The notes under the pieces are model-generated. The model did not search any database. It had not been told where the DNA came from and worked only from the letters and a program-made list of their open reading frames with translations. From the NCBI GenBank assembly GCA_005789565.1, contig SXXL01000020.1:1-56735 (forward strand): DNA of 56,735 nt. Direction: 5' to 3'. The number at the start of each line of letters is the position of its first letter. The stretch's first letter is position 1. Position numbers and translations under genes: made by a program. Of this stretch, positions 1 to 56,735 are shown piece by piece. The stretch comes from Bacteroidota bacterium. GTDB lineage: Bacteria; Bacteroidota; Bacteroidia; Chitinophagales; Chitinophagaceae.

Positions 1-24
1 CCACCTTTTCGGTTGGCAGGGCCG

Positions 25-32
25 CAAAAATA
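25..32 (-). promoter_or_regulatory. -7 box (TATTTTTG) for a gene beyond the left edge
   Basis: On the minus strand this reads TATTTTTGC, a full match to the Bacteroidetes housekeeping -7 consensus TAnnTTTG. Transcription would run off the left edge. No ATG follows within the 24 bases left in the window, so the gene itself is not seen. Confidence 0.45.
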
Positions 33-60
33 CAAAAGAAAATCGGACTTCCCCGAACCC

Positions 61-129
61 CTAACATCTTCACACCCAACCCTTTCCCTAACTCCTCAAA
101 CTCTCAAACTCTTCAAACTCCATATCCCC
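61..129. repeat. C/T-rich intergenic word repeats
   Basis: This intergenic stretch is built of reiterated short words such as CTCAAACTC, TTCAAACTCC and CTCATC. It continues the AACTC word family seen at 1068-1133 and 1606-1684. It has no coding look; the plus-strand ORF through it is low complexity. Confidence 0.4.
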
Positions 130-1032
130 TCATCTTCTCATCCCCTCATCTCTCCTCACCAAGTATCTGGAAGTAATCGCCGACATCGCCACCCCAAACC
201 CCACCCCGGCAATAATAAACACCTGGGCAATGCCGCTTTCGGCACCAAAAGAAAGCTTGAGCAAAATGGTGGAGATCACGAAACTGGAATTGCGGATGAT
301 CACCGGGAAGTCATCGGTGTAGAATAGGGAGAATAATAATATGAGCACGTCACCAAGGATCAGTAAGGTGAAGAAATGATCGAAGAAGATCGCGTTCACG
401 TTGGGGGTGGTTACCCAATCGCCGCCCGCCCGCAGCCCGTAAAGCCAATCCCCCAAACTATAAATGCCCAACCCCAGCGCGGCAAAGAACAGGATGGCGG
501 ATAAGCTCTTTTTCGAGGCAATGAAACGCCGCATCTTGGGGTCCTGGTTAGACTGCTCCGGCATACCAATCCCGCTCATCGACTGCCTTCCACTCACCCG
601 GTAAAAGGCCAGGATCAAGGTGAACAACACCATCACCGCCCCCAAGTCATACCACAACTCCAGATTATTGACACTGAATAAATTACCACCCGATAGATCC
701 AAATGCGTCATGTCCTTAAAAACCCCCCGGATCAAGATCAATACAATGATCTCATACTGCTTACCCACATAAATCGTAGTGGAATGCTGCAGATAATACA
801 GCAATAAATAGGCCTCGTACACCAGTAAAAATGAAAAAGGCGTATAAATGGCATTGATAGGATTACTCAACAACCCCGCCGGCTCCAACCCTAACCAATA
901 ATGATACACGGCGTATAAAGCCAGGTGAACCAAAAAACTCCCAATGGCCAAGAACAACGTATACCGCCCCAACCGCGCCCGTAACGCCGGCGTGAAAAAT
1001 AAATCAGCCGTCAATCGATTAGCCACAAACAC
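130..1032 (-). CDS. Multi-pass membrane protein of unknown function
   Basis: The family is not recognised. The protein is about 300 residues with roughly six to eight hydrophobic segments (about residues 22-44, 60-82, 130-147, 173-197, 212-238, 245-262 and 268-290). A polar cytoplasm-like stretch around 148-170 holds a QSNQDPKMRR-type sequence. There is no signal peptide, no enzyme motif and no metal-binding cluster. The listed start is a GTG inside a small inverted repeat (1031-1047). A second GTG lies two codons inside and there is no nearby ATG, so the N-terminus is uncertain by a few residues. It lies downstream of the DUF983 gene on the same strand, separated by repeat sequence, so operon membership is doubtful. 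Confidence 0.7.
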   Translation of the reverse strand: MFVANRLTADLFFTPALRARLGRYTLFLAIGSFLVHLALYAVYHYWLGLEPAGLLSNPINAIYTPFSFLLVYEAYLLLYYLQHSTTIYVGKQYEIIVLILIRGVFKDMTHLDLSGGNLFSVNNLELWYDLGAVMVLFTLILAFYRVSGRQSMSGIGMPEQSNQDPKMRRFIASKKSLSAILFFAALGLGIYSLGDWLYGLRAGGDWVTTPNVNAIFFDHFFTLLILGDVLILLFSLFYTDDFPVIIRNSSFVISTILLKLSFGAESGIAQVFIIAGVGFGVAMSAITSRYLVRRDEGMRR

Positions 1033-1047
1033 TGGTTTTGTACCAGT
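1031..1047. other. Perfect inverted repeat at a start codon
   Basis: ACTGGT-TTTGT-ACCAGT: 6-bp arms around a 5-base loop. The GTG proposed as start of the membrane protein is at its edge, so a hairpin in the mRNA could bury the initiation site. It is short enough to be chance. Confidence 0.3.
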
Positions 1048-1067
1048 AAGGTATAACTAATAACCCA

Positions 1068-1133
1068 AACCCCAAACTCCAAACTAACTCTGAACGCTGA
1101 ACTCCGAACGCTGAACTCCGAACGCTGAACTCC
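1068..1133. repeat. Intergenic repeats, with a 14-bp unit repeated three times
   Basis: 1092-1105, 1106-1119 and 1120-1133 are three perfect tandem copies of GAACGCTGAACTCC, ending directly at the stop codon of the DUF983 gene. They are preceded by related words (CCAAACCCCAAACTCC, AAACTAACTC). There are no spacers, so this is not a CRISPR array. Confidence 0.85.
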
Positions 1134-1580
1134 CTACCAGTTCCTCGATTGCTCCTCATTCACCCGCTCCGGCACCTCCGCCTCCCGTTCTCTCCAGTCC
1201 CGATCGTAGGAAACAAACCAGGAGATCCAGATACTTCTGCTCACCCGCATCAGCCAAGGCTGCAGCATCAATAAAAGCACCGCATTGCTCACCAGCCAGT
1301 ACAAAAAGCGATTGTCCCTCAGCCCAAACCCGATCAATACCCACCAGGCCACCAAGGTCGATACACTCAGGGCGATCGTCAACGCATAACTCACGTAGCC
1401 CGTGCCATAATAGAATCCTACCTCAATCTCCGTAGGCTGACCACAAACCGGACAATTCATGGGCATCTCCAAATTCTTTTTTAGGGATAGCTGAACACCC
1501 TGCGTAAACAACTTTCCCTCGCGACAACGCGGACAACGACATTGAAACACACTCGATAAATATCCCCGCGAACTCGACAT
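1134..1580 (-). CDS. DUF983 family protein
   Basis: A 148-residue protein of the DUF983 type. The N-terminus has a zinc-ribbon-like set of cysteines (FQCRCPRCREGKLF near residues 12-26, then MNCPVCGQPTE near 41-51). Two hydrophobic segments follow (about 60-83 and 91-112), then a charged tail. The function of this family is not established; the two CxxC pairs suggest a small metal site in front of a membrane anchor. The start is an ATG with only repeat-rich intergenic DNA around it, so it appears monocistronic. Confidence 0.85.
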   Translation of the reverse strand: MSSSRGYLSSVFQCRCPRCREGKLFTQGVQLSLKKNLEMPMNCPVCGQPTEIEVGFYYGTGYVSYALTIALSVSTLVAWWVLIGFGLRDNRFLYWLVSNAVLLLMLQPWLMRVSRSIWISWFVSYDRDWREREAEVPERVNEEQSRNW

Positions 1581-1605
1581 ATACTTTTTTTAATTAGACC
1601 ATTAC

Positions 1606-1684
1606 TCCAGCAAACTCCAAACTCTAAACTAACTCCAAACTCCAAACTAACACTGAACGTCTTTACCGAACTCCGAACTCTCCC
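1606..1684. repeat. AACTC-word intergenic repeats
   Basis: Reiterated CCAAACTC, TAAACTAACTC, GAACTCCGAACTC words fill the gap between the DUF983 and YeeE genes. They are the same word family as 1068-1133 but less regular. No promoter or terminator is evident. Confidence 0.6.
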
Positions 1685-2203
1685 CTAATGGGGCAAGCGC
1701 TCCCGGAAAAATCCATAGGCCCAAGTCCCCGCGATCGCACTCAACAAGGTCACCACAACCGTCCAGGCACCGGCACCGATCTGGGCGAAGAGTGGACCCG
1801 GACAAGCCCCCGTCAAGGCCCAGCCAAATCCAAATAACAATCCCCCATAGATCTGCCCCTGATTGAATTTTTTATCCTCCAACCGAATGGGCTCTCCATC
1901 GATGGTCTTGATCTTGAATTTCTTGATCAGCAATACACTCAGCAGTCCCACCGCTACCGCCGATCCGATCACTCCGAACATATGAAAGCTTTGCAAGCGA
2001 AACATCTCTTGTATCCGATACCAGGAGATCACCTCCGCCTTGATGAGGATGATCCCAAATAACACTCCCGCCAAGGCGTATTTCCATTTGCTGCGCAGTG
2101 GCTCATCCAATTCCGAGCTGTTCACACAAACCGCATTGGTGCTGCGTACCTCAAAGTCAGTATCGGCCGGAATTACGCGTGTCTTATTATTTATGGTTGA
2201 CAT
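1685..2203 (-). CDS. YeeE/YedE (DUF6691-type) sulfur transport half-protein, C-terminal-like
   Basis: A 172-residue membrane protein with about four hydrophobic segments (residues about 43-60, 72-93, 120-135, 145-165). It carries the YeeE/YedE signature GACPGPLFAQIGAG near residues 130-145. The cysteine in the GxC context is the thiosulfate/sulfane-sulfur relay residue in studied YeeE (TsuA) proteins. The ATG at 2203 is preferred over an adjacent GTG. It starts 9 bases after the stop of the other half-protein (2213-2776), so the pair probably forms one two-part transporter. It is the last gene of the sulfur cluster that begins behind murF. Confidence 0.85.
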   Translation of the reverse strand: MSTINNKTRVIPADTDFEVRSTNAVCVNSSELDEPLRSKWKYALAGVLFGIILIKAEVISWYRIQEMFRLQSFHMFGVIGSAVAVGLLSVLLIKKFKIKTIDGEPIRLEDKKFNQGQIYGGLLFGFGWALTGACPGPLFAQIGAGAWTVVVTLLSAIAGTWAYGFFRERLPH

Positions 2204-2212
2204 CACAATGAT

Positions 2213-2776
2213 TTAAAGCGTTAATAAAAAAGGAAGGATCCAGTTGGCCATGAGAAATCCGCCCGCCATGAAACAGATCGTGGCCACCAGGGAAGGCCAC
2301 TGCAGGTTGCTGAGTCCCATGATCGAATGCCCCGAGGTACACCCGCCGGCATAACGAGTGCCAAATCCCACCAGAAATCCGCCTACAACCATCAATGCAA
2401 ATCCGCGCAGCGTAAAAAGTGACTCCCACGAAAACAAATCGGCCGGCACCAGGCCCGTAGCCTCCTGAACACCGTAGGTGCTCAATTCAGCGGTCAGCCG
2501 CGGATCCACCATCGGTGCCGCCCCCGAACTCAGAAAGTGCACGGCCACATAGCCGCCCACACCTACGCCGAATACGAAGAAAAGATTCCAACTCTCTTTT
2601 TTCCAATCATATCGGAAATAAGAGACGCCCGCGGGAAAACATGCGGCACAGAGATGCCGAAGCGAGGATGAAATGCCAAAGGCTTTGTTGCCGAGGAGTA
2701 AGAGCAGGGGGACGGTCAGACCGATCAACGGTCCCGCCACGTACCAAGGCCAGGGATCCAATAACCATTGTTTCAT
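2213..2776 (-). CDS. YeeE/YedE family sulfur transport half-protein
   Basis: A 187-residue protein with an N-terminal membrane segment, a further span near 65-85, a polar loop to about 125, then two more spans. The YeeE signature [13 protein letters not shown] lies at about residues 149-161, with a conserved cysteine. Together with its neighbour at 1685-2203 it corresponds to one full-length YeeE/TsuA permease split in two, an arrangement known in Bacteroidetes and Proteobacteria. A cysteine-rich LCAACFPAG near residues 41-49 is extra. The probable role is moving thiosulfate or a related sulfane-sulfur compound across the inner membrane. It lies 34 bases downstream of the dihaem cytochrome gene. 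Confidence 0.85.
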
Positions 2777-2810
2777 AAACAGGGGGTATTAAGTGAAAAA
2801 AATAAATTTA

Positions 2811-3794
2811 TCATTTGTCGCGAGCCGCCAGGATCGGTTTAAACGGACCGTATTTATGTTGCTGCTCTGAGAAGCCGTCGGTGTGCGGACCAAATGGATG
2901 ATCAAAAGGTTTCTTGGCGATATTAGGCCAATCCTCCGCAAATTTCTTTTGTGGTCTTGGCATGCTATTCACATAGGCCGATACATCCCAACTCTCTTCT
3001 ACCGTTAATTTAGGTTTGCCTGGCAAAGCCTGATTGTAGGGCATGTTGGTGTATACGTATCCGGCCATGTTCGACAATCGAAATAAGCCGGCCGATACAT
3101 TGAAGCTGTTCGCTCCCCAGAGCGGCGGGTATTCGTATTCGTTGCCGGCCAGGTTCAATTGTCCTTCGCCGTTGGTGCCGTGGCAGGACTGACACTGGTT
3201 CTGATACACGAGCTGTCCCTTCGCCGGATCGGCCGCCCGGCTCAGAAATGGGATCTTTGGGATGCCGCTGCCTTTGGGTTTATCTCCCTTGCTCACATCC
3301 TTGCCCAACCATTTGATATAGGCATAGATCGCTTGATATTCCCGGCTGTTGCTGTCGGGGGCTTGTCCATTCAAACTCCGCTGAAAACAATCGCTCACGC
3401 GTTTGTAGATGGTCTCCATTCCGCCACTTCGTTCCCGAAACTTCGGATAGGTCGAGAACACCGCACTATAATTGTTCCCATCGATCCGCTTACCGGCATT
3501 CAGATGACAATTCTGGCAATTCATGCCGTTGCTCAGGACTTGAACCGATCCACGGGGACCTAAATAACGCGACGTATGAGCGATGAGGTCTTGTCCGTAG
3601 ATAACCAATTGCCTTTCTTCTCCGTCTAATTGCTGGTCCACATGCAAACTCGGGGCGATCCAGGAACTGTCGGTTTTTTCCAGTGCTTGGGCGGATGAAT
3701 CAGTTATTCTGTTTGGAATGGATAAATAGATCAAGCCAACGACCAATAGCATGATCCAGTACAAGATCCGGTTGGAGGGGGTGTATGTAGACAT
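2811..3794 (-). CDS. Membrane-anchored dihaem c-type cytochrome, TsdA/SoxA-like
   Basis: A 327-residue protein. Residues 10-26 form an uncleaved or signal-anchor helix; the rest is periplasmic. There are two haem c sites, CQNCH at 93-97 and CQSCH at 201-205. The block after haem 1 (ERSGGMETIY...DCFQRSLNGQ, about 121-143) matches the thiosulfate dehydrogenase TsdA pattern, in which a cysteine is the distal ligand of the active haem; Cys136 is the candidate here. Met251 in NMPYN is a candidate ligand for haem 2. TsdA joins two thiosulfates to tetrathionate, or works in reverse. Oxidation of another sulfane-sulfur substrate handed over by the SoxB-like protein is an alternative. It sits 5 bases after the soxB-like stop. 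Confidence 0.8.
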   Translation of the reverse strand: MSTYTPSNRILYWIMLLVVGLIYLSIPNRITDSSAQALEKTDSSWIAPSLHVDQQLDGEERQLVIYGQDLIAHTSRYLGPRGSVQVLSNGMNCQNCHLNAGKRIDGNNYSAVFSTYPKFRERSGGMETIYKRVSDCFQRSLNGQAPDSNSREYQAIYAYIKWLGKDVSKGDKPKGSGIPKIPFLSRAADPAKGQLVYQNQCQSCHGTNGEGQLNLAGNEYEYPPLWGANSFNVSAGLFRLSNMAGYVYTNMPYNQALPGKPKLTVEESWDVSAYVNSMPRPQKKFAEDWPNIAKKPFDHPFGPHTDGFSEQQHKYGPFKPILAARDK

Positions 3795-3799
3795 AGGCT

Positions 3800-5476
3800 T
3801 TACCTGAATTCATAGGTGGTGCCCTGTAATTGCGTGAGCAGGGTGGGAGGGAAATCGGTTGCCGTGGCCCGGTTCTCTAATTTCGGTGCTACGGGCGAAT
3901 GTTGTTTCAAATACTGCTCGATCACATCGTGCATCAGCAACCCCAGCCGTTTAGGTTCTTTTACCTTCTCAATGCGACACAGCGTATCATCCGGATCACC
4001 CTCGCGCTCGCAGGCAACGATGCTATATTCTTTATTGAGGTCGATGGCTTGTCCGCCGATGGTCACCCGGTTCACGCGTTTCCCGAATTCGTTGTTAATG
4101 GTAAAATTCACTTCCATACCCGCATAGCGAACGAACCAGCCACCAAATCGCTTGGACGGATCTTTAGCGAAGGCATTCTGCAATTCTTTTTCGAGCCAAT
4201 CCCAGAGCTGTTTTCCGGTAACCTTACCGGTTTTAGCTTCGCTGTCTACCGGCAACATATTCCATAAAAATTCTTTCGTGATGGCGGCTTTTCCGGTTTT
4301 GGGATCCACGGCCAGGGGCTGACAAAACCGGAATCCGTTGCTCAGGGCAATATCGGGTTTGAATTTCCATTGGATGGCATCGGTGATGAGGTTATCCATG
4401 GGAGTTTCCATCACAAAATAACGCACCAGTGGGGTGGTGGTAGTGCCGATGACACGGTCCAGTTCCGCGGCAAATGGTTTACGCGCATCGTTCACCAGTT
4501 GATGAATTTTTTTATCGGCCGGATACAGCTCCGGATCCACCTCCAGCAATTGGTACTGATAGTTTTTCATTTTTCCGTCCGCAACTTCGATGTCGAGTTT
4601 GCCCACGAAAGAGCCGAAGGCGCCGCACTCCACTACCTTGGCATATTTTCCTTCGATGGGTACGCGGATGCGCTCATGGGTATCGGCTCCGATGATGAAA
4701 TCGGCCCCGGCCACGGCCGGGTTGTTGGCCAGGCCTACTTGTTGGGCCAGTCCCATATGCGTCATCAGGATCACGATGCCACAGCCTTCCACTTCGCGCA
4801 GCAGTTGGATGTATTTGGCTACGTTCACATCGGCATGGGCGAAACGAATGCCTTTGCTGTAGGCGGGCGACTGACGTTTGGGGGTCAGGTGATCGGTATA
4901 GCCGATGAAACCCACTTTTACACCGGCGAGGTATTTGGTCCAATACGGCGGAAAGATCAATTCCTCCGAGCCCTCGTGCCACATGTTGGCGCAGATCTTG
5001 GCGGCCGTGGCATGCCCCATGTCGTAGAGCATTTTATGTTTCTTGTAAACGACTTCCCAGTTACCGGGCAGGATCAGGTCGTATTGAAATTCATTGAGCA
5101 GGGGGATCAGGGCTTCCCCTTCGGTAAGTGACGCGACGGCATGTCCATGGAAGTAATCGCCTCCATCGAGCAGCAGTGTATGGTCGGGATTTTGCGCGCG
5201 TAACCGATCGATCATGGTCTTGAGGTGTGAGAGTCCGCCCCGCTTACGATAAACGGCTTGGTCGTTTTCCCAGAAGAATTCATCGTGTACATTCAATTGG
5301 GCATGCAGGTCGGCTGTAATGAGCAGGGTAATTCGATTGCCGCGATCGCTGGTAACTGACTTCGAGTCCTCCTCGGAATTGGCTGCCGCATACGACAGGG
5401 GTAGGGAGGCAGCCAGGGAGGCCAGGGAGGCGTGTTTCAGGAAAGAACGCCGGCTGTTGGGATGGGTAGGTTTCAT
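3800..5476 (-). CDS. SoxB-like / 5'-nucleotidase family metallophosphoesterase, Tat-exported
   Basis: A 558-residue protein, the usual length for SoxB. It has a Tat signal (SRRSFLKHA, residues 8-16, then an Ala/Leu core). Metal-site motifs of the 5'-nucleotidase superfamily follow in order: DLHAQ at 56-60, GGDYFHGH at 105-112, GNWE at 138-141, MTH near 238-240 and GADTHER at 263-269. The C-terminal 5'-nucleotidase domain starts near residue 340. SoxB hydrolyses sulfate from SoxY-bound thiosulfate. Here GNWE mixes the GNHE of nucleotidases (Asn kept) with the HWE of SoxB (Trp kept). No SoxY, SoxZ, SoxA or SoxX is adjacent, so the substrate is open. It lies between the rhodanese and cytochrome genes with gaps of 11 and 5 bases. 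Confidence 0.8.
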   Translation of the reverse strand: MKPTHPNSRRSFLKHASLASLAASLPLSYAAANSEEDSKSVTSDRGNRITLLITADLHAQLNVHDEFFWENDQAVYRKRGGLSHLKTMIDRLRAQNPDHTLLLDGGDYFHGHAVASLTEGEALIPLLNEFQYDLILPGNWEVVYKKHKMLYDMGHATAAKICANMWHEGSEELIFPPYWTKYLAGVKVGFIGYTDHLTPKRQSPAYSKGIRFAHADVNVAKYIQLLREVEGCGIVILMTHMGLAQQVGLANNPAVAGADFIIGADTHERIRVPIEGKYAKVVECGAFGSFVGKLDIEVADGKMKNYQYQLLEVDPELYPADKKIHQLVNDARKPFAAELDRVIGTTTTPLVRYFVMETPMDNLITDAIQWKFKPDIALSNGFRFCQPLAVDPKTGKAAITKEFLWNMLPVDSEAKTGKVTGKQLWDWLEKELQNAFAKDPSKRFGGWFVRYAGMEVNFTINNEFGKRVNRVTIGGQAIDLNKEYSIVACEREGDPDDTLCRIEKVKEPKRLGLLMHDVIEQYLKQHSPVAPKLENRATATDFPPTLLTQLQGTTYEFR

Positions 5477-5487
5477 GCGGGTACGTA

Positions 5488-5874
5488 CTATTTTTCGGTA
5501 GGGCCGGACCAGCCTTGTATGCCCCCATCCAGATCGGATACGTGCTTAAATCCATTTTGCAGCATCAGTTCCATGGCTCGTTTGCTGCGTTTACCGCTGC
5601 GGCAGTACACCACGTAGGGTTTGGATTTGTCGAGCGACTGAATGTGTTGTAAGAAGTTGGCCTCCTGCAATACATCCATCAGGCTGGCGCCGGGGATATG
5701 CCCCTCTTTGTATTCGCCGTCGGTGCGGGCGTCGATCAGGCTGACCTTTCCGCGGTCCGACAGCTTCTTTAATTCTGTGGAAGAAATGGAAGTGCCGGCG
5801 GTGGGCAACCGATTGATCGTGCAGGCGGACAACAACATGCCCAACAGCAAGAGGGTCGTTACATTCTTTTTCAT
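5488..5874 (-). CDS. Rhodanese-like lipoprotein
   Basis: 128 residues from the ATG at 5874. That start gives a clean lipoprotein signal (MKKN, hydrophobic core, lipobox LLSAC near residue 18), so it is preferred over a TTG at 5892 that overlaps the murF stop. The mature part is one rhodanese domain: LIDARTDGEYKEGHIPGA, then the active-site loop YCRSGKRS with the catalytic cysteine, and a closing GGIQGW. A basic loop after the cysteine favours sulfane-sulfur rather than phosphate chemistry. It would sit on the periplasmic or outer-membrane face. It begins 14 bases after murF and ends 11 bases before the SoxB-like gene, so it is likely a sulfur carrier or persulfide handler for this cluster. 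Confidence 0.88.
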   Translation of the reverse strand: MKKNVTTLLLLGMLLSACTINRLPTAGTSISSTELKKLSDRGKVSLIDARTDGEYKEGHIPGASLMDVLQEANFLQHIQSLDKSKPYVVYCRSGKRSKRAMELMLQNGFKHVSDLDGGIQGWSGPTEK

Positions 5875-5888
5875 GGTCGATAATTTTT

Positions 5889-7169
5889 TCAAATCTCCAG
5901 CAGACGCTCCATACGCTGGCTACGACTTCCTTTGATCAGTACATGACAATGCTCAAACCTTTGCTGATGATACCAATCCCGCGCGGCAATCGAATCGGAA
6001 AAGCCTCGGTAGGGATGTTCCAGTTTCAGAAAATCGCCGCCTACCAGTACCACTTCTTTCCAGGGGTGTTGTTTGATCAGCTCCAGGATCTGTTGGTGTT
6101 CGGCCAGGCTATCCTCACCCAGCTCGGCCATGGCACCCAGCATCAATATCTTGTTGTCGGCCTCCAGTCGCATGAGGTTTTCTATGGCCAGTCGCATGCT
6201 GCTGGGATTGGCATTATAGGCATCGAGGATGATGTGGTTGGTGCCTTGTGTGATCAGCTGCGAGCGGCTGTTCGAGGGCGTGTACGATTCAATGGCCTGA
6301 CGGATCTTTTCCGGAGCCACTTGAAAATGGGTTCCCACCGCCACGGCCATCAGCACATTGGGCAGGTTATAATCGCCTACCAGTTGGGTTCGGATGCGTC
6401 CGATCAGTGCCCCTTTGGTCATTTCTACTTCGAGAAAAGGCTGGGCCTGACGGATGGTTCCTTCGATGTCGGCTTCTTGGGTTCCGTATGTAAGAATATT
6501 GGGAATACCGGCACTCATTTGACGCAGGTAGTCGTAGTCCCACATCACAAACGCGGTTCCCTGGATGTTTCGAAGGTGGTCATAGAGTTCGCCTTTGCCT
6601 TTTCGTACGCCTTCCACACCGCCGAATCCCTCGAGGTGTGCTTTGCCGCAGTTGGTGATGATGCCGTGCGAGGGGGCAGCGTAGGTGCAATAGCCGGCGA
6701 TCTCTTGTTGGTGGTTGGCGCCCATTTCCACTACGGCCATTTCGGCATCGAGCGGAATGCGCAGCAGGGTGAGGGGGATACCGATGTGATTATTGAGATT
6801 GCCGGTGGTGGTGGCGGTTTTATAGGTGGTGGAGAGTACGGCGTGCACCAATTCTTTGGAGGTGGTTTTGCCGTTGCTGCCGGTGATGCCGAGGACCGGA
6901 ATGGTCAGTTGCCTGCGGTGATGGGCGGCCAGTGCTTGCAGGGATTTCAATACGTTCGGAACCAGAATGGTTCTTTCACAGGTCATGTAGTCCGGTTCAT
7001 CGATGATCGCGTAGGCGGCTCCTTGTTCGAGGGCTTGGGCGGCGTATTGATTGCCGTTGAATTGGTCGCCTTTGAGGGCGAAGAACAGACAGCCGGAAGC
7101 AAGGGAGCGCGTGTCGGTTTGTACGAGGGGATGCTGCAGATACAGTTGGTAAAGTTCTTCGATCGGCAT
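5889..7169 (-). CDS. murF: UDP-N-acetylmuramoyl-tripeptide--D-alanyl-D-alanine ligase
   Basis: A 426-residue Mur ligase. It adds D-Ala-D-Ala to UDP-MurNAc-tripeptide in the cytoplasm, the last soluble step of the peptidoglycan precursor. Visible motifs are the N-terminal MurF substrate domain (DTRSLASGCLFFALKG near 19-35), the ATP-binding P-loop GITGSNGKTTSKE near 94-106, the central MGANHQQEI and the C-terminal DAYNANPSSM. The start is the ATG at 7169, only 16 bases after a terminator hairpin that closes gldJ. A perfect -7 box ends 4 bases before this ATG, so the mRNA may be leaderless. It is the first gene of a six-gene run that continues into the sulfur genes. Confidence 0.97.
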   Translation of the reverse strand: MPIEELYQLYLQHPLVQTDTRSLASGCLFFALKGDQFNGNQYAAQALEQGAAYAIIDEPDYMTCERTILVPNVLKSLQALAAHHRRQLTIPVLGITGSNGKTTSKELVHAVLSTTYKTATTTGNLNNHIGIPLTLLRIPLDAEMAVVEMGANHQQEIAGYCTYAAPSHGIITNCGKAHLEGFGGVEGVRKGKGELYDHLRNIQGTAFVMWDYDYLRQMSAGIPNILTYGTQEADIEGTIRQAQPFLEVEMTKGALIGRIRTQLVGDYNLPNVLMAVAVGTHFQVAPEKIRQAIESYTPSNSRSQLITQGTNHIILDAYNANPSSMRLAIENLMRLEADNKILMLGAMAELGEDSLAEHQQILELIKQHPWKEVVLVGGDFLKLEHPYRGFSDSIAARDWYHQQRFEHCHVLIKGSRSQRMERLLEI

Positions 7170-7173
7170 GGAG

Positions 7174-7181
7174 CAAATCTA
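7174..7181 (-). promoter_or_regulatory. -7 box TAGATTTG, 4 nt before the murF ATG
   Basis: The minus strand reads TAGATTTG-CTCC-ATG. The box is a full TAnnTTTG match. Because Bacteroidetes transcripts usually begin about 5-7 bases after the box, the first base of the mRNA would fall at or inside the start codon. Confidence 0.55.
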
Positions 7182-7184
7182 CCA

Positions 7185-7211
7185 ACAAAAAACCCTCCGC
7201 GAGGGAGGGTT
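7185..7211 (-). terminator. Rho-independent terminator behind gldJ
   Basis: Inverted repeat ACCCTCC (7192-7198) / GGAGGGT (7204-7210) with a 5-base loop, followed on the minus strand by TTTTTTG. It separates gldJ (stop at 7232) from murF (start at 7169) and lies directly against the murF -7 box. Confidence 0.9.
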
Positions 7212-7231
7212 TTCCAATTGGTTTATTGCGA

Positions 7232-8797
7232 TCAGCGTTTTTGACGACGCGTGGGGAAATATTGTCCGGTCTTGCGACGGTTTCCTTCGGGTGAACCCAG
7301 GCGACTCATGGCACAACGGAATCCGATGGTGCTCATGGCTTGGTCTTGTTCGAGGTAGCGACGGGCACCGGGACTGAGCCAGTAGGCGCGATCGTTCCAG
7401 CTGCCGCCTTTGTACACTTTCGAACGCTCGGGGTCCAACAGCGTAGAGATCCCGTATCCGTATTTCACTTGAGAAACAGTGTCGCCATCCAGGAAGCTGA
7501 TCACGTTACCGCGCTGATAGTTTCGGCGATTCTTGCTTTCCTCGTCGGTGACGTTGACTTTCTTGACGCGGCCCAGGCTGTCTTTCTCATAGCGGGTGGA
7601 AGGATCCAGGGTGGTCGGATCGGCTACGTAGAGTTTCTGGTATTTGTTTCCGCGGAAGGGTGCGGGTTGATCGTCGAAGTCCAACGAGTTCATCGGACGA
7701 TAGGTATCCTCCACCCACTCGCTCACGTTTCCGGCCATGTTGTACAGTCCGAAATTGTTGGGGTAGAAAGAATTGGCCGGAGCCGTATAAAAGGCGCGGT
7801 CGTTCAATCCACCGGAAACCCCGGCGTTGTCGCCCGAGCCACGCTTGAAGTTGGCCAGGAATACACCTTGCCAGCTACCCCGGCGGGTGTCACGCAGTCC
7901 GTTTACATTTTGTGACCAGGGAAAAACTTGTTTATTCTGCTGCAATTCCTCTCCGCGTTTTCCTTCTTTGATCGAGGGGCGGGGGTTTTGTCCGATGAGT
8001 CCGTAAGCGGCAAATTCCCACTCGGCTTCAGTTGGCAGACGGTACTCCGGCAGCATGGTACCCGATTCTACGTTGGCAGGCATGGGCGGCAGACCGCTTC
8101 CTTTTTTCTTCAAGGCCGCACCGGGAGGGGCATTGTATAGTCCCAATAAGTAAGAGCGGGTATTGAAGTTGTTATCGCCTTGCTGGGCACCGGGCTTCAT
8201 GTTGGCTTTATTGATATAGCCCTTTTGGATGAGGGTGTTTTCGTTCACGCGGTCGGTGCGCCAGAGACAATAGTCTTTGGCCTGCTCCCAACTAACGCCC
8301 ACGACAGGATAGTCGTTGAAGCCGGGGTGACGGAAATAATACTCCACCATAGGCTCATTGAAGCTAAGCTCGCTGCGCCAGACCAGGGTATCGGGCATGG
8401 CTCCTTCGATCACCGGCATGTATTGCGGGTCGGAAGGATCGAAGACACGATTGAGCCAATGCAAATATTCGCGGTAGTGTACGTTGGTCACCTCGGTACG
8501 ATCGAGGTAGAAAGAAGGCACGGATACCCGACGGGGAATGTTGTTCCAATCGCCCATTACATCCTCTTCGGTCTGTCCCATCATGAACGTACCACCCTCG
8601 ACAAATACCAGGCCGGGACCCAGTCCCTGTTCCTTGGATTTGGCGACGCGGAATCCACCTTGGTTCTTGTCGTTGTAGTTCCATCCCGTGGCGTCCGATT
8701 TATCGAACTTCTTTTTCCCGAACAGGCCGCTTTTACAAGAGCTGAGCAGCACGGTCAGGGCCAGGAGCCACGAAAGGGATTTGAGTCGTTGTTGCAT
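7232..8797 (-). CDS. gldJ: Gliding motility lipoprotein GldJ (SUMF1/FGE-fold)
   Basis: A 521-residue lipoprotein: signal peptide with lipobox LLSSC, Cys21 lipidated. It has a formylglycine-generating-enzyme-like (SUMF1) fold, with VFVEGGTFMMGQTEED near 65-80, RTEVTNVHYREYL, LPTEAEWEFAA, NMAGNVSEWVEDTYR and the closing KGGSWND/GFRCAMS. GldJ has the fold without a known enzyme role. With GldK it belongs to the outer-membrane track/ring part of the type IX secretion and gliding machinery. It is divergent from porU-porV, the neighbourhood also known in Flavobacterium johnsoniae, which supports GldJ over GldK. The start is an ATG at 8797; the 3' end has its own terminator. Confidence 0.92.
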   Translation of the reverse strand: MQQRLKSLSWLLALTVLLSSCKSGLFGKKKFDKSDATGWNYNDKNQGGFRVAKSKEQGLGPGLVFVEGGTFMMGQTEEDVMGDWNNIPRRVSVPSFYLDRTEVTNVHYREYLHWLNRVFDPSDPQYMPVIEGAMPDTLVWRSELSFNEPMVEYYFRHPGFNDYPVVGVSWEQAKDYCLWRTDRVNENTLIQKGYINKANMKPGAQQGDNNFNTRSYLLGLYNAPPGAALKKKGSGLPPMPANVESGTMLPEYRLPTEAEWEFAAYGLIGQNPRPSIKEGKRGEELQQNKQVFPWSQNVNGLRDTRRGSWQGVFLANFKRGSGDNAGVSGGLNDRAFYTAPANSFYPNNFGLYNMAGNVSEWVEDTYRPMNSLDFDDQPAPFRGNKYQKLYVADPTTLDPSTRYEKDSLGRVKKVNVTDEESKNRRNYQRGNVISFLDGDTVSQVKYGYGISTLLDPERSKVYKGGSWNDRAYWLSPGARRYLEQDQAMSTIGFRCAMSRLGSPEGNRRKTGQYFPTRRQKR

Positions 8798-8876
8798 AAA
8801 CCTATGAATTGGAATACTTTTAACGACCGAAAAGGTGTTTTATTGCACAGGCTTGGAACGCCTTCAGGTCGAATTG

Positions 8877-8907
8877 CGAATATAGACGCTTTTTGGGAGA
8901 TCGGAAA
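8877..8907 (-). promoter_or_regulatory. Putative gldJ promoter
   Basis: On the minus strand, TTTC (8904-8907), 19 bases, then TATATTCG (8877-8884), which is TAnnTTTG with one mismatch. The spacing fits the Bacteroidetes -33/-7 arrangement. It would leave a leader of about 70 bases before gldJ. Confidence 0.4.
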
Positions 8908-8919
8908 TAGGGCTTTTAC

Positions 8920-8927
8920 TAAATTTT
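8920..8927 (+). promoter_or_regulatory. Weak putative -7 box for porU
   Basis: TAAATTTT differs from TAnnTTTG at the last base and lies 35 bases before the porU ATG. The nearest TTTTTG upstream is about 24 bases away, longer than usual. Confidence 0.22.
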
Positions 8928-8962
8928 TAAGGGAGAAATCCCATAGAACCAAGGGGTTATTG

Positions 8963-11900
8963 ATGAACCGTTTCGCCACTTTTTTGATTTTTTTAGCAAC
9001 CGCGGCAGTGCCAAAACTGTTGGAAGGACAACGCAGCTATGCATCCCATTCCGTGCTGGCTGCCGGAAGCTGGATCAAGTTGGCGGTTCCGCAAGCCGGA
9101 TTGTATAAAGTGGAGGGTGCTCGGTTGCAGGCAGGCGGACTACTCTCCCTGCCGGTTTCTTCGGCTTCGCTTCGGTTGTTTTCGAAGGGGGGCGGTCCGT
9201 TGAGCGAGTCCAATGCCGGACCTTACACCGACGACCTCAAAGAGATCGCGCTCGATGTTTTTGATGGCGGAGATGGTCAGTTTCAGTCCACCGATTATTT
9301 TCTCTTCTACGCCCCTGGTCCGCATCGCTGGCAGGCGGATCTTCCCAACGGACTTTTTCACTTTCAAAAGAATCTCTACACCGATTCGGGGTACTATTAT
9401 TTTACCGCGACGGGGGTTGGCAAACGCGTGAGCGATCAACCGGCCACGGGCAGTAGTGGTCCCCTGATCGATCGTTTCCTCGACCGACAGGTCTATGAAT
9501 TGGATTCCGTGAATTTGCTCTCGAGCGGCAAAGAATGGTACGGCGATGAACTCGCTCAAGCACCGGGAAAAACGTTGCTGAAGGATCTTGCTTTTTCGTT
9601 TCCCAACCTGGTCTCCGGAGCAACGGCGCGCTTGCGCAGCCGCGTGTTGGCCCGCAGTACCGGCTCGGGGTCTCGCTTCGATCTGGCGGCGAATGGATCT
9701 TTGATCGGGCAACAAGCCATTCCGCCCGTCGGCACACAGCTCTACGATCCGTTTGCCATTGCGCGAACCGACCTGTTGTCCTTTCCGCTCAACACCCCTT
9801 CTCTCACCCTCCGTTATCAATATCAGCCCGGTGCTTTCGGCGCGCAAGCATGGATCGATCGGGTGGAAGTATTTGCCCAGCGGACGTTATCGATGACTGG
9901 ATCGAGAAGCTTGTCGTTTCGGGACCCGGGAACGGTGGGTCAGGCCGCCGTGCAATACCGTATTCAATCCGCTCCGACCGATCTTTCCGTTTGGGATGTA
10001 ACCGATCCCTTCGAGGTGCGTCGCCTGCAAGGCGACCGAAACGGATCCGAGTATCGGATCCAAGCGAGCGCCACCAACCTGAAAGAGTTTCTGGCCTTTA
10101 GCGGCACCGATTTTCCGGCACCCCGCGTGGCGGGGTGGGTGCCCAATCAGGATTTACACGGACTGGGCCCCACCGATATGGTGATCGTGGTGCCGGCGGC
10201 TTGGCGGGCGGCCGCCGACAAGCTGGCCAGTAGTCATCGCAACCGAAGCGGTTTGCGGGTGCAGGTGATCGCGGTGGAGCAGGTGCGCGAAGAGTTTGGG
10301 GGTGGCGTGAATGATCCCACCGCGATTCGAGACCTGATGAAGATGTTCTACGATCGGCAGCGGAATAATCCGGCCGACCGCCCTCGGTATTTGTTGTTGA
10401 TGGGTGCCGGTTCATACGATCCCCAAGCACGCATTCGCAACAACGATGCGCCGCTTCCAACCTATCAAAGCATGGAATCCCTCGATCCGCTGGGTACGTA
10501 TTGCACGGATGATTATTTCGGGTTGTTGGATGATGCGGAGGATATTCAGAATCCGGCTATTCAAAATCTGTTGGACCTGGGTATTGGTCGGATCCCGGCC
10601 CGTTCGTTGGCCGAGGCGATGGCGTATGTCGATAAGACCTTGGCCTATGCCGATACGGCCTCGAGGGGAAGTTGGCAAACGCGGATCAGTTTTCTCGCAG
10701 ACGATGAGGATGGGAATTTGCATTTGTCCGATGCCGAAGGCATGTCTTCGGCGACCCGGCAAGTGGCGCCCTGGCTCAATACCCAAAAGATCTATTTGGA
10801 TGCGTATCGGCAAGAAGCCGGGGCAGCGGGTACGCGCTATCCGGAGGCGAACCGGGCGGTGGATCGGGAGATCTTCAAAGGGAATTTGATCGTGAATTAT
10901 ACCGGGCATGGAGGAAAGGAACAATTGGCCGAGGAAGTATTGATCTCCCGAAGCATGGTGGAAGGTTGGAAAAATGGCGATCGGTTGCCGTTGTTCATTG
11001 TGGGTACCTGTGATTTTGCGCCGTATGACAATCCGGCGGCGCGGGGACTGGGCGAACGGTTATTGGTCAAACCCGTATCGGGTGCGATCGGACTGTTGTC
11101 GACGGCTCGTCCAGTTTTCGCGTTCAGCAACCGGATCTTGCATGAGAATTATTTGCGGGTGGCCCTGCAGCCCGAAGGGTCGGGCCGGTATTTGTCCCTC
11201 GGCGAGTCGATCCAAAAAGCCAAGAATCTGACGTATCAGACCTCATCGGACCTGATCAACAACCGCAAGTTCAGTTTGCTGGGTGATCCGGCGTTGACGT
11301 TGGCCTTTCCGTCCGACCGCGTCCAGACGGTGCGGATCAATGGCCAGCCGGTTTCCGCTTCCGACACGATCAAGGCCGGCGCGAAACTGCTGATCGAGGG
11401 AGAGGTTACCGACCGAAACGGACAACGCTTAAATGGATTTAATGGCTGGGTATATCCCACCGTCTTTGACAAGCCGCGGGCACAAACAACCTTGGCCAAC
11501 GATCCGGGTTCGCTCGCGGTACCGGTGGAAATGCCGGGGGCGATTTTGTTCAGCGGGGTCTCGACCGTGCGAGACGGACGATTTCAATTCGAGTTCACCG
11601 CCCCGCTGGATATGAATCCGGTGGTGGGGAAGGGACGGATCAGTTATTATGCGCGTTCGGGTACCAGTGATGCACAAGGTTTTGGGGAAGATATTTGGGT
11701 AGGGGATCGGAGCGGAGCACTGTCGACAGACCGGGATGGTCCGGCAATCCGGCTCTCGCTCAATCAGCCCGGATTTGCCGATGGGGGACTCACCCATGCC
11801 ACCCCGGTTCTGATCGCCGAACTAACCGACTCCTCCGGCATCAATACCGCCGGCGGCATCGGCCACGACCTCCAGGCCACCCTGAACGCCTCAACCCTCA

Positions 11901-12391
11901 ACCCGCAACTATATACCCTTAACGATTTCTACCAGTCCGCCCCCAATACCCACCAAAAAGGTACGATCCGCTACCCTTTGCCCACCTTGGCCCCGGGGAC
12001 ATATACTTTGAAGTTGCGTGCCTGGGATGTGCTCAATAATTCGAGCGAAAAAACCCTCTCTTTTGTGGTGGGGGATGGCGAGAACCTTCGGATCGAGCGG
12101 GTCTTGAATTATCCCAACCCATTCACGTCCGCCACCCGGTTTTGGTTCGAACACAATGCACCCGGGCAGTGGTTACGGATATCGGTGGAGGTAATGACCC
12201 TTACCGGGCGGGTGGTGCGGACCCTGCGGGCCGAGGCACTTTCCGAGGGGAATTTTTACCGCGACCTGGAGTGGGACGGGCGCGATGAGCAGGGCGATCG
12301 GCTGGGACGGGGCACATATTTATATCGGCTACGGGTTCGTTGTGCCGGTAAAGGAGAGGCCTCCCAGGTGGAGAAACTGGTTATCCTCTAG
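8963..12391 (+). CDS. porU: Type IX secretion system sortase PorU (C25 peptidase fold)
   Basis: 1142 residues from the ATG at 8963. The open frame runs further upstream, but that part is antisense to gldJ, and MNRFATFLIFLATAAV gives a proper signal peptide. PorU sits at the outer membrane, cuts off the C-terminal sorting domain of secreted cargo and attaches the cargo to A-LPS. The gingipain-like C25 domain is visible: YLLLMGAGSYDP, TDDYFGLLDD, then YTGHGG with His649 and VGTCDFAP with Cys683, the expected catalytic pair (close to the position recalled for the Porphyromonas gingivalis enzyme). The end has a FlgD-like NYPNPF...GRGTYLYRL domain. porV follows 184 bases downstream on the same strand. 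Confidence 0.95.
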   Translation: MNRFATFLIFLATAAVPKLLEGQRSYASHSVLAAGSWIKLAVPQAGLYKVEGARLQAGGLLSLPVSSASLRLFSKGGGPLSESNAGPYTDDLKEIALDVFDGGDGQFQSTDYFLFYAPGPHRWQADLPNGLFHFQKNLYTDSGYYYFTATGVGKRVSDQPATGSSGPLIDRFLDRQVYELDSVNLLSSGKEWYGDELAQAPGKTLLKDLAFSFPNLVSGATARLRSRVLARSTGSGSRFDLAANGSLIGQQAIPPVGTQLYDPFAIARTDLLSFPLNTPSLTLRYQYQPGAFGAQAWIDRVEVFAQRTLSMTGSRSLSFRDPGTVGQAAVQYRIQSAPTDLSVWDVTDPFEVRRLQGDRNGSEYRIQASATNLKEFLAFSGTDFPAPRVAGWVPNQDLHGLGPTDMVIVVPAAWRAAADKLASSHRNRSGLRVQVIAVEQVREEFGGGVNDPTAIRDLMKMFYDRQRNNPADRPRYLLLMGAGSYDPQARIRNNDAPLPTYQSMESLDPLGTYCTDDYFGLLDDAEDIQNPAIQNLLDLGIGRIPARSLAEAMAYVDKTLAYADTASRGSWQTRISFLADDEDGNLHLSDAEGMSSATRQVAPWLNTQKIYLDAYRQEAGAAGTRYPEANRAVDREIFKGNLIVNYTGHGGKEQLAEEVLISRSMVEGWKNGDRLPLFIVGTCDFAPYDNPAARGLGERLLVKPVSGAIGLLSTARPVFAFSNRILHENYLRVALQPEGSGRYLSLGESIQKAKNLTYQTSSDLINNRKFSLLGDPALTLAFPSDRVQTVRINGQPVSASDTIKAGAKLLIEGEVTDRNGQRLNGFNGWVYPTVFDKPRAQTTLANDPGSLAVPVEMPGAILFSGVSTVRDGRFQFEFTAPLDMNPVVGKGRISYYARSGTSDAQGFGEDIWVGDRSGALSTDRDGPAIRLSLNQPGFADGGLTHATPVLIAELTDSSGINTAGGIGHDLQATLNASTLNPQLYTLNDFYQSAPNTHQKGTIRYPLPTLAPGTYTLKLRAWDVLNNSSEKTLSFVVGDGENLRIERVLNYPNPFTSATRFWFEHNAPGQWLRISVEVMTLTGRVVRTLRAEALSEGNFYRDLEWDGRDEQGDRLGRGTYLYRLRVRCAGKGEASQVEKLVIL

Positions 12392-12426
12392 GTGTTTATA
12401 TTTTCTTTAACGATTTTACAATAATT

Positions 12427-12482
12427 GGGCTCCTTCCTCGTTATCCAGCGGGAGGATCAGCCCTGGATTGATGGAAATCCAT
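12427..12482 (+). other. Stem-loop and small palindrome between porU and porV
   Basis: GGGCT (12427-12431) pairs with AGCCC (12459-12463), with an inner TCCTC/GAGGA pairing. A separate ATGGA-AA-TCCAT inverted repeat follows at 12471-12482. No U-tract follows, so it is not a standard terminator. It may be processed mRNA structure or a regulator site; function unknown. Confidence 0.35.
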
Positions 12483-12546
12483 GAGTTTCAGTGTTTTTGC
12501 TCCCGAAAAAAAATCTTTTTTTATCAGGGTTTTGTAGAAAAGCCCC

Positions 12547-12554
12547 TATATTTA
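12547..12554 (+). promoter_or_regulatory. Putative -7 box for porV
   Basis: TATATTTA, one mismatch from TAnnTTTG, ends 21 bases before the porV ATG. No well-spaced -33 element is seen; a TTTTG lies only 12 bases upstream. Confidence 0.4.
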
Positions 12555-12575
12555 CACCACTCTAAAACCTTTCTA

Positions 12576-13721
12576 ATGAGACCAACTGCTTTGAAACTTA
12601 CGGCTGCACTGCTATTGCTCAGCGGTGTGTCAAACCATGTTATGGCCCAGGCTGACCCTATCAATGTGGTCACTACGGCTGTTCCTTTTTTGCGTATTTC
12701 TCCTGATGCTCGTTCCGGTGGAATGGGTGAGATGGGGATTGCGACCAGTCCCGACACCTATTCCGGTTTTTGGAATATCGGTAAAGCGGCGTTCAACACG
12801 TCTAAAGCTCGGATCGCGGCAACATACACTCCCTGGATGCGTGACCTGGTAGGCGATGTTTACCTGGCCTCTGCAACCGGTTTCTACAAAATGTCTGACG
12901 ACCAAGCCATCACTGGTTCGGTTCGTTATTTCAGTTTGGGAAACATCACCTTCACCGATAACCTCGGAAACGACTTCGGTAATTTCCGTCCCCGTGAATT
13001 CGGTATCGATGTAGGATATAGCCGCAAACTCAACGACAAGAGCGGTGTGGGTATCACCTTAAAGTATATCAACTCCAACCTGGCCGGCGGTACAACCGTT
13101 GGTAGCACAACATATCAGGCCGGTAGCGCCATCGCAGCCGACCTCGGATATTATCACACCAACAAAGGCGCTTCCGGAACCGGAATGGCATGGGGTGTTA
13201 CCCTTTCCAACCTGGGTTCCAAGATCGCCTACACCGACAACGCGGATGCCAAGGATTTCATCCCGGCTAACCTCGGTGCCGGTATCAACTACACCAAGAA
13301 GTACAACGACAAGAACACTTTGTCGCTGGGTCTGGAGACCAACAAACTGTTGGTGCCCACGCCTCCTGCAGAGGGAGACGCTGCTGCCCTGGCCGCTTAC
13401 CGCAGCAAAGGTGTCGTGAGCAGCTGGTTGAGTTCCATGGGCGATGCGCCTGGTGGATTCGGCGAAGAGCTGAAAGAATTCCAGTGGTCTTTGGGTGCTG
13501 AGTATGTTTACAACAAGCAGTTCGCCCTCCGTGCTGGTTATTTCTATGAGAATGTAACCAAGGGTAATCGTCGTTACTTCACAACCGGTATGGGTGTGAT
13601 GTACAACATTTTCTACTTCAATTTCGCTTACCTGATCCCCACGGGAAGTGGTGTGACACGCAATCCGTTGTCCAACACCCTGCGCTTCTCCGTAGCATTC
13701 GATCTGGATAAGAAAAAATAA
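12576..13721 (+). CDS. porV: Type IX secretion outer-membrane protein PorV (LptO)
   Basis: 381 residues from the ATG at 12576. The frame is open further upstream but without a signal; this start gives a signal peptide ending near VMAQA. The mature protein looks like a FadL-type outer-membrane beta-barrel with many short alternating strands. It opens with the PorV hallmark NVVTTAVPFLRISPDARSGG, MGEMGIAT, and ends in an aromatic-rich barrel closure. PorV collects cargo from the SprA translocon and passes it to PorU for cleavage. It sits directly behind porU and has a strong terminator 20 bases after its stop. Its codon use is more uniform than its neighbours, as expected for an abundant protein. 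Confidence 0.95.
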   Translation: MRPTALKLTAALLLLSGVSNHVMAQADPINVVTTAVPFLRISPDARSGGMGEMGIATSPDTYSGFWNIGKAAFNTSKARIAATYTPWMRDLVGDVYLASATGFYKMSDDQAITGSVRYFSLGNITFTDNLGNDFGNFRPREFGIDVGYSRKLNDKSGVGITLKYINSNLAGGTTVGSTTYQAGSAIAADLGYYHTNKGASGTGMAWGVTLSNLGSKIAYTDNADAKDFIPANLGAGINYTKKYNDKNTLSLGLETNKLLVPTPPAEGDAAALAAYRSKGVVSSWLSSMGDAPGGFGEELKEFQWSLGAEYVYNKQFALRAGYFYENVTKGNRRYFTTGMGVMYNIFYFNFAYLIPTGSGVTRNPLSNTLRFSVAFDLDKKK

Positions 13722-13742
13722 TTGCTCATTAGAGAAGGTAAA

Positions 13743-13772
13743 GGTCCCGCTTCGGCGGGACTTTTATTTTTC
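13743..13772 (+). terminator. Rho-independent terminator behind porV
   Basis: GTCCCGC (13744-13750), UUCG tetraloop, GCGGGAC (13755-13761), then CTTTTATTTTT-like U-tract. It ends the porV transcript; the ispF -7 box begins only a few bases later. Confidence 0.95.
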
Positions 13773-13774
13773 AG

Positions 13775-13782
13775 GATATTTG
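13775..13782 (+). promoter_or_regulatory. -7 box GATATTTG, 4 nt before the ispF ATG
   Basis: GATATTTG-CATC-ATG: one mismatch to TAnnTTTG, with the same 4-base spacing to ATG as murF, dut, the SLC13 gene and trmD. It lies between the porV terminator and ispF, so ispF needs a promoter here. Confidence 0.45.
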
Positions 13783-13786
13783 CATC

Positions 13787-14269
13787 ATGAGTTACCGCAT
13801 CGGCACCGGCATTGATTTTCACCAATTGGTAGAAGGGCGTGATCTTTGGATCGGCGGCGTGAAGATCTCCCATCACAAAGGTTCGCTCGGACACAGCGAT
13901 GCGGACGTCCTGCTCCACGCCATATGTGATGCCCTGTTGGGGGCTTTGGCATTGGGGGATATCGGCATTCATTTTCCCAATACCGATCCGGCGTATAAAG
14001 ACATCGACAGTAAAAAATTGTTAGCCCACACCTTCTCGCTCATTCGGCAACAGGGCTATGCGGTGGTCAACATCGACTCCACGCTTTGTCTGGAGAAGCC
14101 TAAGATCAGTCCATACCTCCCCGCCATGCGCGAGGAGATCGCCCGGATCCTGCAGCTCGATCTCGGGGCGGTCTCCATCAAGGCCACCACCACGGAAAAG
14201 ATGGGTTTTGCGGGTAGGGAAGAGGGACTCATGGCACAGGCCACCGCGTTGTTGATAAAGCAAGCGTAA
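13787..14269 (+). CDS. ispF: 2-C-methyl-D-erythritol 2,4-cyclodiphosphate synthase
   Basis: 160 residues, typical length. It cyclises CDP-ME-2-phosphate to MEcPP and releases CMP in the non-mevalonate isoprenoid pathway in the cytoplasm. Visible motifs are GTGIDFHQL at residues 6-14 (zinc ligands Asp and His), LGHSDADVLLHAICDALLG, DIGIHFPNTD and the end motif KATTTEKMGF. It acts as a trimer. The start is the ATG at 13787. It is followed 30 bases later by dut, which has its own -7 box. Confidence 0.97.
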   Translation: MSYRIGTGIDFHQLVEGRDLWIGGVKISHHKGSLGHSDADVLLHAICDALLGALALGDIGIHFPNTDPAYKDIDSKKLLAHTFSLIRQQGYAVVNIDSTLCLEKPKISPYLPAMREEIARILQLDLGAVSIKATTTEKMGFAGREEGLMAQATALLIKQA

Positions 14270-14287
14270 TCGGCTGGGCCGGGCCGT

Positions 14288-14295
14288 TATCTTTG
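14288..14295 (+). promoter_or_regulatory. -7 box TATCTTTG, 4 nt before the dut ATG
   Basis: TATCTTTG-TGGC-ATG. Full TAnnTTTG match. The transcript start is predicted at or next to the A of ATG (leaderless). Confidence 0.55.
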
Positions 14296-14299
14296 TGGC

Positions 14300-14743
14300 A
14301 TGTCAGCCTTACTGGTCAAGATCCTGAATCGATCCGAACATCCGTTGCCGGCCTATGCGACCGAAGGGTCTTCAGGGCTGGATCTGCGGGCCTTTCTCTC
14401 CGAACCCCTGAGCCTGGCGCCCCTGCAACGACAATTGGTACCCACGGGCATCTACCTCGAATTACCCCTGGGCTATGAGGCACAGGTTCGTCCCCGCAGC
14501 GGACTGGCCTGGAAGCAAGGCATCACCTGTTTGAATAGTCCGGGTACCATCGATGCCGATTACCGCGGAGAAATTAAGGTTCTCTTGGTAAACCTCTCCG
14601 ATACTTCCTGCATCCTACAGAACGGTGACCGTATTGCTCAACTGGTCGTTCAGCGGGTTGAAAAGATCAGCTGGGTACCAACCGATCAATTACAGGATAC
14701 CCCCCGTGCCGACGGTGGATTCGGCCATACCGGAAAACAATGA
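14300..14743 (+). CDS. dut: dUTP diphosphatase (dUTPase)
   Basis: 147 residues, trimeric dUTPase type. It hydrolyses dUTP to dUMP and pyrophosphate, limiting uracil in DNA and feeding dTMP synthesis. All five family motifs are visible in order: SSGLDLRA (24-31), [11 protein letters not shown] (about 66-76), [11 protein letters not shown] (about 83-93), GDRIAQLVV (about 110-118) and the C-terminal lid [10 protein letters not shown] (about 136-145). Its last four bases (ATGA) overlap the start of the DUF4292 lipoprotein gene, so the two are translationally coupled. Confidence 0.97.
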
Positions 14744-15564
14744 CCCACACCCCCCTGCGTCCGATACTCCTCGTCCTGCTCGTCAGCTCGCTGCTCCTGG
14801 CCTGCCGGGGTACCCGAACCGTCCAATCCGCCATCTCCGTAAAGGTCGACTCGACCGCCTTGGCACTGGCCGCGGCCCGAACCGATTCGATCCTTTTTAT
14901 TCAACGACAGTACGACTCCCTCATGGCACAGCGCATCGAATTCGGCAGTTTCTCGGGTAAGCTCGAGGTTGACTATGAGGAAGCCGATGGTAAAAAAACG
15001 AACCTCACCGTACAGGTGCGGATCCAGCGCGACAGCCTGATCTGGTTATCCCTCACCGCCCTGTTCGGCATCGAAGGTGTTCGGGCCTGCATCACGACGG
15101 ATTCAGTCAAAGTGATGAACAAACAGGATAAGACCTACCTGGTGCGCCCGATCGCTTATTTGCAAGAGCTCACCGCCCTTCCGCTCGACCTGCATTCATT
15201 GCAAGACCTGCTCGTGGGCAATCCGGTTTTCCTGGATTCCTCGTTTCAACAGTATTCGAAGGGGGGCGGACTCATCTCCCTCCAAGGAACCAATGAATGG
15301 TTTCGCAAGCTGTTGACCATTGGAGAGGTAGATAAACTAATGAGCAGTTATAAATTGGACGACTTGAATGTGAACCGCCCGCGTACCAGTTATCTCACGT
15401 ACGGCGAGTATGAGAATAAAACGGGAAAATGGTTTTCCCGCCGACGAACAGTGCAAGTATCTGAGAAGAAAAATTTCTCGGTCCGCCTCCAATACAAGCA
15501 GTATGCCTTTAATGAAACGTTAAGCTTCCCCTTTGCCGTGCCGAAAAACTATCGGGTAGAATGA
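14740..15564 (+). CDS. DUF4292 family lipoprotein
   Basis: 274 residues with a lipoprotein signal (hydrophobic 9-20, lipobox LLLAC, Cys22). The rest resembles DUF4292, a Bacteroidetes family with a LolA/LolB-like folding pattern ([38 protein letters not shown]). A role in outer-membrane lipoprotein or lipid handling is plausible but unproven. It overlaps dut by 4 bases and is followed 61 bases later by the EnvC-like gene, the order dut - DUF4292 - EnvC being common in this phylum as I recall. Confidence 0.88.
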
Positions 15565-15625
15565 TGTTTTCGGATTTTATTTTGCAAATTGCTCCAATAC
15601 CTGTCTGCGTCCGTTAATCCTCATC

Positions 15626-16927
15626 ATGCCGCTACGTCTCTTACTGCTCCTGCTCTCTTTTCCGGTGATGCTGGTTTCGGCACAACCCACCGGCGATAAA
15701 GCCGTGCTCGAGGCCGAGCGCAAGGAGATCCAGCGCGAGTTGGACGAGATCCAAAAGCAATACGATCAGGTCAAATCACAGAAGAAGCAAACCCTGGGAC
15801 AATTGAACCTGCTCACACGCAAGATCCAATTGCAGGAGAAGTACCTGAATTCGATCAACCGCGAGATCCGCAGCCTGGAAGACAATATCTACCTCAGTGA
15901 AGTAGAGATCACTCGGCTCAACCGCCAACTCGATACCCTTCGTGTCCAATACGCCCGCAGCGTGGCCTATACGTATCGATACCGGAGCAATTACGATTAC
16001 ATCAATTTTATTTTCTCGGCCAGTAATTTCAACGATGCCCTCCGCCGAATGGATTACTTGCGAACCTATCGGTCCTACCGCGAGAAGCAAGTGGCTAACA
16101 TTGAAGGCCATCAGCGCCTCCTTGCCGCCCGAAAGAAAGAACAGCTGATCCGAAAAGATGAGAAGAATCAAGTACTCACCGTGCAGGCTAAGAAAGTAGC
16201 CGAGTTGGGTCAGGAAAGAAAACAAAAAGACGCGGTCGTCAACCAGCTCAAATCCAAAGAGCGGGAATTTCAAAAACAGATCGCCGCCAAGAAGAAACGT
16301 GATCGCGAGTTGCTCAATTCCATCAATGCCATCGTTCGCCGGGAGATCGAAGCGGCCCGTAAAAAGGCCGAGACCGAGGGAAAAACCAGTTCCATCAAGC
16401 CAACAGCCAACGAACCCGGACCAACCAATAAAGGAACCGGCGGCAGCGGTCCGCGTCGTACCGAACCCACCACCAAGCCCAATTATTTGGACCTGACCGC
16501 CCGTGACGTGGAGTTGAACAGTGGATTTCAAAACAACCGGGGACGGTTGCCCTGGCCGGTCGACAACGGCGTCGTCACCTCCAACTTTGGTCCCAATAAG
16601 ATCGAAAACACCCTGCTCACATTCGATAACCCGGGCATCTCCATTTCTACACCCAACGTCGGGATGTCAGTCAAGGCGATCTTCGACGGCGATGTGATCG
16701 GGGTTTTCAACCTGGGCGACGGCATGGCCGTCACTATCCGTCATGGTAAATACTTCACCACCTACAGCAACCTCACCAGTGTTACGGTTTCCAAAGGGGC
16801 CAGTGTCAAAACGGGGCAATCGATCGGTAAAACCGGTCGAAGCGAGGAGGGCGGTGGCGGACAGGTCGATCTGATCCTCATGGTGGAAACGACCAACATC
16901 GATCCCAAACCCTGGTTACGTCGGTAA
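15626..16927 (+). CDS. EnvC-like murein hydrolase activator (degenerate M23/LytM)
   Basis: 433 residues. Signal peptide (residues 1-20, VSAQ), long coiled coil about 25-125 and 150-235 rich in K/E/Q, a Pro/Thr/Gly linker about 250-290, and a LytM/M23 fold at about 305-433 (LPWPVDNGVVTSNFG onward). The zinc-site residues of active M23 peptidases appear lost: the usual H-x3-D is replaced in SNFGPNKIENTL, and the final HxH in VDLILMV. This matches EnvC-type activators, which switch on amidases during septum splitting rather than cut themselves. Its gene ends 4 bases from the convergent bshA. Confidence 0.9.
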   Translation: MPLRLLLLLLSFPVMLVSAQPTGDKAVLEAERKEIQRELDEIQKQYDQVKSQKKQTLGQLNLLTRKIQLQEKYLNSINREIRSLEDNIYLSEVEITRLNRQLDTLRVQYARSVAYTYRYRSNYDYINFIFSASNFNDALRRMDYLRTYRSYREKQVANIEGHQRLLAARKKEQLIRKDEKNQVLTVQAKKVAELGQERKQKDAVVNQLKSKEREFQKQIAAKKKRDRELLNSINAIVRREIEAARKKAETEGKTSSIKPTANEPGPTNKGTGGSGPRRTEPTTKPNYLDLTARDVELNSGFQNNRGRLPWPVDNGVVTSNFGPNKIENTLLTFDNPGISISTPNVGMSVKAIFDGDVIGVFNLGDGMAVTIRHGKYFTTYSNLTSVTVSKGASVKTGQSIGKTGRSEEGGGGQVDLILMVETTNIDPKPWLRR

Positions 16928-16931
16928 GAGG

Positions 16932-18068
16932 TTACTGATCCGCAGCGGCGGGCGCTACCATTCGGTATAGCGCTTCGTATTGCGGTAAGATGTGCTGGAT
17001 GTCAAATCGGGCCGCTTGTATTCGGGCCGCTTTCCGGAAACGTTCCAATTGAGCAGGGTCTTTCAACAGATCGATGGCATGTCGGCTCATCGATTCAATA
17101 TCTCCCACGGCACATGCATAGCCGGTCTCTCCGTCAAGATTGATCTCGGCCAGTCCGCCGACATTTGTACTGATCACCGGAACGCCGGCAGCCATCGCTT
17201 CCAAAGCAGCCAATCCGAAGCTTTCATATTCCGACGTGAGGAGGAACAGGTCGGCGATCGACAGGATGTCTTCGATCTGGTCCTGCTTGCCCACGAAACG
17301 CACACAATCGAATACGCCCAATTCCCGGCTCAGTTCTTCGGCGGTGCTGCGCTCGGGACCATCCCCGATGAACAACAGCTTGGCCGGCATGGCGGCCCGT
17401 ACGCCGGCAAAGATCCGCACCACGTCCGGTATGCGTTTGATCCGCCGAAAGTTCGAGGCATGTATCAGTATCTTCTCTCCCTTGGGGGCCAATACCTGGC
17501 GAAAGGCATCGATGGGCTTGCGTCGAAAACGGGACGTATCGACAAAGTTTTGGATCACGTGGATCGGCTTTTCGATGCGGAAATGATTCAAGGTCTCCTG
17601 ACGCAAATTTTCCGACACCGCCGTGATGGCATCGCTCTGGTTGATCGAGAACGTCACCACCGGCTCGTAGGTCTTATCCCTTCCCACAAGGGTGATATCC
17701 GTTCCGTGCAGCGTGGTGATCACCGGAATATTCTTGCCTTCGGTCTGCAGGATCTGTTTGGCCATGTACGCAGCCGAGGCGTGCGGGATCGCGTAATGCA
17801 CATGCAACAGGTCCAGCTCATGGTTTCGGATCACATCTACCATCGTGCTGGCCAGCGCCGTTTCGTAAGGCGGAAAATCGAACAAGGGATAGGTCGGTAC
17901 TTGTACCTCGTGATAAAAAAGATTGGGTAAGAATTCGGTCAACCGCACCGGCTGTTGGTAAGTGATGAAGTGCACGGCATGCCCTTCTTGGGCCAGGGCC
18001 TTGCCCAGCTCCGTGGCCAGCACGCCCGAGCCCCCAAAGGTGGGGTAACAAACGATTCCGATGCGCAT
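16932..18068 (-). CDS. bshA: N-acetyl-alpha-D-glucosaminyl L-malate synthase (bacillithiol step 1)
   Basis: 378 residues from the ATG at 18068 (MRIGIVCYP). An upstream in-frame TTG lies at the -7 box and is not used. This is a GT4 glycosyltransferase that joins UDP-GlcNAc and L-malate as the first step of bacillithiol synthesis. Visible features are CYPTFGGSGVLATELG at 6-21, VHYAIPHASAAYMAKQ, TLHGTDIT, SNFRRIKR, and the EX7E-type donor site ESFGLAALEAMAAGVPVI. Bacillithiol is the low-molecular-weight thiol of many Bacteroidetes, so this links to redox and possibly to the persulfide chemistry of the sulfur cluster upstream; that link is inference. It is divergent from the M28 peptidase gene. 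Confidence 0.95.
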   Translation of the reverse strand: MRIGIVCYPTFGGSGVLATELGKALAQEGHAVHFITYQQPVRLTEFLPNLFYHEVQVPTYPLFDFPPYETALASTMVDVIRNHELDLLHVHYAIPHASAAYMAKQILQTEGKNIPVITTLHGTDITLVGRDKTYEPVVTFSINQSDAITAVSENLRQETLNHFRIEKPIHVIQNFVDTSRFRRKPIDAFRQVLAPKGEKILIHASNFRRIKRIPDVVRIFAGVRAAMPAKLLFIGDGPERSTAEELSRELGVFDCVRFVGKQDQIEDILSIADLFLLTSEYESFGLAALEAMAAGVPVISTNVGGLAEINLDGETGYACAVGDIESMSRHAIDLLKDPAQLERFRKAARIQAARFDIQHILPQYEALYRMVAPAAADQ

Positions 18069-18080
18069 AAGAAAGGGGGA

Positions 18081-18088
18081 CAAAGTTA
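18081..18088 (-). promoter_or_regulatory. -7 box TAACTTTG for bshA
   Basis: Full TAnnTTTG match on the minus strand, ending 12 bases before the bshA ATG. This supports the start at 18068. Confidence 0.55.
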
Positions 18089-18116
18089 GCCCTTTTCACG
18101 CCCCCGATCCATTTCC

Positions 18117-18124
18117 TATCTTTA
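18117..18124 (+). promoter_or_regulatory. -7 box TATCTTTA for the M28 peptidase
   Basis: One mismatch to TAnnTTTG, 12 bases before the ATG. A CTTTTC element lies about 20 bases upstream, near the -33 position. It is divergent from the bshA box 28 bases away. Confidence 0.45.
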
Positions 18125-18136
18125 AAAGAAAAACGC

Positions 18137-19495
18137 ATGAAGCACCTGCTTGCTGCCCTTTTGATGCTGGCCACCGGTAGTCTTTTCGCCCAATCGGATT
18201 CCGCCCAACTCCGAAAACTGGCTCAAGAGATCTTGACCAACAGCCAGGCCTACAACAATCTGCGGGTGCTGACCCAAGAGATCGGCGGTCGGTTGGCCGG
18301 TTCGCCGCAAATGTATTTGGCGGAGGACTGGGGATCCAAGGCCCTGCAAATTGCCGGTGCTCATTCCGTTTGGAAACAAGCTTGCCTGGTGCCGCATTGG
18401 GTGCGTGGCGGCGAGGATAAGGCCACGGCGATCACGCCTGCCGGTAAGCGGAAGTTGGATGTTGTGGCTCTGGGCAATAGCCTGGGCACCGATAAAAAAG
18501 GATTGAAAGCACCTGTGCTCCTGGTGCACTCGTTCGATGAACTGGAATCCAAAAAAGAGCAGGTAAAAGGGAAGATCGTTTTTTATAATTATCCCTTTAA
18601 TAATACGATGGTGCGCACCTTCGAGGCCTATGGCGATGCGAGTAAGTACCGCGGACAAGGTCCCTCCCGCGCCGCTCAATACGGTGCCGTAGGCGTGATC
18701 GTGCGCAGCATGAGTCACAGTACCGATAACCATCCGCACACGGGTGCTACCCGATACGACACGAATTATGCCAAGATCCCGGCGGTGGCGATCGGACTCC
18801 GCGATGCCGATTGGTTGGCAGCGCAATTGGGTGCGGCGGCCGTGGAGGTATCGATGCAGACCCATGGCCATTTTCTGCCCGACAAACAGGGGCACAACAT
18901 CATTGGCGAGCTCAAGGGAACGGAGTTTCCCAACGAGATCATTACGGTGGGCGGACACCTCGATAGCTGGGACAACTGCGAAGGGGCGCACGACGATGGT
19001 GCCGGTTGCGTACAAACCATCGAAGTACTCCGGGCTTTTCGTTCGATTGGTTATCAACCCAAGCGCACCATTCGGTTTGTATTATTTGCCAATGAGGAGA
19101 ACGGCCTGCGCGGCGGCAACAAATACGCCGAAGAAGCCAAGGCTAAAGGAGAAAAGCATGTATTCGCACTGGAATCGGATGCGGGCGGATTCACGCCCCG
19201 TGGATTCGGTTTTACCATGAGCGAGGAACAGTTTCAGAAAGTGAGTACCTGGCGCTCCTTGATTGCGCCCTATGGTTGCAGCGAATTTTCGATGGGCGGT
19301 GGAGGCGCTGATATTGGTCCCCTGAACCGAACCTTCAAAACCCCGCTGGCTGGACTACAACCCGATTCTCAACGCTATTTCGATTATCACCACGCGCGCA
19401 ACGATACGTTTGAAGCGGTCAATAAACGCGAACTGGAACTTGGCGCGGTGAACATGGCGGCCCTGATCTGGTTGGTCGATCGGTACGGACTTTAG
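18137..19495 (+). CDS. Secreted M28 family metallopeptidase with PA domain
   Basis: 452 residues with a Sec signal (MKHLLAALLMLATGSLFAQ). A protease-associated insert spans about residues 110-230, then the M28 di-zinc core: GGHLDSWDN (His, Asp), HDDGAGC, FANEENGLRGG (catalytic Glu pair), ESDAGG and FDYHHARNDTF (last His ligand). Probably an aminopeptidase or carboxypeptidase (glutamate carboxypeptidase-like) acting in the periplasm or outside the cell. There is no C-terminal sorting domain. The gene is divergent from bshA (68 bases between starts) and its stop overlaps the convergent M1 peptidase gene by 4 bases. Confidence 0.93.
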   Translation: MKHLLAALLMLATGSLFAQSDSAQLRKLAQEILTNSQAYNNLRVLTQEIGGRLAGSPQMYLAEDWGSKALQIAGAHSVWKQACLVPHWVRGGEDKATAITPAGKRKLDVVALGNSLGTDKKGLKAPVLLVHSFDELESKKEQVKGKIVFYNYPFNNTMVRTFEAYGDASKYRGQGPSRAAQYGAVGVIVRSMSHSTDNHPHTGATRYDTNYAKIPAVAIGLRDADWLAAQLGAAAVEVSMQTHGHFLPDKQGHNIIGELKGTEFPNEIITVGGHLDSWDNCEGAHDDGAGCVQTIEVLRAFRSIGYQPKRTIRFVLFANEENGLRGGNKYAEEAKAKGEKHVFALESDAGGFTPRGFGFTMSEEQFQKVSTWRSLIAPYGCSEFSMGGGGADIGPLNRTFKTPLAGLQPDSQRYFDYHHARNDTFEAVNKRELELGAVNMAALIWLVDRYGL

Positions 19496-21453
19496 CGGAT
19501 GCCCATTAGTTTTTTGGTGGCCACTTGTCCCTTTCCGCTGAGTCGGATCAGATAGAATCCGGTGGCGGGTAAGGGCTCGAGCAGGCTTTGTGTTTGTCCG
19601 CTTGCAACAGACATGGTGCGGATCGGTCTGCCTTGAGCATCGATCACCTGTAGGGTCTGGAATACACGGGGCGGATATTGCAGGCGATAAGGGCCTGGTC
19701 CGGGGTTGGGACTCAGTTTTACATCACTGCTACGATCGACCGCCGCGGGCAAAGCCGTCGTGATCGAGCCGGTCTTATTGATGACCCAGTTGTTCGGATC
19801 CACCACAACACCCGTTGGCGTTCGGTTACTGCGGAACTTGAAGGTCTGGTTATTGAATTGCTGTTGCACCCGCACCGTGGTATCGCCGCTGGCCGTTTGT
19901 ATGGTGAATTCGTAGGCCCCTTTAAAGAACGGCGTTACCGAACCGGCGCTGACGGTCTGGTTCACGTAGAGTACGAGGCTGTCGCCTTGCTTGGAGTAAT
20001 CGACGTTGAAGGTTGGATAGCCCTCTCCATAATACCACTGATTGAAAAAATCGCTCAAGTTCTTGCCGGAGATGGCCTGGGCCACGTTCTGAAAATCGGT
20101 GGCACTCGCAAAACTGTTCTGGTATTGTTGTTGGAATTGCTGCAGGATCTGAAAGAACTGGTTGTCGTTCCCGATCTCAAAGCGCAGGGTATGCACGATC
20201 GCGGCGCCTTTGTTGTAGGAGAGTCGACTACTGAAAATGCGGTTCTCGTCATACACGCTGCTGTTGGGCACATAGACGGAGCCGTTGGCCACGCTCATGA
20301 TATTGGTGTGCAGGGAATTCATGTACGAGGCGGCGGTGGTGGTGTACAACGCGGGCAGTTTTTCCATGGTCAGGTACTCCGAATACGTCGCAAATCCCTC
20401 ATTCAGCCAGATGTCGTTCCAACTGGCACAGGTCACATTGTCCCCAAACCACTGATGGGCCAGTTCGTGTGCGATCAGCGAGGTTCCGAAGCTGGCCATG
20501 GTGCTCATGGTCTGGTGTTCCATCCCGCCTCCGATGCTGGCCTGTGCGTGTCCGTATTTTTCATTTTTGAAGGGATACAGCCCGTACAGCTCGCTGAGCT
20601 TCTCGATCATGGTCGGTGTTTTGTCGAGGTTGGGTTTGTTCGTGGCGAGGTAGGAGGCATTATCGGCGATGTAATGTTGGATCAGGATGGAGTCCGGTGC
20701 CATGGCAGCCGGTTTCGCGTAGTTAAGGTATTCCTGATAATTTCCCACAGCAATACTGGGGAGATAATAGTTCTGCGGATACCGGGTCTTCCAACGGTAT
20801 TGTTTTTTACCATTCGGTAAGGTGAGGGTTTCGGTGAGCAATCCGTTCGAGCCCACCCGGTTGATCGCGGAGGTGGTGACCCAGATCTCGGCGGAGTCGA
20901 TCTTGTCGTTCAGGAATTGCTTGATCGGGAACCATTCGCGGGCTTGATAGCTTTCAGACAACGTGGCCGTGTAGGAAAGTCCGGTGGTCGTAGACGTGCC
21001 GGCAAATACGCCACCCGAGCCGCCTGTTCCACGGTAGTAGATCAACGCGTCGACCGAGGCGTTGGGCACCAGCGCGGGGCTGAGGGGAATGAAAACGTGA
21101 TCGGCCGACTGACTGAAATTCGTGCGTTTGACACCGTTGATGAAGACGGAGTCGACCGTCATATTTCCTTTCAATTCACAAATGAATGAGTCGAGTGTTT
21201 GTTGAACCACCGAACGCGTCAGGGCCGAGCCACTGATGTTTCGGTTGTTGGCCTCCACGCTGATGTCGAGCTTCAAATACCGAAGATCATATTTGTTCAT
21301 GGAGGGATACTGGTAATAGGCGATGCGGGCGGCGGGCAGGGCCGGATGGGCGCATTTCTCCCGGCATTCGATCGAGAGACCATCGTCGGGGGCCTGGGCG
21401 AATCCGAAATGGGAGAGCAGGCAGGCACCTAATAAAAAGAAGTATCGACTCAT
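19492..21453 (-). CDS. M1 family metallopeptidase with type IX secretion sorting domain
   Basis: 653 residues with a signal peptide (residues 1-19, GFAQ). The M1 beta-saddle domain comes first, then the catalytic core with the exopeptidase motif GGMEHQ and the zinc motif HELAHQWFGDN followed by WLNEGFATYSE. A Tyr for the transition state is expected in the SYNKGAAIVH region. The last 75 or so residues (VKLSPNPGPGPYRL to the KKLMGIR end) match a type A T9SS C-terminal sorting domain, so the protein is likely exported by T9SS and trimmed by PorU. An aminopeptidase for external peptides is the likely role. A -7 box (TACCTTTA) lies 6 bases before its ATG. Confidence 0.94.
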   Translation of the reverse strand: MSRYFFLLGACLLSHFGFAQAPDDGLSIECREKCAHPALPAARIAYYQYPSMNKYDLRYLKLDISVEANNRNISGSALTRSVVQQTLDSFICELKGNMTVDSVFINGVKRTNFSQSADHVFIPLSPALVPNASVDALIYYRGTGGSGGVFAGTSTTTGLSYTATLSESYQAREWFPIKQFLNDKIDSAEIWVTTSAINRVGSNGLLTETLTLPNGKKQYRWKTRYPQNYYLPSIAVGNYQEYLNYAKPAAMAPDSILIQHYIADNASYLATNKPNLDKTPTMIEKLSELYGLYPFKNEKYGHAQASIGGGMEHQTMSTMASFGTSLIAHELAHQWFGDNVTCASWNDIWLNEGFATYSEYLTMEKLPALYTTTAASYMNSLHTNIMSVANGSVYVPNSSVYDENRIFSSRLSYNKGAAIVHTLRFEIGNDNQFFQILQQFQQQYQNSFASATDFQNVAQAISGKNLSDFFNQWYYGEGYPTFNVDYSKQGDSLVLYVNQTVSAGSVTPFFKGAYEFTIQTASGDTTVRVQQQFNNQTFKFRSNRTPTGVVVDPNNWVINKTGSITTALPAAVDRSSDVKLSPNPGPGPYRLQYPPRVFQTLQVIDAQGRPIRTMSVASGQTQSLLEPLPATGFYLIRLSGKGQVATKKLMGIR

Positions 21454-21459
21454 AAAAAG

Positions 21460-21467
21460 TAAAGGTA
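21460..21467 (-). promoter_or_regulatory. -7 box TACCTTTA, 6 nt before the M1 peptidase ATG
   Basis: One mismatch to TAnnTTTG. It lies in the 21-base gap after argH, so the M1 gene can be transcribed separately from the arginine operon. The short spacing predicts a very short or absent leader. Confidence 0.42.
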
Positions 21468-21474
21468 GCCAACC

Positions 21475-22812
21475 TTACTCACCTGTCAGCAACCGTTGGA
21501 TCTGTAATTGGATAAGCTGGAACGGAAAGCGGTCCCTGACCAGCTGATACTGCTGCGCGATCTCCCGGTTACAAAGGTTGCCGATGCTTCCTTCATGGGT
21601 GTGGGCGATCTTTTTGGGTGCAGTGAAATTGCCGGCCTCGATCGAACGGCCTACTTGTTTATACGCATCCCGGAACGGAACGCCGGTTTTTACCAATTGG
21701 TTAACCGCCTCCACACTGAACAGGTGATCGAATTGAGGATTGGTCAGAATGTCCTTTTTGATCAACGCTTGCTGTAACATCATCCCGGCGATGTTCAGGC
21801 AATCCCTTAATTCCTCAAAAGCCGGAAATAGATTCTCTTTCAGGAGTTGCAGGTCGCGGTGATAACCGGATGGCAGGTTGGTGGTAATGAGTTGAATCTC
21901 GTTAGGCAGCGCTTTGATGCGATTGCAACGGGCCCGGATCAGCTCGAATACATCGGGATTTTTTTTGTGCGGCATGATCGAGCTCCCCGTGGTCAAGTCA
22001 TCCGGAAAGGCCAGAAAGCCAAATTGCGGGTTGAGGTATAAGCAGATATCCATGCTCATCCTGCCAAGTGTATCGGCAACATTCGATAAGGCTTGGGCCA
22101 CAATGCGCTCTGTTTTTCCTCTGCCCATTTGGGCATTCACCACATTATAACTCAAGGTGTCAAAACCTAGCAATTCAGTCGTATACGTTCGGTCGATCGG
22201 AAAGGAAGAGCCGTATCCGGCCGCGGAGCCAAGCGGGTTTTTATTGACGATGCGGTAAGCAGCCTCTAGGGTGATCAGGTCATCGGCCAAACTTTCAGCG
22301 TAGGCACCAAACCAAAGGCCGAACGAGGAGGGCATGGCCAATTGTAAGTGCGTATAACCCGGCAGCAGATCGCCTTGATGTGCCTCGCTTTTTTCCTGCA
22401 AGAGTTGAAACAGCCGATCCATTTGCAATACGATGGCTTCCAATTGTTCCCGAAGGAATAACCGGATATCGAGTAATGCCTGATCGTTCCGGCTACGTGC
22501 CGCGTGGATCTTTTTGCCCAGGTCGCCCAATTGTTCTGTCAGCATCATTTCCACTTGCGAGTGTACATCCTCTACATCTTCTGCAAGGGTGAATTGACCC
22601 GCTTGGATATTCTCGTGGATCTTTTGAAGGGTCTCGCGCAGGGTATGCCATTCTTCTTTGCTGAGTAATCCGATCCGTTCCAACATTTGGATATGGGCGA
22701 GGGAGCCGACCACATCCTGTGCGGCCAGGTATTGGTCCATCATTCGATCCTTACCTGCGGTGAACTGGTGCACAGCCGGTTGACTAGTGGTGTCTTTTTG
22801 CCAAAGTTTCAT
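21475..22812 (-). CDS. argH: Argininosuccinate lyase
   Basis: 445 residues of the fumarase/aspartase superfamily. It splits argininosuccinate into arginine and fumarate, the last step of arginine synthesis. Visible features are the N-terminal LWQKDTT, DVHSQVEMMLTEQLGDLGKKIHAARSRNDQ with the catalytic-site SRND, TH-LQ region near 156-160, and the superfamily signature GSSIMPHKKNPD near 282-293. Active sites form between subunits of a tetramer. It is the last gene of the arginine operon; its ATG overlaps the argE stop by 4 bases. Confidence 0.97.
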   Translation of the reverse strand: MKLWQKDTTSQPAVHQFTAGKDRMMDQYLAAQDVVGSLAHIQMLERIGLLSKEEWHTLRETLQKIHENIQAGQFTLAEDVEDVHSQVEMMLTEQLGDLGKKIHAARSRNDQALLDIRLFLREQLEAIVLQMDRLFQLLQEKSEAHQGDLLPGYTHLQLAMPSSFGLWFGAYAESLADDLITLEAAYRIVNKNPLGSAAGYGSSFPIDRTYTTELLGFDTLSYNVVNAQMGRGKTERIVAQALSNVADTLGRMSMDICLYLNPQFGFLAFPDDLTTGSSIMPHKKNPDVFELIRARCNRIKALPNEIQLITTNLPSGYHRDLQLLKENLFPAFEELRDCLNIAGMMLQQALIKKDILTNPQFDHLFSVEAVNQLVKTGVPFRDAYKQVGRSIEAGNFTAPKKIAHTHEGSIGNLCNREIAQQYQLVRDRFPFQLIQLQIQRLLTGE

Positions 22813-23891
22813 TTGTGCGATTGCTGTAGGTGATCGATGAGGTGGATATAATGATCGATGCCTTCGCGGATCTCCCCCGTATAAATATACTCATCGGAGG
22901 AGTGACTTCGGGCTGAATCCCCCGGTCCCGTTTTCAGGGCCGGGAATGGCATCAGTGCTTTATCGGAGGTGGTGGGCGATCCGTACATTTTCCGGCCGTT
23001 TGCCACCCCGGCTTGCACGAGTGGGTGGTGGATGGGTATGGAGCTGGCACGAAGACGGATACTACGGGGCGTCACGGTAGCGTGAAGGTTTTTACGGATT
23101 TCCTCCAGGATCTCCTCGTGTGTATAGCATTCATTCGTTCGTACATCCACCACAAACCTACATTCCGCCGGAATAATGTTGTGAGCCCGGTTGGCAGTTT
23201 CTATTACGGTAACTGTCATTTTGCAGGCACCCAGCAACTCTGAAAGGTGCTTAAATTGGTGTTGCCGGATCCATTGTATATCATCCATCGCCACTTCCAA
23301 GGCATTGACCCCTTCGTTTCGAGCCGCGTGTCCGGCTTTGCCTTTCACCACACAGTCCAATACCATCAATCCCCGCTCGGCAACTGCTAGGTCTAATCCG
23401 GTCGGTTCGCCCACCAGGGCACAGTCGATTTTGGATAATTGGGGTAGGATTCGTTCAATTCCTTCCGAACCGGAGATCTCTTCCTCCGCGGTAGCTGCAA
23501 TCAGTAGGTTATAGGACAGGTCGGAACGGGCGTAAAAATGTTGAAATGCCGCGATCAGTGCCACCAAACACCCTCCGGCATCGTTGCTCCCGAGACCATA
23601 TAGCTTTCCGTCCTCGATTGTGGCTGTGAATGGATCACGGGTGTACCCGGGATTGGGCTTCACGGTGTCGTGATGCGAATTCAACAGTAGCGTAGGATTT
23701 GCGGGATTGAAGTATTTGTTTCGGGCGATCACATTATTCCCGATTCGCTCGGGAATGATGCCATGCGACAGAAAGAAATTTTCTAAGATGTCGGCCGTCG
23801 CCGACTCCTCCCGGCTGAACGAGGGGGTTTGGATCAGCGACTGTAAAAGTACGATCGACTCTAAGTATAATATATTGTGTTCCTCACTCAT
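22809..23891 (-). CDS. argE: M20 family N-acyl-ornithine deacylase (ArgE-type)
   Basis: 360 residues from the ATG at 23891 (MSEEHNIL), which overlaps the argB stop by 8 bases; an upstream ATG at 23918 would overlap argB further and adds non-conserved residues. M20 di-zinc motifs are seen: NSHHDTVKP (about residue 70), LGSNDAGGCL, the catalytic ATAEEEISGSEG and LVGEPTGLDL. In this operon it should remove the acyl group from N-acyl-ornithine or N-acyl-citrulline. Since the carbamoyltransferase here is of the succinyl/acetylornithine type, the natural substrate is probably N-succinyl- or N-acetyl-citrulline. Confidence 0.9.
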   Translation of the reverse strand: MSEEHNILYLESIVLLQSLIQTPSFSREESATADILENFFLSHGIIPERIGNNVIARNKYFNPANPTLLLNSHHDTVKPNPGYTRDPFTATIEDGKLYGLGSNDAGGCLVALIAAFQHFYARSDLSYNLLIAATAEEEISGSEGIERILPQLSKIDCALVGEPTGLDLAVAERGLMVLDCVVKGKAGHAARNEGVNALEVAMDDIQWIRQHQFKHLSELLGACKMTVTVIETANRAHNIIPAECRFVVDVRTNECYTHEEILEEIRKNLHATVTPRSIRLRASSIPIHHPLVQAGVANGRKMYGSPTTSDKALMPFPALKTGPGDSARSHSSDEYIYTGEIREGIDHYIHLIDHLQQSHK

Positions 23892-24669
23892 GTAATAGGG
23901 TGGTGCCGGATTTTCCATTCAATAGGTCGGTCAGTTGATCGGCTTTGCCGATGATCACCTTGGTGACGCCTCCGCTAAGCGCGGTAAAGGCATTGTCTAA
24001 TTTCGGGATCATGCCGTCACTCACAACGCCATTCGCACGAAGTGCCTCATATTCGGTTCGACTGATTCGGTTGATTACGGAACGCTCGTCATGCCGGTTG
24101 CGTAATACACCCGCTTTCTCAAAGCCAAAGACCAAGGTGGTTTGGTAAAACCCACTGAGCGCAACCGCAATCGATTGGGCGAGGGTATCGGCATTGGTAT
24201 TGAATAGCTGTCCTGCCCCGTCGTGCGTGATCGGGGCCATCACGGGCAGGTAGCCACTTTGCAGCAGTTCATCCAATCCTCCTGCGTTTACGTTCGTGAT
24301 ATCTCCGACGAAGCCATAATCCATTTTTGGGTGTACCCGTTTTTTAGCTCGGACCAGATCGCCATCGGCACCCGTCAAGCCGATGGCTTTTTTCCCCTGG
24401 GCTTGAAGTTGAGCGACCAATTGCTTGTTGATGGTTCCGGCATAGACTTGTACAACAACTTCAAGCGTGCTGGCATCCGTAACGCGTCGACCCTCGATCA
24501 TTTTCGTCTCGATGCCCAACTGTTCACTCATGCGCGTGGCGACTTTACCACCCCCATGTACCACTATCACCGGCATATCGATCGCTGCCAGCGATTGTGC
24601 AAATCGTTGCAGCGTGACGGGGTCGTCTATGACTTGCCCTCCAATCTTTATGATCAGTAACTCGCTCAT
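23884..24669 (-). CDS. argB: N-acetylglutamate kinase (acyl-glutamate kinase)
   Basis: 261 residues from the ATG at 24669 (MSELLIIKIGG). Amino acid kinase fold: KIGGQVIDD near 8-16, VVHGGGKVATRM near 35-46, and nucleotide/substrate parts GLTGADGDLVRAKKR and NTNADTLAQSIA. It phosphorylates the gamma carboxyl of N-acyl-glutamate, the second step of arginine synthesis. There is no N-terminal extension of the arginine-sensitive hexameric type, so feedback inhibition at this enzyme is not expected. It overlaps argF' (4 bases) and argE (8 bases). Confidence 0.96.
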   Translation of the reverse strand: MSELLIIKIGGQVIDDPVTLQRFAQSLAAIDMPVIVVHGGGKVATRMSEQLGIETKMIEGRRVTDASTLEVVVQVYAGTINKQLVAQLQAQGKKAIGLTGADGDLVRAKKRVHPKMDYGFVGDITNVNAGGLDELLQSGYLPVMAPITHDGAGQLFNTNADTLAQSIAVALSGFYQTTLVFGFEKAGVLRNRHDERSVINRISRTEYEALRANGVVSDGMIPKLDNAFTALSGGVTKVIIGKADQLTDLLNGKSGTTLLHE

Positions 24670-25619
24670 AGTTTTTTTAAAATTTCCGATAAAACCGATT
24701 GAGCGGCCCATACCCGGTTGCCGGCTTGTTGAGTGACCAGGCTATTGGCTCCATCCAAAACCTCATCGCTCAACTCCACATTTCGTCGAACCGGCAAACA
24801 ATGCATCACCCGGGCGTTACGCGAAGGGTATAAGTGTTCTTGGGTGAGCATCCACTCGGCATGGTCCGTTTTCAGCCTCCCATACTGAGCATAACTGCTC
24901 CAGTTCTTGACATAGATATAGTCGGCCTCCCGGAGTGCTTTTTTCTGGTCGTGGGTGATGGTGGCACATTTGGTAAAACGATCTGCTAATTCCATTCCCT
25001 CGGGGTGTGCAATCGTAAAATCACATCCGCCCCAATGAGTCATCCACTCTGAAAAGCTGTTGGCAACGCATTGTGGCAAGGGTTTCACATGCGGGGCCCA
25101 GGTCAATACGATTTTGGGTCGGTTGCCACTTCTCCAGGTCTCTTGTATGGTGATCAAGTCGGCCAAACTTTGCAACGGGTGCAACGTGGCACTTTCCAGG
25201 CTCACCACCGGAATGCCGGCATAGCGTATAAACTGCGAGAGCACATGCTCCCCGTAATCCGCTTCTCGGTCTTTCAGTGAGGGAAACGTTCGAATAGCCA
25301 GAATATCAAAATAGAGGCTTAATACGGGTGCCGCGTCTTTGATGTGTTCTACCGTAGTGCCATTCATGACCGTATGTTCTTCAAACTCGAGGGCCCATCC
25401 ATCTTGCCCCACGTTGAATACGATCGCCTCCATCCCCAGATTTTGCGCTGCTACCTGTGTGCTCAACCGGGTGCGCAGGCTGGGGTTTAAAAACAACAGT
25501 CCGATACGTTTTCCTGTCCCTAGCGACCGGTCTGCCAGCGGGTCGTTCTTATACCGAATCGCTTGTGCTACCAGCGAATCAAGATCGACAACGTCGTGTA
25601 CGGATGCGAATTGTTTCAT
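24666..25619 (-). CDS. argF': N-succinyl/N-acetyl-L-ornithine carbamoyltransferase
   Basis: 317 residues. A transcarbamylase of the Bacteroidetes/Xanthomonas type that acts on acylated ornithine, not ornithine. The carbamoyl phosphate loop NPSLRTRLST is at about 45-54, then ATLHPLQSLADL, WAPHVKPLPQ and the end motif MHCLPVRRN. Residue 90 is Val in TTVEH. At the equivalent site the Bacteroides fragilis succinylornithine enzyme has Pro90 and the Xanthomonas acetylornithine enzyme has Glu92, and small or hydrophobic residues there favour the succinyl substrate; I align this by eye and from memory. It overlaps argD and argB by 4 bases each. Confidence 0.93.
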   Translation of the reverse strand: MKQFASVHDVVDLDSLVAQAIRYKNDPLADRSLGTGKRIGLLFLNPSLRTRLSTQVAAQNLGMEAIVFNVGQDGWALEFEEHTVMNGTTVEHIKDAAPVLSLYFDILAIRTFPSLKDREADYGEHVLSQFIRYAGIPVVSLESATLHPLQSLADLITIQETWRSGNRPKIVLTWAPHVKPLPQCVANSFSEWMTHWGGCDFTIAHPEGMELADRFTKCATITHDQKKALREADYIYVKNWSSYAQYGRLKTDHAEWMLTQEHLYPSRNARVMHCLPVRRNVELSDEVLDGANSLVTQQAGNRVWAAQSVLSEILKKL

Positions 25620-26764
25620 GACGCAGCTTGTAATTCTTTTAAGGACTCCCGCAAGGCCTCCAAAAATTGATCAGCCTCTTCTCGGGTCAGCGCCAGGGAA
25701 GGAAGTAATCGAACCACCCGAGGCTTTGCTTCTCCGGTAAAAATGTGTTTTTCAAACAGTAAATGATTTCGGAGTGTCTGGAGGGTTTCCGGATAATCGA
25801 ATCCGATCATAAGTCCCACACCTCTTACGTCAGTCAGTTCAGGGAGCGCCCGAATAGATCGTTGGAGGTATTCGCCCAGTACCCCAGCGTTTTTCATCAA
25901 GTTTTCTGACTCGATCACTTCCAGTACGGCCAGGGCGGCTGCACAGGCGAGGTGATTGCCACCAAATGTGGTGCCTAATTGAAAATGTTTCGGTTTTATG
26001 TGTGGGGCAATCGAGAGACCAGCGATCGGGAAACCATTTCCCATCCCTTTGGCCATGGTGTAGATGTCAGCTGTTACCGCGGCGTAGTCGTGGCTGTAAA
26101 ATTGACCGCTTCTTCCATAGCCGCATTGTACACTGTCAGCAATGTATACCGCTCCGTATTGGTCACAACAGCAACGGATCGTCTGTAAAAATTCAGCCGA
26201 TGCTACTCGAATGCCGCCCACACCCTGTATGCCTTCTACGATCACGGCGGCGACTTGATTGCCCTTTTCTTGAAAAAAGGAATGGACGGACTCCGCGTCA
26301 TTGAATGGAAGAAATCGGATATGCTCGGTTTCGTTAACGGGCGCCACGTAATTTTTGTTATCGGTGGCGGAGACGGCAAGTGAGGTACGGCCATGGAAAG
26401 CACCCTGAAAGGCGATCACCATTTTTCGCCCGGTATGAAAGCTGGCAAGTTTTAAGGCATTTTCATTGGCTTCCGCACCACTATTGCAGAGAAAAAGTTG
26501 ATAGGATATTTTCCCACTGACTTTGCCTAATTTTTCTGCCAGCTGTTCTTGCAGGGGAATGTGCACGGAGTTAGAATAAAAAGAAATCTTGTGCAATTGC
26601 TCTTGGATGCGCCGAGTCCAATGTGGATGACCATGGCCGATACTGATTACCGCATGTCCGCCATACAGGTCCAAGTACTCCTGTCCGTTGACATCCCACA
26701 AACGGCTACCGGATGCACGCTCGGGGGTGATGGGTTGGAGCGGATATACGTCAAAAAGGTTCAT
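25616..26764 (-). CDS. argD: Acyl-ornithine aminotransferase
   Basis: 382 residues from the ATG at 26764 (MNLFDVYPLQP). Class III PLP aminotransferase: NSGAEANENALKLA near 95-108, FHGRTSLAVSA, the IVEGIQGVGGI segment before the DSVQCGYGRSG pocket, and a Schiff-base lysine expected in YTMAKGMGNG. It transfers the amino group from glutamate to N-acyl-glutamate semialdehyde, giving N-acyl-ornithine. It starts one base after the argC stop and overlaps argF' by 4 bases. Succinyl rather than acetyl substrates are possible in this operon. Confidence 0.95.
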   Translation of the reverse strand: MNLFDVYPLQPITPERASGSRLWDVNGQEYLDLYGGHAVISIGHGHPHWTRRIQEQLHKISFYSNSVHIPLQEQLAEKLGKVSGKISYQLFLCNSGAEANENALKLASFHTGRKMVIAFQGAFHGRTSLAVSATDNKNYVAPVNETEHIRFLPFNDAESVHSFFQEKGNQVAAVIVEGIQGVGGIRVASAEFLQTIRCCCDQYGAVYIADSVQCGYGRSGQFYSHDYAAVTADIYTMAKGMGNGFPIAGLSIAPHIKPKHFQLGTTFGGNHLACAAALAVLEVIESENLMKNAGVLGEYLQRSIRALPELTDVRGVGLMIGFDYPETLQTLRNHLLFEKHIFTGEAKPRVVRLLPSLALTREEADQFLEALRESLKELQAAS

Positions 26765-26765
26765 A

Positions 26766-27749
26766 CTAGAAATAGCTGGCTTTGAGTTGAAGTCCGGTGG
26801 TTTCATCCAATCCAAACAACAGATTCATATTTTGCACGGCTTGCCCGCTGGCTCCTTTCACTAAATTATCGATCACACTGTGCACGACCAGTTTACTGCC
26901 TATTTTTTCCAATTGAATAAAGGCTTTATTGGTGTTCACCACTTGTTTGAGGAAGATCGGCTGATCGGTTACGTGAACGAAAGGATGCGTCGCATAATAT
27001 TCGCTATAGAGCTCCTGTAGCGCTTTTGCAGATAACGTACATTCCAGCGTCGAGCTGATAAAGATTCCTCTTGTGAAATCGCCTCGCCAGGGCACAAAAT
27101 TTAGTTCCAGTGAATCTTGTTTGGACAAGTTGAGAAGTGATTCGCCGATCTCTTGTCCGTGTTGATGTTCCAGGGTCTTGTAAGCTTGGATGTTGTTGGC
27201 CCGCCAGCTGAAATGTGTGGTGGCACTCAGGGTTTGTCCGGCTCCGGTACTACCGGTAATACCGGTAGTATAGATGGCAGGCAGAACTTGCGTGTTAGCC
27301 AGTGGTAATAAGCCGAGTTGAATCGCCGTGGCAAAACAACCCGGATTGGCTACCCGATTAGCGTTTTTGATCTGCTCTCGATTTCGTTCGGGTAATCCGT
27401 AAACGAACGTCTGGTTTTGGTAGGTATTGTTGGCTTGGTGGCGAAAGTCTGTCGTGAGGTCGATGACCTTTAAACTGTGGGGTAAGGAGGTGCCACTCAG
27501 GAAGCGGCGGGATTCTCCATGACCCAAGCAAAGAAAGAGCACATCGATCGAATCAAGCGGAGCGCTATCGGTAAAAAGCATGTCAATTTCGCCCAATATG
27601 TCTGCGTGCACGGAGTGGATCGGTTGACCCGCTTGGCTTCGGCTGTGTGCGAAAACGATCTCTGCGTGTGGGTGAAGAATCAGCAGACGAATCAATTCCC
27701 CTCCGGTATAGCCGGCAGCACCGAGAATGCCTATCCTAATTTTTTTCAT
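26766..27749 (-). CDS. argC: N-acyl-gamma-glutamyl-phosphate reductase
   Basis: 327 residues from the ATG at 27749 (MKKIRIGILGAAG). The NADPH site GAAGYTGGELIRLL is at about 9-22. The catalytic cysteine lies in NPGCFATAIQLGLLPL near 146-161, and a His-bearing motif in HQHGQEIGESL-type sequence lies later. It reduces the acyl-phosphate made by ArgB to the semialdehyde. It begins 14 bases inside the 3' end of argG, one of the longest overlaps in the operon. The upstream in-frame extension is argG in another frame and is not used. Confidence 0.96.
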   Translation of the reverse strand: MKKIRIGILGAAGYTGGELIRLLILHPHAEIVFAHSRSQAGQPIHSVHADILGEIDMLFTDSAPLDSIDVLFLCLGHGESRRFLSGTSLPHSLKVIDLTTDFRHQANNTYQNQTFVYGLPERNREQIKNANRVANPGCFATAIQLGLLPLANTQVLPAIYTTGITGSTGAGQTLSATTHFSWRANNIQAYKTLEHQHGQEIGESLLNLSKQDSLELNFVPWRGDFTRGIFISSTLECTLSAKALQELYSEYYATHPFVHVTDQPIFLKQVVNTNKAFIQLEKIGSKLVVHSVIDNLVKGASGQAVQNMNLLFGLDETTGLQLKASYF

Positions 27750-28941
27750 TTGCTTGGCGTTTGACGGATTCGTGGATGAAGGTTTGCAGACCCGCGATCT
27801 TGCTAAAACCTCGTACATCGTTTCCGGTGAACCCGGCATTCATCTCGCCATATTTTCCGAACTGGCTGTTCATGAGGTCGAACCGGCTTTCGATACCGGT
27901 GACCTGGAACCGGTAGGGGAATAGGGAAATAAAAACCTCGCCACTGACTGTTTGCTGGCTAGTGCGCAAAAAAGCCTCGATGTCGCGCATCACGGGATCG
28001 AGAACCTGTCCTTCGTGCAGCCAGTTCCCATAAAAAAGTGAAAGTTGATCCTTCCATTGCAACTGCCATTTGGTAAGCACATGTTTTTCCAGAGCGTGGT
28101 GCGCTTTTAGGATGATCATCGGAGCAGCCGCTTCGAATCCAACCCTTCCCTTGATGCCAATGATCGTATCCCCGACATGAATATCGCGTCCGATGCCATA
28201 GGGAGCGGCGAGGGATTGTAAGTAATGGATAGCCTTACTGGGATGTTCAAACGATTGTTTATTCACGCTGACCAATTCTCCTTTTTCGAATCGAAGGCTG
28301 ATATCCTCTTGGCCGGTTTTGGTCACTGGGGTGGGCCAGGCTTCTTCGGGTAGCATGCCGGTAGAGGTAAGGGTTTCTTTTCCGCCTACGCTGGTTCCCC
28401 AGAGTCCTTTGTTGATGGAATAGGCGGCTTTCTCAAAATTCATCTCCACGCCCTTTGCTTTCAGGTATTCAATTTCCGCTTCCCGGCTGAGTTGTTGATC
28501 TCGGATCGGGGTAAGGATGGGTATACCGGGAATTTGCGTATGAAAGATCATGTCAAAACGGACCTGGTCATTTCCGGCACCCGTACTGCCATGGGCCACA
28601 GCCTCTGCATTCAGCTCTTTGACGTGATCCGCTATACCCAGGGCTTGAATGAGTCGTTCGGCGGAGACCGAGAGCGGATAGGTATTGTTTTTCAGCACAT
28701 TTCCATAGATCAGGTAACGCAGGATTAGATCGTAATAAGGTATAATGGCATCTAATGTTTTGTGTGTGGTTACGCCGAGTGCATAGGCATGCTTTTCGAT
28801 CTGTGCAAGTTCTTCCTCTGTAAAACCACCGGTATTCACCAGTATACTGTGTACCTCATAGCCCAGTTCGTTCAGTAAATACTTCACGCAATATGAGGTA
28901 TCGAGGCCCCCGCTGAACCCAAGTACGATCTTCTTGCTCAT
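27736..28941 (-). CDS. argG: Argininosuccinate synthase
   Basis: 401 residues from the ATG at 28941 (MSKKIVLGF). The ATP pyrophosphatase loop SGGLDTSYC is at 9-17. Citrulline/aspartate binding parts are GSTGAGNDQVRFD and the segment EYLKAKGVEMNF. It joins citrulline and aspartate using ATP. It comes second in the operon, overlapping the GNAT gene by 4 bases and argC by 14. Its early position, ahead of the N-acyl steps, is shared by Bacteroidetes arginine operons as I recall. Confidence 0.97.
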   Translation of the reverse strand: MSKKIVLGFSGGLDTSYCVKYLLNELGYEVHSILVNTGGFTEEELAQIEKHAYALGVTTHKTLDAIIPYYDLILRYLIYGNVLKNNTYPLSVSAERLIQALGIADHVKELNAEAVAHGSTGAGNDQVRFDMIFHTQIPGIPILTPIRDQQLSREAEIEYLKAKGVEMNFEKAAYSINKGLWGTSVGGKETLTSTGMLPEEAWPTPVTKTGQEDISLRFEKGELVSVNKQSFEHPSKAIHYLQSLAAPYGIGRDIHVGDTIIGIKGRVGFEAAAPMIILKAHHALEKHVLTKWQLQWKDQLSLFYGNWLHEGQVLDPVMRDIEAFLRTSQQTVSGEVFISLFPYRFQVTGIESRFDLMNSQFGKYGEMNAGFTGNDVRGFSKIAGLQTFIHESVKRQANEKN

Positions 28942-29636
28942 ATAGGTCGAGTTTGCTTTAAGTTTTTTAGGAGTGGACGAAGCAGTTTCCATTGCTTGAA
29001 CCGAAGCAGGCGCTCCAGGCCAGTCTTATTTTCCTCAAAGAAGTGTTTGGTCTCTTCCGGTTCATAGTGATCGGCCGGATCGTAAAGCATCGCTGTACAC
29101 ATGCAGTTCGTTCGATCCTTGCTCATTAAAATATCGTAGTTGACGCAACTTTTGCAACCGGCCCAAAAGGCCTCGTCCGGCGTGAGCTCCGAGTAGGTTA
29201 CCGGTTCATACCCCAGTTCGCTGTTGATCTTCATGACCGCTAATCCGGTCGTTAGTCCGAAGATCTTTGCGTTTGGATAGCGCTCACGGGACAGCTCAAA
29301 TATCTTTCTCTTGATCGCTTTGGCAACACCACCTTTCCGGAAGGCAGGTGCGACGATCAGTCCGCTGTTGGCAACGTACTCGCCATGACTCCAGGTTTCG
29401 ATATAGCAAAAGCCTACCCACTCTCCAGCGGGCGTGAGGGCAATAACGGCTTTGCCCTCATCGATCTTGGTCTCAATATACTCTGGTGTACGCTTGGCTA
29501 TACCGGTGCCACGGGCTTGTGCGGAGGTAGCCATCTCTTCGGTGATCTGAAGTGCGTATTTTTTGTCGTCGGAAACGGCCAGCCGAATGATGAGCGGAGG
29601 AGGGTTCAAGAGTTGATGTATTAGCTGTTGGTCCAC
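28938..29636 (-). CDS. GNAT acetyltransferase at the head of the arginine operon
   Basis: 232 residues from a GTG at 29636; no ATG is near and the N-terminus is somewhat uncertain. GNAT fold: an acyl-CoA site near 99-106 (FRKGGVAKA), preceded by SGLIVAPA. Because it opens an operon that otherwise lacks argA or argJ, the best inference is a glutamate N-acyltransferase (acetyl or succinyl) making the first committed intermediate. After the GNAT core is a cysteine set, C161-x2-C164 and C178-x-C180, which is unusual for the family and could bind a metal. It overlaps argG by 4 bases and the upstream small ORF by 16. Confidence 0.85.
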   Translation of the reverse strand: MDQQLIHQLLNPPPLIIRLAVSDDKKYALQITEEMATSAQARGTGIAKRTPEYIETKIDEGKAVIALTPAGEWVGFCYIETWSHGEYVANSGLIVAPAFRKGGVAKAIKRKIFELSRERYPNAKIFGLTTGLAVMKINSELGYEPVTYSELTPDEAFWAGCKSCVNYDILMSKDRTNCMCTAMLYDPADHYEPEETKHFFEENKTGLERLLRFKQWKLLRPLLKNLKQTRPI

Positions 29637-29822
29637 CAGTCCAAATACGTTTTCGGAGGGGCTTCACTGACAGGGACCAGGGTGAGGGGGTTCGTCCTGT
29701 CAGCAACTACGAGAATGTTGCGGTCGGCAAAATGTGAAGACGTCAAATCCAACAGCGTAGATGCCACTGGTATTGGATCGATAAAAGGCTACTTGCTTCG
29801 TATGCGTGAGTAGATTGGTCAT
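29621..29822 (-). pseudogene. Small ORF (66 aa if repaired) broken by one extra base, ahead of the arginine operon
   Basis: From the ATG at 29822 a clean reading (MTNLLTHTKQVAFYRS...SGIYAV) runs to about residue 24, then goes off frame and stops at 29700. The +1 frame continues as DLTSSHFADRNILVVADR...TYLDWWTNS to a TAA at 29621-29623. Removing one G of the GG at 29750-29751 region (the base at 29750) would give one 66-residue protein whose stop overlaps the GNAT GTG by 16 bases, like the other overlaps in this operon. It could be a sequencing indel, a recent null mutation, programmed +1 frameshifting or a leader pair. No family is recognised. Confidence 0.55.
29667..29703. other. Inverted repeat inside the small arg-leader ORF
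   Basis: CTGACAGG (29667-29674) and CCTGTCAG (29696-29703) are perfect 8-base arms around a 21-base loop; two more pairs form after a one-base bulge. It lies between the frameshift site and the GNAT start and spans the stop codon of the unshifted frame (29700-29702). A hairpin here could affect ribosome passage or attenuation. Confidence 0.5.
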
Positions 29823-29838
29823 CGTTAATAAGGGGCAG

Positions 29839-29846
29839 CAAATTAA
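29839..29846 (-). promoter_or_regulatory. Putative -7 box for the arginine operon
   Basis: TTAATTTG, one mismatch to TAnnTTTG, 16 bases before the ATG of the small ORF. No clear -33 element or ArgR-like operator is seen. The rest of the 29823-29901 gap holds nothing else I can name. Confidence 0.35.
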
Positions 29847-29901
29847 TGAGAAATATTAAAGTTCGACTGCGATTTTTTACTAACACTCACAGGCGTTCGT
29901 G

Positions 29902-30600
29902 TTAAACCTGGATCAAAAAGATCATCGGTCGTTTGTGCAGGATAGGGATCGATCGTTTCCATTCGGCTACGGTTCGGGTTTGAATCGTTTCCGTGGGACC
30001 GGTGAGGTCAATCGCTAAGCAAACCCGGGTGGTGGGTTTCAGGTGTTGGAGCAAAGCTTGAAGCATCGCATCGTTTCGGTAGGGCGTTTCGATGAACAGC
30101 TGGGTGCGCTGGTGTTTGATCGAGTCTTGTTCCAGGGCCTGTATGGTCTGATTGCGGGCCTTTGCGTCAATGGGCAGGTAACCGTGAAACGTAAAGGACT
30201 GACCATTCAGGCCGCTGGCCATCAGGGCGAGTAGGAGGGAACTTGGCCCTACCAGCGGTTTCACCAATACGTTCATCTCTTGGGCCAGGGCGACCAGTTC
30301 CTGTCCCGGATCGGCGATACCCGGACAACCCGCTTCACTCACGATCCCGATGATCCGATTTTCCTCGACCGAGGCACGAAACCGAGCCCGAACATCGGGT
30401 TCATCCATTCGGATCCAACGATAATCGTCGATCACCATGTCTTTTCGAACCGACTTGAAATAACGACGAGTGGTGCGTTCGTTCTCAACGTAAAAGTCTT
30501 GGCACTGCACCAAGATGTCGAATAAATACGTCGGAAGGGTATGCGGGGCCGAGGCATCGATCCAAGTGGGAATCAAGTATACGATGGCAGAAGCATTCAT
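29902..30600 (-). CDS. Tetrapyrrole methylase family (RsmI-like) SAM-dependent methyltransferase
   Basis: 232 residues from the ATG at 30600; the longer open frame upstream is antisense-free but overlaps the EI24 gene and is not used. It resembles RsmI: IVYLIPTWIDASAP at the N-terminus, NERTTRRYFKSV, SEAGCPGIADPGQELV (SAM-site region, about 92-107), VGPSSLLLALMASGLNG and ETPYRNDAML. RsmI 2'-O-methylates C1402 of 16S rRNA; this is the short Bacteroidetes variant, so the exact target is less sure. Its ATG overlaps the EI24 stop by 4 bases. Confidence 0.88.
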   Translation of the reverse strand: MNASAIVYLIPTWIDASAPHTLPTYLFDILVQCQDFYVENERTTRRYFKSVRKDMVIDDYRWIRMDEPDVRARFRASVEENRIIGIVSEAGCPGIADPGQELVALAQEMNVLVKPLVGPSSLLLALMASGLNGQSFTFHGYLPIDAKARNQTIQALEQDSIKHQRTQLFIETPYRNDAMLQALLQHLKPTTRVCLAIDLTGPTETIQTRTVAEWKRSIPILHKRPMIFLIQV

Positions 30601-31346
30601 GAGGCTTGCTTGATCGATTGAACGCTCAGCGTGGCGGCGATGATCGCATACACCGGTGCAAAGGGCAGTACTACATGCATGGCGAAGAAAACCAGTCCGG
30701 TTCCAATGGCCAGTCCCTTGTGCGCCTGCACGAAATTTTGGCTCTGGGTACGGTCGTACCCCACCCGGGCCAACGAATAATCCAGCATCGAAAAACCAAA
30801 GTAATAACACTCCAGCGCCAACGCGATCAGCGGCGTGACCCACCCGATCAGGGGCACAAAACAGAGCAACACCAACGCGGCTAGGTAAACCGTCTGCCAG
30901 CCGGCATTTCGAAGCGCGAGCGATATACCGCGACGAGCATCCGAGCGGGCTTCAGTCCAATCAAAGGAATGCACTTGCCCGTCTACCAACACCTCCGTCT
31001 TTTCGCTGACATACGTGAACAACGGAGAGCCTAGGATCAGGATCAGATATTTGAACCAGGAAAAATAGATCAGCACCAGCAAGAGCTGCAGCATCATGCC
31101 ATTCATGACAAAGAAGAAACTGAGCCACTCGCTTCGTTCTTGTTGCAGCCACTCGGCAATGCCCACGGACTGCCCGATCCAACCCGTGACGGCCGTGGCT
31201 GATTGAAAAAAGAAATATAACCCCACTAAAAAAAGAACCGCATACACCAACCCGGGCAGGATCATCTCCTTCAACAGCTGGTGCCGCTGGGAGAAAAGCC
31301 TGGCCTGTTGCCAGGATCGGCTGATGAGTACGAGTTCCTGAATCAT
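30597..31346 (-). CDS. EI24 domain (CysZ-like) membrane protein
   Basis: 249 residues with hydrophobic segments at about 28-50, 70-110 (two or a re-entrant pair), 155-180 and 215-240. The pattern SPLFTYVSEKTEVLVDG and the LECYYFGFSMLDYSLAR segment are typical of the EI24/CysZ family. CysZ proteins carry sulfate; many Bacteroidetes members are untested. It is upstream of and coupled to the RsmI-like gene. A TACATTTA box lies 8 bases before its ATG. Confidence 0.85.
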   Translation of the reverse strand: MIQELVLISRSWQQARLFSQRHQLLKEMILPGLVYAVLFLVGLYFFFQSATAVTGWIGQSVGIAEWLQQERSEWLSFFFVMNGMMLQLLLVLIYFSWFKYLILILGSPLFTYVSEKTEVLVDGQVHSFDWTEARSDARRGISLALRNAGWQTVYLAALVLLCFVPLIGWVTPLIALALECYYFGFSMLDYSLARVGYDRTQSQNFVQAHKGLAIGTGLVFFAMHVVLPFAPVYAIIAATLSVQSIKQAS

Positions 31347-31354
31347 GTCCCATG

Positions 31355-31362
31355 TAAATGTA
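31355..31362 (-). promoter_or_regulatory. Putative -7 box TACATTTA for the EI24-RsmI pair
   Basis: One mismatch to TAnnTTTG, 8 bases before the EI24 ATG on the minus strand. Confidence 0.38.
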
Positions 31363-31387
31363 AGGAATTAGGTGGCAGCGTATTTTT

Positions 31388-31414
31388 CCTTCACCCTTCA
31401 CCCTTCATCCTTCA
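31388..31414. repeat. CTTCACCC/CTTCATCC intergenic word repeats
   Basis: CCTTCACCCTTCACCC followed by TTCATCCTTCATT lies just before the SLC13 promoter. The reverse complement of the same words is found at 33943-33971 in another gap. Confidence 0.7.
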
Positions 31415-31419
31415 TTGAA

Positions 31420-31427
31420 TATCTTTG
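31420..31427 (+). promoter_or_regulatory. -7 box TATCTTTG, 4 nt before the SLC13 ATG
   Basis: TATCTTTG-GTCT-ATG. Full consensus with the recurrent 4-base spacing, so a leaderless transcript is predicted. Confidence 0.55.
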
Positions 31428-31431
31428 GTCT

Positions 31432-32892
31432 ATGTTGATTTCGTTTTGGAAAAAGCGTTTCGCTCGGTTTTTACTGGCGGTTGTATTGGGGATATTGATG
31501 TACGCCATAGATCCGCTTGCCTTGGACCCTGCTGCTGCTGCCTTGTTGGCCGTGGCCCTTACGATGATCGTTCTCTGGGTGACGGAGGCGCTTTCCATGC
31601 CGGTGGTGGCGCTGATGCCGTTGTTCCTTTTTCCCTTGTTGAAAATTCAATCCATCGAAGAAGTTTCGAGGGCCTATGCCAATCCGGTGATCTTTTTGTT
31701 CCTGGGCGGATTTTTACTCGGACTCGCCATCGAGAAATGGGATCTCCACCGCCGCATCGCCCTGGGTATCATTCGGAAGACCGGCTCCGGTGGCGACCGG
31801 ATCATTCTGGGTTTCATCCTCTCCACTTCTTTCATCAGTCTTTGGCTCAGCAATACCGCCACCACGATGATGATGTTTCCCATCGCGCTCTCGGTGATTC
31901 AAGTGCTCAAACAGAAAAAAGAATTGGAGGGTAACCTGCCTCATTTTTCCATCAGCCTGATGTTGTCCATCGCCTACGCTTCCAACCTGGGCGGCATCGG
32001 CACCATCATCGGCACCCCGCCAAACGTTGCCTATGTGGCCTATATAGAAAAAGAAGTACCGGGATTGCAGATCGGTTTTTTGAATTGGATGTTGCTGGCC
32101 CTGCCACTGGGCTTGCTGTTGGTGCTGGCCCTGTATGTAGTGATGGTCAAGTGGCTTTACCCGAACCGCATACGTTCCAGTGAGATCATGGATAGCGTCA
32201 TAGATGCAGAGTGGAAGGCCCTGGGACCCATGACCGGGTCCCAAAAACGCGTGCTGTGGATCTTTGGCTTCACCGTTTTGCTGTGGATGACACGAGTATT
32301 GATCAACCAGATCCAACCTTGGATCGTGCTGGACGATACCTTGATCGCCCTACTCGGCGGCTTTGGTTTATTTCTTTGTCCGGTGCATCCCTCCGATCGA
32401 AAAGAAGATGCTGCCGACAGACATTTACTGGAATGGTCCGACACCGAAAAACTGGCCTGGGGAATTTTATTGTTGTTCGGGGGCGGACTGGCCCTGGCCG
32501 GTGCCTTGGAAAAAGCGGGACTGATCAGTCAGCTCGGCAGCTGGCTTTCCACCTACGCTACGGCCGGATTCTGGCTCATCTTGTTGATCACCACCCTATC
32601 GCTTTTCATCAGCGAGGTCATGAGCAACGTGGCGCAGGTGATCGTCCTCGCCCCGGTTGTCACTGCCTTGGCCACGGCCCTGGGCGTTCATCCGCTGCAG
32701 TTGGGGATACCGATGACCCTGGCCGCCAGTTGCGCCGGCATGCTGCCCATGGGTACACCTCCCAATGCCATCGTGTTCGCCAGCGGACAACTTCGCTTGC
32801 GCCACATGCTGATCGTTGGGGGCGTGATGAACCTGATCGCGATCGTATTGATCACGTTGTTCAGCTGGTTCTTGCTGCCAATGATCTTCTGA
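31432..32892 (+). CDS. SLC13/DASS family anion symporter
   Basis: 486 residues from the ATG at 31432 (MLISFWKKR). A divalent anion:sodium symporter with about 11-12 hydrophobic segments. The two family signatures are visible: SNTATTMMMFPIAL with GTIIGTPPNVAYV in the first half, and SEVMSNVAQVIVLAP with GMLPMGTPPNAIVFASG in the second. The SNT/SNV-x-G-T motifs bind Na+ and carboxylate. Likely substrates are C4-dicarboxylates, citrate or sulfate; sequence alone does not decide. It sits alone between opposite-strand genes and ends 6 bases before the convergent PorP/SprF gene. Confidence 0.93.
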   Translation: MLISFWKKRFARFLLAVVLGILMYAIDPLALDPAAAALLAVALTMIVLWVTEALSMPVVALMPLFLFPLLKIQSIEEVSRAYANPVIFLFLGGFLLGLAIEKWDLHRRIALGIIRKTGSGGDRIILGFILSTSFISLWLSNTATTMMMFPIALSVIQVLKQKKELEGNLPHFSISLMLSIAYASNLGGIGTIIGTPPNVAYVAYIEKEVPGLQIGFLNWMLLALPLGLLLVLALYVVMVKWLYPNRIRSSEIMDSVIDAEWKALGPMTGSQKRVLWIFGFTVLLWMTRVLINQIQPWIVLDDTLIALLGGFGLFLCPVHPSDRKEDAADRHLLEWSDTEKLAWGILLLFGGGLALAGALEKAGLISQLGSWLSTYATAGFWLILLITTLSLFISEVMSNVAQVIVLAPVVTALATALGVHPLQLGIPMTLAASCAGMLPMGTPPNAIVFASGQLRLRHMLIVGGVMNLIAIVLITLFSWFLLPMIF

Positions 32893-32898
32893 GAAAAA

Positions 32899-33912
32899 TT
32901 AGAAACGAGGGCAATTCAGCTTCTTCGCATCCGGATCGGATGGACGCTGGATGTAGATGAGTGAGATTTCCATTCCCCCCCGGGTATTGGAGGCGGGTTT
33001 GAGGGCGGAGGTGTTCACGTCATACGAAGCACCCAGGTGAAGTCCCTTGAACTCGAGTCCCAGATAAGGGATCGCCGCATCGTTCATCCGGTACCAGGCA
33101 CCCAAAAAAACATTCACCGGATCGATGTCGCTTTGATTGACGTTATACGAAAAAGCCATGCCGCCTACCGTGTTGCTAGCCTTTGCCTGTATGCTGTGGA
33201 TGGCGGAAACATGCAGGAAATTGTATTGCCCGATCGGGATCTTTCCGCCGGCCTGAAGCGTGGTTCGGGCGTTCAAGAGATATTGTCCGCCCTGGAAACT
33301 TTCTTTGGGACGATTGAGGTGATACATCGAGGCCCCTACATAAAAACTGTTTCGTCCGTCGGTGCTTCCGGTATACAGGATACCGGCATTGAGATCGAAA
33401 TAGCTCAGACTGATCTGGTTCGCGGCAAAGATCTCACTGGTCACGCCGGTAAATCCGAGGGGCGTCAACTCGTCCTCAAAATCCACTTTGGTCACATCCA
33501 GGCGTTTGTTGATGTAGGTTCCCTGAAATCCAGCCCCGATCTGATGCCATCCATTCTCATCCAATCCTTTATGATAGGCCAGGGAGAGTCCGGCATAATT
33601 GGTGACCAATACGCCGTCACCGGCCCGATCCGACAGTCCCATGATCCCAACCCCCAGGTTGTCGATCTCGGGAAGCTTATTTTTCATCGCCGAGAAATCC
33701 AGCGATAGGGTGTTGGTTACAAAGGCATTGTTGATCGTGGGCCACTGATTCCGATAATTACCGGCCAGCCGGAAAACTCCATCAAATTTGCCGGTCAACG
33801 CCGGATTCAAGGTCATCGGAGAGGCAAAAAACTGCGAAAAATTAGGGTCCTGGGCCCAAGCCAAAGGCCCGGCCAAAAAGGATACTACAATGAGGGTGAC
33901 TAGTTTTCTCAT
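32899..33912 (-). CDS. PorP/SprF family type IX secretion membrane protein
   Basis: 337 residues with a signal peptide (residues 1-20, AWAQ). The opening DPNFSQFFASPMTLNPALTG is the PorP/SprF signature, followed by a predicted outer-membrane beta-barrel and the family-typical end KKLNCPRF. These proteins anchor adhesins or bind the PorE-type periplasmic partner of T9SS. Paralogues usually sit beside a SprB-like adhesin or a gldK-N cluster; here it stands alone, so it may be one of several copies and its partner is unknown. A TAATTTG box lies 11 bases before its ATG. Confidence 0.92.
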   Translation of the reverse strand: MRKLVTLIVVSFLAGPLAWAQDPNFSQFFASPMTLNPALTGKFDGVFRLAGNYRNQWPTINNAFVTNTLSLDFSAMKNKLPEIDNLGVGIMGLSDRAGDGVLVTNYAGLSLAYHKGLDENGWHQIGAGFQGTYINKRLDVTKVDFEDELTPLGFTGVTSEIFAANQISLSYFDLNAGILYTGSTDGRNSFYVGASMYHLNRPKESFQGGQYLLNARTTLQAGGKIPIGQYNFLHVSAIHSIQAKASNTVGGMAFSYNVNQSDIDPVNVFLGAWYRMNDAAIPYLGLEFKGLHLGASYDVNTSALKPASNTRGGMEISLIYIQRPSDPDAKKLNCPRF

Positions 33913-33942
33913 GGGAGGAGAGGCAAATTACGGAAAAAATTG

Positions 33943-34014
33943 GTGAAGGGTGAAGGATGAAGGGTGAAGGGGTCGGCGGACTACATTGGACATTGGTCTG
34001 CGGACAGCGGTCTG
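33943..34014. repeat. GGTGAAGG and GGTCTGCGG intergenic word repeats
   Basis: 33943-33971 is a run of GGTGAAGG/GATGAAGG words, the reverse complement of 31388-31414. It is followed by GGTCGGCGGACTAC and GGTCTGCGGACAGCGGTCTGC-like words up to the upp stop. No coding signal. Confidence 0.65.
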
Positions 34015-34017
34015 CAA

Positions 34018-34668
34018 TCACTGCTGCTTCTTCTCCCCAAACGCCAGATCCCCGGCATCGCCCAGCCCGGGTACGATATAACTCTTGGCCGTCAGTTCTT
34101 CATCGATATCGCCGCACCAGATCGTGGCGGTAGGATCTTCTCTTAATACCATTTCAATGCCAACCTGACAAGCAATGGCCGTTACTACATGTACCTGACT
34201 GGGACGACCCTCTTGTCGTAAAAAATGAATGGTTTTGGCCAACGATGCACCGGTGGCCAACATCGGATCGGCAATGATCAATACGCGGTTGTCGAGGGTG
34301 GGGCAGGATAAATATTCCAACCGGATCTCAAAACTACCGTCGGGGTGATGTTTGCGATAAGCCGATATAAAGGCATTGTCCGCTTTGTCAAAATAATTCA
34401 ACAATCCCTGGTGCATCGGAAGCCCGGCCCGCAAAATGGTTCCCAAAACAGGCTGGTGCTCCATCATCCAATGCTTGGCCGTACCCAGGGGCGTGGTGAC
34501 CTCCACCTCTTTGGCCGGAAGCTTTTTGCTGATCTCATAAGCAGTGGCCTCGGCGATCCGCTCCAGGTTGCGCCGAAACCGCATACGGTCCGTTTGTACG
34601 TTCACGTCCCGCAATTCGGCTACCCAATTGCTCACAAGAGAATGCTGCTGACTTAGATTGATGACCAT
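34018..34668 (-). CDS. upp: Uracil phosphoribosyltransferase
   Basis: 216 residues from the ATG at 34668 (MVINLSQQHS); an earlier in-frame start would run through the promoter. It converts uracil and PRPP to UMP in pyrimidine salvage. The Bacteroidetes form is visible: TDRMRFRRNLERI, ILRAGLPMHQGLL, the PRPP loop IADPMLATGASL near 140-151 and the C-terminal IVPGLGDAGDLAFG uracil-binding end. It is divergent from anmK (40 bases between start codons). Confidence 0.96.
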   Translation of the reverse strand: MVINLSQQHSLVSNWVAELRDVNVQTDRMRFRRNLERIAEATAYEISKKLPAKEVEVTTPLGTAKHWMMEHQPVLGTILRAGLPMHQGLLNYFDKADNAFISAYRKHHPDGSFEIRLEYLSCPTLDNRVLIIADPMLATGASLAKTIHFLRQEGRPSQVHVVTAIACQVGIEMVLREDPTATIWCGDIDEELTAKSYIVPGLGDAGDLAFGEKKQQ

Positions 34669-34679
34669 GGCGGAAAGAC

Positions 34680-34696
34680 TAATTTTGACAAATCTA
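34680..34696. promoter_or_regulatory. Face-to-face -7 boxes of upp and anmK
   Basis: Plus strand TAATTTTG (34680-34687, for anmK, 21 bases before ATG). Minus strand TAGATTTG (34696-34689, for upp, 20 bases before ATG). Both are full TAnnTTTG matches separated by one base, so the 17 bases form a near-palindrome. The two polymerases would point at each other and could not bind at once. Confidence 0.6.
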
Positions 34697-34708
34697 ATTG
34701 AAAATGGC

Positions 34709-35797
34709 ATGATCTATCGGGGGTTGGGACTGATGAGTGGCAGTTCGCTGGACGGACTGGATCTGGCCCTGGTCGAATTCCAAGCCGAAGGGGCCCATTG
34801 GCACTACCGTATCGAGGTGGCCGATTGCTATCCCTACTCCAACGAATGGCAAAACAAACTCCGGCCGGCCACTGAACTAAACGCAAAAGATTACCTCCAA
34901 CTGCACGTCGATTACGGACATTACCTGGGTCAGCAAGTAAATCGTTTCATTCAGGAAAAGGGGTTGGACTATCGGGTCGGACTCATCTCTTCGCACGGCC
35001 ATACTACGTTCCATCAACCCGCTACCAAACTCACGGCACAATTGGGAGATGGGGCCGCACTCGCCGCCACCACCCGCTTGCCCGTGATCACCGACCTGCG
35101 GGCCATGGATGTGGCGCTGGGAGGACAAGGCGCACCCATCGTACCCATCGGAGAACGTTTGCTTTTTCCCTCGTATGCTTATTTTCTGAACATCGGTGGC
35201 ATCGCAAATCTTTCACTGGCCACTGATCCGTATCTGGGTTTCGATGTTTGTCCCGCCAACCGCGTACTCAACATACTGGCCGAACAGCTGGGTCATACCA
35301 TGGATGAAGGTGGCGCCCTGGCCCAAGCCGGCTCCGTCAAGCAAGACTTGCTCGAACAACTGCGGCAACTGGAATATTATCAGCGCCCGGCCCCCAAATC
35401 ACTACCCAATCAATTTGGAACCGATGTCATTGTTCCAATGCTGCTGGATTCAGGTCATGACATCCCGAACTTGCTGGCCACCTACACAGAACACATCGCT
35501 GAGCAGATCCATCGATCTTTGCTTTCTTCGGGTCGGACGCTTGTACCCGGACAGCTCCTGATTACCGGCGGCGGTGCCTTCAACGATCACTTGATCCGCC
35601 AGATCGCCCACCATCTTCAGCCGATCGGCATCACGCCAGTTATTCCCGATGCGGAGTTGGTGCAATACAAAGAAGCACTGATCATGGCCTTTATCGGCGT
35701 ACTTCGCTGGCGACAAGAAAATACCGTGATCGAATCGGTTACAGGTGCATCCGCCCCAAGCATTGGCGGGGCGTTGTGGATGGGACAAGAAGCCTGA
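34709..35797 (+). CDS. anmK: Anhydro-N-acetylmuramic acid kinase
   Basis: 362 residues from the ATG at 34709 (MIYRGLGLMSGSS). It opens the 1,6-anhydro ring of anhMurNAc and phosphorylates it to MurNAc-6-P in cell-wall recycling. Motifs: GLMSGSSLDGLDLAL near 7-21, SHGHTTFH, the catalytic-base region VITDLRAMDVALGGQGAPIVPIGE, FLNIGGIANLS and ITGGGAFN. Hexokinase/actin-fold family. Its stop abuts the stop of the convergent adenine deaminase gene with no gap. Confidence 0.96.
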   Translation: MIYRGLGLMSGSSLDGLDLALVEFQAEGAHWHYRIEVADCYPYSNEWQNKLRPATELNAKDYLQLHVDYGHYLGQQVNRFIQEKGLDYRVGLISSHGHTTFHQPATKLTAQLGDGAALAATTRLPVITDLRAMDVALGGQGAPIVPIGERLLFPSYAYFLNIGGIANLSLATDPYLGFDVCPANRVLNILAEQLGHTMDEGGALAQAGSVKQDLLEQLRQLEYYQRPAPKSLPNQFGTDVIVPMLLDSGHDIPNLLATYTEHIAEQIHRSLLSSGRTLVPGQLLITGGGAFNDHLIRQIAHHLQPIGITPVIPDAELVQYKEALIMAFIGVLRWRQENTVIESVTGASAPSIGGALWMGQEA

Positions 35798-37438
35798 TCA
35801 GAAAAATTCAAAGCGGTCTCCGTCAAACAGCCCTTTGTCGCTCAACTTTACATGCGGAATGACCAATAAGGCCATGAACGAAAGCGTCATGAAAGGCGCC
35901 TTCAAGCCAGAGCCTAATGCTGTTTTGACGAACCGATCAAGTTGTGTGTATTGCTCGGCCACCCAAAATCCATCGGCGGCACTCATCAGTCCCGCTACCG
36001 GCAGTGGCAACAGATGCGTGTGGGTTGAATCGACTGCGCTGAGCCCCCCCTTCGCCTCCATCACTGCATTGACCGCATTGCAGATGGATTGGTCGTCGCA
36101 CCCCACGGCCACCACGTTGTGACTATCATGCGCCACCGAAGAGGCCAGTGCGCCTGTTTTTAATCCAAAATTTTTAATGAAGGCGATCGCGGGTGGGGCG
36201 GCCCGGTATCGATTCACCACAACGATCTTCAGGATATCCCGATCGGTATCCGAGACCCACCGATCGTTTTGAAGTGTTGGTATTTCCTCGATCCTTTCGG
36301 TGATGAGTTGTCCGTCCAACGCCCCGATCACCGGATGTTTACCGATTGGTTGACTGACCGAAACTGAAAGATCGGTTGCCCGGAGCTGTGTGGGTTGAAA
36401 TTGATTGATGGGAGGGACCACCACCGATGAGATCTGTGTCAGGCCCTTGTCAAATACCAATTCACCAGCTATATAGGTTTGTAGAACGTGGAATGCTTGG
36501 AGGTCGCTTACGGCGATCAGGTCGGCTGCGTCACCGACGCGTAATTGTCCCACCCGCATTGAATAATGCTCGACGGGATTCACGCATGCCGCCCGCAATA
36601 CATGGAAAAGCGGCATGCCTTTCGCGATGGCCCGGGCACAGAGTTGATTGATGTGTCCCTCCAGCAAACTGTCGGGGTGTTTGTCGTCGCTGCAAAACAT
36701 GATGCGATCGGGATGATCGCGCAGCAGTTCGATCAAGGCCTCAAAATTCTTGGCGGCACTGCCTTCCCGGATCAGGATCTTCATGCCGCGGTCCAATTTA
36801 TCTTTTGCTTCCGCAAGCGTGAAGCACTCATGGTCGGTATGGATGCCGGTATCGATGTATTGCTGAGCGGCCGCTCCGCGCAGTCCGGGCGCATGTCCGT
36901 CGATCGGTTTACCGGCGGCTTTGGCGGCCGCGATCTTTTGCATCACTTCTTCCTCATGCTGCAACACGCCCGGAAAATTCATCATCTCACTGAGGTAGTT
37001 TATTTCCGGGCGGGCCAGGAGTACTTTTACTTCCTCTACCGAGATCGTTGCTCCGGCCGTTTCAAAGATCGTGGCCGGTACGCAGCTCGGGGCACCAAAA
37101 TGAAAGTGAAAAGGAACATGCTTGCCATTGTCGATCATGAAGTCGACACCCTGCATGCCACAGACATTGGCGATTTCATGTGGGTCGCTGATAGTACCCA
37201 CCGTGCCGTGTTGCACCGCCAGGCGGGCGAATTCCGAGGGTACCAGCAGGGAGCTTTCAATGTGTACGTGTGCATCAATGAAGCCGGGCATCAGAAAAGG
37301 TCCTTTCGGTATTTGATCCGCGGCTAATTCCTGAATGGCCGTGATCTTTCCGTCGCGGATGGTCAGGTTGGCGGGATAGATCCGTTCGGCATGAACATCC
37401 ACTATTCGGCCGGTCAGATCATGATGTACGCTGGGCAT
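35798..37438 (-). CDS. ade: Adenine deaminase
   Basis: 546 residues, the bacterial amidohydrolase-type adenine deaminase that makes hypoxanthine and ammonia from adenine. N-terminal metal motif PGFIDAHVHIESS near 51-63; DPHEIANV; a central GHAPGLRGAAAQQYIDTGIHTDHE; SDDKHPDSLL near 246-255; the C-terminal domain has VAHDSHNVVAVGCDD and GGLSAVDST. Purine salvage next to upp and anmK suggests a loose salvage neighbourhood. A TATCTTAC box, imperfect, lies 4 bases before its ATG. Confidence 0.96.
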   Translation of the reverse strand: MPSVHHDLTGRIVDVHAERIYPANLTIRDGKITAIQELAADQIPKGPFLMPGFIDAHVHIESSLLVPSEFARLAVQHGTVGTISDPHEIANVCGMQGVDFMIDNGKHVPFHFHFGAPSCVPATIFETAGATISVEEVKVLLARPEINYLSEMMNFPGVLQHEEEVMQKIAAAKAAGKPIDGHAPGLRGAAAQQYIDTGIHTDHECFTLAEAKDKLDRGMKILIREGSAAKNFEALIELLRDHPDRIMFCSDDKHPDSLLEGHINQLCARAIAKGMPLFHVLRAACVNPVEHYSMRVGQLRVGDAADLIAVSDLQAFHVLQTYIAGELVFDKGLTQISSVVVPPINQFQPTQLRATDLSVSVSQPIGKHPVIGALDGQLITERIEEIPTLQNDRWVSDTDRDILKIVVVNRYRAAPPAIAFIKNFGLKTGALASSVAHDSHNVVAVGCDDQSICNAVNAVMEAKGGLSAVDSTHTHLLPLPVAGLMSAADGFWVAEQYTQLDRFVKTALGSGLKAPFMTLSFMALLVIPHVKLSDKGLFDGDRFEFF

Positions 37439-37442
37439 AGCA

Positions 37443-37450
37443 GTAAGATA
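37443..37450 (-). promoter_or_regulatory. Weak -7 box TATCTTAC, 4 nt before the ade ATG
   Basis: Two mismatches to TAnnTTTG, but the 4-base spacing (TGCT) matches the murF/dut/trmD group. Confidence 0.3.
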
Positions 37451-37466
37451 CGAATTCGATTTTAGT

Positions 37467-37474
37467 TATCTTTC
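37467..37474 (+). promoter_or_regulatory. Putative -7 box TATCTTTC for the Asp-box protein
   Basis: One mismatch to TAnnTTTG, 18 bases before the ATG at 37493. Confidence 0.38.
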
Positions 37475-37492
37475 CAAGTAAATCGAATCAAC

Positions 37493-40400
37493 ATGCGTAC
37501 CGGCCTTTTCTTCCTGCTGACCCTTTTGAGCCTCGAGGTGTGGGGGCAAGTAAAATCTGCCAAAACGCCGGCCGCTGCTCCGGGCTTACCCGCTTCCTTT
37601 CTCGACGGTATTTCGTTTCGGCTCCTCGGGCCGTTTCGGGGCGGACGGAGTGCCGCCGTAGCCGGGAGTTATCAGGAGCGGAATACTTTTTATTTTGGCG
37701 GGGTGGGCGGCGGTGTCTGGAAAACCCAGGATGGAGGCAGCAATTGGAAGAACATCAGTGATAAATTCTTCGGCGGTAGCATTGGCGCCGTAGCCGTGGC
37801 ACCATCCGATGAGAGCATTTTATATGCCGGCGAAGGTGAAGGCACGATGCGCGGAAATGTAAGTGAGGGATTGGGCGGTATCTGGCGCAGCGACGATGGT
37901 GGTAAATCCTGGCGCAACCTCGGTTTGAAAGATAGTCGTCACATCATCCGCATTGTCATCCATCCAAAAAATCCGGATATCGTTTGGTTGGCGGTGATGG
38001 GACACTTGTTTGGTCCCAATACGGAACGCGGTGTCTATAAGACCACTGACGGAGGAAAGACCTGGAAGCGTACGTTGTTCGTGAATGAGCAGACCGGATG
38101 CAGCGAGATCGTGATGGAGCCCGGAAACCCAAGTGTGTTGTATGCCGGTATGTGGCGCGTCATCCGTCAGCCACATGTCATGGAAAGCGGGGGCGAGGGC
38201 AGCGGTTTGTGGAGGTCCGCCGATGGTGGTGAAACGTGGATCAACATCACCTCCAACAAAGGGTTACCCAAAGGCACCTGGGGCATTGTGGGAGTGGCCA
38301 TAGCACCCAGCAATACGGATAAACTGTATGCGCTGATCGAAAATGAGAAAGGCGGACTTTATATGAGTGCCGATGCAGGAAAGACCTGGACCCTCCAATC
38401 CAACGATAACAACATCCGGCAACGGGCTTGGTATTATACCCGGGTTTATGTCGATCCGAAAAATGAGAACCGGGTGTATTGCCCCAACGTAGAATTCATG
38501 TTCAGCACCGATGGCGGAAAATCTTTCAAGCGCATCGGCACACCCCATGGCGATCACCACGATCTCTGGATCGATCCCCGGGATCCGGCCCGCATGATCG
38601 TGGCCGACGACGGAGGAGCACAGGTCTCCTTTGATATGGGGAATAATTGGAGTACGTATCTCAACCAACCCACGGTGCAAGTCTATCGCTTGAGCACGGA
38701 CAATGCCTTTCCATATCGCATCTTAGGTGGACAGCAAGACAACAGTGCCTTTAGGATCCGTTCCCGTTCCTATGGGTCGGCCATTGCCGGCGATGATTTT
38801 CAAGATGCGGCCGGTGGCGAGAGCGGCTATGTGGTCGCAGATCCCACCGATCCCGACATTACCTATGGTGGCAGTTATATGGGATTTCTATCCCGACTCG
38901 ATCACCGTACACAAGAAACACGGCTGATCAATGTTTGGCCCGATGACGGTATTGGTGCCGGTGCTGATGTGCAACGCTATCGCTTTCAGTGGAACTATCC
39001 CATCTTCTTCTCTCCGCACGATCCCAAGCGCTTGTATGCAGCGGGGAATCATCTGTTCGTCACGGAAAACGAGGGCCGTTCCTGGCAACAGATCAGCCCG
39101 GACCTGACAACGAACGATAAACGTCGGCAGGCCCCAAGCGGCGGCGCCATCACCAAAGACAATACCGGGGTGGAATATTATTGCACCATTTTCACGGCGG
39201 AGGAAAGTGCCCTGGAGCCCGGGCTGCTGTGGACCGGCAGCGATGACGGACTCATTCATCTGAGCCGGGACAATGGAAAGAGCTGGACCAATGTGACGCC
39301 GCCGGGCATTCCCCAATGGATGATGTGGAATTCGGTGGAGATCGACCCGCACCAAAAAGGAGCCGCATATTTTGTAGGAACCCGCTATAAGCTGGATGAT
39401 TTTACGCCCTATCTCTTCAAGACGGAAGATTATGGAAAATCTTGGAAGCGGATCGACAACGGGATCGATCGACTACATTTTACCCGGGCCCTTCGGGCCG
39501 ACCGCACCCGCAAAGGATTGCTGTATGCGGGAACCGAGTATGGGTTGTACATCAGTTATGACGACGGACAGAGCTGGATGTCCTTTCAAGGCAACCTGCC
39601 GGTCAGTCCCATCACCGACCTGGCCTTGAAGAATAACGACCTGATCGTGGGCACGCAAGGCAGAAGTATTTATTTGCTGGATGACCTGTCGGTCGTTCAA
39701 CAATACAACGAGTCTGTTTGGAAGCGACCGTGGCAGGTGTTTACGCCGGCGCCGGCTGTTCGAATGAACAGTGGTCGAGGTGGATACGGCACCCCGGCTG
39801 CGGCGGGACAGAATGCTCCTAAGGGGATCGTGATCCCTTATTGGGTGGACGCCTCGGTGGAGACGAAGCCGGTTCGCGTTGCTTTATACGATGTCAACCA
39901 AAAATTCATCCGTCAATTTGATACACAATCTGAAAAAGATAAATTGGAAGTATCGGCGGGGATGAATCGGTTTGTGTGGAACCTGCAGTATCCGGATGCG
40001 GAGAAAGGTCCGGACGGATTGGTGATCTGGAATGGTTCGGTGCGGGGACCACAAGCAATCCCCGGAAAATACACGGCCCGTTTTGTGTTCGACAAGGATT
40101 CTGTGGACGTTCCGTTCACCTTGTTACCCGATCCGAATTTCAAGACCACCCCGCGGGAATATGCAGCGCAATTTGATTTTCTCATACAGGCACGCGATCT
40201 TTTTTCGGAGACCATGCTGGCCCTGAAGCAGATCCGTTCCGTCCGCACCCAGCTGGAGGAAAAGCGGAAGCAATGGAAAGCCGATACGATCCCGGCCTTG
40301 AAATCATTACTCGATTCCACCTTGGGCGAACTGTCTTCGGTCGAGGAGGCTTTGCATCAGACCAAGGCGAAGAGCAGTCAGGATGTCTTGAATTATCCCA

Positions 40401-40606
40401 TCCGATTGGATGATAAATTGAGCGGATTGTATAATCAGGTGCGTGCCGGATCGGGCGGCGTGTCGAAGCAGGCTGAAGAGGCTTTTGCGGAGATCGGCGG
40501 AAAGGTACGGGCGCAGTTGTCGCGGTTGAAGACGGTCGAGGCCAAGCAGGTGCCGGCCATCAATCAATTGGCGCTGGAGTGGAAGTTGCCGGCGATCAGT
40601 TGGTAA
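37493..40606 (+). CDS. Secreted VPS10/sortilin-like Asp-box beta-propeller protein
   Basis: 1037 residues with a signal peptide (residues 1-19, VWGQ). At least ten BNR/Asp-box repeats (S/T-x-D-x-G-x-S/T-W/F) are seen, such as TQDGGSNWKN, SDDGGKSWRN, TTDGGKTWKR, SADGGETWIN, STDGGKSFKR, SRDNGKSWTN, TEDYGKSWKR and SYDDGQSWMS. They span about residues 80 to 700, as in the sortilin-type ten-bladed or tandem propellers. The last 300 residues form a beta-sandwich and a helical segment. No sialidase catalytic set or sorting domain is seen. Annotated relatives are called glycosyl hydrolases, but activity is unproven. The 3' end overlaps the desaturase gene by 11 bases. Confidence 0.9.
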   Translation: MRTGLFFLLTLLSLEVWGQVKSAKTPAAAPGLPASFLDGISFRLLGPFRGGRSAAVAGSYQERNTFYFGGVGGGVWKTQDGGSNWKNISDKFFGGSIGAVAVAPSDESILYAGEGEGTMRGNVSEGLGGIWRSDDGGKSWRNLGLKDSRHIIRIVIHPKNPDIVWLAVMGHLFGPNTERGVYKTTDGGKTWKRTLFVNEQTGCSEIVMEPGNPSVLYAGMWRVIRQPHVMESGGEGSGLWRSADGGETWINITSNKGLPKGTWGIVGVAIAPSNTDKLYALIENEKGGLYMSADAGKTWTLQSNDNNIRQRAWYYTRVYVDPKNENRVYCPNVEFMFSTDGGKSFKRIGTPHGDHHDLWIDPRDPARMIVADDGGAQVSFDMGNNWSTYLNQPTVQVYRLSTDNAFPYRILGGQQDNSAFRIRSRSYGSAIAGDDFQDAAGGESGYVVADPTDPDITYGGSYMGFLSRLDHRTQETRLINVWPDDGIGAGADVQRYRFQWNYPIFFSPHDPKRLYAAGNHLFVTENEGRSWQQISPDLTTNDKRRQAPSGGAITKDNTGVEYYCTIFTAEESALEPGLLWTGSDDGLIHLSRDNGKSWTNVTPPGIPQWMMWNSVEIDPHQKGAAYFVGTRYKLDDFTPYLFKTEDYGKSWKRIDNGIDRLHFTRALRADRTRKGLLYAGTEYGLYISYDDGQSWMSFQGNLPVSPITDLALKNNDLIVGTQGRSIYLLDDLSVVQQYNESVWKRPWQVFTPAPAVRMNSGRGGYGTPAAAGQNAPKGIVIPYWVDASVETKPVRVALYDVNQKFIRQFDTQSEKDKLEVSAGMNRFVWNLQYPDAEKGPDGLVIWNGSVRGPQAIPGKYTARFVFDKDSVDVPFTLLPDPNFKTTPREYAAQFDFLIQARDLFSETMLALKQIRSVRTQLEEKRKQWKADTIPALKSLLDSTLGELSSVEEALHQTKAKSSQDVLNYPIRLDDKLSGLYNQVRAGSGGVSKQAEEAFAEIGGKVRAQLSRLKTVEAKQVPAINQLALEWKLPAISW

Positions 40607-41630
40607 AGCGACGCGTCCGGGATTTCATCAACTCGATCGCGTACTCTTTGCTGGGGTACATATTGTGCAAGTTGACCAGGTGGTCGGCCAGCTTATCGTA
40701 TCGTTTACCCATCAGCCATAGAAAAATATGCAAGTAGTGGATGCCGTCAAACACCAGCACCTTTTCCTTGGCGTAGCGCTCCGTGTGTTTTAGGAACTCT
40801 TGAGGGATCTCGGTGTAGTGCAGGGCTGGGCGGTGGTGATGCACTTCGTGGTATCCATCATTCCAGCACGTGTGGTTGTATTTGGTATTGATGCAATTGA
40901 TCGTGTTCTCCTCCGGATTACTCGGATCGATGAATGCATGTTGCGCCCAATTGCCCAGCATCATTACGATCCGGGCAAAGAAAAGGGGAAGCAGAAAAAT
41001 GAAGAGGGTGGCTTGCCAGTTGAGCAGCCAAAGTCCTACGCAAATCAAATAAAAACTGATCTCGCCAAACGTGAGGCGCATGTAAAATTTCTTGCGCTTC
41101 CGGTGGAAGAAATAGGCGAAGGTGTCTACCAGTCCCAGCATCACAAATCTACCCACGTAAATTAAAAATCCGCCAAGGCTGTCGCGTTGGTAGCGCATGG
41201 TGGAGCTGGCATCGTCATCGTGATTGTTCTCCACATGGTGCATGCCCATGTGGTGTACGAAGTAGGTTTCCGGGGTATGACCAAAGAAGGGACAGACCAC
41301 CCAGATCACATAGTGGTACAGCCAGGTGTATTTTTTTTTGAAAAGCTTTCGGTGGCTGATGCAGTGCAGCATCAAGCCAAAGCGGCCTTTGTAATACAGC
41401 TGTGAGATGTAGAAATACGGAGCGTAGAGCAACCACCAGTAGCCGCCGGGAAGCCAGGGCGTAAACAGGAGAATGGCGATTGGGATCACCAGCAAGTGAA
41501 TGCCGGTGAGCATATGTATGAACGGTAGGTCGCGTTCGTCGTTCAGGTATTTCAGCCAAAATTTTTCGTAGCGGGTAAATTGTTCGGGCCGACGGTAAAT
41601 GGGATCCGTAAGAGTAGGCAAGGCGCGCAT
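40596..41630 (-). CDS. Membrane fatty acid desaturase
   Basis: 344 residues. Three histidine boxes of the diiron membrane desaturase family are present: HCISHRK near 89-95, HHMGMHH near 125-131 and HEVHHHRP near 262-269. Hydrophobic helices lie at about 38-60, 62-78, 150-170 and 190-225. It should insert a double bond into an acyl chain or hydroxylate a related lipid, using an electron carrier not encoded here. The ATG is preceded by a hairpin with a GAAA loop (41640-41655). The 3' end overlaps the convergent Asp-box gene by 11 bases. Confidence 0.9.
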   Translation of the reverse strand: MRALPTLTDPIYRRPEQFTRYEKFWLKYLNDERDLPFIHMLTGIHLLVIPIAILLFTPWLPGGYWWLLYAPYFYISQLYYKGRFGLMLHCISHRKLFKKKYTWLYHYVIWVVCPFFGHTPETYFVHHMGMHHVENNHDDDASSTMRYQRDSLGGFLIYVGRFVMLGLVDTFAYFFHRKRKKFYMRLTFGEISFYLICVGLWLLNWQATLFIFLLPLFFARIVMMLGNWAQHAFIDPSNPEENTINCINTKYNHTCWNDGYHEVHHHRPALHYTEIPQEFLKHTERYAKEKVLVFDGIHYLHIFLWLMGKRYDKLADHLVNLHNMYPSKEYAIELMKSRTRRFTN

Positions 41631-41639
41631 GGGAGGGGT

Positions 41640-41655
41640 CGGATGTTTCCATCCG
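41640..41655 (-). other. GNRA-loop hairpin in the desaturase leader
   Basis: On the minus strand, CGGATG-GAAA-CATCCG: 6-bp stem with a GAAA tetraloop, ending 9 bases before the desaturase ATG. Upstream, a TAATTTG box at 41675-41681 would put it inside the leader RNA. It could hinder ribosome binding. Confidence 0.5.
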
Positions 41656-41701
41656 GCTGAATTTGTTTCTGGCTCAAATTAGGGATTTTCCCTTCAATCA
41701 A

Positions 41702-43108
41702 TTACGATTGTTTAAGCAGTTGGCGAACTCCGGTATTGGCACCTCCCTCCAGACTCAGGTTCACGGGGGTGTTGGCTTGCCAAGCACCGCGAGTAAAGTC
41801 GGGTACGTCGACCGATTGGCCACGTTTTTTCACCGAACGTTCGCTGAGCGGAACGATCGCACTCCAGGCAGCGGCATCGTATACATCCTGATCAAGGGGT
41901 AAACCATTACGCAGGCAATCGATCAGTCGCCAGTCCATGATGAAATCCATGCCTCCGTGTCCGCCTACTTCTTTGGCAATGGCTCCGATGTGTTTCACGA
42001 TCGGGGGCGTATATTTTTCTTCCAACTTGGCGTATTCTTCTTTGGAGATCGTGGAGTGACCAAATGCGATCCGTTGAGGGGAGGGCCATTTCTGGGCCAT
42101 GCCCTTGGTGCCACTCAATAAGTGTATACGCGAGTAAGGTCGGGGGGTGGAAACATCGTGCTGGATCATCATCGTTTTTCCTTTTACGGTTCGGATGAGG
42201 GTCGTATTCATGTTACCGCGAAAGGATTTTCCTTCATAGGGTTTCCAGATCTCATCTTCGTTGGCTTTTTCCGCGGCCAGCGGTGCCAGGGAGAAATCAG
42301 CGGTGCTGATGCTGGTGAGGTATTCCATTCGATCGCCCCGATTGATGTTGAGGCATTGTGCGATGGGGCCGATGCCGTGTGTCGGGTAGAGGCTTCCGTT
42401 TCGGTTCACATTCTCTTTCAATCGCCATTGATCGGCGTAGGCTTTTTTATTGAACAACCAATCCTTGCTCAGGTCATGGATGTAGGCACCCTCGGCGTGT
42501 ACCAATTCACCCAACAGACCATTGCGGGCCATGTTGAGGGTGAGCAGTTCAAAAAAGTCGTAGCAACAATTCTCCAGCATCATGCAATGACGCTGGGTCT
42601 TTTCGGAGGTTTCTACCAAGGCCCAACAGTCGTCCAGTGTCTGCGCGGCCGGCACTTCCACCGCCACATGTTTGCCGCCTTTCATCGCCCGAAGGGCAAT
42701 GGGGGTATGCAAATGCCAGGGCGTGGGGGTGTAAACCAAGTCAAGTGTTGCTTCGTCGCAAAGTGCCTTCCAGCCATGTTCGCCGACATAGCCAACGGCT
42801 TTGGGTCGGCCGAGCTTGGCCAGGGTTTGTTGTGCTGCTTCGACGCGGTCGGGATATTTATCACAAAGGGCCACGATCTCGACGCCTTCGAGGTAACTCA
42901 GTCGTTCCACGGCATCGCTGCCGCGCATGCCCAGTCCCACGATGCCCACCCGAACCACCTCCAGTTTGGGTGCTCCATATCCGCACATATTGAAAGCAGC
43001 CCGTGTGGTCGGTTGCGGGGTGAGTGCTGCGAGTGCGGGCTCGGTACCGGCTAGCAGCGTAGAGCCGGCGGCGATCTGGCGCAGGAATTTTCGTCGGTTG
43101 GTAGACAT
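41702..43108 (-). CDS. Gfo/Idh/MocA oxidoreductase, GH109-like (alpha-N-acetylgalactosaminidase type)
   Basis: 468 residues from the ATG at 43108 (MSTNRRKFLRQ). A twin-arginine signal (NRRKFLRQIAAGS) implies export. Rossmann motif VGIVGLGMRGSDAV near 68-81, then VALCDKYPDRVE, the GGKHVAVEVPAAQTLDDCW block and YPTHGIGPIAQCLNINRGDRM, all fitting glycoside hydrolase family 109, which uses bound NAD in a redox-assisted hydrolysis. Substrate is a GalNAc glycan in the founding members; not shown here. It is isolated between the desaturase and trmD genes (49 bases after trmD). Confidence 0.88.
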   Translation of the reverse strand: MSTNRRKFLRQIAAGSTLLAGTEPALAALTPQPTTRAAFNMCGYGAPKLEVVRVGIVGLGMRGSDAVERLSYLEGVEIVALCDKYPDRVEAAQQTLAKLGRPKAVGYVGEHGWKALCDEATLDLVYTPTPWHLHTPIALRAMKGGKHVAVEVPAAQTLDDCWALVETSEKTQRHCMMLENCCYDFFELLTLNMARNGLLGELVHAEGAYIHDLSKDWLFNKKAYADQWRLKENVNRNGSLYPTHGIGPIAQCLNINRGDRMEYLTSISTADFSLAPLAAEKANEDEIWKPYEGKSFRGNMNTTLIRTVKGKTMMIQHDVSTPRPYSRIHLLSGTKGMAQKWPSPQRIAFGHSTISKEEYAKLEEKYTPPIVKHIGAIAKEVGGHGGMDFIMDWRLIDCLRNGLPLDQDVYDAAAWSAIVPLSERSVKKRGQSVDVPDFTRGAWQANTPVNLSLEGGANTGVRQLLKQS

Positions 43109-43157
43109 GGTGGATCGGATGAAAAGGGAAGATATCAAATATTCCCGCACGGGTCCA

Positions 43158-43835
43158 TCAGGGTTCGAGCAGGTCGGGGCGGCGTTCCTGCGTGCGCTGC
43201 AGCGATTGTTCGTGTCGCCATTCTTCGATGAGCCGATGGTTTCCGCTCATCAGTACGTCGGGTACTTTCCATCCGCGAAAATCTTCGGGTCGTGTATAGA
43301 CCGGTGGGGCCAGCAGATTATCCTGAAAGGAATCGGTGAGGGCGGAGGTTTCGTCGTTGAGTACTCCCGGGAGCAGCCGACCGATGGCATCCACGATCAG
43401 TGCCGCGGGAATCTCCCCGCCGCTGAGTACAAAATCACCAATGGAAATTTCGAGGGTAATGAAATGATCTCTGATCCGCTGGTCGATCCCTTTGTAGTGT
43501 CCGCAGATCAGGAGTAGATCGCCACCGAGTGAAAGTCGGTTGGCCATGCCCTGATCGAATCGTTTTCCGTCGGGGGTCAGATAGATGATCTGATCGTAGG
43601 TGCGCGATCGGGAGAGTTCTTCGATGGCTTTGGCGAGGGGTTCACACATCATGACCATACCGGCGCCGCCGCCGTAGGAATAGTCGTCCACCTGACCATA
43701 TTCGTTCACGGCCCATTGGCGCAGCGGATGAACGGCGAGGCTGAGCAACCCTTTGTCTTGTGCCCGCTTCATCATGCTGTGGGCGAAAGGGCTTTCCAGC
43801 AGTTCCGGAAGCACGGTCAGAATGTCGATGTGCAT
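43158..43835 (-). CDS. trmD: tRNA (guanine-N1)-methyltransferase
   Basis: 225 residues. A SPOUT-fold enzyme that methylates G37 of tRNAs read by CNN codons, preventing +1 frameshifts. Visible features: MHIDILTVLPELLESPFAHSM, DDYSYGGGAGMVMM, the trefoil-knot SAM site LICGHYKGIDQRI near 110-122, and IGDFVLSGGEIPA near 130-142. It is the end of the ffh-rpsP-rimM-trmD neighbourhood but is separated from rimM by dinB, a dipeptidase and an S4 gene. A full -7 box 4 bases before its ATG gives it its own promoter. Confidence 0.97.
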   Translation of the reverse strand: MHIDILTVLPELLESPFAHSMMKRAQDKGLLSLAVHPLRQWAVNEYGQVDDYSYGGGAGMVMMCEPLAKAIEELSRSRTYDQIIYLTPDGKRFDQGMANRLSLGGDLLLICGHYKGIDQRIRDHFITLEISIGDFVLSGGEIPAALIVDAIGRLLPGVLNDETSALTDSFQDNLLAPPVYTRPEDFRGWKVPDVLMSGNHRLIEEWRHEQSLQRTQERRPDLLEP

Positions 43836-43839
43836 GCGG

Positions 43840-43847
43840 CAAAGATA
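43840..43847 (-). promoter_or_regulatory. -7 box TATCTTTG, 4 nt before the trmD ATG
   Basis: TATCTTTG-CCGC-ATG on the minus strand. Full consensus and the recurrent 4-base spacing. Confidence 0.55.
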
Positions 43848-43867
43848 CCGATCGGCCTATAAAGAGA

Positions 43868-43889
43868 GACCCCCGGGGAACCGGGGGTC
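43868..43889 (-). terminator. Strong GC hairpin between the S4 gene and trmD
   Basis: GACCCCCGG-GGAA-CCGGGGGTC: perfect 9-bp stem with a 4-base loop. On the minus strand it is followed by TCTCTTTATA, a poor U-tract, so termination may be partial or Rho-assisted. It lies after the S4 gene stop (44011) and just before the trmD promoter. The rest of 43890-44010 shows no gene. Confidence 0.6.
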
Positions 43890-44010
43890 GGCCTTGAAAC
43901 AAAAACCAACGATAGCTCCCGAAGGGCTGCCATCTGAATTTCACCTCTGCCACAAACTTACCGGGCAGGGTACAATGAAAGAGGGATCTCCGTCAGCCTA
44001 TGATTTGACC

Positions 44011-44406
44011 TTAATCAGTATCTCCTTCTACGAACGAATCCAGGTCTCTTCGTTCTTTCTTGGTGGGGCGACCGATCTTACTGGGACGTTTGCCACTGAA
44101 AAAGCTGGCCGCCTGGTATTTCAGGCGCTCGAGTTCTTCGGGTGGCGTGATGTCGCGGTAATGCTGTATGGCCAATTCGTGTTTGACACGATTTTGTAAG
44201 AGTCCCGTTACCTTGATCCGCCAGCGTTTTTGTTCGGTGCGTACTTCGTATTCATCTCCCACATGCACATTCTTGCCGGGTTTGGCAGCTTCCTCCTGAT
44301 ACTTCACCTTTCCCTGATTGCACGCGAAGGTGGCGGCAGCTCGGGTCTTGTATAGCCGAATGGCCCAGAGATATTTATCGAGGCGCAGACGAGGGGCGGA
44401 TTCCAT
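44011..44406 (-). CDS. S4-domain RNA-binding protein (Hsp15/HslR-like)
   Basis: 131 residues. N-terminal S4 domain: RLRLDKYLWAIRLYKTRAAA near 6-25, then NQGKVKYQ and a basic C-terminus (SGKRPSKIGRPTKKERRD) suited to RNA. Hsp15 binds free 50S subunits carrying nascent chains after heat stress and recycles them. Its start lies 3 bases after the stop of the dipeptidase gene, so the two are cotranscribed. Confidence 0.9.
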   Translation of the reverse strand: MESAPRLRLDKYLWAIRLYKTRAAATFACNQGKVKYQEEAAKPGKNVHVGDEYEVRTEQKRWRIKVTGLLQNRVKHELAIQHYRDITPPEELERLKYQAASFFSGKRPSKIGRPTKKERRDLDSFVEGDTD

Positions 44407-44409
44407 CGA

Positions 44410-45777
44410 TCAGGATTCGGCAAAGTATTTATGGAAATACGGAATGGTCTCGATCCCTTTGTAATAATTCTCCAGGTTGTATTTCTCGTTCGGCGAATGG
44501 AGGTTATCGTTGTCCAGTCCAAATCCCATGAACACGATCTTGATGCCCAATTCTTTTTCGAGGATCGAACAGATCGGAATGCTGCCACCGCCGCGTACGG
44601 GGATGGGTGTTTTTCCAAAGGTGGTCTCAATGGCCTTCGAGGCGGCCTGGTATCCTTTGGAGTCGATCGGTGTCATGTAGGGTTCACCGCCGTGGTGCAA
44701 CGAGGCCTTGACCACTACGCCGGCCGGCGCTTGGGATTGAAAATAGTGCAGTAGTTTTTCGGTGATCTTTTCGGAGGATTGATTGGGTACCAGGCGTGCC
44801 GAGATCTTCGCATAAGCTTTGGAGGGAAGGACGGTTTTGGCACCTTCGCCGGTGTAGCCTCCCCAGATGCCATTGATCTCGATGGTGGGACGAATGCCGG
44901 TCCGCTCATAGGTCGAATAGCCTTTCTCACCCCAGAGGGCATTGATCCCGAGTTCGCGCCTGTATTCTTTTTCATCGAAGGGTGCCCGGTTGATGAGGGC
45001 GCGCTCAGCTTCACTGGCTTCGACGACGTCGTCATAAAAACCCGGGAGGGTGATGTGGTTGTTCTCGTCGTGGCAGCTGGCGATCATTTTTGCCAGAATC
45101 GTAATGGGATTGGCCACGGCACCTCCATAGGTTCCGCTGTGCAGGTCGCGGTTGGCACCGGTCACTTCCACTTCGATGTAGCTGAGTCCGCGGACCCCTG
45201 TATCCAGTGATGGATTCTCCAAGCTCAGCATGGCGCTGTCGCTGATGAGAATAACATCTGCTTTCAGCAGCGCTTTATTGGCCGATACAAAAGCTGCCAG
45301 GTTTGGAGAACCCACTTCTTCTTCGCCTTCGATCAAAAATTTGATGTTGGTGCAGAGGGAATTGGTTTTATCCATTACCTCCAGGGCTTTGACGTGCATG
45401 TAAAATTGTCCTTTGTCATCGGCCGAGCCGCGGGCAAATACTTTACCGTCTTTGATGACGGGTTCGAAGGGGCCACTGTGCCAGAGTTCCAGTGGTTCGG
45501 GGGGTTGCACATCGTAATGTCCGTACACCAACACGGTGGGTTTGGCCGGGTCGATGATTCGTTCGCCATAGACAACAGGATAACCGGCGGTGGGCAATAC
45601 CTCGGCGCGGGAGCAGCCGGCGGCCAGTAAACTTTTTTGGACGGCTTCCGCGCAACGGATCATATCGGCTTTGTGCTCGGATTTGGCGCTGATGGAGGGG
45701 ATGCGGAGCAGGTCCATCATCTCATTCAAAAATCGTTCTTGGTGTTCTTGTTGATAGGATTTCCAGACGTTTGACAT
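44410..45777 (-). CDS. M20 family dipeptidase/peptidase
   Basis: 455 residues. The M20 di-zinc peptidase pattern is clear: VLVYGHYDVQPPEP near 83-96 (His, Asp), RGSADDKGQ near 116-124 with bridging Asp, the catalytic EGEEEVGSPN near 150-159 and HSPNEKYNLEN near the end with the last His. The length and motifs match the Bacteroidetes carnosinase/CNDP-like dipeptidases. No signal peptide, so it is cytoplasmic. It has its own weak -7 box and is followed by the S4 gene. Confidence 0.93.
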   Translation of the reverse strand: MSNVWKSYQQEHQERFLNEMMDLLRIPSISAKSEHKADMIRCAEAVQKSLLAAGCSRAEVLPTAGYPVVYGERIIDPAKPTVLVYGHYDVQPPEPLELWHSGPFEPVIKDGKVFARGSADDKGQFYMHVKALEVMDKTNSLCTNIKFLIEGEEEVGSPNLAAFVSANKALLKADVILISDSAMLSLENPSLDTGVRGLSYIEVEVTGANRDLHSGTYGGAVANPITILAKMIASCHDENNHITLPGFYDDVVEASEAERALINRAPFDEKEYRRELGINALWGEKGYSTYERTGIRPTIEINGIWGGYTGEGAKTVLPSKAYAKISARLVPNQSSEKITEKLLHYFQSQAPAGVVVKASLHHGGEPYMTPIDSKGYQAASKAIETTFGKTPIPVRGGGSIPICSILEKELGIKIVFMGFGLDNDNLHSPNEKYNLENYYKGIETIPYFHKYFAES

Positions 45778-45796
45778 GGGAAATAAATTAGGTGTA

Positions 45797-45804
45797 CGAA
45801 GATA
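45797..45804 (-). promoter_or_regulatory. Putative -7 box TATCTTCG for the dipeptidase-S4 pair
   Basis: One mismatch to TAnnTTTG, 19 bases before the dipeptidase ATG on the minus strand. Confidence 0.38.
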
Positions 45805-45826
45805 GGAAGAAGCGTGTGGGCCGGCC

Positions 45827-46996
45827 TTATTCCTCGGCGTGCGTGGGGTCGTTCAGGTTGGTGGCCTTGGTGAGGGATTGGCTGCCGTAGCGGTCTTTGA
45901 GTCCGTCTACCGCTTGATAGAGTTTTAGTTTACGGGGCTGATCTTCGAACAAACTCATCTGCAGGGTAAAGGGGATCAGGTGCGAGAAACGCACGCCCAG
46001 CAACCGGATGGGTCGACCCCGTTCGTGCAATTCGGAAAATAATTTTTTCACGTGGGCCAGCAGGTTGTCGTCGAGTGCAGTGTAGGGAATGGTCTCTTGT
46101 TTGGAGACGGTATCAAAATTGGAATAGCGAACCTTCACGGTTACACATCCCGTTAGTTTTTCTTCCTGTCGGAGGGCATAAGCCGTTTTCTCGGTAAGCC
46201 GAACCAATTGTCGGTGTAAAAAATCCTCTTCGAGGTGATCTTCCGAGAAGGTATTCTCATGGCTGATGCTTTTTTGTTCCCAATCGGTGTGTACGGTGGC
46301 CGAGCCGATGCCTTGAGCTTTTTGCCAAAGCGATTCGCCGTGTTGGCCCAGAATTTTTTTCAAGAATTCGATCGGGGTGGCGGCCAGTTCCGCGATGGTA
46401 CGGATGCCCCAGTTCTTGAGTTCTAGTTCTGTTTGTTTTCCCACGCCGTTTATTTTTTCTACGCCGAGAGGCCAGAGAAATGCTTTTTCTTGTCCGGGTT
46501 CAATTTCCAGGAAGCCATTGGGTTTGGCTTCGTTGGTGGCCATTTTGCTGATGAAGCGCGCGGTGGAGAGTCCGCCGGACATGGGCAATCCGGTCTCCCG
46601 GATCACGGTTTCCCGAATCTCGCGGGCGAATTGGGTAACTCCGAAATACTTGTCCATGCCCGTAAGGTCGACATAGAATTCATCGATGCTGGCTTTTTCA
46701 AAGGCCGGCACCCGGTTGGCGATCAGCTCGGTGACCCAGGCCGAATATTTACTGTACTGGTCGCGGCTGTGGTTGGTGACGATGGCGTGGGGACAAAGCT
46801 GCAGCGCTTTTTTCATGGGCATGGCCGAATGAATGCCAAAGGCTCGGGCCTCATAACTGCAGGCGGCCACGACGCCCCGGTCGTATCCACCCACCAGCAC
46901 GGGTTTTCCTTGCAAGGAGGGATTGTTTCGGATCTCGACGGAGACAAAAAAAGAATCTAGGTCGAAGTGGGCAATATGGGAAAGCGGTGTCGACAT
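45827..46996 (-). CDS. dinB: DNA polymerase IV (Y family)
   Basis: 389 residues. Low-fidelity translesion polymerase. Catalytic acidic residues in HFDLDSFFVSVE near 9-20 and KASIDEFYVDLTG near 101-113; the helix-hairpin-helix GVEKINGVGKQTE; and a C-terminal beta-clamp-binding motif QMSLFE near 361-366. It starts one base after the rimM stop, so it is translationally coupled to a ribosome-maturation gene. No LexA-like box was recognised in front of rimM or dinB. Confidence 0.96.
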   Translation of the reverse strand: MSTPLSHIAHFDLDSFFVSVEIRNNPSLQGKPVLVGGYDRGVVAACSYEARAFGIHSAMPMKKALQLCPHAIVTNHSRDQYSKYSAWVTELIANRVPAFEKASIDEFYVDLTGMDKYFGVTQFAREIRETVIRETGLPMSGGLSTARFISKMATNEAKPNGFLEIEPGQEKAFLWPLGVEKINGVGKQTELELKNWGIRTIAELAATPIEFLKKILGQHGESLWQKAQGIGSATVHTDWEQKSISHENTFSEDHLEEDFLHRQLVRLTEKTAYALRQEEKLTGCVTVKVRYSNFDTVSKQETIPYTALDDNLLAHVKKLFSELHERGRPIRLLGVRFSHLIPFTLQMSLFEDQPRKLKLYQAVDGLKDRYGSQSLTKATNLNDPTHAEE

Positions 46997-46997
46997 T

Positions 46998-47516
46998 TTA
47001 CTGCAGATAGATATCGAGCAGTCCCTCCGGCAGCGTAACCGCCACGAGGCGTTTTTTATGATCTACCCGTTCCAGCGTTTCTTCGTGCAGGGGAATAAAG
47101 ACCTCTTTTCCCTCTATTTCCAATCGGCAGAGCAGTTGATGCGGCTGCTCGATCAGTTCCAAGATCTCACCCAGGTCTCGATCGTGCTCGAAGATGTGAT
47201 ATCCCAGCAGGTTGACCGGTGCCGTGCGGGCGGCTTGTTTTTTGAAATCCGCTTCGGTGAGCCAAACGGCTTTTCGGGCCAATCGCTGCGCGGTTTCCTT
47301 GGTGTCGATCCCCTCAAGTTTGACAAGTGTTTCCTCTTCGTTTCGGATCTGGGCTTTTTCCAGGAACCAGGGAATGAATGCCCCTTTTTTCTCCTCGATG
47401 AACAAGGCTTGGATGCCCGGTAGATTGCTGCGCTTTCCCAAATGGTGTTGCAGGATGAGCTCGCCGGTCAGTCCGTGTGATCCTATGATCTTTCCAAGCG
47501 GTAGGTAGGTCGACAT
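46998..47516 (-). CDS. rimM: 16S rRNA processing protein RimM
   Basis: 172 residues. N-terminal RimM domain (PLGKIIGSHGLTGELIL near 6-22) and C-terminal PRC-barrel (LLGYHIFEHDRDLGEIL near 103-119, VFIPLHEETLERVDHKKRLV near 138-157). It helps 30S head assembly, binding r-protein S19. It follows rpsP across a strong terminator, so it may depend on readthrough or an unseen promoter. dinB begins one base after its stop. Confidence 0.94.
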   Translation of the reverse strand: MSTYLPLGKIIGSHGLTGELILQHHLGKRSNLPGIQALFIEEKKGAFIPWFLEKAQIRNEEETLVKLEGIDTKETAQRLARKAVWLTEADFKKQAARTAPVNLLGYHIFEHDRDLGEILELIEQPHQLLCRLEIEGKEVFIPLHEETLERVDHKKRLVAVTLPEGLLDIYLQ

Positions 47517-47553
47517 CGGCTCACAATTTCCGAATTATTCCATTGGTAAAATG

Positions 47554-47585
47554 AAAAATCCCGACAGCTACTGTCGGGATTTTTT
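47554..47585. terminator. Bidirectional terminator between rpsP and rimM
   Basis: AAATCCCGACAG (47556-47567), CTA loop, CTGTCGGGATTT (47571-47582), flanked by A and T tracts on both sides. On the minus strand it lies after rpsP and before rimM, so it should reduce rimM-dinB expression relative to rpsP. Confidence 0.92.
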
Positions 47586-47603
47586 GAATTCGGTAAAGAA
47601 TCA

Positions 47604-48086
47604 TTATTCGGCAGCGGGCACTTCTGCTTCGGCCTCGGGGGCAGCGGGTGCCGCCGGGACTTCTTCTACTTTTCTGGCCACGGGCACACGGGCTGCGGCA
47701 CGGGCCGCTTTTTTCTTGCGGGCCGATTCTTCCTGACGCTTTTTCAATTGCACTTCGTGTTCAGCGGTCCAGGTCGTGAATTTTTGCATGGCAGTGGCGT
47801 CATCGAACAGTCCCAGCGATACACCCCGGAGCAGGTGCTTCAGGTAGAGTACGCCTTTGAAACTGAGGATACGACGAACCGTGTCGGTGGGGGTGGCACC
47901 TTTGTTCAACCACTCCAAAGCCTTCTGCCGATCCAATTGGACGGTGGCCGGGATCGTGAGGGGATTGTAGGTACCTAATTTTTGGATGAACTTACCATCG
48001 CGGGGGGCCCGAGAATCGGCTACGACGATGAAGTAAAAGGGTCTTTTCTTGGACCCGTGTCTTTGCAGACGGATTTTTGCTGACAT
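47604..48086 (-). CDS. rpsP: 30S ribosomal protein S16
   Basis: 160 residues from the ATG at 48086 ([11 protein letters not shown]). The S16 core is in the first 80 residues ([26 protein letters not shown]). The remaining half is a lysine/arginine stretch followed by an Ala/Pro/Glu-rich tail ([20 protein letters not shown]), about twice the length of the E. coli protein; C-terminal extensions of this kind are common in Bacteroidetes. S16 binds 16S rRNA early in 30S assembly. It has its own promoter with a structured leader and ends 19 bases before a strong terminator. Confidence 0.96.
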
Positions 48087-48096
48087 AAATAGAAAT

Positions 48097-48135
48097 TTAA
48101 CAGCGTTAACAATAAGGTTCACCGGTAAAAACCGG
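48097..48135 (-). other. Structured leader of rpsP
   Basis: Two inverted repeats: CCGGT-AAAA-ACCGG (48122-48135) and TTAAC-AGC-GTTAA (48097-48109). From the predicted start near 48134 the first hairpin would be the very 5' end of the mRNA. Possible stability or autoregulatory element. Confidence 0.4.
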
Positions 48136-48139
48136 GGGA

Positions 48140-48175
48140 CAAATATACACCAAATCAGGGGTTTGGCGAAAAAAA
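48140..48175 (-). promoter_or_regulatory. rpsP promoter
   Basis: Minus strand: a T-run ending in TTTTC (-33 region, 48168-48175), 20 bases, then TATATTTG (48140-48147), a full TAnnTTTG match. The best-formed two-part Bacteroidetes promoter in the window. It lies between the ffh stop and rpsP. Confidence 0.65.
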
Positions 48176-48177
48176 CA

Positions 48178-49500
48178 TCAACGCATACCCGGCAGGGAGG
48201 GACCAAACTTGCCTAATTTGTTCATATTCTTCATCATACCGCGCATCTGCTCGAATTGCTTGAGGAATTGATTCAGCTCCTGGATGTCTTTTCCGGCGCC
48301 CCGGGCGATCCGTTTTTTCCTGTTTCCATCCAGCAGGTCCGGGTTGGCTCTTTCGGCCGGGGTCATGGAATTGATCAGGGCTTCGATCCCCTTGAAAGCA
48401 TCGTCGCTGATCTCCAGGTCTTTGATCTTACTGCCCACCCCCGGGATCATGCCCAGCAGATCTTTCATGTTGCCCATTTTCTTGATCTGTTCCAGCTGCA
48501 TCTTGAAATCGGCAAAATCAAATTGATTCTTGCGGATCTTGGACTCAAGTTTTTTGGCCTGTACCTCATCGAATTGCGCCTGGGCTTTTTCGACCAGCGA
48601 GGTGATGTCGCCCATCCCCAGGATGCGCTGGGCCATCCGGTCGGGGTAGAAAACATCCAGGGTATCCAACTTCTCCCCGCGGCTGACGAACTTGATGGGC
48701 TTGTTGACGGTGTATTGAACCGAGAGGGCCGCTCCGCCTCGAGTATCGCCATCGAGTTTTGTGAGTACGACACCGGTAAAGTCGAGTCGGTCATTAAAGG
48801 CCTTGGCCGTATTGACCGCATCTTGCCCCGTCATACTGTCCACCACAAACAAGATCTCTTGCGGGGTAACGGCATTGCGGATATCGGCCACTTCCTTCAT
48901 CAATGCTTCGTCGATGGCCAGTCGGCCAGCCGTATCGACGATGACCACGTTGCGATTCAGGGAACGGGCTTGTGCAACGGCCCGTTGGGCGATGCCTACG
49001 GGGTCGGTACTGTCGGTTTCAATATGAACGGGTATGTCGATCTGCTCGCCCAGAACGCGAAGTTGTTCCATGGCAGCGGGACGATACACGTCTGCCGCCA
49101 CGAGCAGCGGTTGAAGGGCTTTTTGTGATTTGAGGTAGAGGGCTAATTTGCCGGAAAAGGTGGTCTTACCGCTACCCTGCAGACCGGCGATCAGGATCAC
49201 GGCCGGATTTCCCTTGGCGTTGAAGTCGGCGGCTTGTCCCCCCATCAGGGCCGTGAGCTCATCTTGGACGATCTTGGTCATCAATTGTCCGGGAGAGATG
49301 GCATTCAGCACTTTTTGTCCCACCGCCTTTTCCTTCACCTTATCGGTGAACTCCTTTGCGATCTTGAAATTCACATCCGCATCCACCAGGGCCCGGCGGA
49401 TGTCTTTGATGGTGGCGGCCACGTTGAGTTCCGTGATCCGGCCCTGTCCGCGGAGGTTCTTGAAGGCGGACTCCAATCGTTCTTGTAAGCTATTGAACAT
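48178..49500 (-). CDS. ffh: Signal recognition particle protein (SRP54)
   Basis: 440 residues from the ATG at 49500 ([10 protein letters not shown]). N-domain helices 1-90, then the GTPase G domain: P-loop [14 protein letters not shown] near 107-120, [16 protein letters not shown] near 190-194, [10 protein letters not shown] near 245-254, and the methionine-rich M domain that binds SRP RNA and signal peptides from about 300 ([36 protein letters not shown] at the end). It targets membrane and exported proteins to FtsY/Sec. It is the first of the minus-strand group ffh-rpsP-rimM-dinB. Confidence 0.97.
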
Positions 49501-49513
49501 ATCTAAGGGAGCG

Positions 49514-49521
49514 CAAAGATA
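49514..49521 (-). promoter_or_regulatory. -7 box TATCTTTG for ffh
   Basis: Full consensus on the minus strand, 13 bases before the ATG at 49500. It supports that start over the upstream in-frame one. Confidence 0.55.
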
Positions 49522-49595
49522 AGCAGCCCCGATGAGCCCCGCATCCCTGATGCCCATCAGGGGTTGACCTACTTAAAAATTACCATAAATTTTTC

Positions 49596-49625
49596 TTGGT
49601 GGGGACCAATTATTCTCTATTATTG
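49596..49625 (+). promoter_or_regulatory. Promoter of the START-like gene
   Basis: TTG (49596-49598), 19 bases, then TATTATTG (49618-49625), one mismatch to TAnnTTTG. It ends 20 bases before the ATG at 49646. Spacing is as expected for the phylum. Confidence 0.48.
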
Positions 49626-49645
49626 CCCCAATCTCTGCGCCTTTC

Positions 49646-50023
49646 ATGAGCAAACAACTTTTCACCATAGAGTTTCCGGTACGCTGTTCGCCTGCCATCC
49701 TGTTTGAATTTCTTTCCACGCCCGCCGGATTGTCGGAGTGGTTTGCCGATCAGGTAGATGAGCGGGATGGTATTTTCTATTTCGGTTGGAACGGCTCGGT
49801 CGAGGCGGCGGAAGTCAAAGAGCGGGAAACCGATAAATTCGTCCGTTACCGCTGGCTCACGTCCCCCGCCGAGGAATATTTTGAGATGCGCATCGAGAAG
49901 TCGGAGATCACCAACCAGACCATTCTGGTCATCAAGGATTTTGCCGACAAGAAAGAGATCAAGGATCAGACCCTTTTGTGGGATCACCAGATCAAAGACC
50001 TTTTTCACCGCCTGGGCAACTAG
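49646..50023 (+). CDS. START-like (SRPBCC) domain protein
   Basis: 125 residues covering one START-like/SRPBCC fold: an N-terminal strand (FTIEFPVRCSPAILFEFL), the pocket loop TPAGLSEWFADQVDE, central strands (FYFGWNGSVEAAEV) and a long C-terminal helix (LLWDHQIKDLFHRLGN). The family is widespread in Bacteroidetes and binds hydrophobic ligands in general; the ligand here is unknown. It precedes the LptF/G gene by 80 bases on the same strand, but that gene has its own -7 box. Confidence 0.85.
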   Translation: MSKQLFTIEFPVRCSPAILFEFLSTPAGLSEWFADQVDERDGIFYFGWNGSVEAAEVKERETDKFVRYRWLTSPAEEYFEMRIEKSEITNQTILVIKDFADKKEIKDQTLLWDHQIKDLFHRLGN

Positions 50024-50082
50024 TCCTTGTTAATCTTATCCCCTTTTCCGTTGGTTCGCGCAGGTGCCGTTGGCCTTTGTTC

Positions 50083-50090
50083 TATTTTTG
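50083..50090 (+). promoter_or_regulatory. -7 box TATTTTTG for the LptF/G gene
   Basis: Full consensus, 13 bases before the ATG at 50104. A TTG lies only 10 bases upstream, so the -33 is unclear. Confidence 0.5.
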
Positions 50091-50103
50091 CCCCACTTCG
50101 GCC

Positions 50104-51549
50104 ATGCTGTTCAAAAAACTAGACATTCTGGTGATCCGGGCTTTTTTGGGTCCGTTTGCTGCTACGTTCTTCATCACCTTGTTGGTGTTGGTGATGCAGT
50201 TCTTCTGGCTTTATATCGATGATTTTGTCGGCAAGGGACTGGGTCCCGGTGTCATTGCCGAGTTCATTCTTTACCAAAGTGCGGTGTTGGTACCCCTGGC
50301 CCTGCCCTTGTCGGTCCTCTTGTCATCGCTGATGACCTTCGGAAGCCTGGGTGAATCCTTTGAGCTGGTCGCCATCAAGTCGGCCGGCATCTCGCTGCTT
50401 CGCTTCATGCGCCCCCTTTTTTGGATCGCAGCCCTGATCAGTGGTATCGCCTTTCTCTTCTCGAACTATGTCATTCCTGTGGCCAACCTCAAGTCGCGTA
50501 CCCTGCTGGCCGATATCATCTATGCCAAACCGGCTTTCGATCTGAAAGAGGGCGTTTTTTATGATAAGATCAATGGCTATGCCATCAAGATCGGAAAAAA
50601 AGAATCGGATAGTTTGATCCGGGACGTGGTCATCTACGAACAAGGCAATATGCTGCAGGATAATTTCTTGGTGGCTGAATCAGGTGTGATGCGGGTAACC
50701 GGCAATAAACGGATCTTGGAATTTCGGCTCCGCGATGGCTGGCGTTACCAAGAGCGAGGCAATATGTACGAGCAGGGCAACACCGAATATGTCCGCATCG
50801 GCTTCCAGGAATTTAACAAGCAGTTCGACCTGAGTAGTTTGGGTTTTACCAATCGCACGGCCGACAGTGTCAACAAGAACAATGAGCGCATGTACAGCAT
50901 GCGTCAATTGGCCAAAGCGATCGACTCCCTGCAAAGCGACAACGCCAAAGACCGGGCCCGGTTTGAGCGTGACATGTATCAGCCGATATCTTTTCCGCAT
51001 TTGCTGGATTCGGCCGGTAAACGGTACAACGACTCCTTGGGCATTCAACTCACGGGATTGCCTCCCGCCGATACCTGGTTGCCGGATTCCGCTCGGGAGT
51101 CGGTGACCAACCTGGCCCAAAACGCCGCCCTCTCCGTTAAGATCAGCGGAGAATCGATGGCCGCTACCATGAAGGAAAAAGAACGGGTGTACCGCAAACA
51201 CGTGATCGAGTGGCATCGAAAGATCGTGCTTTCGCTTGCCTGTCTGGTCCTCTTTCTGGTGGGCGCCCCCTTGGGATCCATCATTCGAAAAGGCGGACTG
51301 GGTACTCCGCTGATCTTTGCCATTCTGTTTTTCATGATCTATTATTTTACCAGCACCACCGGTGAGAAAATGGCCAAGGAAGATACCCTCACCCCGCTGG
51401 TGGGTATGTGGCTGGCTTCCGCCGTGCTCATTCCAATCGGGATCTTCCTGACCGTTAAAGCCCTGAACGATGCCCCGTTACTGAACCGCGAATACTATGA
51501 CAAACTCCGGAATAAATGGAGACAGCGATTCCGGACCCGGCAGGCCTAA
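50104..51549 (+). CDS. LptF/LptG family lipopolysaccharide export permease
   Basis: 481 residues from the ATG at 50104 (MLFKKLDILVIRAF). Three transmembrane helices at the N-terminal side (about 12-35, 50-75, 95-120), a large periplasmic jellyroll-type domain (about 125-375) and three more helices at the end (about 385-400, 410-425, 435-455). This is the LptF/LptG topology: the permease that, with LptB, pulls LPS out of the inner membrane and feeds LptC/A/D. Which of the two paralogues it is cannot be told from this sequence. It is followed 42 bases later by a CDF transporter. Confidence 0.9.
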   Translation: MLFKKLDILVIRAFLGPFAATFFITLLVLVMQFFWLYIDDFVGKGLGPGVIAEFILYQSAVLVPLALPLSVLLSSLMTFGSLGESFELVAIKSAGISLLRFMRPLFWIAALISGIAFLFSNYVIPVANLKSRTLLADIIYAKPAFDLKEGVFYDKINGYAIKIGKKESDSLIRDVVIYEQGNMLQDNFLVAESGVMRVTGNKRILEFRLRDGWRYQERGNMYEQGNTEYVRIGFQEFNKQFDLSSLGFTNRTADSVNKNNERMYSMRQLAKAIDSLQSDNAKDRARFERDMYQPISFPHLLDSAGKRYNDSLGIQLTGLPPADTWLPDSARESVTNLAQNAALSVKISGESMAATMKEKERVYRKHVIEWHRKIVLSLACLVLFLVGAPLGSIIRKGGLGTPLIFAILFFMIYYFTSTTGEKMAKEDTLTPLVGMWLASAVLIPIGIFLTVKALNDAPLLNREYYDKLRNKWRQRFRTRQA

Positions 51550-51554
51550 ATCCT

Positions 51555-51562
51555 TACCTTTA
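51555..51562 (+). promoter_or_regulatory. Weak -7 box TACCTTTA for the CDF-OsmC pair
   Basis: One mismatch to TAnnTTTG, 29 bases before the ATG at 51592. Confidence 0.3.
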
Positions 51563-51591
51563 TTTTCCGCCTGAGAGAAGGGGATAGATAC

Positions 51592-52578
51592 ATGCAGATC
51601 GAACAACAAAATTTTTGGGTGCAAAAACGGGTCGCCCTTCTATCTTCCGGCATTTTAGTGTTCAAGTTCTGGGCCTATTTCGCCACGCATTCCGTTTCCA
51701 TACTGACCGATGCACTCGAAAGCATCGTGAATGTGACGGCCGGATTCATCGGACTTTATAGTTTATACGTAGCGGCGCAACCGAAGGACAAAGAGCATCC
51801 CTACGGACACGGAAAAGCTGAATTCATCTCGGCGGCCATCGAAGGCACCCTCATTGCCTTGGCCGGGGCAACCATTCTGTATCAATCCATACAACATCTG
51901 ATAGAACCCACCCCGGTTCATCAATTGGACCTGGGCATCGTGCTGGTCGCAGCTACTGCCCTCATGAATATTGGTCTCTCCACCTATTGCCTGCGCGTCG
52001 GCAAGAAAAATCATTCGCTGGCGTTGATCGCCAGCGGACAACACCTGCGGACCGATGCGTTTTCGACCTTGGGGATTGTAGCCGGACTGATCCTCCTGTA
52101 CTTCACCGGATGGCCTTGGCTCGATCCCGTACTCGCGATCGGATTCGGGATCTATATCGTGTATACCGGGTATGGCATCGTTCGGCATTCCGTTGGGGGG
52201 ATTATGGACGAGGCCGATCATGTTTTGTTGGATCAATTCGTGACCCTGCTCGACCGCGAACGTCAGCCCAACTGGATCGACCTGCACAACCTTCGGGTCA
52301 TCCGCTACGGTACGCGCTTGCATGTCGATTGTCACCTCACGTTACCCTGGTTCTTGAACGTACACGAGGCCCATCGGGAAGTCGATGCCCTCTCCGAAAA
52401 GATCCGAAAAGAGTTCGGGGAGTCGATCGAACTGTTCGTGCACACCGATGGCTGCATGCCGTTCTCGTGCAAGATCTGTGACCGTGCCAACTGCCAAGTC
52501 CGACAGTATCCGTTCCAGCAGCGGGTGGGGTGGACGGCCGAAAATGTTTTATCCGACGCCAAGCATCAACTAACATGA
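51592..52578 (+). CDS. Cation diffusion facilitator transporter
   Basis: 328 residues. CDF fold with about six helices in the first 200 residues. The metal site is seen in TDALES (Asp40), HPYGHGKAE (His69, His73) and HLRTD (His151, Asp155). A cytoplasmic ferredoxin-like domain follows to about 285, then a cysteine cluster not found in standard zinc exporters: C288-x4-C293-x2-C296-x4-C301. It probably exports Zn, Mn, Fe or a similar ion by proton antiport; the extra cysteines suggest metal sensing or a different metal. The stop overlaps the OsmC ATG by 4 bases (ATGA). Confidence 0.92.
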   Translation: MQIEQQNFWVQKRVALLSSGILVFKFWAYFATHSVSILTDALESIVNVTAGFIGLYSLYVAAQPKDKEHPYGHGKAEFISAAIEGTLIALAGATILYQSIQHLIEPTPVHQLDLGIVLVAATALMNIGLSTYCLRVGKKNHSLALIASGQHLRTDAFSTLGIVAGLILLYFTGWPWLDPVLAIGFGIYIVYTGYGIVRHSVGGIMDEADHVLLDQFVTLLDRERQPNWIDLHNLRVIRYGTRLHVDCHLTLPWFLNVHEAHREVDALSEKIRKEFGESIELFVHTDGCMPFSCKICDRANCQVRQYPFQQRVGWTAENVLSDAKHQLT

Positions 52579-52967
52579 AAACAACTACTACTTGGGTAAG
52601 CGATCATCGCTTTGTCAGTGAGCAAGAGGGACAAACGATCTCCATGGATGGAAACCTGCAACACGGCATGAGTCCCAAAGCCCTCTTACTGGCCGGCGTG
52701 GCCGGTTGCTCGGGTGTGGACGTGGTCGACATCCTCCAAAAAATGCGCGTTTCTTTTTCCAAACTGGAAGTGGTGGCAGAAGCCGATCAAACCGATGAAC
52801 ATCCGCGGGTATTTCTAGAGATCAACCTGTTGTATCGCCTTGATTTTGATCCGGCCGACGAAGAAAAAGTTCGGAAGTCCATCGATCTGTCGCTGGAGAA
52901 ATACTGTGGCGTGGCCGCGATGCTTCGAAAGAACAGCCCGATTCAATATCGGCTCGAGCGTCGTTGA
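52575..52967 (+). CDS. OsmC family protein (organic hydroperoxide/redox)
   Basis: 130 residues from the ATG at 52575. OsmC/Ohr fold: an N-terminal antiparallel strand pair, then HGMSPKALLLAGVAGCSGVDVVDILQ, the helix holding the first active cysteine (VAGCSGVD), and a second cysteine in LEKYCGVAAML. The family reduces organic hydroperoxides through a cysteine pair. It is translationally coupled to the CDF transporter gene and its stop abuts the convergent RluA gene with no gap. Confidence 0.92.
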   Translation: MKTTTTWVSDHRFVSEQEGQTISMDGNLQHGMSPKALLLAGVAGCSGVDVVDILQKMRVSFSKLEVVAEADQTDEHPRVFLEINLLYRLDFDPADEEKVRKSIDLSLEKYCGVAAMLRKNSPIQYRLERR

Positions 52968-53690
52968 TCATTCACCCCGTCTCTTGCGCAATTGTTGTAG
53001 CATCGCCCGCATGTCTTTGTGCAAGGGCGCTTCCAGTTCGATCCGGTTTCCGCTCAAGTCCTGAAAACAGAGTCTGTGTGCATGCAGCGCCAGCCGTCCC
53101 ATCAGCGGTCGTTCCGCTTCTTCATTTTTGGAGAGATTGAATTTCTTTTTGAGGGAGGATAATAAAAAGGGTTTGCCATCGCCGTAGACCGGATCACAAA
53201 CGATGGGATGTCCCAGCTCCCGGGCATGTATCCGGATCTGGTGGGTGCGACCGGTCAGGATCCGGAATTGCAAGAGCGAATAACCCGGGAATCGGTCGAT
53301 CAATGTGTATTCGGTATGCGCCGATTTACCATTGCGGTGAATGATCATGGTTCCCTTCTTGGTGGGGTGCTCGGCAATGGGGGCGTCGAGGGTGCCGGCG
53401 GTTTCGGCCGGACAGCCCACTACTAATCCCAGGTAGATCTTTTCTGTTTCGCGGTTTTCGAATTGAGCGGACAGGTTTTGCTGAGCCTCCGGGGTGCGCG
53501 CAAAAAGGATGATTCCGCTGGTATCCCGGTCGATCCGGTGAACCGTATAGATCGCGCCGTAGCGCTCGGCCAGCCAGGTTTTGAGGGAGCGTTCTTTTCC
53601 CAGCCGGTCGGGAATGGAGAGTACCCCCGAGGGTTTATCGATGGCGACCCAGTCGGCATGTTCCGTCAGGATCCACTCGGATGCCCGCAT
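52968..53690 (-). CDS. RluA family pseudouridine synthase
   Basis: 240 residues from the ATG at 53690 (MRASEW); a TTG at 53723 would overlap the rluB stop and add only a Lys/Glu-rich stretch. Motif HRIDRDTSGIILFA near 50-63 holds the catalytic Asp. Then YTLIDRFPGYSLLQFRILTGRTHQIRIH near 127-154 and LHAHRLCF. No S4 domain, like RluA/RluC-short and TruC forms. The target uridine (rRNA or tRNA) cannot be told. It follows the RluB-like gene by 10 bases. Confidence 0.9.
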   Translation of the reverse strand: MRASEWILTEHADWVAIDKPSGVLSIPDRLGKERSLKTWLAERYGAIYTVHRIDRDTSGIILFARTPEAQQNLSAQFENRETEKIYLGLVVGCPAETAGTLDAPIAEHPTKKGTMIIHRNGKSAHTEYTLIDRFPGYSLLQFRILTGRTHQIRIHARELGHPIVCDPVYGDGKPFLLSSLKKKFNLSKNEEAERPLMGRLALHAHRLCFQDLSGNRIELEAPLHKDMRAMLQQLRKRRGE

Positions 53691-53700
53691 CCAGGGGATG

Positions 53701-54615
53701 TCATTTTCCTTTTCCTTTTCCAAAGTATTTGAGGTCCCTTATTTCTTTTTCAGTTAGAAAACGCCATTTGCCCCGGTCCACGTTCTTCTTGGTCAGGCCG
53801 GCAAATACGACACGGTCCAGTCCCCGTACATCATATCCAAAATGCTCAAACAATCGACGTACGATTCGGTTCTTTCCGCTGTGGATCTCCACGCCGATCT
53901 GGGTTTTGTCCTTCAGGTCGGCATAGGCCAATACATCTACCGTGGCGAGACCGTCTTCCAATTCCACCCCTTTGAGCAAGGCATCGAAATCCTTTCGGTC
54001 CAGGGGTCGGTTCAATTGAACGTGGTAAACTTTTTTTATTTCGTTGCTGGGGTGGGAGAGTGCCTGGGCCAGGTCGCCGTCGTTGGTGAGCAGCAGAACC
54101 CCGGTGGTGTTACGGTCCAGCCGCCCGACGGGATAGATCCTTTCCTGGGTAGCGGAACGGACGATGTCCATCACCGTTTTTCTTTTTTGCGGATCGCGCA
54201 TCGTGGTGATGTAATCCTTGGGCTTGTTCATCAGGACGTAAACAAAATCATGCGTGGGTTTGATGGGCTTGCCTTTGAATGTCACAACATCACCGGGCAT
54301 CACTTTGTGGCCGGGTTCGGTGACGACCTTGCCGTTCACCTGCGCGAGTCCGGCGCGGACCATCTCGGCTGCCTCGCGACGGGCCGCAACGCCCGCATGG
54401 GCCAGGTATTTGTTCAACGGCATTTGGGGGGGCGCTTCTCGGGAAGGTGCGGGTGGATTGCGTGGACCAGCAGCGGCCACACCTTTTCTCTTGGCGTTGA
54501 AGAAAGCCTCGCGTTCTTTGCGAACCTCGCGTTTATCCTTACGGATCTGCTCTTTTTTGGCGGCGCCTTTTCGGTCGTTGAAATGGCTGAAACGATCGGA
54601 ACCTCTTTTTTGCAT
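53701..54615 (-). CDS. RluB/RsuA-type pseudouridine synthase
   Basis: 304 residues. An unusual basic N-terminal extension of about 65 residues (KKEQIRKDKREVRKERE) precedes an S4 domain (MPLNKYLAHAGVAARREAAEMVRAG near 66-89). The synthase domain has YPVGRLDRNTTGVLLLTNDGDLA near 161-182 with the catalytic Asp, and the closing FEHFGYDVRGLDRV. RluB makes pseudouridine 2605 in E. coli 23S rRNA. The first long ORF of the strand; the next gene (RluA family) starts 10 bases after its stop. Confidence 0.92.
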   Translation of the reverse strand: MQKRGSDRFSHFNDRKGAAKKEQIRKDKREVRKEREAFFNAKRKGVAAAGPRNPPAPSREAPPQMPLNKYLAHAGVAARREAAEMVRAGLAQVNGKVVTEPGHKVMPGDVVTFKGKPIKPTHDFVYVLMNKPKDYITTMRDPQKRKTVMDIVRSATQERIYPVGRLDRNTTGVLLLTNDGDLAQALSHPSNEIKKVYHVQLNRPLDRKDFDALLKGVELEDGLATVDVLAYADLKDKTQIGVEIHSGKNRIVRRLFEHFGYDVRGLDRVVFAGLTKKNVDRGKWRFLTEKEIRDLKYFGKGKGK

Positions 54616-54641
54616 GCTTGCTGTTTTACAACAGGAAAGAA

Positions 54642-54649
54642 CAAAGATA
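54642..54649 (-). promoter_or_regulatory. -7 box TATCTTTG for the RluB-RluA pair
   Basis: Full consensus on the minus strand, 26 bases before the ATG at 54615. It lies directly downstream of the terminator of the Spy-like gene. Confidence 0.5.
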
Positions 54650-54667
54650 GCTCAATGCACGGCGGAA

Positions 54668-54692
54668 ATAAAAAATCCCCCAAAGGGGGGAT
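54668..54692 (-). terminator. Rho-independent terminator behind the Spy-like gene
   Basis: ATCCCCC (54675-54681), AAAG loop, GGGGGAT (54686-54692); on the minus strand TTTTTTA follows. It closes the gene at 54710-55396 and precedes the rluB promoter. Confidence 0.93.
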
Positions 54693-54709
54693 CAGGTCGA
54701 TCAAAGGGA

Positions 54710-55396
54710 TTATAAGGTTTGTCGCGGTGGTCTGTCACCATCGGGTGGGGGATTCATGCCCGGGCGGCGGCGCATACCGGGTTGAGGTCCCTGACCGGGT
54801 CGGGCCGGCATCCGATCTTTCATTTTGACTCGTTGCTCAGGCGTCAGGATCTTTTCAAAATTGTCTTTTTGGGCACGCATCAGTTTTTTCGTGGCCTCTT
54901 TTTTCTCGGCGGCCGATAAACTATTGTTGTCCCGAATGGCCTTCATCTGTTGTTGGGTATTGGCCCGTTGATTTTTCAGCTGGCCCATTTGTTCATCCGT
55001 CAACTCGAGTCGCTTTTGCAGGCCTTGCATCTGCCGCACCTGTTGTTCTTCCCGCAGTCTTTTGATCTTGGCCTTCTGATCGGGGGTGAGGATGCCTTGC
55101 AGGGCGGATTGATTGTCCTTGCGCAACTTCTCCATCCGCGATTTCCATTCTTTCACGGTGATGTTCTCTTCCTTTTTCAGCGCCTCCATCTTTTGCCGGA
55201 ATGTCTCGCGTTGTTTGCGGAACGCTTCCCGCTGGGCATCCGTGAGGTCTAATTGCTGGAGCGGGAGACGGGCCATGCCTCCTTTTCTTTCTTGTCCCTG
55301 ACGGGTTGGTCCGCCCGGCCGGGGTGGATGCTTCTGTGCCAAGGTGGTACCGAACAATCCGGTAGCCAGCAGCAGTAGGGAGATCAGTTTTTTCAT
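54710..55396 (-). CDS. Spy/CpxP-like periplasmic protein with LTxxQ motifs
   Basis: 228 residues with a signal peptide (residues 1-20, TLAQ). The mature part is almost all charged helix with two related halves: DLTDAQREAFRKQRETF and ILTPDQKAKIKRL, then ELTDEQMGQLKNQRANT and ILTPEQRVKMKDR. LTxxQ is the CpxP/Spy signature. Spy is a chaperone cradle and CpxP a stress-sensor regulator; a periplasmic chaperone role is the best guess. The tail is Pro/Gly/Arg-rich (RPGQGPQPGMRRRPG). Alone in its transcript; no sensor kinase is beside it. Confidence 0.75.
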   Translation of the reverse strand: MKKLISLLLLATGLFGTTLAQKHPPRPGGPTRQGQERKGGMARLPLQQLDLTDAQREAFRKQRETFRQKMEALKKEENITVKEWKSRMEKLRKDNQSALQGILTPDQKAKIKRLREEQQVRQMQGLQKRLELTDEQMGQLKNQRANTQQQMKAIRDNNSLSAAEKKEATKKLMRAQKDNFEKILTPEQRVKMKDRMPARPGQGPQPGMRRRPGMNPPPDGDRPPRQTL

Positions 55397-55456
55397 ATCT
55401 ATGGGTTTATTCTTTTTGGGAGAATGGATAGATAGACCGGGACCGGATCAAAAGGT

Positions 55457-56503
55457 TTAACGGGATTTATTGGCCAGCTGTCCGCAGGCGGCATCGATGT
55501 CCTTTCCCCGGCTCCGGCGCAGGCGGGCATTGACTCGGTTCTTCTCCAGGTATTGCATGAAGGCCTGTACCTTTTCTTCTTTCGGTTTTTGAAAATTGGC
55601 CTGGTCGATCGGGTTGTATTCGATCAGGTTCACCAGATCGGCCGGCACCTGTCGGTAGAGCTTGATCAACTCATCGGCATCGGCCAGGGAGTCGTTGAAA
55701 TCCCGGAACAGGATGTACTCAAACGTGATCTCATTACCGGTCTTTTGATAAAAATCGTTGAGAGCCGCCACCAGCGATTGGATGTTGTTCGTATCGTTGA
55801 TGGGCATGATCTCGTTTCGTCTCCGATCATTCGCGGCATGCAGCGATAGGGCGAGTTTGAATCGGACCCCGTCCTCTCCGAGCTGACGGATCCCTTTGGC
55901 TACGCCTGCGGTGGAGACGGTGATGCGGCGCGGACTCATGGCCAGTCCGTCCACGGCCGTGATGCGGTCGATGGACTTGAGCACTTGTTTGTAATTGAGC
56001 AAGGGTTCGCCCATGCCCATGAATACGATGTTGGTCAGTTTGCGTCCGTATACTTTTTCGCATTCCTCATTGATCCAGACCACTTCGTCATAGATCTCAT
56101 CAAATTGCAGGTTGCGTTTCCGCTCCATGTATCCCGTGGCACAAAATTTACAACTGAGGGAACAGCCGATCTGGGAGGAAACACAGGCGGTGAGCCGTGA
56201 TTCGGTGGGGATCAGAACGCCTTCCACAAAATGTCCGTCCCAGGTTCGGAACCGGAATTTGCGGGTACCGTCCTCCGAGACTTGCAGCTGGTCTACTTGC
56301 AGGGCCGGCAAGCTGAACTGCTCGCCCAGTTGTTGGCGAAGCTCTTTGCTCAGGTTCGTCATATCGGCGAAATGCCGGGCCCTTTTCTGCCAGAGCCACT
56401 CGTAGAGTTGTTTGGCACGGAATTTCGGCTGGCCCGATTCGAGGAAGAATTCCTCCAGCTCGGCCAGGGTGCAGTGTCGTATGTTATGTCCGGTCGGAAA
56501 CAT
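55457..56503 (-). CDS. rlmN: Dual-specificity RNA methyltransferase RlmN
   Basis: 348 residues from the ATG at 56503 (MFPTGHNIRH). Radical SAM enzyme that methylates C2 of A2503 in 23S rRNA and A37 of some tRNAs. The 4Fe-4S motif CSLSCKFC lies near residues 112-119, then MGMGEPLLNY near 160-169, STAGV, and ALSLHAANDRRRNEIMP. The C-terminal DAACGQL holds the methyl-carrying cysteine. The N-terminal accessory RNA-binding domain covers residues 1-80. A full -7 box ends 6 bases before its ATG. Confidence 0.97.
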   Translation of the reverse strand: MFPTGHNIRHCTLAELEEFFLESGQPKFRAKQLYEWLWQKRARHFADMTNLSKELRQQLGEQFSLPALQVDQLQVSEDGTRKFRFRTWDGHFVEGVLIPTESRLTACVSSQIGCSLSCKFCATGYMERKRNLQFDEIYDEVVWINEECEKVYGRKLTNIVFMGMGEPLLNYKQVLKSIDRITAVDGLAMSPRRITVSTAGVAKGIRQLGEDGVRFKLALSLHAANDRRRNEIMPINDTNNIQSLVAALNDFYQKTGNEITFEYILFRDFNDSLADADELIKLYRQVPADLVNLIEYNPIDQANFQKPKEEKVQAFMQYLEKNRVNARLRRSRGKDIDAACGQLANKSR

Positions 56504-56509
56504 GAACCG

Positions 56510-56517
56510 CAAAGATA
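56510..56517 (-). promoter_or_regulatory. -7 box TATCTTTG, 6 nt before the rlmN ATG
   Basis: TATCTTTG-CGGTTC-ATG on the minus strand. A very short or absent leader is expected. It supports the start at 56503. Confidence 0.55.
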
Positions 56518-56548
56518 ACTGCACCGGTCCCGATTCCCGGGATTACAT

Positions 56549-56556
56549 GATATTTG
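56549..56556 (+). promoter_or_regulatory. Putative -7 box GATATTTG for the thiolase
   Basis: One mismatch to TAnnTTTG, 15 bases before the ATG at 56572. The same octamer serves ispF. Confidence 0.35.
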
Positions 56557-56571
56557 TAACAAATCTCTTCC

Positions 56572-56735
56572 ATGCGAGCCGTATACGTAGTCGATGCCCT
56601 GCGCACCCCCATCGGAAAATTCGGCGGGGCACTGAGTGCCTGGCGTCCCGACGACCTCCTGGCCTATGTTCTCCGGGCCATTTTGCATCGAAATGAGTCG
56701 GTGGATCCGGCCCGCATCGAGGATGTGATCGCCGG
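56572..56735 (+). CDS. Thiolase family protein (acetyl-CoA C-acyltransferase), 5' end only
   Basis: Only the first 54 residues lie in the window. MRAVYVVDALRTPIGKFGGALS and the following LLAYVLRAILHRN...IEDVIAG match the thiolase N-terminal beta-ketoacyl synthase-like half (strand then RTPIGKFGG). The catalytic Cys and His would lie beyond the edge. FadA/PcaF-type degradation and AtoB-type condensation cannot be told apart here. It is divergent from rlmN. Confidence 0.88.
   Translation, partial: MRAVYVVDALRTPIGKFGGALSAWRPDDLLAYVLRAILHRNESVDPARIEDVIA

Follow-up and report, generated by a model that had tools for sequence, protein, structure and literature searches.

The question raised by this locus is whether five packed genes for sulfur proteins, carried behind murF by a member of the Chitinophagaceae, form a pathway and, if so, of which kind. 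They probably make up a unit for thiosulfate oxidation in the periplasm, of the TsdA-SoxB kind and in a form belonging to the Bacteroidota.

The gene unit behind murF

The window (the whole stretch of DNA analysed, 56,735 nucleotides) contains five intact, uninterrupted open reading frames on the minus strand, tightly packed behind murF. The first encodes a single-domain rhodanese lipoprotein (5874-5488; Pfam Rhodanese, 8.9e-24), whose translation displays the lipobox LLSAC and the active loop CRSGKRS and which matches the cluster rhodanese of a relative (G036) at 58%. It is followed by a predicted Tat-exported SoxB-like dimetal hydrolase of what is here called the F clade (5476-3800), with the motifs GNWE, DTH and SNGFR, and by a TsdA-type dihaem cytochrome (3794-2811), predicted to act as thiosulfate dehydrogenase or tetrathionate reductase. 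The last two genes encode half-size YeeE proteins, one of the C-terminal-half type (PmpA-like; 2776-2213) and one of the N-terminal-half type (PmpB-like, DUF6691; 2206-1685). The gaps between the five are 11, 5, 34, and 6 bases. The first-pass annotation had described five tightly spaced genes with gaps of 5-34 bases, and this description stands, as all the frames are open and the names of all five proteins are backed by Pfam and NCBIfam.

Upstream, murF (5889-7169, minus strand; TIGR01143, 338 bits) is a neighbour kept throughout the genus, a shared synteny, and lies outside the pathway. The rhodanese ATG (5874) is 14 bases past the end of murF (5889), while an alternative in-frame TTG (5892) would give a 4-base overlap. 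An assembly error at this junction is possible. Downstream, a small DUF983-like protein (1134-1580, minus strand) has counterparts beside the cluster in some relatives (DUF983 in 5 of the 47 loci described below) and matches a Runella DUF983 protein at 45% (tblastn); it gave no Pfam match of its own at 0.001, and its membership is unsure.

The cytochrome matches TsdA of the A. vinosum type (phmmer, 1e-37 to 4wqc and 3.6e-38 to 5lo9). Both CxxCH motifs are conserved, and the axial Cys at haem 1 and Met at haem 2 are present: C136 occurs in all 79 aligned rows with a letter at that position (80 rows), M251 in 80/80. The first YeeE protein corresponds to the C-half of TsuA and the second to its N-half; their characteristic cysteines, C146 in GGCTSGH and C135 in TGACPG, are found in 57/57 and 54/55 rows, respectively.

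Conservation of the cluster and the Sox carrier proteins

The locus had at first been read as a minimal pathway of its own. This reading is not borne out, given a fuller locus in nine congeners and a TsdA-SoxB pathway lacking SoxYZ that was published in 2020 (PMC7608252). At the same site behind murF, the nine congeners carry in addition a Crp/Fnr regulator, a TauE exporter, and a persulfide dioxygenase (PDO), along with a porin gene, a DsrE-like gene, or both. Five other congeners have TauE and the dioxygenase without the SoxB-like gene and without TsdA. The genus locus is therefore met in three states: the TauE-dioxygenase part only, both parts, and the hydrolase-TsdA part only. The regulator, TauE, and PDO are missing from the window locus, which most likely shows gene loss, because the nine congeners hold all three at the same place. 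That the compact form came first was rejected, as the locus is larger in these congeners and no close copies of the missing TauE and dioxygenase genes were found in the genome to which the window belongs. This genome has a PDO paralogue elsewhere (54%; G000:C23) and a distant TauE-family frame (G000:C24).

A search for the gene order in other Bacteroidota, which the first-pass annotation had called for, found related clusters widely, including on Runella plasmids such as pRUNSL04 of R. slithyformis, with its tsdA and soxB-like genes; RUNSL_RS28930 is an F-clade protein of this species. The five-gene set is most likely a shortened copy of this widespread cluster and not a minimal invention. Neighbours were scored within 8 kb of the hydrolase gene in the 47 named loci, out of 80 fetched, that had 5 kb on both sides: TsdA was present in 42, PDO in 38, TauE in 32, each YeeE half in 32, DsrE in 28, and a porin in 26, in shuffled order. 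TsdA is missing within this distance from the other five; four of these (Niastella, Longitalea), and likewise L208 and L209, had no sulfur neighbour found within 8 kb, and some hydrolase copies stand alone. The porin was rejected as a constant member, as none was found in two genomes that carry the hydrolase (G033, G034). TsdA occurs in 18/18 genomes with the SoxB-like protein, the window's own included, versus 12/79 without it (Fisher p 5e-12, uncorrected for relatedness), and it lies at most 1.5 kb from the SoxB-like gene in all 18 loci concerned (L001-L018). Chance grouping is ruled out by this conservation.

The genome is 94.5% complete, and the search for Sox carrier and loading proteins was controlled with positive genomes from elsewhere in the phylum. 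A SoxY profile gave no match in it, while across the phylum 47 of 395 genomes match at 0.001, 45 of them over the cut-off. SoxZ was found in 3/3 SoxY-positive controls and neither in this genome nor in eight other F-type genomes. SoxA gave no match over the cut-off here, the single sub-threshold match being TsdA itself; of the 12 genomes in this search, 2 exceeded the cut-off, and these were two of the three controls, the third being missed. The lack of soxYZ and soxA reported for the window extends to the genome as far as searched, and a full Sox locus elsewhere was rejected on a search that covered SoxY, SoxZ, and SoxA. No genome shares the F-clade hydrolase and SoxY (19 and 47 carriers among 395), although a phylum-wide mutual exclusion is not significant on this count alone (Fisher p 0.15).

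The SoxB-like hydrolase

What looks new in the unit is its hydrolase. The NCBI SoxB model TIGR04486 scores it at 267 bits, below the cut-off of 550, whereas the Rhodobacter and Methylosinus SoxB proteins reach 860 and 849. The SoxB name cannot rest on this score, because a nucleotidase-type Pontibacter protein scores as high (281 bits), and naming by the model was rejected. The catalytic His of GNH[ED] is Trp in 32/32 F-clade rows and His in 8/8 nucleotidase rows; GNWE is found in all 32, and His-Trp-Glu in 7/7 canonical SoxB rows. The SoxB-type Arg is likewise present in 32/32 F-clade rows and 0/8 nucleotidases, seven of which have Phe or Tyr there; the roles of these residues are known from UshA. 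The metal-site signature is mixed, combining GNWE with an Asp in place of the usual His of GHxH, and the site (N139, D265) is unlike that of both SoxB and nucleotidases. Two invariant cysteines, C489 and C500, are situated at the substrate loop, the part that binds the base in nucleotidases.

In a midpoint-rooted tree, the F clade, a third clade (I), and canonical SoxB (C) separate from the nucleotidases with support of 99/98 after removal of the two longest branches and of 95/93 with these included; the grouping of F with I has support of only 81/82. By its sequence, the hydrolase thus forms a clade of its own beside canonical SoxB and apart from the 5′-nucleotidases, and its place in the superclade (F+I+C) makes it SoxB-type in the wide sense only. 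The predicted structure (pLDDT 84.6) has its best TM-score by query length with T. thermophilus SoxB 2wdc (0.80; nucleotidase, 0.76), while by target length the nucleotidase 2z1a is level with SoxB (0.83 versus 0.82). Ranked by sequence or by Foldseek E-value, the top PDB match is a 5′-nucleotidase.

Proposed route and known systems

The reactions that follow, and the direction of flow through them, are those that we infer from these genes. TsdA would join two thiosulfates to tetrathionate at its Cys-ligated haem 1 and hand two electrons to the respiratory chain, for which the genome offers a haem-copper oxidase (COX1, 471 bits). The hydrolase would then split a sulfonate group from tetrathionate, or from trithionate, as sulfate without the SoxYZ carrier, leaving sulfane sulfur. 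The rhodanese may take up or move this sulfur, and the paired YeeE halves may bring sulfur species inward. In most relatives, the neighbouring dioxygenase would produce sulfite, to be exported by TauE. With the cluster dioxygenase and TauE missing, this genome cannot complete the path in the way its relatives would; the distant dioxygenase paralogue may substitute, or the sulfur may be assimilated. The most likely order is cytochrome first, yielding tetrathionate, and hydrolase second. The proposal that cytochrome, hydrolase, and YeeE serve a joint route survives as the best reading, and the genes belong together. A variant in which the hydrolase loads itself, C489 or C500 reacting with tetrathionate to a Cys-S-thiosulfonate that keeps the sulfane sulfur after the sulfate cut until rhodanese or DsrE unloads it, is doubtful; if true, one protein would do the work of SoxB and SoxYZ.

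TsdA enzymes are bidirectional, and the flow might be reversed, with tetrathionate serving as an electron acceptor or being turned into thiosulfate as a detoxification, YeeE and rhodanese drawing on it as a sulfur source and the SoxB-like protein clearing by-products. The window TsdA has Asn-Met at haem 2, as does the tetrathionate reductase TsdA of C. jejuni, and E. coli YeeE is described as a thiosulfate importer (PMC11073785). However, the residue before this Met varies among TsdAs and alone did not set the direction in C. jejuni; the frequency of PDO and TauE in the related loci (38/47 and 32/47) points to oxidation, and the genome carries an oxygen reductase, which makes the reverse flow rather unlikely. 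That the hydrolase works in the periplasm as a nucleotidase or another kind of phosphohydrolase, merely lying beside sulfur genes, would agree with its closeness to UshA-type enzymes in fold and sequence, its SoxB model score, the standalone copies, and the public annotation as 5′-nucleotidase on three Bacteroidota plasmid records. This is improbable in view of the invariant Trp and Arg, the grouping with canonical SoxB, and the constant company of TsdA. Decay of the unit, left functionless by the loss of dioxygenase, TauE, and regulator, is very unlikely: the five genes are open with key residues kept, the SoxB-like protein shares 83-84% identity with the closest full-length proteins of congeners, and the PDO paralogue and TauE-family frame remain.

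Oxidation of thiosulfate via tetrathionate, with a distinct carrier-free SoxB relative, is most likely what the cluster performs in many Bacteroidota. If true, carrier-free thiosulfate oxidation would be extended to these bacteria, and tetrathionate turnover in the absence of SoxYZ would find a possible explanation. The F clade permits a direct test of SoxB chemistry without SoxYZ, and the three locus states in the genus could allow sulfur detoxification to be told apart from thiosulfate oxidation.

The closest known system appears to be the TsdA-SoxB(-Sdo) pathway of Erythrobacter flavus 21-3, reported to convert thiosulfate via tetrathionate to sulfate and zero-valent sulfur (PMC7608252, PMC9426585). 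Its genetics, as presented, place TsdA before SoxB in a SoxYZ-free route (PMC7608252), and a tsdA mutant is reported still to form zero-valent sulfur from tetrathionate (PMC9426585). SoxB is also described as acting on the small molecule trithionate, and Zhang et al. list Bacteroidetes among the taxa with both genes. In common are TsdA and a SoxB-type hydrolase without SoxYZ and, in the fuller clusters, an MBL dioxygenase and a rhodanese. The present unit differs in its host phylum, in its YeeE halves, TauE, OprD-type porin, and lipoprotein rhodanese, and, in the window copy, in lacking the dioxygenase; its hydrolase has GNWE/DTH where the canonical motifs are HWE/HTH. With the Sox system (SoxXA-YZ-B-CD) it shares the SoxB fold and the relationship between SoxA and TsdA haem domains, but SoxY, SoxZ, and SoxA were not found here and the hydrolase falls outside the canonical clade. 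The S4-intermediate pathway would share the tetrathionate intermediate, but relies on TetH, whereas the unit has a hydrolase of metallophosphoesterase fold. UshA/CD73 5′-nucleotidases have the same fold, from which the F clade departs by Trp for the catalytic His, Asp for the GHxH His, and Arg for the loop Phe/Tyr. Finally, PmpA/PmpB and SoxT are described, as here, as two half-size proteins with a conserved Cys in each (PMC11582611); the present halves are longer, at 187 and 173 aa compared with about 130, and their genes lie together with tsdA and a soxB-like gene.

The five-gene unit behind murF and its counterparts in the genus

The contig (C12) belongs to a genome of 1.875 Mb, 94.5% complete, whose nearest named relatives are Chitinophagaceae MAGs. 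On its minus strand, murF (7169-5889) directly precedes a gene for a rhodanese lipoprotein (5874-5488, or from 5892), followed by a SoxB-like protein (5476-3800), a TsdA-like cytochrome (3794-2811), and two half-size YeeE proteins (YeeE1, 2776-2213; YeeE2, 2206-1685). The successive gaps are 14 (from the rhodanese ATG), 11, 5, 34, and 6 bases. Domain searches bore out the names given to these five genes in the first-pass annotation, and the translations, read by eye, carry a lipobox (LLSAC) at the N-terminus of the rhodanese and a twin-arginine leader (NSRRSFLK) at that of the SoxB-like protein. Elsewhere in the window, the type IX secretion genes porU (8558-12391) and porV (12468-13721) adjoin gldJ and murF, and a DASS-family sodium-coupled anion symporter is encoded at 31372-32892.

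Among 97 genomes, including this one, a search at a cut-off of 1e-20 matched the SoxB-like protein in 23: five matches are distant and of the nucleotidase type, and the other 18 reach about 48% identity or more. TsdA was found in 30 genomes at 1e-30, among them all 18 with the SoxB-like gene, and its gene is no more than 1.5 kb from that of the hydrolase in 18/18 loci. The co-occurrence gives a Fisher p of 5e-12, a value uncorrected for relatedness.

Nine congeners (loci L027, L028, and L030-L036) hold a larger set behind murF, which opens with Crp/Fnr and TauE, continues with an MBL-rhodanese-rhodanese protein, at least one rhodanese, and a DsrE-like protein and/or an OprD-type porin, and closes with the SoxB-like protein, TsdA, and two YeeE. 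Locus L034 stops within its last gene and L033 within murF. The MBL protein, with 472 and 484 aa in two fully read copies, is named persulfide dioxygenase (PDO) because it resembles the MBL-rhodanese structures 3tp9 and 3r2u and, more weakly, ETHE1; the L035 protein is only 35% identical to its L036 counterpart. Five further congeners (L240-L244) carry TauE and PDO at the same place, in some cases with Crp, rhodanese, or the YeeE pair, and the same searches found no SoxB-like or TsdA gene at the locus or elsewhere in those genomes. The window represents a third state: it has the SoxB-like protein, TsdA, and YeeE but lacks Crp, TauE, and PDO. For the cluster PDO, the genome offers no close counterpart, only a paralogue at 54% beside an ArsR-type gene; it also contains no cluster porin and no cluster TauE, with a distant member of the latter family on contig C24. 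Because congeners hold the larger set at the same place and the cluster PDO, TauE, and porin are missing from this genome, the compact unit is best read as the remainder of a larger locus after partial loss. The PDO paralogue of this genome, a second MBL-rhodanese dioxygenase (contig C23, 41587-42963; 5563-6954 in locus L246), adjoins that ArsR-type regulator, and similar paralogues, about 50-56% to the query, are present in many relatives.

Relationship of the hydrolase to SoxB

In a midpoint-rooted tree of 58 rows, support was 100/99 for the hydrolases of this cluster (F clade, 32 rows) and 100/100 each for canonical SoxB and for a third clade, I. Clade I includes proteins of Bradyrhizobium, Novosphingobium, Daejeonella, a second Pontibacter gene, and five further genomes. 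In a second tree, also midpoint-rooted, from which the two longest branches were removed and in which F was reduced to 12 rows, the three clades together were separated from the nucleotidases with 99/98 support, and F joined I at 81/82.

The motifs divide along similar lines. GNH[ED] is present in 8/8 nucleotidase rows, His-Trp-Glu/Asp in 16/16 rows of canonical SoxB and clade I, and GNWE in 32/32 F rows. Asp265 takes the place of the G-H-x-H His in 31/32 F rows, and each of the 26 rows outside F keeps the His. All 48 rows of the three clades have the Arg of the S[NP]G[FWV]R loop, where 8/8 nucleotidases have Gly. At the position of R491, Phe or Tyr is found in seven of the eight nucleotidase rows; in UshA this Phe stacks the base. 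Cys489 and Cys500 are invariant in the 32 F rows and in 43/43 rows of alignment A2, whose proteins partly overlap with these; outside F, both cysteines occur only in the long-branch row X_L197.

The AlphaFold model of the hydrolase has a pLDDT of 84.6, and its best Foldseek E-value was to the E. coli nucleotidase 3ive. By query length, the best TM-score among the 50 matches listed is that of Thermus thermophilus SoxB (2wdc, 0.80), the best nucleotidase being 2z1a (0.76); scaled to target length, the two score alike (0.82 and 0.83). The F hydrolase is thus related to SoxB in a broad sense and does not qualify as canonical SoxB.

Sox genes and the cluster across the phylum

The first-pass annotation had proposed a minimal sulfur-oxidation module working without SoxYZ and SoxAX. 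SoxY gave no match in this genome, the same search being positive in 47 of 395 phylum genomes (45 over the cut-off). SoxZ was absent from it and from eight other hydrolase genomes and present in 3/3 SoxY-positive controls. SoxA exceeded the cut-off solely in two of these controls, the third giving no match; the weak SoxA match in this genome is the TsdA gene itself. A soxXAYZ locus elsewhere, which would have refuted the proposal, was thus not found in searches for SoxY, SoxZ, and SoxA, about 5% of the genome possibly missing. The F-type hydrolase (at least 600 bits) occurs in 19 of the 395 genomes, none among the 47 with SoxY, a separation that is not significant alone (p 0.15). In family f38, all 18 genomes with a weaker hydrolase match also have a SoxY match.

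A scan of named genomes returned at least 530 confirmed matches, and the best 80 were kept, all from Bacteroidota or uncultured bacteria. Neighbors were counted at the 47 of these loci that are flanked by 5 kb on either side, the other 33 being dropped. Within 8 kb of the hydrolase, these 47 loci from the best 80 hold TsdA in 42, PDO in 38, TauE in 32, the YeeE halves in 32 and 32, DsrE in 28, porin in 26, Crp in 24, and rhodanese in 19. Since the labels are tblastn matches at 1e-4 and PDO and rhodanese share a domain, the two can be confused, and the figure for PDO may be an overestimate. The genes occur in varying order, yet most of the content persists from locus to locus, an argument for function. 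Against this, TsdA is missing nearby in 5/47 loci; four of these, from Niastella and Longitalea (L109, L112, L117, L119), have the F-type hydrolase with no searched sulfur gene within 8 kb, and in L208 and L209 it is likewise alone. The L112 protein has a Cys-rich N-terminal leader.

In Runella slithyformis DSM 19594, plasmid pRUNSL04 (NC_015705.1, 3871-16765; L184) carries the full cluster, with TauE, two MBL proteins, cytochrome, DsrE, hydrolase, OprD porin, both YeeE, and DUF983. R. rosea has a similar set, also on a plasmid. The R. slithyformis copy suggests that plasmids can carry the module, and this cultured strain offers a test bed. Pontibacter akesuensis Paks1 (NZ_CP014767.1, 3601-11745; L185) has three different members of the SoxB/nucleotidase superfamily, of the nucleotidase, I, and F types, side by side with a TsdA-like c-type cytochrome, a rhodanese, and a putative sulfate exporter.

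A putative route and its precedents

The TsdA-like protein has both haem motifs, with C136 (axial ligand position) in 79/79 rows with a residue there and M251 in 80/80. In the PDB it matches 5lo9 and the TsdA entries 4wqc, 4wq7, and 4v2k best. Past the region matched in the PDB, which stops at residue 282-284, the cluster TsdA proteins (2811-3794 in the window) have a C-terminal stretch in common, in which H313 (QHKYGP) is invariant in 80/80 rows. YeeE1 resembles the C-half and YeeE2 the N-half of TsuA, and both keep half-specific cysteines as described for PmpA/PmpB (PMC11582611).

The best reading of these components is a route in which TsdA would form tetrathionate, the F hydrolase would free sulfate from it without SoxYZ, and the rhodanese and YeeE may pass sulfane sulfur to the cytoplasm, where the path could be completed by PDO and TauE in the majority of relatives. 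The window TsdA shares NM at haem 2 with the tetrathionate reductase TsdA of C. jejuni, for which this position alone did not settle direction (PMC5146829). A Cys-S-thiosulfonate intermediate is known for TsdA (PMC4423706).

Among the titles and abstract beginnings listed in literature searches, none deals with the Bacteroidota cluster or with the motifs of the F clade. Published work reports SoxB and TsdA without other Sox genes in eight MAGs from Bohai Sea sediments (PMC12345210), Bacteroidetes among taxa carrying both genes (Zhang et al., PMC7608252), and tsdA with pdo-rhodanese genes in Arctic lake Bacteroidetes bins (PMC7887784). Trithionate, a small molecule, is described as a SoxB substrate in a further study (PMC5336275). 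A precedent for TsdA followed by a hydrolase is provided by the genetics of E. flavus, where tetrathionate rises upon soxB deletion and is undetected upon tsdA deletion (PMC7608252), and a tsdA mutant yields zero-valent sulfur from added tetrathionate (PMC9426585).
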